A stretch of 64,000 bases of DNA from Bolinopsis microptera (Eukaryota > Ctenophora > Tentaculata > Lobata > Bolinopsidae): assembly GCF_026151205.1 (NCBI RefSeq), contig NC_087081.1, positions 11,657,113 to 11,721,112 on the forward strand, given 5' to 3'. A program made the position numbers and the translations under genes. The notes under the pieces were generated by a model, which did not search any database, was not told where the DNA came from, and saw only the letters and a program-made list of their open reading frames with translations. Of the stretch, positions 1-64,000 are shown piece by piece (position 1 is the stretch's first letter; each line of letters opens with the position of its first letter).

Positions 1-638
1 ACCAAAAAGTCAGTCAGGGAAGATCGGATTGATTTGATGGTTGACATGAACTTGTTCTGGCGCAGTTTTTGATGCCCTCAAAAATGTTTTTACTCATTTA
101 TCTTCAGATCTATTGGACTTCAAAGCCAAACAACAAATTGAGGCACATTTTTCGTTTTTCATATTTACTGATTTTTCTAAAATTTTGATAGGAATGTGCT
201 AGTGACTTTTTGAAGGGCGCAAAATAACCGCAACTAGCGCATTTATATATGAGTTATGAAGAACAAAACACCCTAAAATGCTTCCCTTTGAAGTTATGGG
301 AGAAAATGTGATTTTTTATCTGCAAAGCCAAAAAATCACATTTTCTCCCATAACTTCAAAGGGAAGCATTTTAGGGTATTTTGTTGTTCATAACTCATAT
401 ATAAATGTGCTAGTTGCGGTTATTTTTCGCCCTTCAAAAAAATCAGAACTTTAGAAAAATCAGTAAATATGAAAAAGAAAAATGTGCCTAAATTTGTTGT
501 TTGGCTTTGAAGTCCAATAGATCTGAAGATAAATGAGTAAAAACATTTTTGAGGGCATTAAAAACTGCGCCAGAATTCAGAGAACAAGTTCATGTCAACC
601 ATCAAATCAACCAGATCTTCCCTGACTGACTTTTTGGT
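1..638. repeat. Long fold-back (near-perfect inverted repeat)
   Basis: Bases 1-317 are repeated in reverse complement at 330-638, with a 12-base loop at 318-329. The outer ends read ACCAAAAAGTCAGTCAGGGA on the left and its complement on the right. The arms differ by only a few substitutions and small indels. There is no ORF, so this looks like a fold-back or MITE-type non-autonomous DNA transposon. The left end coincides with the window edge, so it may extend further left. The arms could fold into a ~310-bp hairpin in DNA or RNA. Confidence 0.9.
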
Positions 639-1140
639 TAAAATAAGTCTGAAAAGGACAATTTCAATTTTTTGACTTTACAAATTTATAACACACCAGC
701 CTTTTTAGATACGATATCAAGATTTTACACACACCTTGAAATAGATGTGAATAGACGGCGAGCAAAATTTAAACCCGATACCGCAAGAAATGATTAACTT
801 ATAGCCTCTCCACGAAACAAATTGTGTTTTTCCGAAAATTCCACTCTAACCAGGAAATGCTCGATTACAAAAATGGGTATTCTCAAAATGATTTTTTTAA
901 TGTGGAAACGGTGCGTTAGATGGTCATTGAACTGCCTATGAGGTCATTTGGGTTGGACAGATTTGGAGTATGCCCCCTTAATAGTACAACTTTATTGAGA
1001 TGACAACTTAATAGAAGAGTATTAAAATATTTTTCTAAGATCAAAATGTCAATAAGTTCCGCGCCGTCTATTGTCCTTTGAACCCGCTAGTATATAGTAG
1101 CAACAAATGATAAAACTAAGTAAGTAAATTTGATGATAAA
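639..1140. other. Non-coding AT-rich spacer
   Basis: No ORF, splice-compatible exon or clear repeat was seen here. It sits between the fold-back and the triplicated repeat. Confidence 0.5.
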
Positions 1141-1600
1141 TGTTTGAACTTAAAAAGGTTCTATACTGCGGTCGGCTGCTGTAATGTAATATATTGAGTG
1201 TTGAGTATTAAGATGCTTAATGCTTATATTATATGCTATTGTTTTAGTAACAATAAATAGTAGGTTTCGTAACAAATATTGTAAAAATAAAAATTATACG
1301 TTGAACTTAAAACTGTTCTGTATTGCGGTCGGCTGCTGCAATGTAATATATTGAGTATTGAGTATTGAGATGCTAGTATTATATGCTTTATAATGCTATT
1401 GTTTTAGTAAAATAAATATTAAGTTTTAGTAACAATAACATGTAACAATAAAATGTAAAAATAAAAATTGTACGTTGAACTTAAAACTGTTCTGTATTGC
1501 GGTCGGCTGCTGCAATGTAATATATTGAGTATTGAGTATTGAAGTGCTTATATTATATGCTATTGTTTTAGTAACAATAAATAGTAGGTTTTACGCTTTT
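1141..1600. repeat. Three tandem copies of a ~165-bp repeat
   Basis: The core GCGGTCGGCTGCTG followed by TAATGTAATATATTGAG recurs at about 1168, 1325 and 1500. Each copy is preceded by TTGAACTTAAAA and followed by a tract with TGCTATTGTTTTAGTAA. Copies 2 and 3 are closer to each other than to copy 1. No coding potential. Confidence 0.85.
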
Positions 1601-2140
1601 TGCTTCAACTCCGTCATCTTTATTTCGATCAACTAATCTTTTTAGGAGGTTCTTTTAGGAGTTAAACTGAAGTTTCAGTAAAACAATTGGCCCAATACCT
1701 CTAAAAATGACACCAAAATTGGTATTATAGTGGCAAACAAATTATATAAAGATTAAAGATATAGACTGTTGTTTTTCACTTTATGTAGCTAAAATTGGCG
1801 CTACCAGTAAAACGAGATTTCATACCTTTAAAACTAAAATCTGAGAGAAATCCTACTCCAAAAAGTTTGATATGATCATCAGCTACACTCACAAGAATTT
1901 TTGAAGCGATATCTGCTGACCCGGGTGATTGGTGAAATGTACAACTTCAGAAGTAGGCAAAAATTTCAATTTTTATTTTTCGACCTTGTTTGGTCTGTAA
2001 CTTCGTCATTTATTGTTAAATTATATAATCCTTTCAGGGGTTTCTTGTACGGATTGTAAGTAATCTTCAGTAACAAAATCAGCCAAAAGACTTTTAAAAT
2101 GACCGAAATATCGGTATTACAGTGACAGACTTCTCAAAAT
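1600..2140. repeat. Two diverged direct copies of a dispersed repeat
   Basis: Segments near 1603-1745 and 1985-2135 share order and wording: a CTTCGTCAT-type start, TCTTCAGTAA or TTTCAGTAA, AAAATGAC, then GGTATTA(C/T)AGTG. They look like old copies of one repeat. No ORF. Confidence 0.5.
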
Positions 2141-2204
2141 TTCCAAAACTTTCGAAAAAGAAAATATTTATTTTTTCGAAAGTGCGTGCTCTCAAAAATA
2201 ATTT

Positions 2205-2690
2205 TTTTCCTGCTCTTGCCGAAGGCAAAAAGATCGTAGGGAATAAGTAATTGGGTTTGGATATATGAGGTGGCCCGACGGTCCTACGTTGACGACAAAA
2301 GTCTGCTCCTTCGCAATATAGACCACTCCCCTATAATAAAACAAATATTTATTTAATTAAAAAAAATATAATTATGTGTATAGGAAGCGTCTGTTATGCT
2401 GCGCGCGACGCTAGCCATGTGTTAATTAATTACAGTGAAGTTCCTCCTTCGCAAAGTTATTTTCCGCAATTTTCTGGATTCATTTATTGTTGATGCGCGG
2501 CGCTAGTACATTGGTCAAATAAATCGTAAATGTTTACCATGCACGAATCCCACTCATTTATAAAAACATAGTATGTAAATATGTTGCACTTTTTTTCCAG
2601 TCACACTCAAAAGAATTAATGGTACAAGTACATCGTAGGGCCGGGAAAATTGATCGTGCTTGGTTTAACCGCGGCGAAATTCTTGTTAAT
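2205..2690 (+). repeat. Dispersed repeat R1, copy 1 (inverted copy at 24.3 kb)
   Basis: This ~480-bp stretch reappears in reverse complement at 24301-24735 with high identity. Shared pieces include the CTCTTGCCGAAGGCAA hairpin at one end, ATATGAGGTGGCCCG, the GC-rich GCGCGCGACGCTAGCC and TTTAACCGCGGCGAAATTC at the other end. No long ORF, so probably a non-autonomous mobile element. Confidence 0.85.
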
Positions 2691-3545
2691 GTATCAAAAC
2701 TTATTGTTTTTATGTATACTTTCTTAATATGACGTTAACAGCAAGGCCAGGGCAAAAAAGCTTTTGGTGTATGTCCCCTTAATGGTTTAGCAGCAGTGAC
2801 GTCCCTAACAGTTCGATAAGAGAAATGGTTGAGCTAGACACCTATTGACAACTTAAACTGCCACAAAGCTCTATAGTGAGCATTTACAGTTCTAAATCTG
2901 ATGGACCTTGAGGGTCGGGAGAGAGTGGGACCACGTGGCCACTCAACACCGGCCTTTTTATCATCTCATCAAGTTTTGCTCCGTCTAAAGTAAATGCTAG
3001 AACACGAAGAACAGCCAGGTGGGTGTGTTCTTTCGGCGGGGCTGACGCGTAATTGCGTTATATTGGCAGCTTGAAACTTGACCGACCAATCTTTTTCTTT
3101 TCATAACACAGAAACTGGCCATGATTTACTTCCAGTTAAAGTCATTTACTCCGTCACGATCATTTACTTTCAGTTACAATCATTTACTTTCAGTTATATT
3201 CATTTACTCTCTGTCATTAAAGACGAAAATAAATTCCGTCGAATTTTAACCAAATTATCTAGAAAAACGTAAAATCCACAAAGAAACCTGGGATGGGGCT
3301 GGGATTCATCACTTCTTATACCGGAAGCTTTCACTTTTCTTTAGCTAAATTTACTTTAAATTTATGCGTCATAAAGAGATGGCAAAAATTGTGACGTAGA
3401 GTGTAGTCAGATTCGTGGAAAATAGATCCAGAACTAATATTGATGTACTGAATAAATCAGCCCGCTCACTATCAGTATTACATCAGCTATTATGGATATG
3501 AACGATAATTTATCAAGGTATCGATAAATTCTCAATAAACTAACC
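2691..3545. other. Spacer upstream of the GPI-type gene
   Basis: No exon could be supported. The 3078-3272 reading frame is mostly a degenerate short repeat (CATTTACTTTCAGTTA-type units at about 3125-3210) and is not believed to be coding. The missing 5' exon(s) of the gene at 3.56 kb, including its signal peptide, could be here. Confidence 0.4.
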
Positions 3546-3561
3546 CAAGAACTCTTCCCAG

Positions 3562-5537
3562 ATTCCGTAAGATCGGAGAGTTGATCCAACTGACCTCCTA
3601 CCGGTGGGATATGAGTGAGTGCGGGCAGGCTTGTGTCATGACAAGTGGTCTTTGGGACCTTTCCGTCACCCAGTACGACTCTTGGTACAGAAAGTTGAGG
3701 ATGAGCGATAACGGAGAACTGTGCACATCTGTTGCTGACTATTTGTGAGTTTGGTTTTTAAGTTAATATGAAGGGGAGGGGGGAACTTAAATCTAGGAGA
3801 TTCGGATTATATGACTAAATTTTGTGTATCAACTCTTGAAATGCTGGAAAACAAAAGAAATGTAGACAAAATCAATGAATTCGTATAAGTATATATAATA
3901 ATCAATATGACAAGAATTCATAGAGTTTGTCTACATATCTATTAATTGTTTTACTTCATTTCAAGAGTTGAAACACAAAATTTAGCTATAGAATCGAAAT
4001 CTCCTTAAAAACTTGATAATTGATATGCTCTTATAAATGCAAACAAGGATATAATACCTAACTGTAACCAAAACTGCAGAAATTGTATCGAGCTAGACGA
4101 ATGTGCTGAGAAGAATCTCCCTGACGATCACTACACTTCCCCCAGTTCTTACGCTTACTGGCTCTACCCTACTGTGGAGAGAATGTTCCTGATTCAGGAC
4201 GGCGGGTACGTCATCTTATCTGTCTTAATTTTTATTTAAAAATAATTGTTTTATTGAAAAATTGTTATTTATCAATAAATTAACCGCTTCTTGGTGAGAT
4301 AATTAAATTTCCAAAGCAGAAAGCTAAAACGTTTTACTGTTGATGGTTGAAGAGTTCATGTTGACATTCACACTGGGAATTTTCAGTTGTCAGCTGGCTC
4401 CGGAGTGCACAAACTTACTAAATACTTCTCTTGGTCAGACAACTTTAGCAAATGTGAAACTGGAGATCTCAAAATACCCACTCCCAAAGAAAAGATCTGA
4501 CTTAGAACGTGCAAACCGTGAGTTCGCTGCTGATAAGTGTCAATATTTTCAGTTTACATTTTCATTAGCCAGAAATCAGTTTTTTTTTAAATGTTCACAG
4601 CACAAATACTGGCTATATCCTGACAGAATGTTACAATATTTGTCAGAGTAGTTAGTTTACCACGACTCCACTTACAGGGCAACGCCAGATCAAGCTACCA
4701 ACTCGTCAGGAGATGTCCAAGTGTAGGAAACTTAACAAAAGCCGTGGCAGCAACTCAACTCTCTCTAGCCAACAGAACCAGGACACCACAAAGAAACAAG
4801 GAAGAAACAGAAGATGGCTCCCTAAACGTTCAGTTAAAGAGATAACAACAAGATACAACACAACAAGATTGGACAATGTGCCTGCTAGCCACAGTGTTTT
4901 CTTGAGTGGTATGAGTCCAAGAAAGCTGCAGAAACTTCAGAGTCGAAGTGCCTCTATAAATCGTGGTAGGCAGGCGGCAGCTGTACTGGGGTGGGGGGGG
5001 GGGGGTAATTTAATTTAAATTTGTTAAGTTTTCATCAAAAATCAGGCTAATAACTAGTTACAAGTGATTTCATAACAGATTACTTACCCAGATGCGTTAA
5101 CGGGAGATGATGAACCCGCTGAAGATTCGGAGGAGGATGAGACAGATACAACGCAGGAAGTTACAGAGATGGCTAGGGAACAAGAAGGAATACATGAAGA
5201 GGTACTCAAGATATTGGCTGACGAATCGCCTAATAACGAGAACTACACCAGACAACCTGAATCAACGACGGGCAATAACAGTACCATCCCTACCAATTCC
5301 AGTACCATCACTGAATCTCAGAAAAGCTCTAAAACAGCTACCCCCCAGTCCCCCCTCCAAGCTACTAGGGCTACTAGACATGTATCGTCTCCGACGACAC
5401 CTCATTCAAACAGCTCCGATAACTCTCTCGGAACTCATCATACGACAACAGGCCCTGAAAACAGTTCTGCCCAGTCAAGACCAAGTATAATTACAGTGGT
5501 ATTGATTATGGTGGCTGTCGCCTTCTCTATTGTCTAG
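3562..5537 (+). CDS. Secreted or GPI-anchored cysteine-containing protein, 3' exons
   Basis: Five exons join in one frame with GT-AG introns: 3562-3744, 4080-4205, 4387-4517, 4678-4965 and 5092-5537 (stop TAG). The phases (2,2,1,1) match at every junction. The first two exons have a CGQAC pair, an LC, then NCIELDEC. Exon 3 begins CQLAPEC and carries an NTS sequon. Exon 4 is basic and Ser/Arg/Lys rich. The last exon is acidic, then Ser/Thr/Pro rich (a mucin-like stalk), and ends in a ~15-residue hydrophobic run (VVLIMVAVAFSIV) with no cytoplasmic residues, the usual form of a GPI-attachment signal. The 5' end with the start and signal peptide was not found; an alternative acceptor for the first exon is at 3550. 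I do not recognise the cysteine pattern. The function is unknown; a surface protein is inferred from the tail. Confidence 0.65.
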
Positions 5538-6180
5538 ATTTCTAATCAATGTGGACGTCTCCTAGCCCGAACATTAGAACCTTCCGTGAGTTTGGCATAA
5601 CAATTCGGTCTGGATAATACATAATAGTTACATCTTTTAAAGGATTTCCTTGATCGAATTTATTTTCACCCCTTTATTTTGAAAATCAGGTTTTACTGAT
5701 ATTCATATTGAGATGTTTTTTGTTTTTACACTCCTGATATGAGAGTGAGACTATTCGTATTCTTTTATTGATTTGTTTGAATATTAAATATCAGAATTTT
5801 AGGCATTCATCGAATTTCATTTGTTTTCATATTTTTAGATGTATGTACTATGTAATGACGGTCGATTGAATTGGAACATTTTATTATATTGCGAATTTTA
5901 TCGTTCTGAACGATTATTTATTGTTTTTTAATGCTATTTATTGTTTAAATCTGGATTTGAAATTTAACAAAAATTTTATCCAACCTGTTGTTTGTTTGGA
6001 TGATAAATGATACGAGCCAGATTATTTAAAGAATTAATCACATGTTTAGTGTTTACGCTTTCATTATATTATACCGAGTAATGAGTATATTTTAATTTTA
6101 CAGTGTAAACATTTAAAAATTAATCATAAATGAGTTTACTTTGTTTTCTGTAACATGTAATATATGAAGAATTTATTCTA
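5538..6180. other. 3' flank of the GPI-type gene
   Basis: AT-rich and without ORFs or a recognisable repeat. It presumably holds the 3' UTR. No clear AATAAA close to the stop was identified. Confidence 0.4.
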
Positions 6181-6183
6181 TAA

Positions 6184-6308
6184 GGGGCCATTACTTGGGA
6201 CGTCCGCCAAAACCGCCGATTTTCAGACCCCCCCCCCCCCTGTCCGTAGTGAGTGCGCCAAAACCGCCGATTTTCAGACCCCCACCCCCCCTGTCCGTAG
6301 TGAGTGCA
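6184..6308. mobile_element. PIF/Harbinger-like MITE end, truncated
   Basis: GGGGCCATTACTTGGGACGT at 6184 matches the terminal repeat of the complete element at 59932-60332, as does the following GATTTTCAGACC, poly-C and CTGTCCG. A ~54-bp internal piece (GCCAAAACCGCCGATTTTCA onward) is tandemly doubled. TAA precedes the end. The far terminus is missing. Confidence 0.7.
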
Positions 6309-6309
6309 C

Positions 6310-6640
6310 AATAAAAAATAAACTTTCTCGGATTTACAAAATTTTGGTACCATTGTTTTCTAGAGACAGAATTTTTACAGTACCAAATTTGTTATACCTT
6401 TTTGGAATGATCAGTGAGTTTCGCCTATGTGCCATAATTGATGGTGCGCGGTTTTTTGGAGCTATAATAGGTTAAATGGTAAAAGTCGCGTAATTTGACG
6501 AAATTCGTTGATTTTTACCGTATTATTCTGTCATATCTTCGGTTCCTTGAAGGAGATCATTCTGATAATTTGTGACGATCTTCCAATAGAGTTTTCACGA
6601 CTGTCCGAAAAATTTGGTGGATATCGAAGTTGATACACTT
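6310..6640. other. No feature seen
   Basis: Non-coding sequence without clear repeats, between the Harbinger-like fragment and the GC-rich element cluster. Confidence 0.3.
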
Positions 6641-6836
6641 AAAGTGATGAAAATGGGGCAAAATACGCTGCTTTTAGCTGTGACATATGTCCAATGTCTG
6701 ATGATTGGATTTGATTCACGATGTCAATCCTTCGTATCTCGCTGATCTGCATGGTTGCGAGAAGCATTATTGGATGCGCGCGCGACCCAGTATACAGTAT
6801 AGTAGTGCATATTCACGCTACAAGATTGGATATGCT

Positions 6837-6918
6837 TTGAAGGATGTTACTCTTCTAAATTTCTTCGGCAAGTGCTACGAAGTAGCGCGCGCCGGGCCAA
6901 ACCATTAGCAATGGTCAA
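6837..6918 (+). mobile_element. Mini-element family T3, copy 1 (82 bp)
   Basis: It starts TTGAAGGATGTTACTC and ends ATGGTCAA, flanked by a perfect 8-bp duplication GATATGCT at 6829-6836 and 6919-6926. It matches the T3 copy at 38709-38818. GC-rich core (GTAGCGCGCGCCGGG) inside AT-rich DNA. It has no coding capacity. Confidence 0.85.
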
Positions 6919-7071
6919 GATATGCTTTGACATTTGAATTTTCGGACACTTTCCTTGTAAGTCTATGAGTAAGCTAACTGCGATTTTCGTTAGAATTGGA
7001 TCTAGGGAAGCTTACTCAATACGCATTTGTTTCAAGAATTTTGTGCTGGCCGAAATTAGCACTAAAAATTG

Positions 7072-7152
7072 TTAACGGGTGATACTCGTAAAATATCTGT
7101 TCCGTCGACGAGTCCAACTCGGCGCGCGTCCTGGTAGGTTGTAAACCTACAA
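7072..7152 (+). mobile_element. Mini-element family T1, copy 1 (81 bp)
   Basis: Starts TTAACGGGTGATACTC and ends TAAACCTACAA. The 8-bp duplication AAAAATTG lies at 7064-7071 and 7153-7160. It contains GACGAGTCCAACTCGGCGCG and a terminal hairpin GTAGGTTGTAAACCTAC. It lacks ~20 bp present in copy 2. The right duplication overlaps the start of a T2-like sequence. Confidence 0.9.
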
Positions 7153-7157
7153 AAAAA

Positions 7158-7433
7158 TTGTCATACGTTCAACGTTGTATGACACGCCGCGCACGATTGC
7201 ACAGCTCCCCCTGTATCGTAGAAACTCTTGCTATACATTGTATGACCCGCCGCGCACGAGTGCGCGGCTCCATGTATCGTCAGGACCATAGTGAAACGAC
7301 TGTGGGGGTCGCAACGTGATACAAAGTGAAACGACCGTGGGGTTCACGACGTGATAAAAGAAACTCTACTCCACCGTAGTGAAACGACCGTGGGGGTCAC
7401 GACGACCGTGGGAGTCACGACGTGATACAAATG
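7158..7433 (+). mobile_element. Composite of broken T2 mini-elements
   Basis: Two partial T2 heads (CATTGTATGACCCGCC then the CCGCGCACGAGTGCGCGG hairpin) and three or more T2 tails (GTGAAACGACCGTGGGGGTC...CGTGATACAA) lie in tandem. This suggests repeated insertion or unequal exchange within the family. Confidence 0.7.
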
Positions 7434-7453
7434 TCATGGTGCATGGGGGTACG

Positions 7454-7559
7454 TTGCCATACGTTGTATGAGCCGCCGCGCACGAGTGCGCGGCTCCCTC
7501 TGTATCGTCGAAACTCTACACTATAGTGAAGCGACCGTGGGGGTCACCACGTGATACAA
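7454..7559 (+). mobile_element. Mini-element family T2, copy 1 (106 bp)
   Basis: Starts TTGCCATACGTTGTATGA and ends CACGTGATACAA. The perfect 8-bp duplication GGGGTACG lies at 7446-7453 and 7560-7567. The ends are imperfect inverted repeats. It contains the hairpin CCGCGCACGAGTGCGCGG. Confidence 0.9.
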
Positions 7560-7683
7560 GGGGTACGTGATTCGGAATCAGTGTCCGAAAATACATCGAT
7601 TCAAGCTGCAGTTTCAACTGTCGGGGGTCTTTTCGAATATCAACTGTAGAGTGCAATTTAGCACGCTCGATGTAAATTGCCCT

Positions 7684-7931
7684 TGACGGATGTTACTTGT
7701 AGCGCGATGCGTTAGCCGTTACTGTGCCGCGCCGCGCACTTAATGAGGCTTCTCACAGATCGGCGAGATGCGCTACTGGTTAACGGGTGATACTCGTAAA
7801 ATATCTGTTCCATATTGCATATACGGATACCGTCGACGAGTCCAACTCGGCACGCGTCCTGGTAGGTTGTAAACCTACAAGCTACTGGCTACTGTGCCGC
7901 GCCGAGCTGCGATGAATTGACATCGTCAATT
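7684..7931. mobile_element. GC-rich element T4, interrupted by a T1 element
   Basis: The ends are TTGACGGATGTTACTT and ATTGACATCGTCAA (inverted-repeat-like). It contains GTGCCGCGCCGCGCACTTAA, also found near 38480-38510 and 38980-39020 in the other orientation. A T1 copy at 7780-7880 has inserted into it. No flanking duplication was found for T4 itself. Confidence 0.55.
7780..7880 (+). mobile_element. Mini-element family T1, copy 2 (101 bp)
   Basis: Starts TTAACGGGTGATACTC and ends GTAAACCTACAA. The perfect 8-bp duplication GCTACTGG lies at 7772-7779 and 7881-7888. This is the longest T1 copy in the window. Confidence 0.93.
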
Positions 7932-8030
7932 AAGATGTTACTCGTCTAAATTTCTTCGAAGTAGCGCGCACCGTCCGAGGCAAGTGCTACAAAGTAGCGC
8001 GCACTGGGCTAGTCCATTAACAAGGGACAA
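7926..8030 (+). mobile_element. Mini-element family T3, diverged copy
   Basis: It carries the T3 head AAGATGTTACTCGTCTAAAT, two GTAGCGCGC-type blocks and a tail CCATTAACAAGGGACAA. No clean target duplication was found. Confidence 0.6.
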
Positions 8031-8371
8031 ATTATGAACCAGATACCAAGTAAAAGTATTTTGGTAAAGTACTTTTTAAACCAAAATACAAAAATCCCAT
8101 TTACGCGACTGAGGGTTATTTAGAAAATGTGCCCTGGCCCTGTAGGGATGTCTTTAGCGATACAAATTGCTTACCTAAACGATTTTGGGTCAAAATGACC
8201 TAACGAAGGACCATGTGGTCAGAAATCATATACAACGAAGTGCACACTAAACTTATACATTATATGCCCTGCTATTAGAGTAACTATTGAAGACTTCAAA
8301 GTATCATGCTAACATCATTACATTATATACTCTAACAGTAACAATTTTGAGTCTAACGGTCTACAATTTGA

Positions 8372-8464
8372 TTGTAGGTTTACAACCTACCAGGACGCGC
8401 GCCGAGTTGGACTCGTCGACGGTCCAATATATGGAACAGATATTTTACGAGTATCACCCGTTAA
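8372..8464 (-). mobile_element. Mini-element family T1, copy 3 (93 bp), proven insertion
   Basis: Reverse orientation: reads TTGTAGGTTTACAACCTACC to CACCCGTTAA on the + strand. The 8-bp duplication CAATTTGA lies at 8364-8371 and 8465-8472. The related locus at about 36030-36055 has one CAATTTGA and no insert, giving a natural empty-site comparison. Confidence 0.95.
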
Positions 8465-8585
8465 CAATTTGAATTTGTGCATAGTGTGTTTATTCATATA
8501 TTTATATATATTATACGTGGGAAGTGCTTCAGGTGTTAAAATTAAATAGAATAGCCATAACTCGAGAGAGATCCTAACAGTTTAA

Positions 8586-8720
8586 GTGAAGGAGGGTGGT
8601 AGGGAGGGAGGGAGGGAGGGAGGGTGGAAGGGTGGAAGGGAGGGAGGGAGGGAGGGAGGGAGGGAGGGAGGGAGGGAGGGAGGGAGGGAGGGAGGGAGGG
8701 AGGGAGGGAGGGAGGGAGGG
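8586..8720 (+). repeat. (GGGA)n array
   Basis: About 130 bp of GGGA/GGGT-type units inside repeat R2. The block GAAGGAGGGTGGTAGGG...GGTGGAAGGGTGGAAGGG is shared with the longer array at 36857-36910. The G-rich strand could form quadruplexes. Confidence 0.95.
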
Positions 8721-8909
8721 ACCATGTGGTCAGAAATCATATACAATCATATACAACGAAGTGCACACTCAACTATGCCCTGCTAATCGATCTTTAAAAA
8801 ATTGAGAATCTTAAACAAATCTTTTAAAAATTCATATCTTCACAAAAATCTGATTACGGGGTGGGCGTTTTAAGGCTAAAATGGATTTTTCATTTCTTTT
8901 CATCAGTCA

Positions 8910-8980
8910 CTACCACCACCATCACCACTACCACCATCATCATATCCACCATCACCACCACCATAACCACCACTATAACC
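8910..8980 (+). repeat. (CCA/TCA)n low-complexity tract
   Basis: An imperfect run of CAC, CAT and ACC trinucleotides. The reading frames through it (poly-His or poly-Thr) are not credible genes. Confidence 0.7.
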
Positions 8981-11900
8981 CATTACGTCTTCATAGCTTG
9001 GTACATTCTCTACGCCATACTAGTGTATGTACTAAGAGCGCCAACTTGTGGGTGAGATTTTATTTCTCAAAACCCAACATATTATACACCATTGGAAAGG
9101 TCTCATTGAGTAGAGTCATATGGTACCAAGTTTTGGGTAAATGGCTGCTCCTAGCGGAAGTTATAACCCGTCAAAGTCCCAAAATGATCAATTAGAAAAT
9201 GGGGCGGGACATCGTGTTCTTAAATTTTTTTTACGAAATTTTTTTACAGAATATGTTAATCACATTTTGTTACACAAGATTTGCTGTATGCCGTAATTTT
9301 AATTTTCCGATATTGGAATCAAAAATAATTTTTATTTGGGTTTAAAATTTACGCCCAACGCCCCCGCAGTTAAAAAATCGAAATTAAAAAATTTAAAAAA
9401 CCAAAATTTTTTTGTTGCCCAAATTTTTTTTTCTCATATCAAATAGGGCCCCTAAAAACTTTTGGGCCCCGAATTTCTTTTTTTTGCCCCCACATACATT
9501 AGCTTTAAGGGGCCTCAAGGCCAAAACCGAATTTTTTATTTTGGGATAGTTTTGTTTTGTTCCCACATTGAAAATGCAGATTTCTAAAAAACTTGAAGGG
9601 AAATTTAATAAACTGAGTTAGTTTTTAACTGCTTTTTTGCGCGAGGGCTGGAGACAAACAAAACTTGTTTATTTAAAAAATAAGCTTAGTGATCAGGATT
9701 TTTGCTAAAATTAAAATTTTCCTTTTACACTCTTTTTATTTCGGGACGGGATTTAACGTTTTTAAACACTTTATCAGATCATTAAATCATCCCTTCATCC
9801 CGAAATTAAAATTTAAACCCATTCAACCCCTTGTTAAAAACAAAAAAGGGACAGTATTCTGTTTTAGAAAAAATTTAGTACTTTCCAATCGAATTGAAAA
9901 TTCCCTTGGGTCCCCAAAAGGTGCACATTCTTTGATGCCCAAAACGCTTTCCCCCAACTCTAGATATCGCCCTTCAATAATGCCTAAAACCATTGCCAAA
10001 AAACAGCTGCTTTGAAATTGCTGGGGGTGTCCCCATTTATTTATTACCCTTAGTGAAGCTGAAATTTCGAACCGAAACCTTTTCTTAAAAATTTCTTAAA
10101 ATGCAGGTTTTTGAATTTGAAGAAAATTTTTTTCAATTAATCTTTTTCCTGGGTAGAAACGCCCCCAAAACTTATTAATTGTTTATTCAATTTAAAAAAA
10201 ATTTGGGAATTTAAAAATGAATTTCAAATATCATTAGTTTAGCTAACCCAAAATTTTTCCTTTTGGGGACAATTTTTCCCCACAAACATTATTGAAATGC
10301 TGATATAAAAAAAACCCAACCGATCCTAGGGGCGAAATATGTAATACTTTTTTTCAAGCTTAAATTAAACCTTTTTTTTAATTTCTTATAACTTAAACTG
10401 CTTTGGGCCACCTTAAATAATAAAAGATAACCTTTTACCAAGCGTTTTTGAAAAATGACAGTCCTATTTACCTTTACCATTTTACAATTTTTTTAAACAG
10501 TACCACCAACTTTTTAAATTTTTTCAACAAAAAAATTTTTTACAAATGAAAACCCATTAAAAAACCTAAAATGCTTGAAACAAACCACTTTTTTGATAGT
10601 TAACATTAAGATGGTTGATCCCTTTTTAATTCATTACATTGGATTTCCCCAAAACCTCAAAGTGGGGCTGAGATGGCCCCCTAAAGGGGGCGCACCTAGA
10701 GGGCGCGCCTGAGAGGGGGCCCGGGGTGAAAGGCAATAATAAATAATGTCGCCTTCCCGCACCAAAATTTCAAACGAATTAAACAATTGAAACTGCCCGA
10801 AAGGGCTGACTTTTATCATACTTTTCAAAAACCCCCAAACCTTTTCAAGCGCGCCACCCCCAAAATTACCATCTTGGGGGAACTCCACTGTTAATCATCT
10901 CTCCCAAGTTTTTTTACACCAACCCTTACATTGACTTTAAAAGGGTTGGTTTATTTTCAATAAAACCCTTTTAAACCCCTTTTTTTTGGAAATTTTTGGG
11001 GAAATTTTGGGTTTTGCACGTTTAATCCCCAAAAAGTTCCCTTAATTAATAATTTTTGAAACAAAATTCATTCAAAATCACTGTTTAATGCCATTGTTTT
11101 ATAAAAAATCACAAATAATGCCAATCATGTATCCGTCCCAATTTTTAAAAAGGCATAACCGGGCCTTAGTTGAAACAACGAACTTAAAGTTTGGGAAAGA
11201 TTTAAATTTACAAACCAAGCCCAAAAATTTCTAAAATTTTTGGATTTTCCCAAACCAAAACGCTAAATTTAGGTGAAAATAGTAAAAAAGAGGGATGTAC
11301 CCCCTTACAATCTCCCCAATGAAAAAAAAACCTTTATTTATTTTTGAAACCTAACATCGTTTTTTTTTTATCATTTCATGAAGGGTCAAAGGGGTTTAAA
11401 AATGAAAATTTTGACAGCTTTTGTTTTTTCAGCAGAAAATTTTCCCCCAATTGGCATTTCAAACGGGGTTTTTCTGCAATTTTTTTCAAACACATAAAAC
11501 AAATTTGATCCCCAAAATTTCTCTCCTTATCCTCCTTGGGGAACCAAAAATAAAACTTTTCTCCCAATCTCTCAAATCTTCTTCACTACAACTTTAATTT
11601 CCCCAAAAAAATTTTTTTCTTCAATTTTCTGCCTGAAATGGAGACAAGCGGGGGGAAGGGGTTTCCTCGCTTTTTTTGCGGTTCCTGACACTGATTTTTC
11701 CATTTTTTCATTTCCTCTACCTTTTAAAATTCGGGGAAAATTACCAAAATTTTAAACCCAAATCCCCAAAAAACGCAAAAAAAATTGCTTTATTTTAAAC
11801 GCCTTTTTTTGGTTTCTTTGAACTTCTCGAATGTATTTCACTACTTCATAAAAGTTTTTTTTCCCTTCTTTAAACCTAAAACCCAAAATTCCCAAAGATA

Positions 11901-14900
11901 AAAAAAAAGGGCATCTAAAAGGCGGGTTAAAAAATTTTATTTTGACTCCCTTAAGAGTCTAATCCCTCTTATTCCATAACTACCCCACAATTGTATAGCA
12001 ACCGGACACAATACAGATAAGTCCGAATTATACAAAAAAAAATTAAAAATTAAAAAATGTGAAAAATCAAAGTTTTCATTTTTTATTTCCCCCGGAAAAC
12101 ATAAATTTCCCCCTCCGCAAGAATGGCCCCCAAATTTAATTTTTTAAACAGTCCCGGAGCTAGAAAAAAGATTTCCCATATAAGTGTTTACGAATTTTTA
12201 ACTGGGATCTTAGCTTTAAGCAAAAAAGGTTCCCAAGAGCTAAGAATGACAGGGATGTTTAGAAAATTTTTCGAGGGGACCCCGGTTTTATAACCCCCCG
12301 GATTTTTTGAAAAACTGAATTTAAAGCAAAATTTTTTAAAATTTTAATAAAAAAAAAACATTTAAAGGGCAAGTGCCAATTTTTTGGGGTAAGCTGTGCT
12401 TGTGCTTTTTATCAGTTGGGGAAATACCAAATTTTTAATTTAAGGTTAATGGGTTTTTTTTAAAGCTAAAACCCTTCCCAAAAAGGCTGAACCCCGGGCC
12501 CCGGGCTATACCGGGGGTGCCGGCACTCCTTTCCACCCCCGGCCCAAAAAAAAACAGTCCCGGTCGACCCTTTGGTTGACACGGGGGGAAAATAATTTTT
12601 TTTTCTGATTTTGGTCAAAGAGCGTACTGTATAAAATAAACCCAAACACATTTTTATACCCACCCATTTATACTTGTAAACCATAGTCCATCCCCACAAA
12701 TTTGGGGAAACCCAAATTTCCCTTGCGGAAAAAACCATTGTTTCCAAAGGGCCAAAGGGGGCCAAAAATAAAACTCTGATTTACCGCACTATTTATTTTC
12801 CCCAAACTGTACTGTAAGTGGGGGTTTTAAACTTATATATTATCACAAAAAACCCCCCGGCTAAAATTCCATCCTAATTTTAAAAGTAAATCCATTTTTT
12901 TAAAAAATAATGTTTATTTTCTATCACCTCTTATCAGAAATACGGGGCAAAATAGTATACGTAAACATATAAAAATAGTGCAGATGCTACATAAGTTAAA
13001 TTTTTCATTTTAAAGGGTTTTTACCAGTTTTACGCTCAAAACCTTATGGTAGGGGAAACCATATAGTGATAGTTTGCCCACCCTAATGGGGGTTTTTAAA
13101 ATCACGTGTTTCATGCTTTTTTTATATTTTTTCAGCTTTATTTTCAAAAAATTAAATGCCCTCATTTTAAACAAAAAAAAAATTCCAAAAAAAAAAAAAA
13201 AATTTGGTTTTTAGGGTTTTAATTTAAATTATTTTAACCCGGAAATTTTTTATTAAGATATTTTTAATTTAAATACTTTTTAAAATTTCCGTTATTTTGT
13301 TTAAGTAAAATTTGTTTTTTAAAAACCCAAAAAATTTCAGGTGTTAAAACCCTGGAGCAAGACACTTTACAAACGAGGGCGTTCGTGCGATCTTTGCAAT
13401 TTACTGCTGACTATTTTCCCTTTTGTTGCCTCAATTCGGGTGATGAACACCAATTAAAAATCAATCGTTTTAATTTCCCCAGGATATTACGTTTGGGTTT
13501 AAAAAGGGCCCAAACCCCCTTGATTTAAGTTATTCATTTTTTTTTTAATAAATAACGCCATTTTTTTTTTTTTCCTGATCTTTTATTAAAGCCTTTTAAA
13601 ACTTCATTTTATTTTTAAATGCTGCGATTTTTACTTTATTTTATATACATTTTGGACAAATTTAATAATTTTGGGAATTTAAAATTTTTTTAAATTTTTT
13701 AAAATATTTGAAAATTTCGCCATATTTTTTTAAAATTGTTTTACATACCCAATAACAAACCCCATATGAAAAGAATTTTTTTTCCCTTGTTGGTGTACAA
13801 CCACCCCCGTGCAAAAGTAAACCCGGGCGGAGACTTGCCCCTGCACGTGTTAAAAATTTTAGCTAATTTTCAAATCTTTTACTGTTGATTTTTAGAGTTT
13901 TTCCTACAAATAATAGCAAAATTTTGGGTTGGTTTTAAATTTTATATCAAAAAAAAATTTGGATTTTTATTTCCCCCCGGACAAGGGAATTTTCTATATT
14001 TTCTTTAGATTTAAAATAAAGGTGAACAATTTATAGGGTAACAATTGGGGGATTTTTAAAAAAAAAAGGGAAAAAAACCCCATTTTTTTCGAAACTGAAT
14101 TTCTAAATTTTCCCAAAAATAAATTTACTAAATTTTTCTGAAAAAATCCCCAAAATTTTCTTTTCCCCCCCATAATTTCGACCCCCGCAAATTTAAGATC
14201 CCTAAATATTCTTTAAAGGGTTATGCACCAAAAATACGAGGAATCAAACATTAAACTTCCGTTAAAATTATCGAAATATCACGAACATCTTCTAGACCGG
14301 CAAAAAGAAATCAAAAAAAAATGATGCAAATTCATCTTGTAAATTTTACTGAATTACAAGTACGAAACACTCCCCTTTCCCGAAAAAATTCGGGGCTAAG
14401 AAATTGGAAAAAATAATACCTATAAAACTAAAATTTTAATACTCCCCTATTAGGGATATTTAACCGGGCAGCATTAAAAAGCAAATTTTTTAATTTTAAA
14501 ATTTTAAAAAAAATCCTCGATGTTTTGGGGGTACTTCACATACATTCATACCCTAAAAAATTTTAAATAAACCCCAAAAACTCGTTCTATTAAAAAACGG
14601 GCAGAACATTGGACAACAGGGCCCTAAATGGGGCACCCCCCCACCATTTCAATAATTTTTGTTTGGTTTAAATTAAATTTAAATTTTGAAAGTGGGAATT
14701 ACCTAAAATCTCTACCAAAAATTTAAATTCCCCAAATTTTAAATAGTTAATTTTTTATTTCAGAATAAGTTTGATTTACATTCGAACAAAAAAAGAGAAA
14801 CAAAACCCGGCATTTCTTTCGCTGCTCGGGGGAGCCTTCCTTGATTTTGTTAAGGGGGTTTCAAAACTTTATATTTTTCCCGGAAATTTGGGAAAATTTT

Positions 14901-17308
14901 CAGGTGGTTTTAAAGGGTTTTTTGAAAAAAAGAAGATGATTTTACCAAATTTGTGAACTTAGCAAAAAGTTTAAATAGGGTGGAGGAGGTTTTTTTACTT
15001 TTTAACCCAAAAAACGAAAGATTTTTCGTAAGCGTAAATTTGGCCACAAAATTTTTTTTACCCTTTAGGGGCTCTTTTTTTTATAGATTATTATAAATTA
15101 ATGGGTTTTAAATTTCCCTAAAAAAAATTTGAAAAAACCGGGGTTTTGACATCTTTACCCACTCAGGCCACCCCAGGCCACGCCCAAACCCCCAAAAATT
15201 TCGAAATCCCAAACCCCCAAAACAAAATGGAAAACTTTAAAACCCCCTTTTATGGATTTAGGTCCGGGGAAATTTTGGGAAAATTTTTTGGATGTTAAAA
15301 AGTTTTTCCCCCCAACCCCTCAGAAAGACCGATTTCCCACCTTTTTGAACACTCAGGCCCCCCAGGGGCCCCCCCAAACCCCAAATTTTCTGAAACCAGG
15401 GCCAAAACAAGAATGAAAACTTTTAAACCCTTAAAGGGGAATTTATTTCCGGGGATTTTTTGGGAAAATGGTTTGGTGGTTGATAGGAAATACCCGACCC
15501 CAACAACCCCAAAAAAAACAATTTTTGGAAAGTCTTAACCCCCTCAAAGGGCCCCTCCCCGGAAAAAATTCGAAAATATTTTTAGGGGGTTTTAAATCCT
15601 TTAAAATCCCCTACAAAAACCCCCAAAAAAATTCAGGGAAACCTTCTGCTAAAGGGTTTCTCGGGAATTTTAACGCGCCAATTTTTAAAAATTTTTAGAA
15701 AGAAGCCGGCCCCAAAGCGGGAAAATCTTTTTAAAATTTTAAATTGTTACGGTTTAAAATTATTTGGGGGTTACTCTTAAAATGGAAAATTTAAATTACG
15801 GAATAAAGAAATTTTTTAAAAAATGTGTTTTTTTAAAAAATTTTTTTTAAAAAAAATGTTGGCCCAATTTTTTTAAATTTTTAAAATTTGGGAGGAATTT
15901 AAGGGAATTAAGCAAAATTTAAAAAAAATTTGGTTTAAAAAAAATTAAAAAAAATGGGAAAATTTAAATTTTTATATGTTTTGGGGTTTTTTAGACATTT
16001 TAAATATAAATTGGGGGTTTGTAATTAATATTAAGTAAAATTTTATATTTTTTGGGGAGCAAAATGAAGAGTTTTGGTTTGGAAAAGGTTTTTGAAATTT
16101 TTTGGGGGTGAAAAATTTTTTTTGGGAAAAATTTTGGGGCCGGAAAATTTTTGGAATTTTTTGGGTAAAAGTTTTTAATTTTAATTTGTTTTAAATTGTT
16201 TTTGTTTTAAAATTTAAAAAAAAAAATTGTTGAAAAATTTTAAAAAGATTTTTGGGAAAGTATTTGGAGGGAAAATTTTTTTTTATGAATCTTAAGTTTT
16301 TTGCTCTCATAATTTTTGAAAAAAAATTGGTTTTTTTATTTAAGGGGTTTGTTTATTTTGAACTATTAATTTAAAAAATTTTTTTTTATTTAGAAAATTT
16401 TTTTGGTTTTGGGGAATTAATAATTCCCATTTAAAAAGGAATTTTTGTTTTAAAAAATTTAAAAATAAAAGGGGGAAAAATTTTTTTTTTAAAAATTTTT
16501 TGGATTGATGTTTGGTTTTAAGGTTTGGGGTTTGGTGAAAATAAAAGATTGTTGGGTTTTTTTTTAAAAAAAATTTTTTTAAAAAATTTTTAAAAATTTT
16601 TAAATTTTGTTTTAAATAATTTTAGGGTTTTGGGGAAAGGGGTGAATTTGGGGAAAATTTAGGAAAGGTTTTTTAAGGAAGTTTTAAAATTTTTTTTTTA
16701 AAAAAATTTTTTTGGGAAAAAACTTTTGGTTTTTGTAATGGGTTTTTTTTAAAAATTTTTTATTGGTTTAAAAATTTAAAAAGTTTGAAAAGGGGGTTTT
16801 AGTTTTTTGAAAAATTAAAATTTTATTAATTTTAAAATTTTTTTTGGGTTTTGGTTTTTGGGGGGGGGAAAATTTTTAAAAAGTTTTTTGGAAAAAGGTG
16901 TTTTTGAAAAGGATTTTTTGGGGAAAAATTTGGGGGTTTTTTTTTAGAAATTTGGGTTTAAAAATTTTTTAATTTTTTGGTTTTTGGGAAGGGTTAGTAA
17001 AAAATTTTTTGGGTTTTTAAATTTGTGGTTGGGGGTTATTTTAAAAAGGGGTTTGGGTTTGAATAAATTTTGTTTATAAATTTTACATGGGAAAAAAATT
17101 AAAAAGGGGTTTCCGTGTATTATTTTGGTTTAGTTTAAAAAAAACCCTTCAAACTTTCCAATCTATACCGGGGTCTGAATTTAAGGCCCTTTTTACCCCT
17201 AAAAATTAAAAACCCCGGTGTTGCTTAAATCGATTTCCCCACAGGGGGTTTTTTTAAAATGTGCACCCTTTTTTCACTCTCGCAAAACCCCAAGAGGTGG
17301 TATTTTAA

Positions 17309-17309
<1 letters not shown>

Positions 17310-17371
<62 letters not shown>
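17310..17371 (+). repeat. Poly-G run
   Basis: An unbroken G run of about 60 bases within the low-quality tract. Length and context suggest a sequencing or consensus artefact. Confidence 0.8.
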
Positions 17372-17375
<4 letters not shown>

Positions 17376-18917
17376 AAAGGGAAAGGGGGTGAAATAACCT
17401 TCCATCTTTCCCTTGGGCGGGTTTTTTATTGGAAAGGAAAAGCCCCCCTTTTGTTTCTTTTTCCATAATTTTCAAAAAAACCACCCTAAGGGATTTTTAA
17501 GGGGGTTTTGACGGGGAAGAATTGGGAAAAGTATTAAAATATAGATTTGAGGGAAAGGGGGGTACTGGGGTGTTGGCTAGCATGTTTGGCAAACGGGAGC
17601 TACACGGGGGGTTTTATTGGGGGGTTTATTTTTAATGGGCCAAAAAGTGCCAATTAAATTTTTAAATTTTTCAAATTTTGGGCAGTGTAAACCCGGGGTA
17701 TCAGGGAAAACCCCGACACAGGCAGGAGTACGGGAAAGAACAGTGGGAAGGTACATCCAACCGTAAAACGCCGACTAAACTAAATTTTAAATGAACTGAT
17801 GGGAAGGGTTGGGGGGGTGCTAAAAAAAAGGGCAAAACGTACTAAAAATAAAAAAAGGAAAACTAAAAAAGGGTGGGGTTTAACCAAAAAAAATTTTAAT
17901 CTGTCCCCCACCACCCCTGTGAAAAGCGAGTACCCAAGGGTTTATCACTAACCTAAAGCCTAAACGGAAAAAAAGGGGGTAAAAAGACTCACTTTTTTTT
18001 CAAAAAAAACCGTACGGAAGGGCCCGGTTTGCCTTTTATAAGAAGATCCATGAAGTAATTCAGGGAGGGAAAAAGGTTTATATAAAGGGTTTCCCCGGGG
18101 GTCAAAAAAGGGGGGGGCAGTCACTCTTTTTTCCCCAAAAATTTTGAAAGAAAACCCGTTAAGCTTTCCGGGCGGGACTTTAAAAGGGTTTGGATAGCTT
18201 TTATTGGGGGTTTCTTCCACCCACCCCCTTTTCGGGTTGAAAAAAAAATTTTTCCCCCCCCAAACCCCTTTTTCCCAAAAATTTCAGTTTTCCCGAGCAG
18301 GAAAATCTTCCCCCTCCCCTTCCCTTTTAACCAAACAAAAATCCCGGTTTCCCCGCTAAACCCCCCCCCTCCTCCTCTGCAGGGCCACAAACTTATCTCT
18401 TCTTTGGTTTTACTGTTTCAACTGTAAACACTTTTTCGGGTTTTTTTGGGAGAAACTCCTGGGACTGTAGCTCTGTGTTCCCAACCTAACAAACCCTGGT
18501 TTTACCCCGCCCCTTTTAAACGCCCAAAAACTTTAAGAAAATTTAGTTTTCCCCAAACCCCTTTTTTGGGCCCTTAAAAATAACCAACTCCCCAAAAAAC
18601 CCCCCCTGGAGCTACTTCTGCACATCCCTGCTAGCACCACCCCCGCACCACCAATTTTTAAATAAAACCAAAGCTATTTCTTTAAACAACTTTTCAATGC
18701 AACCCCCAACCCCTAAACCCCGACCCCTTTGGGAATGACAATTTTGGGGGTTAATTTGGAAGGTTAAAAAAAGGGGATCCCCCCAAAAACGAAGGGCAGG
18801 CCCGGCCAAAAATTCCCCCCCCAACCCTAAACCCAAAAAACCCCGCCCCCCCCCCAATGGAATTAAAAAAATTAAAAAAATAAACCCCCCCTTTCCCGGC
18901 CCTTCCTAAAAAAAAAC

Positions 18918-18923
18918 CCCCTC

Positions 18924-18956
<33 letters not shown>

Positions 18957-18959
18957 TAA

Positions 18960-19000
<41 letters not shown>

Positions 19001-19016
19001 CCCCCCCCCCCCCCCT

Positions 19017-19072
<56 letters not shown>

Positions 19073-19082
19073 TTTCCCCCCC
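18918..19082 (+). repeat. Poly-C tract
   Basis: Roughly 165 bases of nearly pure C with a few AAAATAAAA and TTG interruptions. The glycine-rich minus-strand frames here are artefacts. Confidence 0.8.
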
Positions 19083-20365
19083 CCCCCCCAAAAATGACAA
19101 AAATGCCCCCCCCCCCCCCCCCCCCATTTTAAAAAGGGAAACCCCCTTGGTTGGGGGGGAAAAAATTCCCCTTTCCTTTGCCAACTGGTTTTAATTTTAG
19201 AGGTAAAAAAGGTCCGGTACATTCCCAAAAACCCGGGAAAGATTGGGAAATTGACAGAGGTTTTGATCATTTAACAATAAAATGAAAACACGGGAAAATC
19301 GGTTGCGATCTTTTTTTTGGGCCTTTTTTTGCTGTTTCTTTAGGGGGGTTTGGTTTTAAACCCGTTAAAAGTAAAATTTGTTTATTTAAAAATCTAAATT
19401 TGGGGGGGTTTTAACCCTTTTTTAGGGCCCGCCCTTTTCCCCTAACTATTTCCCAATTTCAAATTTGGGCGAGATTTACTGAACTCCCAAATTCCCAAAT
19501 ATTTATGATTTTAGTATTCCCCCCAAAAAACTTCCCAATTTTTTCCCGCAAAGCTTTTTTTTCCACGTTTTTACAATTTTTATCACTTTTGGGGGGAAAA
19601 AAAAAAATTTTCCCAAAATTTTTTAAACCTTTTTTTTTTTAAACTCGAAAAAAAAAATTTTTAAATGAAAAATTTTTGAAGTTTTTCTAAAAAACTAAAA
19701 TTTCTCCGTGTTTCAAAAAAGATTTAAACATTTTTTTTTTTTTTAAAAAAACCAATTTAAAAAATTTTTTTACTTTTTTTTTGATTAACTTTAAATTTGG
19801 GAATTTATTTCCCAAATTAAACTGATTGTCCTTTTTAAAAATTTTTGATACCAAAAATTTTTCCCTTGATTAAAAATTTAAAAATTCTAGTTTTAAATTT
19901 GGGGCCCTTTTTTGGGGTTTTACAACTAAAAAAATTTTGGGAAACCCCAAAAGGGGGGACAAAGGGGAAAAAAAAAGGGGAAAAGGGGTTTCCGTTTAAT
20001 ACAAAATTGGCAACAAGTCAATTTTGTTTGTAGGGGCCCAACTACCATATTCCGTTGGGGAAAATTTCCCTTTTGAACCCTTCAATTCCAAAGGAATGCC
20101 CCAAACCCCTTTTCCCCCCTTTAACTAAAAAAATAACTTTAAACCCGGAATCTATGTAAAAAAATTTGGGCCGTCCAGTGTCCTTCATAATTTGCAAGAA
20201 AAAAAACCTTTTTTTTGCTCAACATTTTTGTCCCCCTTTTTTTCTCTGATAGTAGAAAAAACCTTGGGGGGTATCAAAATTCGAGGGGGAAAAAGTTGTG
20301 GGCTTTTGGAAAAAAACAAAATCCGTTTCAACGAAATCTTATTCTTAAAAACCGTCCCTTTTTTT

Positions 20366-20646
20366 TTATTTTCCCCCCTGCTTACATTTTTGCTGGGAGA
20401 TAGACGGGAGAGTATGCACTTGGCTATTATATTCATGACAAAATAAGAGCTCATACACCAACGGGTTAGAGAATCTGATAGAAATACCTCCTACTTTCCC
20501 TACGTATTTATTATAGAACGATACCACAATCCTTTTATCTCCTGTTACTCTCTTAGGACTAGAAGTTTTCAGGTGCAGGTCAAACTTGTTCAGGTCAGCT
20601 GTCACACCTTCCCAGCTTATATCTGGCGGACGTTTCCAACTTAAAT
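20366..20646 (-). CDS. Exon start of a fourth novel domain (D4), incomplete
   Basis: Acceptor ...CGAACAG at 20647-20653, phase 1. The frame reads W-K-R-P-P...DLHLKT...[11 protein letters not shown]...[17 protein letters not shown], aligning with the first half of D1 and D2 ([34 protein letters not shown]). It then runs into the homopolymer-damaged region, so the second half and the donor cannot be seen. Confidence 0.6.
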
Positions 20647-23600
20647 CTGTTCGGTTGTCAGTTTCCTCACCTAGAATGAAATCACGGTCACTTAAAGCTT
20701 TTTACAATTCTTTCACAATTGGTTTTGTAAACCTACAGTTTGAGGACCTAATTGCTTCATTTTAGGGCAATTTTTGCTCTCTAGGTTATTTGTAATTTTG
20801 CTTCCTATATTAGAGCTTAACAACGTGGTATACTGCGTCATATCACGTGATATAGGAGCTCAGGACCCCAAAATTAAGTTTTCCCTTTTGAAACGGGGTA
20901 GTGGGGCTATTTAAAGGAAATACGCCCCCCTTTCATCAAAAGGGCGAAGATTAATCTAATCAACTTAAAAAATCAATTCCAAAATTTTAGGGCAACCCCC
21001 CTTTAAGAATCATAGTTTCACAGAAACAAAACTCAAATCTGAAAGTTTGAAGGACATTTGTCAAGAAATTGTTTTTAAAAGAGTAGAGTACCCAAATTAA
21101 AAAAAAAAGCCCTGACCAAATCCCAACCCAACTGTTTTATGGGATCACGAATGACAAAACAAACAAAACCCGCTAAAAAAATAAATATAAATTAAAAACT
21201 AAAGATTTTTTAATAATATAATTTTGAAAAAATAATAAACTTTTTTTTAATTTTTGATATAAAATAAAGCCTTAATCTTTTATTTTTTACTTTTTAAAAT
21301 CTGTCCCTTTAAAAAAAGCCTCTTCACTTGGTTTTAAAAACCACGAATGACAGCTCAGAAAACTAACATTTTAAATATTATCTCGCTTGGATATGGAGAG
21401 AAAGTCATCTTTCCACGGATCTTAGGATGAAAAGTCAAATACCAAAATTTTGGTTGCAAGCAAAAATTTTAGTCGACGAAAAAGATCTTAACAATTAATT
21501 TGTGTGCAAAAAATTTGGGCGAGAGGCCCACTCAAAATTTTCGTTGCCCAAATTTTTGGGAAATAAGGTATTAAGATCGACTCACCAATTCCTTCACACT
21601 GTAGAAACACGTTTTCACTATGACCACAATCGTGTGTTAATGAATATGAACATGAATTCCAATCACCACTGCTGCATGAAACATCATTCAGGGTAGTATC
21701 ATAATTTGACTGGATGTTCCACTTTCTACCAAATGTCCAACTCATTTGACCATTGTATCCCATTTTATGACAAATAGCGTCAGCTGAGTCATCATTGAAA
21801 ATATCATTACAAACTGTTCCTCCATTGCTGATCAGCAACCCAAGAACTCCAGCGCCAACATTATGACCATTCGTATCTATTAGCCTAAACGCTGCGAATT
21901 CATTTCATTAATGATATCAACTCTAAAATCTAAATGTTTAATGATTCGTTTATTACTCCCTCTCCCTCTCCCTCTCCCTCTCCCTCTCCCTCTCCCTCTC
22001 CCTCTCCCTCTCCTCTCCCTCTCCCTCTCCCTCTCCCTCTCCCTCTCCCTCTCCCTCTCCCTCTCCCTCTCCCTCTCCCTCTCCCTCTCCTCTCCCTCTC
22101 CCTCTCCCTCTCCCTCTCCCTCTCCCTCTCCCTCTCCCTCTCCTCTCCCTCTCCCTCTCCTCTCCCTCTCCCTCTCCCTCTCCCTCTCCCTCTCCCTCTC
22201 CCTCTCCCTCTCCCTCTCCCTCTCCCTCTCCCTCTCCCTCTCCTCTCCCTCTCCCTCTCCCTCTCCCTCTCCCTCTCCCTCTCCTCTCCTCTCCCTCTCC
22301 CTCTCCCTCTCCCTCTCCCTCTCCCTCTCCCTCTCCCTCTCCCTCTCCCTCTCCCTCTCCCTCTCCCTCTCCCTCTCCCTCTCCCTCTCCCTCTCCCTCT
22401 CCCTCTCCCTCTCCCTCTCCCTCTCCCTCTCCTCTCCTCTCCCTCTCCCTCTCCCTCTCCCTCTCCCTCTCCCTCTCCCTCTCCCTCTCCCTCTCCCTCT
22501 CCCTCTCCCTCTCCCTCTCCCTCTCCCTCTCCCTCTCCCTCTCCCTCTCCCTCTCCCTCTCCCTCTCCCTCTCCCTCTCCCTCTCCCTCTCCCTCTCCCT
22601 CTCCCTCTCCCTCTCCCTCTCCCTCTCCCTCTCCCTCTCCCTCTCCCTCTCCCTCTCCCTCTCCCTCTCCCTCTCCCTCTCCCTCTCCCTCTCCCTCTCC
22701 CTCTCCCTCTCCCTCTCCCTCTCCCTCTCCCTCTCCCTCTCCCTCTCCCTCTCCCTCTCCCTCTCCCTCTCCCTCTCCCTCTCCCTCTCCCTCTCCCTCT
22801 CCCTCTCCCTCTCCCTCTCCCTCTCCCTCTCCCTCTCCCTCTCCATAATAATAAGATTGACTCACCAATTCCATCACACTGTAGAAACATGTCTCCCATC
22901 ATAATTTGACTGCTTGTCCCACTTCCAACCGGATGTCCAACTCATTTGACCATTGTATCCCATTTTACGACAAATAGCGTCAGCTGAGGAATCATTGAAA
23001 TCAATGGAGGGACAAACTGTTCCTCCATTGAAGATCAGCAACCCAAGAATTCCAGCGCCAACATTATGACCATCCGTATCTACTAAACTAAACCCTGCGA
23101 ATTCATTTCATTAATAATATCAACTCAAAATGTTTAGTGGTTCGTTTATTGATAAATAAATCCGGATTTTCAGAAACCATAGCCACCCACCCCCCCCCCC
23201 CCCTTCAGCGGTTTGTCGAAGGTCAAAAGTCAGTGTAAAAGTTGTGGCCTTAGAATTTTCATGAAGGTTCATTTTATTTCATTATGTGGCTTGTGTAAAT
23301 GAACCATTAATTCTTTCTTACGAATATACTCATTACTACAACAACAACAACAACATGGCGAACCTAGCAAGCTAGGAACGAGGGGCCGATTTCCTTTTCG
23401 TGTAGCGCTCGGCCACGTCCTTTCGGTACAGATTTCCCTGCAGCATAGTCGGGACGCTGGCCCAGGCATATGCACTCGTGTTATTTTCGCAGCTCTAATG
23501 AAAGCCACAACCATTTACACCATGGTTTGATGAGTGACGGCTGCCCTTCAGTTTTTGAGATTTTGGCCCAACGGGGATTCGAACTCGCAACCTCCAGGCC

Positions 23601-26600
23601 AGTAGACAGGCGGATTAACCAACTGAGCCACTGAGCCACTCATTACTCATATCCAAATTTTATAAATTTTGTACGCTGATTATGATTGAAAACTTGATTT
23701 GATTTTTAAAATTCGTTTTTTTGAGTCTTTTCTAAAATTTGGGTTGATTTAACTTACCCCCAGTATTATGAGAGCTAATCAGATCAACGACCGCTCCTTA
23801 TTTCATGGAGTTCATGGATCACTTTGAGGTCTGTATCATGTGATAAACTCGCAATATCCCACGTGATATCTTAATTAATGTAGAAGATTATCTTGTGCAC
23901 GTGTGAACTATCTGGTCCTTTAAAACATAATGAATCTTGTAGAACTAAGTATAACTAAAGCATTCCATTTTTGGTGGTGGCTGAGTACCGTCTAGAACCA
24001 AAGTTATTAAGGATGGGTCCTCTCAACCCACTCCAGTAATAAATGAGCTCCAATCACCACAGGGTGTTGTTAATTTTTGCGATTATTTGAACACAGAATC
24101 CACAGTTAGGTAGATACTGAGCTGATAATCATAGAGAATGTGTAGTATAGACTTACCTTCCATATAAAGTTAGTTTCATTAAAAATATTGATATTTCACT
24201 AATATATGGGCCAAAATCGATCAATTTGGTGCGTATGCCCAAATATGGGCATATGGTTTTTCGCTCAGAACTCAGTCATTTTTTGTCTAATCTTGATAAC
24301 AAGAATTTCGCCGCGGTTAAACCAAGCACGATCAAATTTCCCTACCATGTACCATTAATTCTTTTGAGTGAAAAGTGTGACTGGAAAAAAAGTGCACCAT
24401 ATTTACATACTATGTTATTATAAATAAGTGGGATTTGTGTATGGTAAAAATTGACGATTTATTTGACCAATGCAGCGCCGCGCATCAACAATAAATGAAT
24501 CCAGAAAATTGCGGAAAATAACTTTGCGAAGGAGGAATTTCACTGCAATTAATTAACACATGGCTAGCGTCGCGCGCAGCATAACAGACGCTTCCTATAC
24601 ACTTAATTATAGGGGAGTGGTCTATATTGCGAAGGAGCAGACTTTTGTCGTCATCGCAGGTCCATCGGGCCACCTCATATATCCAAACCCGATTACTTAT
24701 TCCCTACGATATTTTTGCCTTCGGCAAGAGTAGGGAAAAAATTCATATACGAGTTCAGGGGACCACTAGCTACAACTACAAGTAGAGCACCTAAAATCTG
24801 GGTTTTGGGCATGTTCATTGTTCAGGGTATTTGGCTAAATTGGGCCTAATTTGGACCAAATATGGGCGTGGATGCTCCACTGGCACCATTTTGCGGTTGG
24901 GGTCTGGGACCCCCTCAAAAGTTCGGTCACCGGTCCTAGTTTGTTGGTCAACTGCTATCTCGAAACCAAGTTTCACAAAAAAATCAGGGTGAACCGAGGG
25001 CGAAGGACACAGTAGCAGAAACCTGTCTAACCCTAAAATGGTGTCAAGAGGCACTTATCAAGTTAATATATTGATATTATTACAAACACTGTCCCCACAG
25101 TGTTTGCAAGAATCAATACTTTAAGAATATCAATACTTCAATATTAACTAGTTTTAATAATATTGTTTGACGCTTTTCAATACTCTTTAATATCTCGAAG
25201 CTATTTGAAAAATATCTCACCTGGTACTGGGTTACAAGTTGGTGGATTGTTGAAGGTTGGATATGGTCCAGTCCCACAAGTTAATGTTGCACTTCCATTC
25301 AGTAACAAGTTCTCATCAGCACATTCCACTGTTACTAGTTCTCCTTCAAGTACAGGAAGAGTATCATCGGTTGTGAGATGTGATGGGATTATTGAGCAGC
25401 CTGAGCGATTTTTAGTCTATAGTGTATTTGAATCATTCCGCTATAGCTGCGGTTTAGTTAGACCAATCTTACGAATTCCCCACCGATCAGTGGATATTTT
25501 TTTTCGTTTTATGGTATTGTAAATTTATGTATTTGATTCTAAGTATAACATATTGTGATAATGACTTATTATTGTCTTTGGATAATTTTCTGTTAATACG
25601 CCACAACTTCTTACCTTGGAATTTTTGAGCTATCTTGTAATCAGTCACAACTGTAGAGTCACCAAGTATCTTCACGGTGCTAGTTGTGTGGCTCCAAATC
25701 GTTGAACATAAGGAATTTTGAGAACTTTCAAATGTGTAGTCAACCATATTGTGGTTACCGCAGTCTATTAAAAGTCTACCAGCGAAAAATTCAAATTTCC
25801 AATTTGTTTCAGTACAATCGAATGAGATACTATCTTCGAAACTCATGCAATCAGTCATCCAGGACAACTCATCAATTCCAGGTTTGGCTGGTAATAATAA
25901 GAGGCCCATATACGCTTTATCTGTGTCGCTGTTCGTGTAGTAGAAACTTAATCTAATATTGCCCTCGTCTTGTTCTGCAACAGATGATGTGTTGAGATAC
26001 AAAATTTGCTCAGCTGAGTTGAAAGCTCTATCAACAGTGTACTCGTGTTTGATCCAACCTGTTGATTTAAATAAATAAAGTCTGATCGCTATACATTTTC
26101 TTGTCTTTAATTAAAATCTTCTGATTATTAAAATTAGGTTAAGAGAACCTAATATTTACTAAAAGAATGAAGTAAAACAATATTTTTCCTTCCCGACAGC
26201 CATAACTATAAGTACTCCTAAGAGGGAAGTCTTTTAAGATTTTATTTGTTATTTGTCAACAGCTTTCACAACTTTTTTTAGTTGTCCACATGAGCAGTGA
26301 GCTCTCAGCTTGAATCTATTTGTATCCTTAGTAAACCTCTAGCGGTTATTATCGATCACACGTTAACTAAATTGGCTCATGACTTATCAGACAATTAACG
26401 GTTGAACTTAAGCTTTAACTTACCTAAGCTATAATTATCTGCGGATTGCAGGTTGCATGTTTACGTTTTTTCTTTTAATTTTATGTCGAGGCGGAAAAGG
26501 TGCAGGAGACCACCTACTCCACGATGGCATCTGATACAATACAATACAGTATTAGGCCAAAACCCATTTTTCCACTGTCCCGTGTTGCGACTACAGCACT

Positions 26601-29600
26601 TAAAATATAAAAAAATCGGTTTCTGATTGGAGTTAAGAGCTTAAATTGGGCAGTAAAATGATTTAGTGGGGTAAAGCCTAGTTTCAACGTCATCAGGAAT
26701 CAGGCTGTGGAGTTAATAAACCAAAAGCTTGCAAATAGACAAAAGGCTTGCAAATTTCTCCATCTAGAAAAGCCAGTTTTTTTCAAAGCAACAGCTCCAA
26801 GTTGGCGTTTACAATAATGCAACGCGAGTAATCTCGCAGCTACAAGGGGTATAAGGGTAGGCAAGGCTATGACATTTTTATGCTAACTAGTGGTACCCAC
26901 TACTGGAGGTGAAGTAAACTGTTTACTAAACATTGTAATAGAACATCGGTTTTGTGATTATTACGCTGTGTTTAGAGTGTGTTACGTTTTAACGGGCTGT
27001 TTATATCTTGATGCGATTAAAACTGCAACTTTCGAAGAACACTGTTACACTGATCCCTGTGACCACGGGCTTCATAGAAAGAAAAACTAACTAGAAAACC
27101 CGTGGTCACAGGGAGGAAAGTAATAGTAATATTCTGTACCGCATAACTGAGCTATAAGTTGGAACTATAGTGTTGACCCTCGGGTAAGTCACATATTTCT
27201 CTTCGTGATCCTCTCCCTCCGGGCATGGATAAGACACGCGGCCAAGGTTCTGTCCCTCCTTGTCGAGACGGTGGTGTGCTTATGATCGAAACTGCTTCAC
27301 TAGAATATCCAGTAAGTTATACCATTAACCTTCTATTATAGACAATTATATAGGCAATATGATACAACTCTGTTTAGGGATTCTAGGCGGAGACACCTCT
27401 TCTTGCTGATAGCTCACTGTTAATTTATCAAACCTTAATAATAATAGGATTCTACAACTTACCAACATGACAAGACATCATCTATGTAGTGATACAATTT
27501 CATTCATAATATTAATACTAATACTATGCACAGTTGCAATTTGCATCATACGCAATACATAAGTGTCCCTGGCATCTCTCACGATCACATTTCCTTTTTA
27601 CGAAAATCCTTGAGACCTTACAATTTTACGACGATTAAAGAAAAGACAATGTAAAAGTTATCAAGATGTATAGTTAACCCATTAGGGACGACGAGTTTTA
27701 AAGTTTGCCGATTTTGATGCCGTTTAACATACTAGGTCACTTTACAGCAAAAATGAGATATCCAAAAAAGCTAATCTGTATCTCGTTTACTTTAAAAGAT
27801 ACAGTTATGGGCGTAGCTCTTTGATGAGTGATAACTGCCCTTCAGTCGGCCCTGGATCTCAGAAGGGCTACTCAGTTGTCAGCCACCGTGGTTTGTGTGG
27901 AATTAAGACCTACGAGTGTCTTTCTTGATGGTGGAACAGCATGATACTGATAATTAATTAACGACGTGGTTCAACTTCCGAGTGGGTCGTTATTGACCCA
28001 GTTGATCGATTCTAAAAGTTAAATCAACGTACAGGAGTAATGACCAAGATATAACATGTTTTTATACTAATATTTGTAAACGTTTGACAACATTGTATTT
28101 ATTTAATTAATTTTTGGTCCTAGTGGGTCGCTAATGACCCATTTAACCGATTTTTCGCAGTTTAAATGATGATAATCACTTGCTGAGAGGCGATTTTGCA
28201 CTTATGATGTCATGTTTTAGGCTGATTTCAAGAAGTTATATGGACATATGTAGTAATAAGCAAGTGAGTCGAGTGGGTCGTTAATGACCCAAATTCTTAA
28301 TTTTTTAAAGTTTAAGTCACACAGTATTGACCATATGTTTTTAACTTATGCTACAGTTTTTATTTTATCCTAACGTCTTTGTTTCAGAAGTAATAGCCGA
28401 AAAACCGTGATGGGTCGTTTGCGACCCGGACGAGTGGGTCGTATGCGACCGCAGTTAGTAAACAGCGTCTAGCTCTGTTTGTGAACATCTGATTATCACG
28501 GGCTTTTAATTTGTCTCAAGGAAATCGTTGCCCGCACCTATTTTGTTCTCAAAAAAATAAGCCTACATAAAGTTTTAATGTCCCAATCAAGGCAAGAAGT
28601 TAAGTGACATATTTTCCAATTATGACGACTAATTAGCCTAATTATTTAATTGTTAGTGATTAATTGGGTCTCGACTGGAAAGTCAATAATGTAGCCCAAT
28701 AAATTTTGAGCATATGTGCGAAAGATTTGTGGCGTTTAGTATTTTGGGTTGTCCTCTATAGCCTCTAGAAAAGGTGGGTCGTAAACGACCCTATCGTCCC
28801 TAATAGGTCAAATGAACGTGATTTTAGCGGGAAGGGTAAAAGAAAGAGTAAGAGAAAGTGATTTTATTTATTATGTATTTTCAGAAGTAAAAGTTGTTGG
28901 ATCGTGTGCAAAGTTTTAGGGTGATTGCTCAAAAACTGTAGATCTAGAAGATAAATTCTTTGACTCGATATACAGAATACAATTTAAATTACTAATACTC
29001 ATCACTCATAACTATAAGCGCTGACATTGACCACTGACCAGCTATAAATTCGGTTGATTGACGATGTCAACCCTTCCAGATCGTTGCTCTGCAACCATCT
29101 TCGATGCGTAGAAGAATGCTAGTTTGCGCGGCGCGTCGAAGCGGCGAAGTCCTCCAAGTCCAATAATTATAAATTCGGCTATTTCCATGTAGACACCCCC
29201 TGCCCCCTCAAATGTCCTCGAATAAAGCTTTGGAATAAAAACTGTTAGCTTCCACCCTGTGACCACGGCCCCCCTAGTTACCTGTAATATCCAAACTTGA
29301 GATTTTGTACTTTGTTAATCCGTCGTCAAAGGAAAAGTTTATCACCTCTTTGTTTTTTTTCCAAATATTTCTCCAAAAAATCGCCCTCGTGCACACTGCG
29401 TTGGAAGGTTCGAAAGTGATCAGCAACTCATCGTTGCAACTGATCTTCAAACCATTTGTTCCAAGCATTTCTACTTTGAAGATCCTAAAGCCGTCATCAT
29501 CTTTAGCGGGCAAATCAACAGGAGGGACTTGACTTGGAGAGTCAAAGTCCGTACACAAAAGGAAACCATACTTTGGTGGATCTGAGAAGTTTAATACGAA

Positions 29601-32600
29601 AGATCCTGTCTTGTCACCGGCATTGTTTTCATAGTTGATTCTCAAATCTTTGCCACTTCCAATCGCCAGATCAGTCTTCATATAAACATCCGCTCGGTTG
29701 GGAATGTCAATATCTCCCATGAACGGTTTGTCCTTCCATTGATCTGAAACTGTGGTGTTTAAAAGACATATGACAGTTAAAAATTCAAAATTGCACTTCT
29801 CAGCCGAGTAGAAAATATTGCAGAATCTAGCTTATAAACTAGATAAATATTACCTGGAATACTATTATCATCCCCATCGCCTCCGGATTCCAAACTTGAG
29901 ATTTTGTACACTTTTACTCCGACGTCAAAGGAAAAGTTTATCACCTCTTTGTTGCTTTCCCACGTATTTCTCCAAAACGATAACCATCCCGTGCACACTG
30001 CGTCGGAAGGTTCGAAAGTGATCAGCAACTCATTGTTGCAACTGATCTTCAAACCATTTGTTCCAAGCATTTCTACTTTGAACCTAAAGCCGTCATCATC
30101 TTTAGCGGGCAAATCAACAGGAGGGACTTGACTTGGAGAGTCAAAGTCCGTACACAAAAGGAAACCATACTTTGGTGGATCTGAGAAGTTTAATACGAAA
30201 GATCCTGTCTTGTCACCGGCATTGTTTTCATAGTTGATTCTCAAATCTTTGCCACTTCCAATCGCCAGATCAGTCTTCATATAAACATTCTCTTGGTTGG
30301 GAATGTTGATATATCCCATGAACGGTTTCTCCTGCCATTGATCTGAAATATTGGTGTTTTTAAGCTACACACGACAAAAACATTTTGACACCTTACCTAG
30401 TCAGTGCGATATTTATACTTATAGCGAAGGAATAAAAATGTCCACACAACACGTGTATATTTGTGGTAAACTGATTTATGAATAAGTTTATCACGAAACA
30501 CAGAATATCGAATATACACATATATAGTATATACTTATATAATTGTGTATAAATAATTGTGTAATAAGTAGTTTAAAAGTTTATAAGCCGCCCTTCGTGT
30601 GTTCGTCGTTATTTTAGCAGGTTTTGAGTTGTTTAATCTGTAGAGTCCTCTTTATTTTTGTAGTATGATGATTAATCACTATACACTAGAATAACACGTT
30701 CTCTAGATCAAAATGGCCCTGGATATATATAAAGATTACTCAAATCCCTAACCCTCTACTAGAACTCTGACCCCAACCCTAACTCTAACCCTAACCCAAT
30801 CCGTGGCCGTAACCGAAGCATATGCTAAAACCCTAACGAGAAATTCGACCAACTTCCTTGTATCTTTGTATGATCATGCCACTTGAAATTGGCGATAGCG
30901 TAATTATAGAGGAAATGAATTAAAGGTCATTATTGGTACGCTCAATTTTTATACTTTATTTTCACTAGCAGGAACCCGTATAATCCTAAAATGGTGTCAA
31001 GACTCAAGAGACTAAAATAATTATTACCTATTTAATTCGCGTTTTTGACACCACTTGGGGGTCCAAATTTTGGGCTCTAAAACTCCTATTCCTTGGCCAA
31101 TTTTTTATTTTTTCATGCTGATTTGAAAGCCATTAAAGCATTTGAATCGGTTAAAAAAGTCTCAGTTTTATATCTTGTACGGTTTTTGCGGAAACCCGTG
31201 TTAAAGTTGATGCCGTGGTGTCAGTATAATGGTACAGATAAATATATATATAAATATATATCGTCTCGCTTTATATATAGTAGTAAGATTGTATAAAATT
31301 GTATGAAATTTGATTTTTATTTCGTAAAATATTTAATAAAGTTCAAATGTCGTATATGGACACGTTCATTTGAGTTTGAGGATATTGGTAAATATAAGTG
31401 ACCTATTAAAAGGCACAGTGTAGTTGACTTTGTCACACTATGAAATTACTTAAACCCTTGATGGTTAGGATAATCGTCTCATCCTCTAGGCTAACTTTGT
31501 CACATAACGATATCTTAATCAGGTGATAAGATATCGCTTAAATACGGCCGGCACGGAAATGGTTACATTGTCACACTATAAACATGTGACGGAGTAAATA
31601 TGGACCCCTTGCTGCCGTTTTTGACCAAATTTTTGAGTGTCCAGTTGATTGGATGGGTACATATGACCATTACCTACATATTTGACGACTTTTTTCGTTA
31701 GATGGTGCATTCAGGTTTACTCTGTCACACATTAAAGAAAATATGTGATGAATGTTTAGGGCACCCTGATAAGCAATGCTGAGTAGTGTAAGTTTATTTG
31801 ATGGCCTGGAAGTGCTGGGAATTGTTATTATATCATATAGTCGTAAGGAATTAAAACACAGAAGGCACAACCAAGCTTACTTTGTCACATAATCTTGATA
31901 ATATCTGAACATGTGTGAAATTGAACAAATAATGATATACCAGCTTAAACCCCTTATATTATACGTACTATGGATCAAACAACACTGCTAGTACCATGCA
32001 CCAGTCACATAAATCATTATCAGGAGGTAATATGTTAACAGTGTCACAATTAAACTACCGCTACATGGTCAAAAATAGGGTAATTTCGTCACAACAAATT
32101 ATTAAAACTCTGTTAGCTCCTTGCTGGCAAAATAACTAGTTTATCGAAATTTTTTTGATGATAAAGTTACATAGTATTCTAATAGAGGTATCAGGTATAG
32201 TTCTTCAAAATAGGGGCAAGACATGTTTACTTTGTCACATCAGTTATTATAAGAGTTAGGTAATCGTCATCAGATTAAAAGATATTTTTCGTAGTTTGGA
32301 TCGATTAATACTTTAATATACCTGTAATAAATCCTATGCCAATTTTAACACACTATCTTGATACTGTTGGGGCAGGGAAAGTTAATTTTGTCACATTTTC
32401 AATGTCTTTGACAAATAAATCTAAATTTTAAAAATTGAGTTCTTATGTTCTGGACAATATTCTTCCAATCGTTTCTGAAAGAATGTTGAATTCTAATAGA
32501 GTAATAGATCTTCAAAATAGGGGCAAGACATGTTTACTTTGTCACATCAGTTATTATAAGAGTTAGGTAATCGTCATCACATTAACATATAATTTTTGTA

Positions 32601-33636
32601 GTTTGAATTGATTTATATAGGTAATAAAGCAGCCTATGCTAATTTTTACACACTATCTTGAAATTGTTGGGGCATGAAAAGTTAATTTTGTCACATTTTT
32701 AGTGACTTTGACAAATTTAACCTAAAATTGTTAAACTTAAGCTCTGATGTTCTGGACAATATTCTAATAAAGGTATAGAATATAGATCTTCAAAATAGGG
32801 GCAAAACATGTTTACTTTGTCACATCAGTTATTATAAGAGTTATTCATTCTATAATGATTGTTTTTAATCTATTTACGATTTCGTATAATTTTTTGTGAC
32901 AATGTAAACATCAACTGATCTTAACTTGCATCAACTACATTGTCATCATATAAAATTTTCCCCCTTTCAAACCAAAATCAGATATAAATTATTCGCCCAA
33001 AATTTTAAATTTCATATATTGTGACAGAATTAACCTCATTTCCCAATAACCAAGTGCCTGTATTAGCTAACTATTCAAAACAACATATTTTAGGGCTATG
33101 CTTGGTAGAGCAACCATAAAATAATGAGTTGAAAGGGTTTTTAGGACACCTCACAGTAGAATAGAGGTATGGTATCATGAGTGTGACAAAGTTACCCAAA
33201 TATTGCCTTGTAACCGTTCGATCCGTGCCCATTAACCAATGTTGTATCATAATTGTTAGATTGACCTAATTTACTATATTTCAGACCAAGGAATGATAAT
33301 TAGACAACTGCAGTTAACTAAGTCACACAAAATGTGACATTTGAAACATTATAGTGCCTAACAACAATAGATTTTCTTTCTGAGCGGTGCATATGGGAGT
33401 ATGGGTTACGTGGCTAATGTTCAGAACTTCTGAACGTGCTAGGTTAATAGATGTCAAAATTAAGCCACTATCGTCAAAAACGCTATTATTTTTGTTTACC
33501 AATATCCTCAAACTCAAATGAACGTGTCCATATAAATAATATTATAAGTATAACCTGGTTCGACTGTGATGGGATCCGCTGCATCACTGACAACCAGAAG
33601 GAAAGCTGTAAAAAACAAAAACGAGAGGCTCTGCAT
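20366..33636 (-). CDS. Modular secreted protein: signal peptide, novel domains, sushi, SRCR
   Basis: Read right to left, exons join with GT-AG introns, all phase 1: 33636-33555 (signal peptide), 30342-29854 (novel domain D1), 29743-29282 (D2), 26058-25615 (D3), 25400-25221 (sushi), 23094-22866 (SRCR-1, frame-broken), 21891-21586 (SRCR-2), 20646 to about 20366 (start of D4, lost in bad sequence). Uniform phase 1 makes every exon skippable and shuffleable. SRCR and sushi/CCP modules are extracellular protein-binding domains, often combined in secreted or surface scavenger and complement-like proteins of invertebrates. A ligand cannot be assigned. The 3' end is lost in the low-quality tract. If the broken SRCR-1 is skipped the frame is preserved. 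It may instead be an assembly error or the mark of a decaying gene. Confidence 0.75.
20830..21480. other. Intron with partly low-quality sequence
   Basis: It lies between SRCR-2 and D4. Homopolymer-rich texture like that of the 9-20 kb tract dominates 20880-21330. No exon seen. Confidence 0.4.
21586..21891 (-). CDS. SRCR domain exon 2 (intact)
   Basis: A single 306-nt phase-1/phase-1 exon encoding a full SRCR domain of ~100 residues. It begins [18 protein letters not shown], then [50 protein letters not shown]. The six cysteines are placed as in group A SRCR domains encoded by a single exon. The acceptor is TTCGCAG and the donor GTGAGTC. It has no frame defect. Confidence 0.88.
21955..22845 (+). 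repeat. (CCCTCT)n hexanucleotide minisatellite, ~890 bp
   Basis: An almost pure CTCCCT array with sporadic TCTCCTCTCC four-base-unit slips that shift the register. It lies in the intron between the two SRCR exons, inside a duplicated SRCR-exon segment. The complementary strand is GGGAGA-rich, so triplex or G-quadruplex formation is plausible. All the long Leu/Pro/Ser and Arg/Gly/Glu ORFs across it are repeat artefacts. Confidence 0.97.
22866..23094 (-). pseudogene. SRCR domain exon 1, internal 77-nt deletion
   Basis: A near-identical paralogue of the SRCR-2 exon with the same acceptor and donor contexts, but 229 nt instead of 306. The middle third, encoding the third to fifth cysteines, is missing between ...SNYD and ...HVSTV. 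This shifts the frame to a stop (TGA) just before the donor. Flanking intron sequence is also duplicated (23041-23150 vs 21841-21950), so the pair arose by segmental duplication. Confidence 0.8.
23338..23637 (-). mobile_element. tRNA-derived SINE (300 bp) with 10-bp TSD
   Basis: On the minus strand it starts with a tRNA-like head containing an A-box (TGGCTCAGTTGGTTAATCC) and a B-box (GGTTGCGAGTTCGAATCCC). A ~200-bp body follows, then a GTT-repeat tail (ACAACAACAAC on + at 23338-23354). The target duplication ACTCATTACT lies at 23328-23337 and 23638-23647. Its ORF is not a gene. Confidence 0.9.
24301..24735 (-). repeat. Dispersed repeat R1, copy 2
   Basis: Reverse-complement copy of 2205-2690, colinear with small indels, ending in the TTGCCTTCGGCAAGAG hairpin. 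It lies in an intron of the SRCR/sushi gene. The two copies are 22 kb apart in opposite orientation. Confidence 0.85.
24780..25060. repeat. Probable dispersed repeat in intron
   Basis: It contains CCTAAAATGGTGTCAAGA, also present near 30990, and a minus-strand frame of 79 codons with no recognisable domain. Treated as repeat-derived rather than a gene. Confidence 0.35.
25221..25400 (-). CDS. Sushi (CCP) domain exon
   Basis: A 180-nt phase-1/phase-1 exon. The peptide starts [13 protein letters not shown], has [28 protein letters not shown] and ends [10 protein letters not shown]. Four cysteines, the L-x-G-S-x-x-x-x-C stretch and the final P-T-C are typical of complement-control modules. The tryptophan before the last cysteine, common in CCPs, is replaced by tyrosine. 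Donor GTGAGATA, acceptor GCTCAG. Confidence 0.85.
25615..26058 (-). CDS. Novel extracellular domain D3 exon
   Basis: A 444-nt phase-1/phase-1 exon, 148 residues. It is a diverged relative of D1 and D2, best seen in the second half: [20 protein letters not shown]...LCSTIW...[15 protein letters not shown] against [14 protein letters not shown]...VCTGWLSFW...INFSF...VYKIS. It has four cysteines, many aromatic residues and an NTS sequon. The family is unrecognised and a beta-rich fold is inferred only from the alternating pattern. Confidence 0.75.
26062..27670. other. Intron sequence, no gene
   Basis: No supportable exon. It contains an inverted repeat of TCCCTGTGACCACGGG (27054-27069 and 27100-27115); the CTGTGACCACGG core recurs at about 29257-29268. 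Confidence 0.5.
27678..28807. mobile_element. piggyBac-like MITE (1.13 kb) with internal palindromes
   Basis: The left end is TTAA then CCCATTAGGGACGACGAG. The right end is TCGTCCCTAATAGG then TCAA (TTAA with one change). The termini match as inverted repeats at 13 of 14 positions. The palindrome GGGTCGT(N)4-5GACCC or close variants occur at 27984, 28124, 28274, 28412, 28436 and 28778. TTAA target use and CCC-type termini are features of the piggyBac superfamily. No transposase ORF. Confidence 0.7.
29045..29160. mobile_element. GC-rich T4-like mini-element fragment
   Basis: ATTGACGATGTCAACCCTTC followed by GATGCGTAGAAGAATGC and GCGCGGCGCGTCGAAG resembles the sequences at 6708-6790 and 38912-39020. 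No duplication was identified. Confidence 0.45.
29282..29743 (-). CDS. Novel extracellular domain D2 exon
   Basis: A 462-nt phase-1/phase-1 exon, 154 residues. It is a very recent duplicate of D1: long stretches such as [20 protein letters not shown] are identical. Differences include one extra codon (FRIFKVEM against FRFKVEM) and an altered TGWLSFW motif (TRAIFW). Acceptor TTTCAG, donor GTAACT. Confidence 0.8.
29854..30342 (-). CDS. Novel extracellular domain D1 exon
   Basis: A 489-nt phase-1/phase-1 exon, 163 residues, joining the signal-peptide exon in frame. It starts [16 protein letters not shown]. Conserved pieces shared with D2 to D4 are [64 protein letters not shown] and YKISS. It ends in a Gly/Asp-rich linker. 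Three cysteines. I do not recognise the family. Confidence 0.8.
30345..31350. repeat. Intron with degenerate telomere-like motif and dispersed repeat
   Basis: CCCTAA-type units (CCCTAACTCTAACCCTAACCC) are clustered at about 30750-30835, a short interstitial telomeric-like tract. At 31045-31290 a repeat starting TTTTTGACACCACTTGGGGG is shared with 61830-62050. No exon. Confidence 0.55.
31357..33530. mobile_element. 2.17-kb TIR element with TA target site, no transposase
   Basis: Bounded by perfect 36-bp inverted repeats (TGGACACGTTCATTTGAG...GGTAAA at 31357-31392, and its complement at 33495-33530) and by TA on both sides, as for Tc1/mariner-type insertions. The interior has no ORF but many TTTGTCACA motifs. 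They mostly read TTTGTCACA left of about 32.88 kb and TGTGACA to its right. A ~60-bp block (GGGGCAAGACATGTTTACTT...) is repeated at about 32213, 32519 and 32802. The right end stops 18 bp from the first splice donor of the SRCR/sushi gene. Confidence 0.85.
33555..33636 (-). CDS. Signal-peptide exon of the SRCR/sushi gene
   Basis: ATG at 33636. The peptide [19 protein letters not shown] is a textbook signal peptide, followed by ADPITVEP. Donor GTTATA at 33554, phase 1, fitting the D1 acceptor at 30342. It is short but convincing because start, hydrophobic core, likely cleavage site and phase all agree. Confidence 0.75.
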
Positions 33637-33639
33637 CTT

Positions 33640-34550
33640 TATGTCGTCATGAGCTTACTGAAAAAGAAAAGGAATAATAAATAATAAATATAAATACGAA
33701 TTCATATTTTAAATTTACCTTTTATATTGGGTCAGACATTAACATTGTAATTTGAATTTTGAATCGTTTAATCCGTTTAGGTTACACACCGTTTATAAAG
33801 TTTGAAAGGACAACAAAGTATATAAAGAAATCTAGCCTAACAGACTCAACTTTCAGAAAATGAAATAAAAAATGTGAGTTTCTTGCAGTCGCTTCAAACA
33901 ACATTTGATGAGATATAGTATTGTGAATATAAGAGGCACGGTCATGCTTGCCAGCATTGTGATAGAACGCCAGTGTTATTTGTTTTGAAACTTGCCGCCA
34001 GCCAGTCTGAGTCTATGCTGATAATACCTTCGCTTCCCTTGCGGGATATATCTGCAAATTATCAGCTCTCAGTGTCCACGACTTTTAGTGGATATAATTC
34101 CCGGAAGGTATTATAACAAATAATATCTTTTTCGGGCCGCAAATTCCCTCCAGCAAGCTGTCGGGAATTATCACGCGTAGCCCGAAAAATCGAAGGTACT
34201 ATTGTATTATATTTTTTCATTTAATTTTTTAAAATCTATATAATATATATAAATTTATTTCCCTTTTTTTTTTCTTTTCCTCTTTTAAACCATTCCAGTA
34301 CATTGTGCAGAAAGTTGGAGATTTACAATTTTGGAAGCATGCAAGGATACCGATCGTAAATAATAAAAATACTCTCGCACAATTGTAACTGCAGTTTTAC
34401 AGAACTCCAAATGCTTAATGAATACACTTGCAGGTACCACCCGTATTCACACTCAAAAATGAGTTCCGTCGGTTTCCGATACGAGATTGGGACGGGTTCT
34501 ATAAACAAACAAACAAACAAACACGTAATATAGGGTGTTTAAGTTGGTAT
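33640..34550. other. 5' flank of the SRCR/sushi gene
   Basis: No ORF with a recognisable product. The promoter of the minus-strand gene should lie here. No definite TATA box or start was assigned. A short palindromic stretch near 34015-34200 (TACCTTCGCTTCCC... TTCCGGGCC) is noted without interpretation. Confidence 0.35.
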
Positions 34551-34559
34551 ACTAATATT

Positions 34560-35212
34560 TGCTCAATTTCACACATGTTGAGATATCATACAAATTTTAT
34601 AAGTGACAAAGTTGACCTATTGTTGCCTTCTGTGATTTTGTTTGCTATTATAACAATTCCCAGCACATTCCACATTCATCCTACAAAATGATGCAAGACG
34701 ATATTCGACATTTCTTGTCAGGATGTCATAAACATCCCTCATAACTAATTTCTTAGATGTGTGACGGAATTTACCTGGTGGTACCATTTAACAAATAAAG
34801 TCGCTAAATATGTAAATAATTATAGTCATATGGAACTAGCCTATGAACTGGACATTCTAAAATTTTGTCAAACACGGGGCCATGTAAACTTTGTCACGTT
34901 TTCGGTTTTTGTAGTGTGACAAAGTTTACAACTCACTGCCGGCCGAATTTAATCGATATATCTGATCATCTGATAAAGATATCGTTATATATGTGACAAA
35001 GTTTACAACTCACTGCCGGCCGAATTCAATCGATATATCTGATCATCTGATAAAGATATCGTTATATAGAGAGGATGAGAAGATTATCCTAACAATTTAG
35101 CCATTGAGGGTTTTTATAGTTTAATATAGTGTGACGAATTTTACCTCATCGTGCAATTTAATAAGGCCACTAATATTTACCAATATCCTCAAACTTCAAT
35201 GAACGTGTCCAA
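34560..35212. mobile_element. Truncated inverted copy of the 2.17-kb TIR element
   Basis: Reverse complement of the left part of 31357-31900. It ends at CCTCAAACTTCAATGAACGT (35190-35212) and carries the GTGACAAAGT motif and the CTGCCGGCCGAATT block. A 77-bp unit is tandemly doubled (34916-35070). Confidence 0.75.
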
Positions 35213-35219
35213 ATAGCAA

Positions 35220-35950
35220 ATTCTATTACTTAGCACATTCTAGTTTTGCAGTTTGCACATTAAAATTTGTCGTTAAAATGCTGACACAAAATGGCACAGA
35301 TCCATATATATATATAATAAGATAATAGGCCCACAATGTTATAAAATTAGGATCAATACGTTAATTAACAATTAGTTTACGAAAGATGATTGTCAAGATT
35401 GCCCAACTTCAGAAATATTTTGGCAGAGAAGAAGTAGGTACCAACAATCCTATCATCTTGTAATGTAATGTTTTTGTTAACGCAGCTAGATAACAAATTG
35501 ATTAGGAAAAAAAACTCAAACAGAACTCAAAATAAGATGAAAATGATAATATAAAATTAAATACTCAATAGCTTCCTCGACAATGTTGAATTTCTCCCTG
35601 ATTACATTTGTGTCTCATGTATCACGTGAGCCACCTCAGGGACTCAGAGAGGAGGGGGTTAGAAAAACTTACTATTTGCAGTTCTCCATTCTAGCTGTGT
35701 TTATATCAAGCTTGTATATAAGTAAACATTCACAGAATTACATATCTACAGTATTTCATGAATTCAAAGCTTGTTCGATCGACCATTCAACCGACCGATG
35801 AACAAATATAAGCAAATTTGTTGGGTGCAAGTATAGTATCCATTATCTCCACTAAAAGACTGGCATTTGGTACTAAACAAAACGAATGGACAACAACTGT
35901 GTAACTTGATATCCATGAGTTCCAATGTAAGGGATATACAATTAGTCACT
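35220..35950. other. Intergenic AT-rich spacer
   Basis: No supportable gene; short ORFs only. A CACGTGAGCC site lies near 35620 without further support. Confidence 0.35.
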
Positions 35951-35959
35951 CTCAATAAA

Positions 35960-36106
35960 TCAAGACTTCAAGAATTTAAGGTATCATGTTAACATCATTA
36001 CATTGTACACTCTAAGTCTAAAAGTTGTGAGTCTAACGGTCTACAATTTGAATGTGCACAGAATGTGTATATTGTACGTGGGAAGTGCTTCATGTGTTCG
36101 ATAGAA
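35960..36106. repeat. Dispersed repeat R2 copy B (empty site for T1)
   Basis: Homologous to 8286-8545. GTCTAACGGTCTACAATTTG continues directly into AATGTGCACAGAATGTG, whereas copy A has a T1 element inserted after CAATTTGA. Confidence 0.85.
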
Positions 36107-37018
36107 TAGGGAGGGAGGGAGGGAGGAAAGGAGGGAGGGAGGAAAGGAGGGAGGGAGGGAGGGAGGGAGGGAGGGAGGGAGGAGGAAGGGAAGGAGGGAG
36201 GGAGGGAGGGACGGAGGGACGGAGGGACGGAGGGACGGAGGGACGGAGGGACGGAGGGACGGAGGGACGGAGGGACGGAGGGACGGAGGGACGGAGGGAC
36301 GGAGGGACGGAGGGACGGAGGGACGGAGGGACGGAGGGACGGAGGGACGGAGGGACGGAGGGACGGAGGGACGGAGGGACGGAGGGACGGAGGGACGGAG
36401 GGACGGAGGGACGGAGGGACGGAGGGACGGAGGGACGGAGGGACGGAGGGACGGAGGGACGGAGGGACGGAGGGACGGGGGGACGGGGGGACGGGGGGGA
36501 CGGGGGGACGGAGGGACGGAGGGACGGACGGAGGGACGGAGGGAGGGAGGGAGGGAGGGAGGGAGGGAGGGAGGGAGGGAGGGAGGGAGGGAGGGAGGGA
36601 GGGAGGGAGGGAGGGAGGGAGGGAGGGAGGGAGGGAGGGAGGGAGGGAGGGAGGGAGGGAGGGAGGGAGGGAGGGAGGGAGGGAGGGAGGGAGGGAGGGA
36701 GGGAGGGAGGGAGGGAGGGAGGGAGGGAGGGAGGGAGGGAGGGAGGGAGGGAGGGAGGGAGGGAGGGAGGGAGGGAGGGAGGGAGGGAGGGAGGGAGGGA
36801 GGGAGGGAGGGAGGGAGGGAGGGAGGAGGGAGGGAGGGAGGTAGGGAGGGAGGGAGTGAAGGAGGGTGGTAGGGAGGGAGGGAGGGAGGGAGGGTGGAAG
36901 GGTGGAAGGGAGGGAGGGAGGGAGGGATGGAGGGAGGGAGGGAGGGAGGGAGGGAGGGAGGGAGGGAGGGAGGGAGGGAGGGAGGGAGGGAGGGAGGGAG
37001 GGGAGGGAGGGAGGGGGG
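36107..37018 (+). repeat. GGGA / GGACGGAG minisatellite, ~910 bp
   Basis: Three zones: GGGA units with AAGG variants (36107-36210), a very regular 8-mer GGACGGAG array (about 36211-36540), then pure GGGA (36540-36825). Mixed units with GGTGGAAGG follow, shared with the array at 8586-8720. The G-rich strand is G-quadruplex competent. Long ORFs in all frames are artefacts. Confidence 0.97.
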
Positions 37019-37019
37019 A

Positions 37020-37455
37020 GCAAGTATCTCTTTTGAAAATGAAGTACCAGATAATTTCAAAATAGTCTTTCGAGGATCAAGATCAGTCCGGAAAGCCCTC
37101 TATAAAACCTGTAGAAAGACAAAGTGCTCACAGTCACTGGCCAAGTGGGAATGCCTAAAGAAAAGCTTGGAACAAATCGCTAAGTTTGCAAATCGATGAT
37201 TCATGTCCTCTGTTTGGCTGAATTGTGTCACGTGAAGCTGGAATGCGTCACGTGTGCGATCAGCATGAGCTCGCTGCAATTGCAAAGACACGATCACCTT
37301 TAGTAACACTAACACGCCCAGCCAGTAAGGTTTGCTGGGTGCAGGTTCGGAGCTTGCAGGTCAATAGTTCTCTCTACTCTGGGAGTGATTCGGAATCAGC
37401 GTCCAAAAATGATGGACGACTTAGGCTTTCTGGTTATCGTTTTTTATGAGATCAA
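37020..37455. other. Spacer with a short reading frame
   Basis: A plus-strand frame from 37020 to 37199 is Lys/Arg rich (CRKTKCSQSLAKWECLKKSL) and lacks a recognisable domain or start. Not called as a gene. Confidence 0.3.
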
Positions 37456-37463
37456 TACTTTTG

Positions 37464-37557
37464 TTAACGGGTGATACTCGTAAAATATCTGTTCCATGTA
37501 TCATGACCGTCGACGAGTCCAACTCGGCGCGCATCCTGGTAGGTTGTATACATACAA
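37464..37557 (+). mobile_element. Mini-element family T1, copy 4 (94 bp)
   Basis: Starts TTAACGGGTGATACTC and ends TGTATACATACAA. The perfect 8-bp duplication TACTTTTG lies at 37456-37463 and 37558-37565. Confidence 0.93.
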
Positions 37558-37655
37558 TACTTTTGCACATATATTATAGTGCACGATTTAAAACTTTAAA
37601 AGTAGCTGAAAGTTGACTAAGCTCATGCAATAAACACCGCAGAGGTTAATACTAA

Positions 37656-37785
37656 TTGTATCACGTTGCGACCCCCACAGTCGTTTCACCACGGTCGTTT
37701 CACACGGTCGTTTCACCTTTATCGTTCTGACGATACAGGGGGAGCCGCGCACTTCGTGCGCGGCGGGTCATACAACGTATGACAA
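37656..37785 (-). mobile_element. Mini-element family T2, copy 2 (130 bp)
   Basis: Inverted: TTGTATCACGTTGCGACC at the left and CATACAACGTATGACAA at the right. The GTCGTTTCAC piece is present three times, making it longer than other copies. The flanks AATACTAA and AATACTTC match at 6 of 8 positions, an aged duplication. Confidence 0.8.
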
Positions 37786-37799
37786 AATACTTCACCTAA

Positions 37800-38450
37800 C
37801 CATGTGCTTTCGCGCCACTGCGGGCGCGCTTGTTTCACAAGTCAAGAAAAGAATCATGGGCATTCGGCAGTATAAGGAAACAATGCAGTACAACTAACTG
37901 AGCTTTCTGAAAATTTGATAATATTAATCTCAAATCTTATCCAACGAGAAATTTGTCGAACACAAATTATTCAAAGCGGCTAACAAATGTGAAATGACTT
38001 AAACGACACGCGCGGCGTCGGATATGAGGACAAAAGCGCGGGTAATTTTGGCACCACTGTACAGTGGTATCGAAATCGTTGGGTGGGTTCATGGCTAGAG
38101 CCCTTTTACCGCCGTGAGGCGGGCGCGCGCTACTGCAAGCGCAAGGGCTCTGGATAGAGCAAACAAAATACTAATAGTTTATAAACTTGGCCCAATTTTA
38201 CTACTTTTAATATGAAATATCCCTTATCATGTGATTTATTGGGCAGGAATATCGAGGAGAACAATTAACTTCCTGTATGTAATTCAGTTGGCTGGCAGTC
38301 TTTAACCAGTCTCCAAAATCTGAATAAACATCATACCATGCACACATGCTCCTCGCATGAGTAACATTATTTATTTGTTATGTTGCAACCCTACCAAGCC
38401 ACATTCACAATTCTTCATCGATTAATTTAAATTATATGGTTTTAAAACCA
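37800..38450. other. Spacer with GC-rich patches
   Basis: No gene. Short GC-rich patches (CGCCACTGCGGGCGCGC at about 37812, CGTGAGGCGGGCGCGCGC at about 38113) resemble cores of small mobile elements, but no ends were defined. Confidence 0.35.
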
Positions 38451-38520
38451 ACTATTGACTCAATAATGCGAGAAGCATAATTGAGTGCGCGGCGCGGCAC
38501 AGTAACGCATCGCACCACAA
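38450..38520. mobile_element. T4-like GC-rich fragment
   Basis: ATGCGAGAAGCATAATTGAG, then GTGCGCGGCGCGGCACAG and TAACGCATCGCAC, shared with 38975-39030 and (reversed) 7695-7760. Ends unclear. Confidence 0.5.
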
Positions 38521-38576
38521 GAACAAGGCATCTGATCAATCGCATAATAATTCCAATATACCATTCTATAAAGTTG

Positions 38577-38692
38577 TTGTCATACGTTGTATGACCCGCC
38601 GCGCACGAAGTGCGCGGCTCCCCCTGTATCGTCACAACGATAAAGTCAGAACGACATAGTGAAACGACCGTGGGGGTCGCAACGTGATACAA
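38577..38692 (+). mobile_element. Mini-element family T2, copy 3 (116 bp)
   Basis: Starts TTGTCATACGTTGTATGACC and ends CAACGTGATACAA. Flanks TAAAGTTG (38569-38576) and AAAAGTTG (38693-38700) match at 7 of 8. It contains the hairpin CCGCGCACGAAGTGCGCGG. Confidence 0.88.
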
Positions 38693-38708
38693 AAAAGTTG
38701 CTGGAGAG

Positions 38709-38818
38709 TTGACGGATGTTACTCGTCTAAATTTCTTCGAAGTAGCGCGCGCCGCTTTAGCTTCTCGAAATGTTATGGCAAGTGCTACGAATTAGGCCAG
38801 ACCATTAACAATGGTCAA
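38709..38818 (+). mobile_element. Mini-element family T3, copy 2 (110 bp)
   Basis: Starts TTGACGGATGTTACTCG and ends AACAATGGTCAA. The perfect 8-bp duplication CTGGAGAG lies at 38701-38708 and 38819-38826. Its left duplication abuts the right duplication of the preceding T2 copy with no gap. Confidence 0.92.
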
Positions 38819-38886
38819 CTGGAGAGCAGTTAATTTCAATAATTAATTAATTATCCTTACTACAATAGCGCAAAACATATATTTTA

Positions 38887-39025
38887 TTAACGGGTGATAC
38901 TCGTAAAATATTTAATTGACGATGTCAATTCATCGCAGCTATGCGAGGCACAGTAGCGCATCTCTGTCGTTGCGAAAAGCGTAATTGAGTGCGTGGCGCG
39001 GCACAGTAACGCATCGCGCTACAAG
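38887..39025 (+). mobile_element. Chimeric T1 head plus T4-like element
   Basis: TTAACGGGTGATACTCGTAA (a T1 start) runs into TTGACGATGTCAATTC and a GC-rich T4 body that ends CGCATCGCGCTACAA. It may be a rearranged or nested insertion; no duplication is evident. Confidence 0.5.
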
Positions 39026-39330
39026 TAAAATAGTTGTAGACCCACCTTTGCCTCCTGAGTTCTTGGTTGGATAGAAATTTATGCAAACTTTATCGTTTAT
39101 ACTCCCTTTGTTGTTTGTTTAAAAAAGTAATATTAACTATGACTAGAGTTAGCTTCGTTCAATATATAATAAATATCAATATCAACATCAGATAAAACTA
39201 CCGAATAAATTATTATATAAATATTGATTAATTCGTTCCGATAATCAAAATAAATAAATTTAGATATTTAATATCTAAAAACATTACAACAAATGGTTAA
39301 AAGCGCCCAAAATCGATTTGAGAGATTTTC

Positions 39331-39408
39331 TTGTCATACGTTGTATGACCCGCCGCGCACGAAGTCAAGACTATAGTGAAACGATCGTGGGGTCGCAACG
39401 TGATACAA
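39331..39408 (+). mobile_element. Mini-element family T2, copy 4 (78 bp, internally deleted)
   Basis: Starts TTGTCATACGTTGTATGACC and ends CAACGTGATACAA. The perfect duplication AGATTTTC lies at 39323-39330 and 39409-39416. Half of the hairpin is deleted. Confidence 0.9.
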
Positions 39409-39416
39409 AGATTTTC

Positions 39417-39463
39417 TTGACATACGTTGCATGCCACTTTTCGCGCGCCGTAACATGTATCAA
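39417..39463 (+). mobile_element. 47-bp T2-like derivative sharing a TSD with its neighbour
   Basis: Starts TTGACATACGTTGCATGCC and ends ACATGTATCAA, between AGATTTTC at 39409-39416 and a third AGATTTTC at 39464-39471. The arrangement is TSD-element-TSD-element-TSD. Confidence 0.8.
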
Positions 39464-39569
39464 AGATTTTCTGTCTACAGTACAATCATGATAGTAATGA
39501 TAGTAATAATAAGTGTGTGCCGCTGTAATTAGATTTGATTACTGCAATTTAAAATTGCTTGGAGTCCAA

Positions 39570-40860
39570 GTATCTTTTATGTAAGTCAGCTACCTGTGCT
39601 TGTATTAATATTGCTTTGGTTCTCAATGGACGTTTCTAAGCAGTTGCTTGAAGTTAAAATTTGTTTATGAACAGCATTCCAAAGCTTGGCTGCATTAAAC
39701 AAAAAGGTATTTGATTTATTTAGAAGAATAACCGTTAGACTCGTTGCACGGTTTGAAATGTCGATAGCCTCATAAAGGGAGTATGGGCAGTGGTACTTGA
39801 TAATCTTTTGTATCACGTGGTGGCCCCCACTGTCGCTTTACTATAGTACTGTACACTGTAGAGTTTCGACGATACAGGGGGAGCCGCGCACTCGTGCGCG
39901 GCGGGTCATACAACATATGACAAATAATCTTAGAGAATTCTAAGATGCAGTGATATTTGTACAAGTTTTGACCCGTAAGAATTTTTAATCTATCAAAAAT
40001 GGGTTCTGTATGCTCCTTTTCAAAGTGTTTATGGTCTAATTTTTGCATACCGTATGGTCTAGTACGTACACATGCTCATTGTTTATCTAAATATGAGTCA
40101 AGGTCGCCAAAAAGGATCCTTATACAGTGCTTCTGTGTGATAAATAGACTATCATTGGACCGTTCTTTGAGGACAACACCCAAAACACTTATACCATAAC
40201 TGAGATGTGATTCAAAAAGAGCATTATATATTTTCAAATATACTTCAGAAGGTATCGAGTGCCGAATTCTCCAGATCGCAGTTTTTACAGATGTAGTGCA
40301 TATGGGCAATCCCGTTTAGCTTACTATCTATAACAACACCTAAGAATTTGGTATCCTTGACCTTAGTAATAACCTTAGTCTTACCATTGATGAATGTTGA
40401 TCTAGATTCATCTAGCAGGATAGCAAATGGTCTGGTCCGTGCACAGGTCTCATCATATTCAGAGGCAGGTTTAAAATGTATGTAGCAGCATTTGGACATG
40501 TTGATATGAAGTAGATTACATTTCATGTAAATCGAGACATGTTTAAGTACTAAGTTGGCTTTTTTGTATTTTGCTTCTCTAGATGGTCCTGATATAAAGA
40601 TATTAGTTTCATCAGCATTTAAAAGTACAAATTTCACCTATCCCTAGGACATGTTTATTGCTTGCCAGAGACTTAGTAACGGAGTCTATAGATTTGTGTA
40701 GAGCGTGGGTGGTAGAATGGCCTTTTCTAAATCCAAACTGTGAGTCTGTTAGTACACCTTTAGATGTGAAGAAATTATAGAGGCGTTTATAAATGACCTT
40801 CTCGAAGATCTTTTCAAATAAAGGTAATCGCGATATAAAGCTCTTTATTCTACCCAAACG
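39570..40860 (-). pseudogene. Dead non-LTR (LINE) reverse transcriptase fragment
   Basis: Read leftward, the frame opens with an ISRLPLFEKIFEKVIYKRL block and SQFGFRKGHSTTHAL, typical of jockey/CR1-like RT. It then jumps by internal deletion past the motif A/B region to a degenerate catalytic box (NADETN in place of the usual ADDTN). Later thumb-type blocks (LLHINMSKC, FLGVVIDSKLN, YNALFESHLSYGISVLG) and the C-terminal NAAKLWN lie in shifting frames. The 5' part of ORF2 and the endonuclease are absent. A T2 mini-element (39808-39923) interrupts the tail. Non-functional. Confidence 0.85.
39808..39923 (-). mobile_element. Mini-element family T2, copy 5, inserted in LINE ORF
   Basis: Inverted: TTGTATCACGTGGTGGCC to ACATATGACAA. 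The perfect 8-bp duplication ATAATCTT lies at 39800-39807 and 39924-39931. Dropping the element and one duplication leaves the LINE frame open across the site, which confirms the element boundaries independently. Confidence 0.95.
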
Positions 40861-40884
40861 TTCGAATGTCAGCGCACGCATGAT

Positions 40885-41110
40885 CAATCGTGTTGTTGGG
40901 TGTCCAATCCTTGTTTGGACAACTCAGCCGCGCAGTTTTAACACACAGTTAATTGCAAACGGGTACAAAGCACATCAACGTACTGTTAATCTATATGATC
41001 AGGTTGTCCTAGGTTGTCAAGGACACCCTGCAATTTGAACTATCGACTGCTAGTGCTATCACACTGCGCGGCTGAGACCATACACGTGTGGTGTCCTATT
41101 TCACCAATTT
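40885..41110. mobile_element. Possible inverted-repeat element next to the LINE fragment
   Basis: TTGGGTGTCC near 40896 and GGACACCC near 41022 are inverted, as are CTCAGCCGCGCAG (about 40923) and CTGCGCGGCTGAG (about 41066). The nested inverted pairs suggest a small DNA element; exact ends not fixed. Confidence 0.4.
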
Positions 41111-41458
41111 TTTTAAGTTTCCGTTTTTGTTTGCTGTTGCCTGTGACACATTACATACATAAGGCTCTGTGGGCTGTGTGTAACTGAAATATACGTTAGA
41201 ATATTTTAGTTAATTAATTAACTTTCTGCTGTGGTATTGTATGCAATCATTGGCAAATCCCCAAGCCCCCTGGGCCCTGAGTCCGTCGATTGGAAACCCA
41301 ACACAACTGCCAGCCAGCTCCCACGAGCCGCCTCTGGGAAATACTAAAATGAAATATAGTTGAACTAATTCTTTTTTGTCATAGAAGCATTGCTATGGAA
41401 GAATTGTGTGAAGAATAATAACATTGGTGCTAAATGAAACTGTTACATCACAGCAAAT

Positions 41459-41923
41459 ATGATCCTTATGCTCTTGATATGGTAAGAACCACAACCTAAT
41501 TTAGAGGTTAGGGGCAATTATGAATTTTAAGACTTTAATACAATTCAAATCTATCTGGGAATCTGTACTGACAATGATTTGTTTTTAAAAGTGATCATTT
41601 GCCCAGGGGGACAGAAGCTGCAAACTCTTTTGAAACACCTACAACATTTTCCTTCCTCCAACAACCAATTTCTCAGTCTGTTGAGCATGGCTCATCAGTA
41701 ACGTTCAATTGTACAGCAAAATACGAACAATATTCAGTACGATACCGATGGTATCGGTTATCAGAAGTTCAAATTCCTCCAGATGAAAACAATCATTTGA
41801 ATCAGACCTCTAGTATAATATCGATAGACATTTATAAATCAGATAGCAAGCTTTTGTTTCAATGTAGAGCTGAGTCCGAAGGTCAAGTCATCTATAGTGA
41901 TGTTGCAAAAGTCACAATTGCTT
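41459..41923 (+). CDS. Signal peptide and Ig1 exons
   Basis: A 23-nt coding exon gives MILMLLIW. After splicing (phase 2) it continues GTEAANS and into a complete V/I-type Ig domain in one exon: FNCTAKY (C43), YRWYR (W56) and LLFQCRAE (C94), ending DVAKVTIA. NCT and NQT sequons are present. Confidence 0.8.
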
Positions 41924-44900
41924 GTAAGTGAATAATTTTTAATTTTTATCCTTTGTAGCAGTATTTGATTAGATATTAAACGAACAAGAAAAAAGTGTCT
42001 CTAAGGTTTCATTTGCGATTTAGGGCATGTCAACATCTGCTGTTCTGAAAGAAATCATATAATATAACATTCACACTTCTAAAACAAAGTATATCAATGC
42101 TGACATGTATCAAAACTTGCTCGAAAAGACTTTAAAATTCTTTTGTAGTCAACTTTAATTTCAGATTTTGAATACAAGGGTAATCCCCTGGATAAGTTAT
42201 TGGAGATCAATGAACCTATGATGGCTGTTGCCTCAACACTTTCTTGTAATGAGCAAGTTAGTTCTTGTTATTTTTATACAAACAGTAATTCTTTATAAAC
42301 GAACTAACCCCATCAAGAAGTTTGCTCCAATTCAAGTGAAAAATATCGATTTCTCTAAAAAGCTAATCATTCAGGTGAACCTTGTTACCAGTAACGATCC
42401 TTTCGAGGTTGTTTGGTTCAAGGGTGGACAAAATGTTTCCCAATTCAGAGATGCCAGAATCTGGGTAAGTCATATTATTTGATTTCTAAACTGCTTTCTC
42501 AAAGTATTGTCGAATAAAATAATGACATGTCTCATGAAAACAAAAACAAATTTCAACTGATCTCTTATATGCGTGCACATGTAGATGTCGGCTACAGAAA
42601 CAGAAGTCATCATAAAAGTTGCGGGTACAGAGCTGACACTGATAAGTGTGAAGAGGTATGATCTAGTGTTATACAATTTTCGACTGGCGGAGGATCAGGC
42701 TACTTACTTCTGTAAAGTGGTTCAGGGGACTCGGAGTATTCTGGTAGCTGCTTGGACTGTCCAAGTTAGGCTTGGTATGTGCTATTCCCTTTATTTAGTT
42801 CATCAGAGACTTTTTAAATGAAATTCAAATATCTGGCTGGAATGAGATGTTAAATTTCATGCATTACATTGTAGCAGCTGTTTAGGTATTTTAAACTCAA
42901 ACGTTTACATCAGGTACATTTAGTTATGACTTATTTTATTTCAGAGTTTAATTCACAGGAATACTTCATATCAAAGCCCGTGGCGGGTTACCTCACCGAC
43001 GCCATTGGTCCTAAGGGCACCTTGTCCAATGAGGTTAGACCAAATCAAAAGAGAGGTTGTAGTTGGAGTAATTTCAACCCATAAGAATTTATTCAACTTC
43101 AATTTGAAAACAAGATCACTTGTTAGGATTGTGAACATGCAAACTATCCTTACTATCGAGTATCTGCTAAGTGCTAACTGGAAATGTTTTACACCGATAT
43201 GTCATATGCCACGAAGTTTCACAACTAAATAGCTATGCAAACTCAATTTGCATAATTCTGGCTTGCATTAACACTACTAAAACCTGAATGCCGGTTAACT
43301 GAACTCCTCACATCTTCTCAGGTAAAAGTTGGTTCAAATATAACACTACTTTGTGGTGGAGTAGGGTATTGTTCCAGAGACTTTAACAGGATATCTTACA
43401 CCTGGTACAAGGAGGATATAATCATCGCTAAAGGGCGACAGGTCAGCTATTTGTTTCTACAACAGTTGGTTATAAATACTCAATAGCTTAGTAATTTTAA
43501 TTATTTTCTTCATCATTGATCCCACATCCAGAAAGTTAAAAATTTCCTCGCAGATACAATTTTTTTGTATTCCGTGGCCTGCTCGCCAGGACAGTTCTTA
43601 AGCATTTGAAGCGAGGCCCCAGAAAATTTTTGCGTTTTTGCTTGGCCACATTAAAATCTACAATAACAAAATATCTGAAGCCCTTCAAAATGGTGTGTTA
43701 CAAAATGGCTTTCTCCTACAACAAGTAAAACATGGCCAGCTTGCACCATCTGTCGTAGTTATCACAAATAATTATAATATAATAATATGTTCCTTGCAGA
43801 GTAGAGGCAACCATATCCTGAGAAATGTAGAGTGCATACAACTTAAACTTTCGCACAGGCCACAGACAGGAATTGAAAATATGTTTGCCGCAGGCAAAAA
43901 TTCTTGATGATTTTGCCCACACAGAAGGCCTAGAAGCAATTTGGCAATAGAGATAATTTTCAAAGGCAGTTAAAAAAAAGATTCAAAGAACTGTTAGTTT
44001 TTTCCTCTTTCATTTGTCAACAATTTTGGATTGTTTTTAGAAAATTTTCTCTTCACCAACAAAAAACTTTGTATCCAAATTTTTCAAATCAATATCGTAA
44101 ACTTTTGAAATTTTCTCTTTGGCAAAAAAAAATTTCCTCCGAAATCGAAAATTTCCATACAGATTATCTGCTAGTCTGCTATGGTTTCTGGCTGTGGGTC
44201 ATTGATATTGTCAATTTGTTGTGGATTGATTGGGACCTTTAAAGATAGAGACTTATCATCTTTTTGTCGGTGGATATGTAGTGAATGAATGTATGATGTG
44301 TTAGTTGGTTCCTCCTCTGAGGAAAAAAATCGAGACTTTAAATGGGAGTCTTAATTGTCGGACAACCATAAATTGGTACTCAGTAAAGTGCTTCGTTCCA
44401 GTTCTTTCGTCAGTATTTACTATTTTGTTTATTTATTTGTTTGAGTTAAGGACTAAAGGACACCAATCAAGACACCGGTTTAGACAAAATACCGTTTCCA
44501 TAGCTCTGTTCATTAGAATTTACTGGTGGTAAACACTGCAATTAAAGACCAAGCTGTTCTACATTTTGTCAGAAAAGTGTTACATAACACTTTTCGTGGC
44601 GCAGTTTACATTTAGTGGCGCAGTTCGTTAGTCGACATGCCATACTCGTGATATGCTGCTCAATCACGAGGTTGCGGGTTCGATTCCCGCCTGTACCACT
44701 AGCCATGGGGTGAGCGGCATTGCCGTTCTGCTAAGGGTTCCGATGGACCTATGCAGCCCCCGGTCTACTCAGCCGAATGCTCGAGAAAATGTGTGTGAGG
44801 GTTAAATGAGGAGCTGTACATGATCTATACAGCGGAGCCACGGGCAAAGAAAGTTTGGTATAATACCTTAACCGTCGCTGGCCTTAGTTATCGATCCTTC

Positions 44901-47900
44901 GGGTTCCTGTAAGTGCTGGTGCCAGCCATGGTTGTCCGAAGTAAAAGAAAAAGGGTGGTTTTCATAGATGGCCCTGCTGCCTTGCAGCTAAACAACGTTA
45001 AGTAAAGTAAAGTAATAAGACCCTGGTCATTAGGAAAGTTCGCACGAGATGGACCACGTTTTCCCAATTTAACTTTAGACGGTTGTCACAGGAAGAACTT
45101 TTAAGATAGGCATATGATATTTCACATGTCTATAGTTCAACTAATTGAGTTTCGATTAATACAATTTTTGAAGCATTTAGTCGAGGGCGAATTGAGGCTA
45201 ACGAGTCATTTTACATTTTGTTTTCTAATGACCAAGCTGTTCTACATTTTGTCAGAAAAGTGTTACATTCTTAAAATTATTTCCTAACGTACATAAATCG
45301 GACCGGGCTTGATTGGATCGTTTTACGATTATGAAAATATGCAGACTATGTTTAAATGTTATAATTTTATACTCCCAGAATTATCAAAGCAGCCATAATT
45401 ATTAGTTATACCAGCGATTGTAATTATTTATCTAAATCTTAATCAGCTAATATGATAAACCAAGTATAAATACTTCTAAAATTATCCATAATAATTCCTA
45501 AAATTATCCAAATTACCCCTGAAGCTACCATAATTACTCTAATTACGGTAATTACCCTAATTATTTCAATTACAGTACCGGTTACCTGACGGAGAAAGTG
45601 GGAAGTTTCAATGTGCTGTAAGATGTGGGTCCGATATGGTTACCGATAAAGTCACTGTTACTGTTCCTCAACCTGGTAAGTTATTCACATTGTTGATATT
45701 AAATTAAATTACTGATACGTGCGTTTATTTTCTGATAAAGTGCTCTACAATAATTTTATCAAATAATTTAGCTTTTCTTGAAAAAATGTTGGTCTATGTG
45801 CGTCAGTAAGCTTAACAAATACACCCAGTTCAGACCAGATGATAGATAATTTACTAAACATTCTTTAGAAGGTGCTCCTATTGCGGGCTGCGGCTTATCA
45901 AGATAGACATTGCTTTCTAGACATATACAATATAATAGTTTACTAAATACTAGTCTATATTCTATAAGTCTACCATGATAATCTATAATTTCTTCTGGAC
46001 CAGTTTTCAAAACAGAGAATACTGCGTACTAGTCCAGGGGACAGAGAATAGGTTTAGCGGGATTTCTTTTAAAACTCTGAATACAAAAGTGTCCAGGATC
46101 CTCTACCCACACGCGTCACGCATCCTTTGAATATGTATAACAAAAATATAGTCAATTGTTCTTTCTCTAACTCCATCTCTTCAAATCACTCTCAAATCTC
46201 TGAGAAGTGCTAAATATCTACATGCCTGTTTTACTTCTCTGAATTATTCAAATGTCGATATCTCAGTCTTGTACAGACTGCCGCAAAACGCCTGATAATT
46301 ACTGTATATATAAAGATTTTGAGTATGTGTGGTTACCAGAGCTATATTCAACTTGTCTGCACTAAATAATAACTATATTGACCCTCAGGTACTACCAGGT
46401 GAAGACTAACAGTTCAAACCAAATTATATTTACCGTCTCTTAAATCTCCTCCAGATTAAAGGATATCGTGCCACCTTGCTAGTTGCCAGATAAGTGGATA
46501 CCAATATCGTACCACCTTGCCAGAATTGCTGACCAATTAGTCCACTCCCTCGCTCCCAGTCAAACAACCTAAGTGCTGTTTATTGCTATTAGTAGCACTG
46601 TGCTATTAGTAGTGCTTTACAGCAAATTAGTAGCCAGGGTTGTTTGGAGACGGTACTATCATATCTTCAGACGGTAGACAGTAGAATTACTGTACCCACT
46701 ACCCATATCAGCCATGACAAATTTTTACAGCACACACCAACACAGCGACCAGTGTTGGATAATTAGGGACAATTAAAGTGATTATATCCGTCCGAGATTT
46801 TCTCTAATTTTAGCGATTTTGTGCGAATTGGAGTCAGCTTAAATGCGCGTGTCGATATTTGGTGGGTATTTATCAAACGCGTGCCATATTAACAGATAAT
46901 ATGCTGTTTTTCAGGTGTTTGTGAATTATTTTTTTTCATAAGTTAATTGGTTTCAAAAGTGGTTAATTGGGTTACTGGGCGTTAATTGGCACAGTTTGGT
47001 GGTTTTATGGAAACGTTTGGCTTGCTCTATTTTCAGACAAAAGCAAAAATAGATACATCTGAAATTATAAAATTTTCTGTAATTATTATGGTAATTGTCT
47101 GCTGATTAATAGTTTTGATAAATCGGATAAAAATAAATGTTGGCTCGTGCAAGCCAAAGAAAACAAATATCTAAAGGTTTGACTGTAATATTATCGATCC
47201 AGTTCATACTCAAGAAATTTAGACAGTAATCACAAAGTTCGGATCACAAACTGTTTCAACAAATAACATATTTAATAACTAATCACTGACTTTTTAACTG
47301 TGAGATAAGACTAACACACAGATAGCTAAATATCTACAATCTTACTTTCAGTTGATAGCAGTATAGAGGTGGAGTTCGCAGATGAGCCCCCTGTTTACAA
47401 GGGATACATACTGGGGACAACTTTGGGGAACATTCAGATACCATGTAGTGTCCTGAATCCGGCGCAGTTTAGGTCAGTTATCATATCACGAAATTTCTCG
47501 TTATTATTTATACGATTCACCGGCTGAACTTGTCAAAAAGATCACAATTGCTTAAAGTGTAGAAGAGGAAGATAATTTTTAAAGAGAAGGATGTTTACTT
47601 TAAAGTTAATTTTTAGTTCCAGATTTAAATCAATTTTCTGGAAGCTTTTATTTCTATTTCTCTCATTTATAATCTTAGTATGTAACAGTAACTATTGAGT
47701 CCATTACAGACGCGTGTACTACTACAACGGTGAAGAGATAGAAGTACCAATAACAGTGAATCGAGCCAGTAGAATGAAGAGTGGAGTGGTTCAGTGTGCC
47801 TTTCTGGACAAACTCACTCAGACCATATGGGTCCAGAGACTCACTCAGATCGCTATCATAGGTTTGTTCAGAGACTCACTCAGATCGCTATCATAGGTTT

Positions 47901-50900
47901 GTTCAGAGACTCACTCAGATCGCTATCATAGGTTTGTTCAGGGACTCACTCAGATCGCTATCATAGGTTTGTTCAGAGACTCACTCAGATCGCTATCATA
48001 GGTTTGTTCAGAGACTCACTCAGATCGCTATCATAGGTTTGTTCAGAGACTCACTCAGATCGCTATCATAGGTTTGTTCAGAGACTCACTCAGATCGCTA
48101 TCATAGGTTTGTTCAGAGACTCACTCAGATCGCTATCATAGGTTTGTTCAGAGACTCACTCAGATCGCTATCATAGGTTTGTTCAGAGACTCACTCAGAT
48201 CGCTATCATAGGTTTGTTCAGAGACTCACTCAGATCGCTATCATAGGTTTGTTCAGAGACTCACTCAGATCGCTATCATAGGTTTGTTCAGAGACTCACT
48301 CAGATCGCTATCATAGGTTTGTTTATGGGTTTATCAATGATCAAGCGAATATTAAACTGAATATTCGGGCAATTATCTTTTTAGCTTATTAACCACTTAT
48401 CACAGCTTTTGCACAGGAAAACCGGAGATATTCACATCGCTTCCAGAGAACATGGCGGTTGGAACTACTCTTCACGTTTTTGAGCGCGAGAGTGTGACAT
48501 TTTCTTTCAACGTCACGTGTCCAGGAAATGTTCAGGTCAGTGCCAAACGTTACGTCATCACAATATCACGTGACGTCATCACAATATCACGTGACGTCGT
48601 CACAATATCACGTGTCCAGGACAGGTACAGCTCAGTGCTGGTGGCAGATTGCAAGCCCGTCACTTCTTGCTACATTTTATCATTAGAATTTGACCTACTA
48701 ACCAAACTTTTTTAGCTAGAACCTTTTTACTCTTGTAAACAGAACCATCTGTAATCTGTTCACATCAACAAGTCAGACCACTGTCTCACTGTATTTCCGG
48801 AATTCCGAATTTGAACTATTTTCTGAAACCCTGGCTGGTAACTTAAACTATTTTCTGAAACCCTGGCAGCTAATTTGAACTATTTTCTGGTAGGTAGACC
48901 TATACACAGACGGAGTGAGGAACACGGTCTGTGAGGACGGAGTCGGGAGGTATTTTAATGAAGAGTGTACTGTACAGGACGATGTTTACACCATATCCAT
49001 AGATAATTTCACTCAAGTTAATGAGAGGTTAGTCCTTTGATCTTCAGCTTCATTAGCTGGTATTAATATGTGAGTAATGGGTAATAATGGGTAATAATGG
49101 GTAATTATGGATAATTTAATGGGTATTGAGCGATTGTGAGCCATTCCAAGAAAAACTTCATGGTGAACGACAATGTTCAGATCACATTTATTTTATCTTG
49201 AATCTATATCAGAACGTACAGACTGGAAGTTACACACAATTTCTACAAAGAATCAACCACAGAAGCAGGACAGAAATACTCGTTACAATCCTATACTGAC
49301 GAAGCTTCTGTTAGACTTATTCTAGGTAAGAGGATGCTTTGTCACGTGACTATAATAGAAGGACCAAGAGGTTTAAGTTACGGTCACAGTTGTACAAACC
49401 AACATTTTTCTGTTGTCTTGATTGGCATGGTGATATTATGAGCAACTTAGAAAGTAAGCATGATCTGTGAATGTCGAAATAGAAAGTATTTCGAGTATTT
49501 GAAAGTATTTAAGCTATGAGCATGAGCGCGTGACCTTCAGAAAGAATCTGCACGCTAGAATTAGCAGTGCTTCCTGCTCCGTCAGTCATTTACACTAATG
49601 GCCGTAAGTTTCCCGTCAGTTTTATAAGCTCACTCACTTACATGTTGCACATTGATCTCGTGGAGACTGGAGATTGCAATAATCTAAAGGTCTTGTTGTT
49701 TTTGATTTGTTGCACCAGTTTTATGTGCACTAAATAAACTCTGAGCTTCCTAGCATGTTGTTCCAGAAAAATTAACATTAAAACCTTTTCATGAAATTCT
49801 ATGTTCATAAAAACCTGTGTGTGAACATTTTATGGATAGAAGATCCTTATCTTCAGTACAATTTTTTTCAAGAAGTCATGTATTATAACTGTCGAATGAA
49901 GACTCAAGTTGCAAGCATTGCCCGCATTTTTACGATTTTTTGCGTATAGTACTTCTTAAAACTGATTTACTGAGAAGTAAACAAGTATAGCTTAGTATTA
50001 TACTTGTTAATTCTGTACGTGTTATTGCACGTGTTGAGTGTTTACACTTGTTCAAACATACATTTAGTCATCAGTCAGTCAATAGAGGATTCAGTCCTTT
50101 AACTACATTATAAATTCATATATTCAGTAAATAGATCGAATAAACTTGAATATACTTGAATGCCTTACACCTATGACCTATATGTGTTAAGTCATAGGTG
50201 TAAAGCATTAATCAAGAAGTACTTTTTAGTTTTAACTTGTTTGGTTTCGACAGACAGACAAAACATACAATTTCTAGACCAGCACAATTTTTGACAAAAT
50301 TAGAGCATTTAAGTGCGCACTTAGCTGGATTCAAATAATTGCCTGCCGTATGTGCACAATAAAACTGCAAAATAGGGCGCTGTTCAGGAGATGTTTTAGG
50401 TGCTGATTTTATTCAAACTTTTAACCACTGAAAATAAGTATCACAGTTACCTAGAGATGATCAGAGAAGGGTTGAGGCACTGATTTGCTTCATAAGGAGT
50501 AAAATCAATGCTTATTTATTCCTAGTACTATTTTTATTGATGAGGTATGAAATCATCCTTGATTTTAAGATCAATATTCAATATTATATGGGAAATTTAT
50601 GTACTTTAAATAATCTTTAAATTATCCTATGGCTAAATATTTTGGACAAATAAAACTCGTTCCGTTTCAGTGAAGAAATGTGAGTCATCACTGTCGCCAG
50701 TTCCGGACCTAGCCGTGTTCGTGTTCCCTAAAAGTGTAACATTAACATGCACTGGGACGGGGTTCCCTGTACCAGATATTCAGTTCTTTAAAGACGATAA
50801 ACCTCTCGGAAATTGGGGTCAGTCTCAAATTCCAGTAAAACTCGCTCAAATTAAAGTAAAATGTATCCAATTCTTTTTTATTACAGTACAAAAACAGTTA

Positions 50901-53900
50901 ATTAAAACTTAAATGTATAATTCATAATACGCATATAATAGTATATGATAAACACTGCCCCCTCAGCTTCGTCCTGTCAGAAGAACGCTCCAGAAGGAGA
51001 GAGAACATGTGGCCTGAAACTGTCCAGGTATTCTGACTCTGGGGAGTACAGCTGTAGAGGTTTCAGCAGTATCAGAAGGCAGAAGAAGTATTGTAACACT
51101 ACTGCTTTCAGTGTTAATTTCGGTGGGTATTTTTGGAGGTTATTTTCTTCGTATCGGATAAATTTTGTCTTAATAAAAATATATACTTGGGTAAAAGTAT
51201 GTTCTGAATAAAAAGATATACTTAATTAAAATAAATGCTTAATAAAAGTACATAGTGGCGTGTTGTTGATATCTACTTTGTCGGTGGCAAATGGTAAGTT
51301 AATAGCTAATAATCAGTGCATAATTACCATTTCTAACAATTGGCATATCGACTGGAATTTGGTTAATCTGACAATCTTCTCACCGGAAGCATTATCCGAA
51401 ATTATTATCCAATCAGGCAGCAATCGATTGTAATTCTTGTAATTATCATTGCTATTATCATCCCATAGTTTCAAATCAAGGACACACGATATCCAAAATA
51501 TGTGTGGATAGTATGGTGTTTGTTAGTGCGGGTGACGTTGAAGGCAAAGAGAATGAGCTGGCTAGTGGCTTGTTATTACTTATTAATAAGTTGAGAGTTG
51601 CAAGATAGTGGATTATAAATTTTGAATTATTCAGGACCGTGACCAAAACTTGCACAAATAAATACTTGATTCACCAAGAAATGAAGTTACCCTTAGACGT
51701 AATGTCTGCACAAGTATTATTTCTTGTGTACCGCGACACTGCCGCTCAGTACTTTTCAATAAGGCAAGATACCCAGATTTACCACAGACATTTAAGACAC
51801 AGTATATAGCCACAGAATTTACCACTTTTACCACCTTCACCACCTCACACTAACCCCCTCTCAGTTGGAGATCCAACAGTCCACTCGGTGGTACTCCAAG
51901 AGAAACCAGCTCCCGCCATATCTTCACTGATCTGCACTGCCGAGGGGAACACTAACCCAGACAAAGTCTATTGGCTGGGAAATGATTCCAAAGTAATTCA
52001 GACTGAGGTGCAGGAAGTCGGCAAATTCAGGTCAGCATTGTCCGCTTTTTAATCGCTTGTTAATTGTATGTTAATTGTCTTGATGATGCCAGCCATGTTA
52101 ATTATCATTCTAATATTTTATTTCCGACGTGATTATTTCTTTCCCAATGGTACACATTCCAGACCTTCATAGTGTACCGGGTTTGACCAGCTTCTAAATA
52201 GATCCAACCAAGATATCATTTCTACACAATAACTATTAGTTAAGTGGGTTACGGAGAGATAGAGGGTGTCTGAAAAGATCAAACAGTCCCCAAGAGGTTG
52301 AGTACGCTGCTTTGAATGACGCCATTGAAAGTTATATTAATCTTTTGGTACATGTAGATTCTACATGTACTTTCCGTTCCAACTAGACACACATTAAAAT
52401 TCGAAATGTAGAACAATGAGATAGGGTTGGAGTGCAGTCAGATATCTTTGGCGGAATGAACCATTTTGGTTTTATACATGAGCTAATTTATTCATGCTAT
52501 AGGCGGATGAAAATCTTGGAGACTTTGGCACCGCATTTAAATTTTACTTTGAATCCGATACTGAATCAACGTGGTCAAGTCTTAGAAGAGAGTCGATACA
52601 TTTTGAATTTTAATGTTCGTCTAGTTGGACCGTTTAAAGAGTTTGACGCAGGCTCTCGTTTAACTTCACTGCTGATTCCCGAACAATTACATGAGGTGTA
52701 TGGTGTTAGGTTGAGCAAAAATAATATATCTCCACCATTACCAAGGAGGTGTGTTTGGTTACAAACGACATTGACATCAATAGACATGTATGATATTCAG
52801 GTGATAATACAAGTCGGACATCTGAAAATGAAAGAAGATCGTGTTATGTGGTCATTGGTTATTGACCAGTTTGTTTAAAACTGCCCAAACGGCCCCTATC
52901 ATTTTAAACATTCTATTTAAATCGCGAACGGAAAGTTAAGGGTCAATTTTGCGCAATATTCGACAATTAACTTTTACAATTATCACCCGAACTACTGTTC
53001 GTTTTAATTTATTGATCGTGGGAATGTAATACTCCATCGCCCTGTGAACATCGCTCTGAATCTTTCATTGGTTATATAACCAATACATAACTTCTATAAA
53101 TAGAAGTAAAGATCTCATACGTAGCATGAATTTATAATTCATATTCACTCAAAATCAATTTCAATACAAGTACGTAAACTACTGAAATTATGTTTAAAGC
53201 AAGCAATTCTATTTTTTTAAGATGCAATAATTGTTTCGTTCGCGCCCAAGAAAGGAACAATTATCGCATTTTCTGATCCTGTGTACAGGGGGTGCACCCT
53301 GTTTCACAGGGGGTGTACAGGGGGTGTACTTTGTTTCACAGGGGGTGTACAGGGGGTGTACTTTGTTTCACAGGGGGTGTACAGGGGGTGTACCCTGTTT
53401 CACAGGGGGTGTACAGGGGGTGTACCCTGTTTCACAGGGGGTGTACAGGGGGTGTACCCTGTTTCACAGGGGGTGTACAGGGGGTGTACCCTGTTTCACA
53501 GGGGGTGTACAGGGGGTGTACCCTGTTTCACAGGGGGTGTACAGGGGGTGCACCCTGTTTCACAGATAAGGGTTATCTCAAAACCATCTCCAACAAGTAA
53601 ACCTGTATATGTTCCAACATAATTCCATGCTGAGTCGAGAGTAGTACAGTCAGCATATGTGGAGCCTGGTAGGAAGATAAGTAGCTAAATAGTGTAAGGA
53701 CTAAGGAGTAAGGATAAACGCAAAGAGCTAAACGATTCTAACTCACTAACTGCTTAGTTCCCGTCAAATTGGAAATGATAGAATACTTTAGTGAAGAAAT
53801 CTGATGGTTACCATGTCCTATTATCGCTATCTCATGAAATAAAAAATCCCAAACGCCGTTCGTTGGAGCTTGACTCTGTCTCCAATTTTACAGTCGGGTC

Positions 53901-56900
53901 CAGGTGGTACGTTGCCAGCATGCTTCTCGGAGGGTCTTGGAGCAATGTAATCATTTTCATGTGCACATGCAGAACAATGAGATAAATCTAGAAAGGAAAG
54001 TTGTCGTTTTTGGGTGCAGTTGTAATATGAGCTGCCGAGCTGGGTGCAGTTGTCGTTTTGGGATTGAAGCTGATGGGGCGCCCTGTTAACTAGGTAAAGT
54101 TACTCATATTATATGGTCGCCGGCTTCTGAACTGAAAAAAAAAGCTGAAATTGAGTGCTGATTGGGTGGTGAGTGAGGGCTTTTCGAGCAAACAGTGGCA
54201 TACAAAAAATCTAACTCTAGACTCTGTGTACCTAATCGTTAGTAAATTGAGGCCTTCATATCTCGCATCAATGTGACCGTCAAACAAGCAGAAAATTAGA
54301 AAAACAAGACAGTGTGCGATATAAGCAGTGAGATACTCAGCAACTGAGTGATTGTACAAATTAGAGACAAAAGTTGATCCAGAGTGGAAATGGTATTATG
54401 AATATTTGTCAGGGGTCAGCACGAGAATTGTATTCGTGAGAGGATTTAACACCAGCTACAAGCTCGAACTTAAGCCCGGTCTACGCCAAATAACGCCCCC
54501 TATATTTCCCTGTCCCACACCAGGGTTCGCAGTTTCTCTTAACAGTTTAAATATCATCTATCTTATTAAAGTAAAACTCTTCGATTTTAAACAACTAATC
54601 TAGAACGTACAGTCTTTACGTACAGCAGATTTATATAATAATAGCAATTTTCCAAAAATCATTAGAAATCAGCTTCGTAAGAAACAGCCCTCCATTTCTT
54701 GACACACAAAGTTATCGATATCTTTGTTACCCCTTTAGTCTTTAAGAACCTAATGAGTTCCTCCTCAGAAAACTTCAGGTAATTCTCACGAGTAATAAAT
54801 CCAATCTTCTCCGCCACTTTAGGTGTTACTAACTTACCTATCAACAACGGATGGGAGCTTTTATTTTTTTTCTGCAGCACACTCTCAAGCGAGACCGCCC
54901 TACCCCTTAACTCATCATACGACACTGCCTTCCCGTTTAAAACCCAACATATCGCAGTGCAGTCAGAGATAGCATCATGAAGTTCTAGAGGAGGTCCATC
55001 ACAGGAGTTGTAGTGACTCTCCAGGTTTCCCTGCTCCCCTCGCTGAGATAAAACTGTGCGGAGATCAGTGAAGTGAACACGTGATCTAACCCGGTCCATG
55101 AGATCTGGTTCACAGCAGATCTTGGAGTGGTGGAGTATGATGTGATTGTCAAAGCGAGAGTTATTGAATCCTACAAGAAGCACAGGAGGGTTGTCTTTCA
55201 GCAACCATTCCCACATGTTCGTTAAGGCCGCTTTAATCGGTAATGTTTCCAATTTTTCGTGGTTCCCCGGAGTGTCTGTTTCTTTAACAAGGTCCCCGTC
55301 TTCATCACGTGCTAGGTGGTGAACTCTTGAGGAATGTTGGGGTATTTCATTTGTAGGTGTGACATACTGGTTGAATTCCTGAACAAACCCCTCATCTGTG
55401 CTCCAGTTGAACCCTTTTACACCTATCTGGAATAGAAAATAGGATAAGTACCACCCCTTCATAGAGTTTATTAGTGAAACTCTGATCTCCAACTCAAGCA
55501 AATAAATTTAGCAGTTTGGATAATTAGAATTGTACTGTTCTTATAATTTCAGTGAAAATATGTGCATCAATCAAACACACTTTATCGTTATTACTCTTGT
55601 TATCAAACGGAAAATAACTAATATTTATTATTTATACCTGCAAGATATCACATCTGGTGGTCATCCCGTTTGTTTCTAAGTCAAATGCAAAAACAACCAC
55701 TCCGGGATCAGGATCTTGTTCCAACTGTAACAGTTCCACTTCTCTGCTGAACAGAGTCATTGTACCAGAGGAGCAGTCCTCCCTTCTTTAACTATTGGTA
55801 TGTCACGTGTCAATGTTGAAAATCATGTGCAGTAGGTTAACGTACTAAAGTTCACGAGATTTTATACAGATGCAATGTTCAGAAGCTGCAAAGAAAATAA
55901 AACCACAAACACATCCTACTAATTACTATACTGCTACAATGTAATTTTATCTTGTAATTTTATCTTGTGACGACAGATATTTCGTTTGTTCAGAGCGTGT
56001 CGAGGAGAAACACATATTGAACGAGCGGTTAATTACAGTGTACATTCGATATTCTGGCTGCAATTTTGCCTTATCTATTAGACAAGTAAGAACAAATTCA
56101 TAATAAAAACCAATATAATCATGTGCAAGTTAAACAAAAAGAGACGTAGCTCAGCAGTGTAACGAACAGAACAGACGACAACCTTATCTCGGTGTTACAC
56201 AATAAACACTATGTTTTAGATAAGCTACAAAATTTAGTGAACTGCGAGAAATATTTTTACTTGCATCACTAGTCACGATAAGAAGAAAAAGGATGAATAG
56301 TTTATTATATTGTGAAGCTATGAACCGCAAGAGTCTTTGTATAAACGTGTTCAATCACATATAAATATAAATAATTGGGAAGTGGGAACAGGGATAATAT
56401 TTCATTAAATTGCTTTTTGGTCCCAAGGTAGCATTTAGGAAAATTACATTATCTTAATTAGAATCCAGTTTTATCAGATAGATAAACTGATTATTTGATA
56501 ACTTATCATATATAAAATAAGAACACGCTGTTTAGTACTTTGCTGTACTACACATACTCCTAGGAGTAGTTCCTGAAAAGTCTTCGATTATGATCGGATC
56601 ATATTCGATATATCGACATCCTCCGGGGCGGCCGGGCGGTAACACAACTCCTGTCCGACAGCGACTCCTGTCCGACAGCGACTCCTGTCCGACAGCGACT
56701 CCTGTCCGACAGCGACTCCTGTCCGACAGCGACTCCTGTCCGAGAGCGACTCCTGTCCGACTGCGACTCCTGTCCGACAGCGACTCCTGTCCGACAGCGA
56801 CTCCTGTCCGACAGCGACTCCTGTCCGACAGCACTCCTGTCCGACAGCACTCCTGTCCGACAGCGACTCCTGTCCGACAGCACTCCTGTCCGACAGCGAC

Positions 56901-59900
56901 TCCTGTCCGACAGCGACTCCTGTCCGACAGCGACTCCTGTCCGACAGCGACTCCTGTCCGACTCCAGCGACTCCTGTCCAACAACACTATTTTCTTGTGT
57001 TCCGGGGCTATTGCGTACTTTGGTAGTACCAACACATGCGCCTTTAGGAATTTATACCTCTCTACAACTGGATTAAACGTTTCAGCTCATGCCTGTTTAA
57101 CTTATCGTATAATCAACCTTTATCTTATATAAAGTTAACACACGACCATCTTCAGATCACTGACAAGTTTGAACATCTCTGATGCAACCCAGGCTGGAAT
57201 ATTCCGATGTTGTGTACAGCAGAATCAAGACACGGCATTTTGCAAAGAGGTAAATTTCTAGGCTTGTAAATTAATATTTCATATACAATATAGGGGAACG
57301 ATGCTTCAAATTACGATTCAAAGAGGCAAGCGGTGAAGAAAATCGACCTTCGATAGTTATCCCTATAAAGCTACCGACTCCATGTATTTTAATTTATTTA
57401 CGTTTCTTGAGATAGGGCCATTTATTATTTTTTTAAAGCACCAGTCCTATTAACTTATCCAAGTTATTATCCTTCCAAGATGAGTTTCATCACAAATCCA
57501 CTACAATGGAAGAGTTTGTTGAGCAGAGTTTGTGATTTTTGTGAGTTTTTAGCAAAGTTTGTGAGTTTTGAGCAGAGTTTGTGAGTTTGGCTTTAAGTTT
57601 AAATAAACTGATAAAAGTCAGGCTCATAAACCTGGTATTTCAGGTAGAGTTAAGGGAGAGACCTGTAATAACAGGTCCTGAGGAAGAGCCTGTTAATATG
57701 TGGGGTGAGTACTTGTTGTAGGGGGGGGGGGGGGGGGGGCTTGTTGTATTTTAATACTTCGGGGGTCAAAGTAATATTGATATGTGACCTTTTTCATAAA
57801 TCCAAGTTCATGGGCAACGTCAGGGCCTCACAAAACATAATCTTAACTCAGTTACTCAGTGGTGACTACCATTGCGCCACCTACCACCATATCAAACCAT
57901 ACCGTACATTATCTTTGTTTAGATTTCAGATCTCTATGTAACAACTTATGAATAATGATGGACCAATTTGTCAATCTTACTACGTATCCCAGTAAAATGG
58001 CTGATAATCTTACAATATATTGGGTTTAGGACACTACGGCTGAGGAAACTACGGAGGGGGACGTAACGGCGGAAATTTTCCAAATTGATTGAGGAGCACT
58101 ACCCGGAGGCAGTACTCGGCACAAACTTAAAATATTCAATTACAATAAATTTAGAAATATACACACATGTATAAATATAATAACACTATTAGGAAATTTA
58201 AATAAATCTTGTCTCTTTACATACATTAGAACAGTGACACAGGGTGACAGGGCGCGCAGATATTTTATCAGGTTATAATGGCAGTGAAATCGCGCGGTGG
58301 CGTATAGCATTGTAAAAAATGTCGATGGTAGTCGTACTCGTATTTCGTTTTGAGGTAAATGTTTTGTTGCTCGTTGGTATCAACGTGTATAGGTTGGCGT
58401 ATAGATAAGGTTATTCTGTGACCATCTTTGGCTCTTCGCCCTTGCTGTTGGGCTCATTGGATAGATATCGGAACGGCCTAACAGTACTTCTAGATTTAAT
58501 GTTGAAATTAAACCGTAAAGTATGTTTTATTACACAAAACGTGCCATATCTCGCAGTTAGAGAGATCGGCAAAGCAATGAATACTGTTAGCAAAGATAGA
58601 AAGAAAGCGTTAGAGGGCAACAACTATAATAATTGTTACTAGCACGTACATTGTTACGTTACTATGGACCCTATTATAGTGGAACCACATATCGTGCCAT
58701 TACATATTACATAATAACCTGGGAGTGTTATCGCCGTTCAACATTTATATGATGCACCATAATGAACAAGATTTGAAATTAATAGGGGATGATTTCTCAA
58801 ATAACATATTATCATAATTTCCATCGACTCAAAGATACGAGAAACATCCGACTTATCAAACTTTTTCAAAATCGTAAAACTACAAATTCTGCATGAAATC
58901 TTTCCCCATAATCTATGTGGGGATACGTGCTTTGGTGAGGTCAATGTTAGTTAACATTGACCTCACTAAATTACATTGTTTACAGCGTAGGAGCTGATAG
59001 TTTAACAACTATATCTATATTAAACTAATTATTTTATCATCATATCATATGAAAGGTTGTTGATAAATGAATGATCGTTGTGAAAAGTCCCTAATTAGGA
59101 ATATCTAAGATGGATAATACGTGAGGTGCAATGTAATTGTAGTGACCTAATTTCGCGCCTCTAAATTTTTCAAGTCACCACAATCTGTAATTCTCCTATT
59201 ATTGTACCAAAAGTCGTAAAGTAACTCGACCCTGACTAAAACTTCTTTCTTGTAAGCATTTACAAACCCCCCAGGCGGTTTACGTATTATGTTAAAGCCC
59301 CCTACTGAGATGGATACATGAGGTGCAATGCTTTATAATCACCTCATTCCGAGCCAATATCTAGATGTTTCAAGTCACCATAATAAGTGACACTCCTGTT
59401 CTTGTATCAAATGTTGTGAGGTAACTCGACCCCTGAGATCTTGCTCCTCATACCTTCGGGACTTATCGGGTCATCTTTCATGGTACTGGCCAGTGATTCA
59501 TTATATACTGCCTGGTACTTCAGGTGATGCTGTAAACGGTCATTCTAGCGTAATCCTGTCAGATATCTTGCTATATCAAACGGTGTCATGTCACGTGGTG
59601 TGACGTCATGTCACGTGGTGTGACACCGTATCACGTGGGGCATTGTCCCAGTTGGTGCAGATGAAAGTTCGTTAGAATATTTACGAGTGTTAGGTTCCCT
59701 AAGCCGGCTTTTCTGGAGGTATCTCGACTCATATATTCGTTTGTGTTTCGAGTCCAAATTATTATATTATAAATGCTGGCAGCTGAATCGTAATTGCTGG
59801 TGGGTACTGGTTCCATTTAAATTAAAATAGATAGTGTTTGTTGAGATTTAAGTATTAGGCTCGTGGACTTATTTACATCGTTAAATCTTACTGCTTTTGT

Positions 59901-62900
59901 CGATTGCAGCAGTCTGCTGGATTTTGTTTTAGGGGCCATCTACTTAGGACATCCGGTTAACCGGGAAGGAGGGGGTGGTTTTGGAATTTCGGACAAATCC
60001 GGACAGGGAGAGGGGGGAGTGGGGTGGTTTCTGAAAATCTGGACGTCCGGAAATTTTGGCAGAATTAACGAAAAAATCCCATTTATTTCAACTCTTTGAC
60101 ACTAGTTACTTTGTAAGTTTAGATCCCTGTCTTTTGAACGAGAAGTCGATTCCCAAAGCAGCTCATGAGAGCTGAGTTTTATTCGTACTCTTAAAAGTAG
60201 CTGGAAACCCGGACGTCCGGGGGAGGGGGGGGGGGGGGGGTGGTTTTGAAAATTCGGACACAGTACCCGGACAGGGGGAGGGGGTGGTCTGAAAATCTGC
60301 GATTTTGGCGGACGTCCTAAGTAGATGGCCCCTTAGTTTCATCATTGTCATTCCAGCTATTTTAACTAAGTTAACCTTACGTTGATTCTTACTTCCTATA
60401 AAGTCGTTGGGATACATTTTGTCCTCCCCCTCAAATGCCCCAGTAGATTTCTGTACCTGTATACTGTATACTGTATAGAGTGTATACTGTATACTGTATA
60501 TAAGGGTAAGCGTGGCTCATTGTTACTTCACTGTACGAAATGTACCTGGATTCTATGTACCTGGATTGTGCTATGTACCTGGATTGTGCTATGTACCTGG
60601 ATTGTGCTATGTACCTGGATTCTATGTACCTGGATTCTATGTACCTGGATTCTATGTACCTGGATTCTATGTACCTGGATTCTATGTACCTGGATTCTAT
60701 GTACCTGGATTGTGCTATGTACCTGGATTGTGCTATGTACCTGGATTGTGCTATGTACCTGGATTGTGCTATGGCCCATTGAGAACAGTGGTCAGTGTTA
60801 CTCCTGTATATTACCAGATCTGAGAGCAGATTCTAAATTCCAACGACTTTTGTTCAGTTACAGGCAGTAAGCATGGTAGTATATTGTAGTATATACATAT
60901 ATATAGTGATATACTATATAGTATATAGTGATATACCATATAGTGGTATACACTATATTATAGTAGTATGCAGTGGATGAACTGTGTTAGCTGTCTTGGT
61001 GCATTGTGATCAACTGTGCACCAAATGTGTCTTTACATTACTCTCTGAACTCTTGCTTGAAGGAACCCCTTTCTTCCACAGTTAGATGGTTCTAAAATTG
61101 GTAAAAACAATTTGGTCTGATTTGGAACCAGTTCAAGTGGTTTCAAATAACAACACAATATATCGCACCAATATTGTATTGTCCACAGTTTGTCTTGGCT
61201 TTTGCTTAATCATGCTTATCCGTTTTATTGCGGCATGTTAGCATGTATCAATCCTTGGCCCAGGGCCAATTCTACCAGTACAGGGCCCTGTTTATAATTA
61301 AATTTCTGCTAACAAACAATTTGTTGGCCGCTTTACTGTAAGGTTGTCGTTTGAGAGGAAACGTCGAGAAACGACCATTTTTCGAATTCTGAGTTTAGCT
61401 TCATTGTTATTTATCTACTAAATTCTGTGGAGAGATAACTTAATGTATAAACATAACTTAATATATAAATAACTTACATATACAACTTATATTTATAACT
61501 TATAAGTACAAATTGAGACATGATTGCTTTACTTACTGCCGTATATTGAAGTTATTTTAACCCACAAATACATAAAGCATGGTTCGACTGCGAAGAAGAG
61601 CCACTTACAAACCTTGGGAAGGTGGGGCACTGTGACCAATTAAATAATTAGCTAATTACTAATTACCAATTTAAAACTTCAACAGAACAGAAGGAACAAC
61701 TGATTATATAGTCAAATGTACGATTTGTCTATCGTTATTTTGTCTGCGATGAAACAATTGAATATAGAAGATAGTATGCATGAATACTTGAAGTGTTAGA
61801 GACAATAAAATTCATTTATTTTATGACTTTGACACCACTTGTGGGACCACATTTTGGAACCTAAACCTCTTATTTCTTGGCCGATTTGTTATTTCTTCAT
61901 ATTGGCCAATTTGTTATTTCTTCATATTGGCCAAAAGGCCATAAACATAAAAGCATTCGACCCAACAATGTGATTTCGTGATGTCAGTAAAATGGCAACA
62001 GATAAACCTACACATATATATACACAGATACGCGTCTCACATTACATACAGTAAGATGGCTCAGTTATTCCTACTAGTGCCGATCAATTGTCGAAATGAA
62101 AAGACCCCCCATTTCATTTAAGATACAGTATGATACTGTGTCACCCTGTCCCCTTAAAACTTAGAAAGCAGGCACTTAGCCACTATTCGTAGACACTAGC
62201 CACTGGGCAGCTACACCATTCTCATATTTGAATTTTGATGCTACTAAACATTTTACAGTAAAAGTGATTTCCTACAATTATTGAAAAGTTATAAAAGTTA
62301 AAAGTAACATTTACAAATTACGATTTGCTTTCAGTTAAAGACTATAAAACTTAACCCGCTTTATATACTAATAACTAATAACTAATTACTAGTTACTAAT
62401 AACTAATATATTATTTCAGAGAGACAGGAGAAACTGACTATCGGTCTGATATGTGGCGGAGTAGCCCTGGTGGTTGTCCTCATTATAGTTGGGGTTGTTT
62501 GTTACTGGAGGAGAAAAAGAGCCAAGAAGCTCTCTACCAATGTAAGTTTATCTCTCAAACTTGGGTTAATATTTTAAATATTTTTATTTTTAAAAGAGAG
62601 GCTGGCCCTGGTTGGCCCACGAGAGGATAGCATATGAATGCTTTGCCTACCTCTGGGGTATGGCAGTCCTGTGGGAGGATGCCAGTGGAATGAAGATGTG
62701 TAATCAAGGATGATGGTAAGTGTTGTGGGGTGTGTCATAGATAAACGCTTAAGTGGTGGTTGAGTGTGGAAGAGAGAGGCGAAACAAGACGGCGTTAAAG
62801 TAGTCGCTATGTTACACCTGTCTGGTCCAACTTGGGTTAATTTGTTATTAAGTGTCTATAATTGCCGTCATTGTCGTCATTGTCGTCATTGTACCCGTAA

Positions 62901-63458
62901 GGTTATGTCATCTAAATTTGACGTTTTACATTGGTATACTTTTTAGTACTTGTTTAGCTGTTTAAGCTTGGATCAGTCTAAATAGTTCAATTAATTAACT
63001 GATTCAAAATCAGTCAATTAATAATTTACTGGACAAAAGTGTAACTTCAACTTTACTTAGATAATACATAATTTGCTTTGTAATTTAACTTAGTGAACTA
63101 TAAAGGGGTTCATATTCGTGTTTAGCCACTAATTAATGAGCCCTGGGTGGCTGGGTAGGGACCGGACTCCAGTAACTTTTATTTACTGTGTTCAAACATT
63201 CCAGAAGTCTCTAGAAGAATGCATAATACTGGGTGGCCCAAAGTTTACCGCCCACACGCAACCCTGTAATAACTCACTTAATTCTTGTCAAAATTGGACG
63301 GGAATTTCAGGGGATGGAGATATGAGGTTTCCAGGAGGTTTCAAAAAAAATTGTTGATCACATGGCCTGAATCATTCCATAAATTCCTATCTATTCAGGG
63401 GAGTGCTGAACCAGCGTACGCTGTTGTAGAAACTGTTCCAAAAGCTCCAAAAGCCAAG
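41459..63458 (+). CDS. Seven-Ig-domain type I transmembrane receptor (3' end beyond window)
   Basis: Twenty exons share one open frame: 41459-41481, 41607-41923, 42165-42256, 42375-42464, 42585-42774, 42945-43033, 43322-43441, 45576-45675, 47352-47472, 47710-47861, 48417-48535, 48894-49027, 49213-49325, 50671-50817, 50967-51122, 51865-52030, 57156-57249, 57644-57704, 62420-62541, 63399-63458. The total is exactly 822 codons and every intron is GT-AG. Order: signal peptide (1-13), Ig1 to Ig7, stalk, transmembrane helix (about 767-791), basic stop-transfer (WRRKRAKK) and a cytoplasmic exon with EPAYAVVE, a YxxV-type SH2-docking-like motif. An in-frame TGA at 41436 supports the ATG choice. The family is a generic Ig-superfamily cell-surface receptor or adhesion protein; the ligand is unknown. 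The gene should continue past the N gap. Confidence 0.85.
42165..42774 (+). CDS. Ig2, three exons
   Basis: Exons 42165-42256, 42375-42464 and 42585-42774. The first cysteine is in STLSCNEQ, the core tryptophan in EVVWFKGG and the last cysteine in DQATYFCKV (the D-x-A-x-Y-x-C signature). The final exon ends in VQVRLG. Internal introns are phase 0, domain borders phase 1. Confidence 0.85.
42945..45675 (+). CDS. Ig3, three exons
   Basis: Exons 42945-43033, 43322-43441 and 45576-45675. NITLLCGG, then YTWYKED and GKFQCAVRC. Extra cysteines (GYC and VRC) could form a second disulphide. The 2.1-kb intron between its second and third exons holds a SINE and a 38-bp direct repeat. Confidence 0.82.
43445..44540. 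other. Intron of the Ig receptor, no exon
   Basis: AT-rich with several short ORFs that lack splice-compatible ends or recognisable domains. Confidence 0.4.
44545..45268. repeat. 38-bp perfect direct repeats flanking a 650-bp segment with a SINE
   Basis: GACCAAGCTGTTCTACATTT plus TGTCAGAAAAGTGTTACA is present at about 44548-44585 and 45231-45268. The intervening DNA contains the SINE. The repeat is too long for a normal target duplication, so a tandem duplication or a larger composite element is likely. Confidence 0.75.
44614..45022 (+). mobile_element. tRNA-derived SINE (~400 bp)
   Basis: The head has an A-box-like GTGGCGCAGTTCGTTAGTC and a clear B-box GGGTTCGATTCCC. The ~320-bp body has CAGCCCCCGGTCTACTCAGC and ATCGATCCTTCGGGTTCC, and the tail is an AAGTA repeat (GTAAAGTAAAGTAA). 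A partial extra start, GTGGCGCAGTT, lies just upstream at 44596. It differs from the SINE at 23.3 kb. Confidence 0.85.
45680..47345. other. Intron of the Ig receptor, no exon
   Basis: A 1.67-kb phase-1 intron. The minus-strand frame at 45768-46010 has no recognisable domain. Nothing else stands out. Confidence 0.45.
47352..47861 (+). CDS. Ig4, two exons
   Basis: Exons 47352-47472 and 47710-47861, joined in phase 2. NIQIPCSVLNPAQFR then RVYYYNGEEIEVPI and GVVQCAFLD. The usual core tryptophan position is taken by tyrosine. The last exon ends RLTQIAII with an unusual donor GTTTGT. Confidence 0.8.
47836..48325 (+). repeat. 35-bp minisatellite amplifying an exon end and 5' splice site
   Basis: About 14 copies of a 35-bp unit (AGACTCACTCAGATCGCTAT then CATAGGTTTGTTCAG). 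The first copy is the end of the Ig4 exon with its donor CATAG|GTTTGT. Later copies repeat the exon tail, the donor and a TTTGTTCAG acceptor-like string. The array is almost perfect, with one G/A variant near 47940. Confidence 0.97.
48417..49325 (+). CDS. Ig5, three exons
   Basis: Exons 48417-48535, 48894-49027 and 49213-49325. SVTFSFNVTCPGNVQ, then VDLYTDGVRNTVCEDG, NEECTVQDDVYTISI and RTYRLEVTHN. The canonical second cysteine is displaced, so this is a divergent Ig-like domain. Intron repeats include three ATATCACGTGACGTCATCAC-type units (48550-48612) and a ~33-bp repeat before the second exon. Confidence 0.75.
49330..50665. other. Intron of the Ig receptor, no exon
   Basis: A 1.35-kb phase-1 intron. 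It has a short perfect hairpin, TTACACCTATGAC...GTCATAGGTGTAA at about 50163-50203. No coding signal. Confidence 0.45.
50671..51122 (+). CDS. Ig6, two exons
   Basis: Exons 50671-50817 and 50967-51122, joined in phase 1. SVTLTCTGTGFPVPDIQFFKD is typical of I-set domains. It is followed by RTCGLKLSRYSDSGEYSCRG, the D-S-G-x-Y-x-C signature. Two extra cysteine pairs are visible (KKCESS, SSCQKN and KKYCNTT). Confidence 0.87.
51865..57249 (+). CDS. Ig7, two exons split by a 5.1-kb intron
   Basis: Exons 51865-52030 and 57156-57249, joined in phase 2. AISSLICTAEGNTNPDKVYWLGN supplies the first cysteine and tryptophan. SLTSLNISDATQAGIFRCCVQ supplies the F strand. The halves fit only if joined, which shows that the exonuclease gene and minisatellites between them are intronic. 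Confidence 0.85.
52432..52878 (+). CDS. Isolated 148-codon reading frame in an intron, unknown
   Basis: An open frame from ATG to TAA with balanced composition. It includes RYILNFNVRLVGPFKEFDAG and HEVYGVRLSKN. Upstream, another frame (about 52255-52385) is open without an ATG. No domain was recognised. It may be a remnant of a mobile-element ORF: a second AGAACAATGAGATA...GTGCAGT block recurs near 53970. It cannot be told from chance. Confidence 0.3.
   Translation: MQSDIFGGMNHFGFIHELIYSCYRRMKILETLAPHLNFTLNPILNQRGQVLEESRYILNFNVRLVGPFKEFDAGSRLTSLLIPEQLHEVYGVRLSKNNISPPLPRRCVWLQTTLTSIDMYDIQVIIQVGHLKMKEDRVMWSLVIDQFV
53284..53567 (+). repeat. 32-bp minisatellite (~9 copies)
   Basis: The unit is CCCTGTTTCACAGGGGGTGT plus ACAGGGGGTGTA. 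TTCACAGGGGGTGTAC alternates with a shorter half-unit. CCCTG-CAGGG pairs can form hairpins. The GGG runs keep all frames open, so the Gly/Val/Cys ORFs are artefacts. Confidence 0.95.
54662..55760 (-). CDS. DEDDh 3'-5' exonuclease, TREX/DnaQ-like
   Basis: Two exons, 55760-55638 and 55426-54662 (phase 0, donor GTATAA, acceptor TTCCAG), give a complete 295-residue protein ending in TAA. It has Exo I FDLETNG (D27, E29), ILQIGVKGF, the P-x-x-x-I-x-x-x-S-x-x-V-H block (residues 65-77), Exo II VGFNNSRFDNH (D134) and Exo III ELHDAISDC (H191, D196). All five DEDDh metal and catalytic residues are present. Such enzymes degrade DNA or RNA from the 3' end; TREX members remove cytosolic DNA in animals. The length is close to TREX1, but no C-terminal membrane segment is visible. 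It lies antisense inside an intron of the Ig receptor. TREX-like is the closest guess; another DnaQ-type family is possible. Confidence 0.9.
55765..56630. other. Upstream region of the exonuclease gene
   Basis: AT-rich, no exon. The exonuclease promoter must lie here. No clear core promoter was assigned. Confidence 0.35.
56641..56985 (+). repeat. 17-bp minisatellite (~20 copies)
   Basis: The unit is CGACTCCTGTCCGACAG, with GAGAG, CTG and a one-G-deleted CAGCACTCC variant that alters the register. It lies in the Ig receptor intron, 170 bp upstream of the exon at 57156. Confidence 0.97.
57644..63458 (+). CDS. Stalk, transmembrane and first cytoplasmic exons
   Basis: Exon 57644-57704 (VELRERPVITGPEEEPVNMW) is a short stalk. 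Exon 62420-62541 encodes KLTIGLICGGVALVVVLIIV, the membrane helix, then a basic RRKRAKK stop-transfer. Exon 63399-63458 encodes GSAEPAYAVVETVPKAPKAK with tyrosine 809 in a YAVV context. The phases (0, 1, 0) match. Confidence 0.85.
57719..57739 (+). repeat. Poly-G run in intron
   Basis: About 20 consecutive G bases directly after the donor of the stalk exon. Confidence 0.8.
57960..59100. other. Intron of the Ig receptor, no exon
   Basis: No recognisable coding sequence. A near-perfect 32-bp palindrome GTGAGGTCAATGTTA...TAACATTGACCTCAC lies at about 58937-58968. Confidence 0.45.
59105..59480. repeat. Two diverged tandem copies of a ~200-bp repeat
   Basis: GATGGATAATACGTGAGGTGCAATG (59109 onward) and GATGGATACATGAGGTGCAATG (59310 onward) start two similar units. 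Both contain TTTCAAGTCACCA and GTAACTCGACCC. Confidence 0.7.
59932..60332. mobile_element. PIF/Harbinger-like MITE (401 bp)
   Basis: The termini GGGGCCATCTACTTAGGACA and GTCCTAAGTAGATGGCCCC are inverted repeats of about 24 bp. The 3-bp target duplication TTA (59929-59931 and 60333-60335) fits the TWA preference of PIF/Harbinger. The interior is rich in CCGGACAGGGGGAGG and GGTGGTTTTGAAAAT, repeated in both orientations. No ORF. A truncated relative is at 6184. Confidence 0.85.
60540..60775 (+). repeat. 15/18-bp minisatellite (TGTACCTGGATT...)
   Basis: The unit TGTACCTGGATTCTA (15 bp) alternates in blocks with TGTACCTGGATTGTGCTA (18 bp): one short, three long, six short, four long. Both lengths are multiples of three, so ORFs persist by default. 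Confidence 0.95.
60880..60965 (+). repeat. TATA-rich palindromic microsatellite
   Basis: Imperfect repeats of ATATAGTGATATACTATATA, self-complementary and likely cruciform-forming. A related TATACTGTATACTGTATA tract is at 60463-60502. Confidence 0.8.
61000..62400. repeat. Intron with dispersed repeat copy
   Basis: 61830-62050 (TTTGACACCACTTGTGGG... to CACATATATATACACAGATA) is related to 31045-31290, including a local duplication of TTGTTATTTCTTCATATTGG. No exon was found in the rest. Confidence 0.55.
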
Positions 63459-63496
63459 GTTAGTTTATTACAATAACAGGGTTATTTAGCTGCCCA

Positions 63497-63590
63497 TTTC
63501 TAATTTATTTCTAATTTATTTCTAATTTATTTCTAATTTATTTCTAATTTATTTCTAATTTATTTCTAATTTATTTCTAATTTATTTTAC
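63497..63590 (+). repeat. 11-bp tandem repeat (TTTATTTCTAA)n
   Basis: About eight nearly perfect copies just downstream of the donor of the cytoplasmic exon. Confidence 0.95.
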
Positions 63591-63848
63591 CTTTATCTAA
63601 ATCTCTTTTAAACCTGGATTTGACACATTTTGTTAGATACTTTAACTTATGTTCTAATTAAATCTAAAACACACCAGTAGCCTGCTCCTTAACGAGGGCA
63701 AAGTCTACATTTAATGAATCTTTCATTCATTATTGATCATGTTGCGATCAAGTGTACAAATTACCATCTGATTTGCTCTGCGCACTTCTCTTTAAATACG
63801 TTGCCAGACAATGTTAATTGGTATTCTTTTCCGCAAACTGTGTGCAAT

Positions 63849-63948
63849 NNNNNNNNNNNNNNNNNNNNNNNNNNNNNNNNNNNNNNNNNNNNNNNNNNNN
63901 NNNNNNNNNNNNNNNNNNNNNNNNNNNNNNNNNNNNNNNNNNNNNNNN
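63849..63948. other. Assembly gap (100 N)
   Basis: Exactly 100 N bases, the usual scaffold-gap placeholder of unknown true length. Downstream exons of the Ig receptor may be in or after it. Confidence 0.99.
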
Positions 63949-64000
63949 CCAAACAGCGAGTGATTGTAATATGGTAGCGACACCTCACACCACCACGTAA

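Follow-up and report, generated by a model that had tools for sequence, protein, structure and literature searches.

The window analyzed here, a stretch of 64,000 nt of Bolinopsis microptera contig NC_087081.1, carries two clusters of very short elements that insert as whole units and into each other, generate target duplications of 8 or 9 bp, and have been active recently. A sequence-only reading of the window had described very short mobile elements whose cores are GC-rich hairpins, and the description is borne out by searches of the genome (264,652,675 bases in 232 contigs, the window lying on contig 10). The families T1, T2, and T3 are joined here by a fourth, T0. Our preferred reading, to which we give a probability of about one-half, is that these are non-coding, MITE-like elements that a DDE transposase, perhaps a Mutator-like one, mobilizes in trans. 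The palindromic 7-3-7 termini of most of the ends are a new observation beyond the earlier reading.

Elements in two clusters of the window

In the first cluster, a backbone repeat designated B (6298..7071, plus strand) is host to T0, T3, and T1 insertions. Without inserts, repeat B measures about 600 bp, with a TAGGGGGTGCAC-type start and, in other copies, a 7-bp duplication; its 5′ boundary was shown for 6 copies and its 3′ boundary for 12 alignments, the 3′ part being unseen in the window. A 113-bp T0 (6711..6823, plus strand) is flanked by GATTGGAT (6703-6710 and 6824-6831), an 82-bp T3 (6837..6918, plus strand) by GATATGCT (6829-6836 and 6919-6926), and an 81-bp T1 (7072..7152, plus strand) by AAAAATTG (7064-7071 and 7153-7160). 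Downstream lie a rearranged tandem of T2 pieces (7158..7430, plus strand; T2 matches at 7172-7228, 7228-7324, 7360-7404, and 7403-7430) and a 106-bp T2 (7454..7559, plus strand) between copies of GGGGTACG (7446-7453 and 7560-7567). These are followed by a triple nest. The outermost element is a T3 split by T0 (7683..8030, plus strand; T3 matches at 7934-7958 and 7979-8030), the outer duplication of which is unrecognizable. The T0 within it (7697..7933, minus strand), which has its TTAATTGACG end at the right and is flanked by GATGTTAC (7689-7696 and 7934-7941), is split in turn by a 101-bp T1 (7780..7880, plus strand) flanked by GCTACTGG (7772-7779 and 7881-7888); the empty site of this T1 was located in T0. 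The last element of the cluster, a 93-bp T1 (8372..8464, minus strand) between copies of CAATTTGA (8364-8371 and 8465-8472), has identical copies elsewhere.

The cluster at 37-40 kb follows the same pattern. It comprises a 94-bp T1 (37464..37557, plus strand) with the duplication TACTTTTG; a 130-bp T2 (37656..37785, minus strand) in which neither an 8- nor a 9-bp duplication was recognized; a 116-bp T2 (38577..38692, plus strand) with an 8-bp duplication containing one mismatch; a 110-bp T3 (38709..38818, plus strand) with the duplication CTGGAGAG; a T0 (38912..39024, plus strand) that lies beside a T1 left-end fragment (38887-38911) and has a 9-bp duplication with one mismatch; a 78-bp T2 (39331..39408, plus strand) with the duplication AGATTTTC; a 47-bp T2-like element (39417..39463, plus strand) that shares AGATTTTC with the neighboring T2, such that the 8-mer is present three times; and a second 116-bp T2 (39808..39923, minus strand) with the duplication ATAATCTT.

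The five duplications previously claimed at 6829-8472 (GATATGCT through CAATTTGA) are present, exact, and directly flanking elements, and the four claimed for the 37-40 kb cluster (TACTTTTG through ATAATCTT) are likewise present and exact. Elements flanked by these named duplications start with TTA or TTG and end with CAA, or the reverse complement, as had been proposed. The T0 elements at 6711-6823 and 7697-7933 and the 47-bp element at 39417-39463 are additions to the earlier account.

Copy number, target duplications, and empty sites

Left ends were counted genome-wide, yielding 2,973 for T1, 2,485 for T2, and 2,160 for T3 (≤3 mismatches) and 3,647 for T0 (24-mer, ≤2 mismatches), while reversed-pattern controls gave 0 matches for each family. 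The total of 11,265 left ends, part of them from broken copies, corresponds to approximately one per 23 kb. Two-ended copies range from 54 to 219 bp in length and are therefore too short for transposase coding to be possible. Copies of T0 to T3 are thus short, non-coding, and present in high copy number, as MITEs require. Judging from the stiffness of DNA, such short elements would be near the lower limit for the pairing of transposon ends, and they could offer a minimal substrate for studying transposase requirements.

Target duplications were tabulated for 129 copies, namely those of 158 left/right pairs of any kind whose two ends belong to one family and have a 20-bp flank each. The underlying sample of loci is non-random, having been selected for resemblance to the cluster in the window, for perfect T1 ends (8 loci), or for perfect T0 ends (30 loci). 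An exact duplication of 8 bp was present in 43 copies and one of 9 bp in 29; duplications with one mismatch added 11 copies at 8 bp and 6 at 9 bp, and 40/129 copies were without a recognizable duplication. Among the 129 copies, no exact duplication of 6, 7, 10, 11, or 12 bp was found, and 2 were of 5 bp. When the left flank of one copy was paired with the right flank of another, matches occurred in 2/16,512 combinations at 8 bp and 1/16,512 at 9 bp; because mispaired flanks almost never match, a chance origin of the duplications is excluded. All 43 of the 8-bp sequences and all 29 of the 9-bp sequences differ within their class, and no two of the 129 copies have both flanks in common. Given 43 versus 29 exact cases, the duplication rule is 8 or 9 bp, and in these terms the fixed-length target duplication expected of MITEs is exact in 72/129 copies. 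A consistent length of 8 bp, as proposed from the window, therefore holds for the exact duplications there but not genome-wide, where both lengths occur. The mixture varies by family, with 16 exact duplications at 8 bp versus 1 at 9 bp in T2 and 18 at 9 bp versus 9 at 8 bp in T0. Outside the 8-bp duplications there is a weak symmetric preference for a pyrimidine 3 bp before and a purine 3 bp after (∼34/43 each).

Sites without the insertions were found at related loci (locus numbers carry the prefix L). L012 and L017 contain a duplicated segment, ∼66 kb apart on contig 13 and 96% identical over 1.3 kb. Two T2 insertions are present in L012, with CTCCACCC and AGTTGTAC duplicated, and each of the two target sites is single in L017, the second with one substitution. 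Similarly, the sites occupied by T0 and T3 in the window are uninterrupted in the repeat B copies of L012, L018, L049, and L021. An identical 93-bp T1 was found at three loci, where it is flanked by the duplications TCAAATTG, ATTTGGCGC, and CAATTTCT (8, 9, and 8 bp, respectively), and a further, fourth identical copy is present at L088. The empty sites and the identical T1 copies together indicate recent activity and show that a single sequence can give both duplication lengths. The sequence-only reading had allowed that the copies might turn out to be pieces of one long known element; this was checked and is ruled out by the empty sites.

The families are strongly clustered. The sequence up to 1.5 kb from 30 perfect T0 copies, amounting to 84,634 unique bp, contains 18 T1, 17 T2, and 20 T3 left ends against expectations of 0.95, 0.79, and 0.69, an excess of 19- to 29-fold, and a comparison set of 19 loci, selected through gene or transposase families, contained 1 left end in 68,565 bp. 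When only perfect ends were considered on contig 1, T0-T2 pairs no more than 3 kb apart amounted to 15/36 versus 1.2 simulated; the weakest contrast on this contig was T1-T1, at 9/68 versus 1.57 simulated (simulated maximum, 12). Of 73 bounded insertions, at least 8 are nested within another small element, in a set for which full flanks were not required and in which one copy (L047/L048) is counted twice. A further 31 junction-spanning matches, several at the same or an overlapping locus, were left out of the nesting count. Because of the nested insertions and the role of repeat B as a host, self-insertion and repeat B insertion are each considered to account for part of the clustering.

Palindromic ends and CpG-dense cores

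Most of the ends consist of TT and a 17-bp palindrome of family-specific sequence, in which 3 bases separate two complementary 7-bp arms (7-3-7). Examples are the T0 left end (GATTGAC GAT GTCAATC), the T1 right end (GTAGGTT TAC AACCTAC), the T2 left end (GTCATAC GTT GTATGAC), and the T3 right end (GACCATT GTT AATGGTC). All 7 arm pairs are formed in 45/66 copies of the T0 left end (≥6 in 63/66), which was gathered with both outer-pair forms as search patterns, in 33/41 copies of the T1 right end (≥6 in 38/41), and in 26/37 copies of the T2 left end (≥6 in 32/37). The T3 right end forms 7 of 7 pairs in 6/30 copies and at least 6 in 23/30; the main form of the T0 right end does so in 1/33 and 25/33, respectively, its consensus itself scoring 7 of 7. 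Scores are lower for the T1 left end (5 of 7 in 36/44), the T2 right end (4 or 5 in 33/36), and the T3 left end (4 or 5 in 30/37), and the palindrome is absent from the T0g right end (2 of 7 in 25/25). The nine end types therefore divide into three that are mostly perfect, two mostly at 6 of 7, three at 4 to 5, and one failing. Of the 6,161 TT positions that the window has outside the clusters, 0.08% form all 7 pairs, 0.6% at least 6, and 3.3% at least 5. Shuffled versions of the end consensus reach the observed score in 0.005 to 2% of cases for eight end types and in 72% for the T0g right end. A small fifth family (L042, 2559-2635; L047, 2766-2845) has dyad scores of 5 and 6 of 7.

Changes that keep a pair were observed at two positions. 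The outer pair of the T0 left end (positions 3/19) is G-C in 40/66 copies and A-T in 24/66, and the second pair of the T3 right end (4/18) is A-T in 24/30 and T-A in 4/30; because the copies are related, these double changes represent few independent events. The central 3 bases are mostly GAT or GTT in 7/9 end types, the remainder being the T1 right end (TAC or TAT) and the T0g right end (TTC). Only 8 to 13 of the 19 terminal bases are common to the two ends of a family, in agreement with the weak terminal inverted repeats noted previously. That the families have a terminal geometry but not a sequence in common suggests that their ends are recognized in an unusual way.

The cores are rich in CpG. 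By family, GC content ranges from 0.46 to 0.55 and the observed/expected CpG ratio from 1.44 to 1.85, the whole-window values being 0.378 and 0.75. GCGCG or CGCGC is present in 115/123 copies, at 29.8 per kb versus 0.6 in the window outside the elements; against first-order Markov expectations of 0.09 to 0.71 by family, T1 and T2 show a clear excess and T0 and T3 a modest one. DNA folding of 11 copies gave z scores from −0.09 to −7.83, so that unusually good folding of whole elements is only partly borne out.

Candidate transposases and comparable systems

The genome was searched for transposases that could act on the elements. At least 150 hAT matches are present (150 of 365 candidates were scored, all matching), and the ends were readable at 6 of 10 loci (L070-L075), where they are CAGGGGTCGACC-type (CAGGG) with 8-bp duplications, not TTR. 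Mutator (MULE) matches number 88, and three 5-kb copies were read for ends. In L079, the ends match perfectly over 14 bp and are GG rather than TTR, and the duplication is of 8 bp; L078 has GG-starting ends with 4/14 mismatches and a 9-bp duplication, a pairing that is marginal in that 3/60 simulations equalled it; and the best end pairing of L077, equalled by 21/60 simulations, is no better than chance. Merlin is represented by 58 DDE_Tnp_IS1595 matches, several with open frames of 318 to 337 aa. The sole readable Merlin locus of four, L084, fits GGCAGTCTAC ends with GGAATCAG duplicated, although its repeated subterminal sequence allows other pairings. The KDZ/Zisupton model had 0 matches in the genome, with control genomes equally silent.

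A longer, autonomous partner was sought through T ends that lead into foreign interior sequence. Using patterns that each detect about one-fifth of such cases, 7 T2-left and 12 T1-right ends of this kind were found genome-wide; of the 4/19 that were read, none led to a transposase. Three are T copies slightly altered in their interior, and the fourth (L086) is a bare 19-bp end directly beside a 91-bp tandem repeat. Within the sampled loci and the window, the long elements with T ends were only nested T copies, besides three other pairings. Two of these, in the window, were discounted, one being AT-rich and 315 bp long and the other spanning 48 kb between ends of low complexity; the third, of 1,880 bp at L051, was put down to a 1,761-bp tandem duplication (T0 hits at C1:3957378 and 3959139). 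Viral contigs gave 0 matches each for a T1 28-mer and a T2 24-mer. Coding capacity around the elements was examined in 10 of the 33 window ORFs of at least 100 aa, which gave no Pfam match at 0.01. Rfam gave 0 matches at the gathering score over the whole window, by which known RNA families, self-cleaving ribozymes included, were rejected as an identity for the elements, and no published description of them was found within the open-licence literature.

Like the sequence-only reading, we infer a transposase that acts in trans; from the duplications, it would be a DDE transposase. Such an enzyme would bind as a dimer to the terminal dyads, or to these in hairpin form, cut at TTR/YAA, and join the ends to target strands 8 to 9 bp apart, after which gap repair would create the target duplication. 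The Mutator (MULE/IS256) superfamily is the likeliest named source, the alternatives being an undescribed group or Merlin. MULEs duplicate 8 to 10 bp, a range that the 8 or 9 bp of the T elements fits. The assignment is based on the mixture of 8 and 9 bp, the presence of MULEs in the genome, and the palindromic terminal motif described for the Mutator-like element Muta1 of Aedes aegypti (PMC5225508). According to the same source, Muta1 in yeast produced duplications of 8 and 9 bp (21/60 and 39/60) with no apparent sequence preference, and it has hundreds of nonautonomous derivatives; it differs in having 145-bp TIRs and subterminal tandem repeats (PMC5225508). In the T elements, the dyad ends span 19 bp, the TIRs are weak, the length is ∼50 to 200 bp, and the termini are TTR. 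Against a Mutator source stand the GG ends of L079 versus the TTR of the T elements. The preferred reading as a whole must also accommodate the T0g right end without a palindrome, the T1 left, T2 right, and T3 left ends mostly at 4 to 5 of 7, the 40/129 copies without a recognizable duplication, and the fact that no longer element with T ends was found among the sampled loci, the window, and the 4/19 foreign-interior ends read.

The strongest rival to the Mutator assignment, although a tentative and rather unlikely one, is an undescribed transposase group that would recognize the ends mainly from the geometry of their 7-3-7 dyad or hairpin. Recognition by geometry would explain why unrelated families are alike in form and not in sequence: three end types are mostly perfect palindromes with different arm sequences and two more are mostly at 6 of 7, pair-keeping double changes occur in the T0 left and T3 right ends, four families have the same TTR ends and 8/9 rule, and the ends are unmatched by all three superfamilies of which copies were read (ten hAT loci, three Mutator copies, and four Merlin loci). 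However, the palindromes may be double-stranded dyads read by a dimer, the GAT or GTT center in 7/9 end types implies some reading of sequence, one end fails and three are weak, and the double changes may reflect very few independent events. The more specific proposal of an undescribed eukaryotic system, in which a 19-bp end (TT plus 7-3-7) is read by geometry and one machine mobilizes several unrelated elements of 50 to 200 bp, is more doubtful still. The hAT superfamily, suggested previously as a source, is now unsupported; despite numerous hAT transposases and the 8-bp duplications, hAT MITEs are very improbable. hAT elements make strictly 8-bp duplications, so the mixture, in which 29/72 exact duplications are of 9 bp, argues against them, as do CAGGGGTCGACC-type rather than TTR ends at the readable hAT loci. 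The 9-bp duplications also speak against the P superfamily, as P-type transposases duplicate 7 to 8 bp. Merlin (IS1595-type) MITEs, moved in trans by a Merlin transposase with 8- to 9-bp staggered cuts, would account for both lengths, since Merlin duplications are of 8 or 9 bp (PMC8101967), and candidate enzymes with long open frames are present. Nevertheless, Merlin termini are conserved as GG, with TIRs of 24 to 462 bp (PMC8101967), the T ends are TTR, and L084, the one of four Merlin loci that could be read, fits the GG type with its GGCAGTCTAC ends; we regard this origin as quite unlikely. Finally, the co-occurrence of the families in clusters of 1 to 2 kb and the common backbone B might suggest immobile pieces of a longer repeat or satellite, spread by recombination. 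This is barely credible in view of the independent exact duplications, the varied order and orientation, and, decisively, the empty sites.

Bacterial REPINs are units of about 100 bp that are not known to make a target duplication. They work partly like the T elements, although membership is not claimed: both are short units with two inverted palindromic repeats and compensatory changes, and some REPIN clusters arise by insertion into or beside existing copies (PMC3116915). REPINs are linked to RAYT enzymes, which are related to IS200/IS605 (PMC3116915), whereas the T elements duplicate 8 to 9 bp, in an animal genome; these duplications speak against REPIN/RAYT membership. The CMITEs of corals are also MITEs of ∼100 bp in a non-bilaterian animal, form tandem arrays, and include a case in which one insertion made a new element (PMC2872659). 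The CMITEs duplicate TTAA, have CCCTTT ends in at least some families, are linked to piggyBac, and have the internal region in common (PMC2872659), whereas the T elements have the terminal geometry in common.

In the lineage through which the T elements spread their CpG-dense cores, a GC-rich motif containing two CpGs is found at chromatin-loop anchors (PMC12221973). That this lineage is the ctenophores is indicated by an ionotropic glutamate receptor open frame of the genome, whose best PDB matches are 256-residue chains named ML032222a iGluR (237 bits; ML standing for Mnemiopsis leidyi), narrowly above the far longer kainate receptors of 900 residues (230 bits). In Mnemiopsis, more than 75% of the loop anchors have this motif, which is bound by CTEP1 and CTEP2 when unmethylated (PMC12221973). 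It is conceivable, though improbable, that the cores scattered by the T elements could be this ctenophore loop-anchor motif. Looping in placozoans and ctenophores is called transposable-element-associated by the authors of that study (PMC12221973).

Repeat B and a fifth family of small elements

Many of the small elements sit inside repeat B, a separate repeat of approximately 600 bp that was found at window positions 6298 to 7071 and in L012, L014, L018, L042, L049, and L055, loci fetched from the same genome. Its ends are TAGGGGGTGCAC and TAGGTAGTGCGC, and it is flanked by a 7-bp duplication, CCTAATC, in L049; the duplications ATATAAA (L042) and TCATCAC (L014) measure 7 bp, or 8 bp if the following T is counted.

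A fifth small family (77 to 80 bp), with ends TTACTGGGC and TTACCTGGG and flanking 8-bp duplications, is represented at positions 2559 to 2635 of L042 and 2766 to 2845 of another such locus, L047. The dyad geometry is that of the T families (TT followed by a 17-bp palindrome, 7-3-7), with 5 and 6 of 7 arm pairs matching.

Paired and partial elements

At window positions 39331 to 39463, two different elements of 78 and 47 bp have one common target, AGATTTTC, which is present three times. The pair may reflect a double insertion at the same site or a dimer with an internal deletion. On contig 1, the T0 matches at 3957378 and 3959139 (L050 and L051) are spaced 1,761 bp apart, have the same adjoining T3 and the same duplication, ACAAAAACT, and are apparently a tandem duplication. 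In locus L086 (positions 2001 to 2286), the first 19 bp of T2 alone, comprising TT and the palindrome, adjoin a tandem repeat (91-bp unit, 2.9 copies), so that T2 sequence stops precisely where the palindrome is complete.

Open reading frames

The Mutator-type transposase loci L077, L078, and L079 contain open frames of 467, 477, and 487 codons, respectively; among the three, clear ends (GGCAGTATCGAGAT, with duplication TAATATTG) were found in L079 only. In the window, long open frames overlap on opposite strands at 21880 to 22909 and 35998 to 37065, the latter stretch ending in a GGGA-type simple repeat (37001 to 37018).
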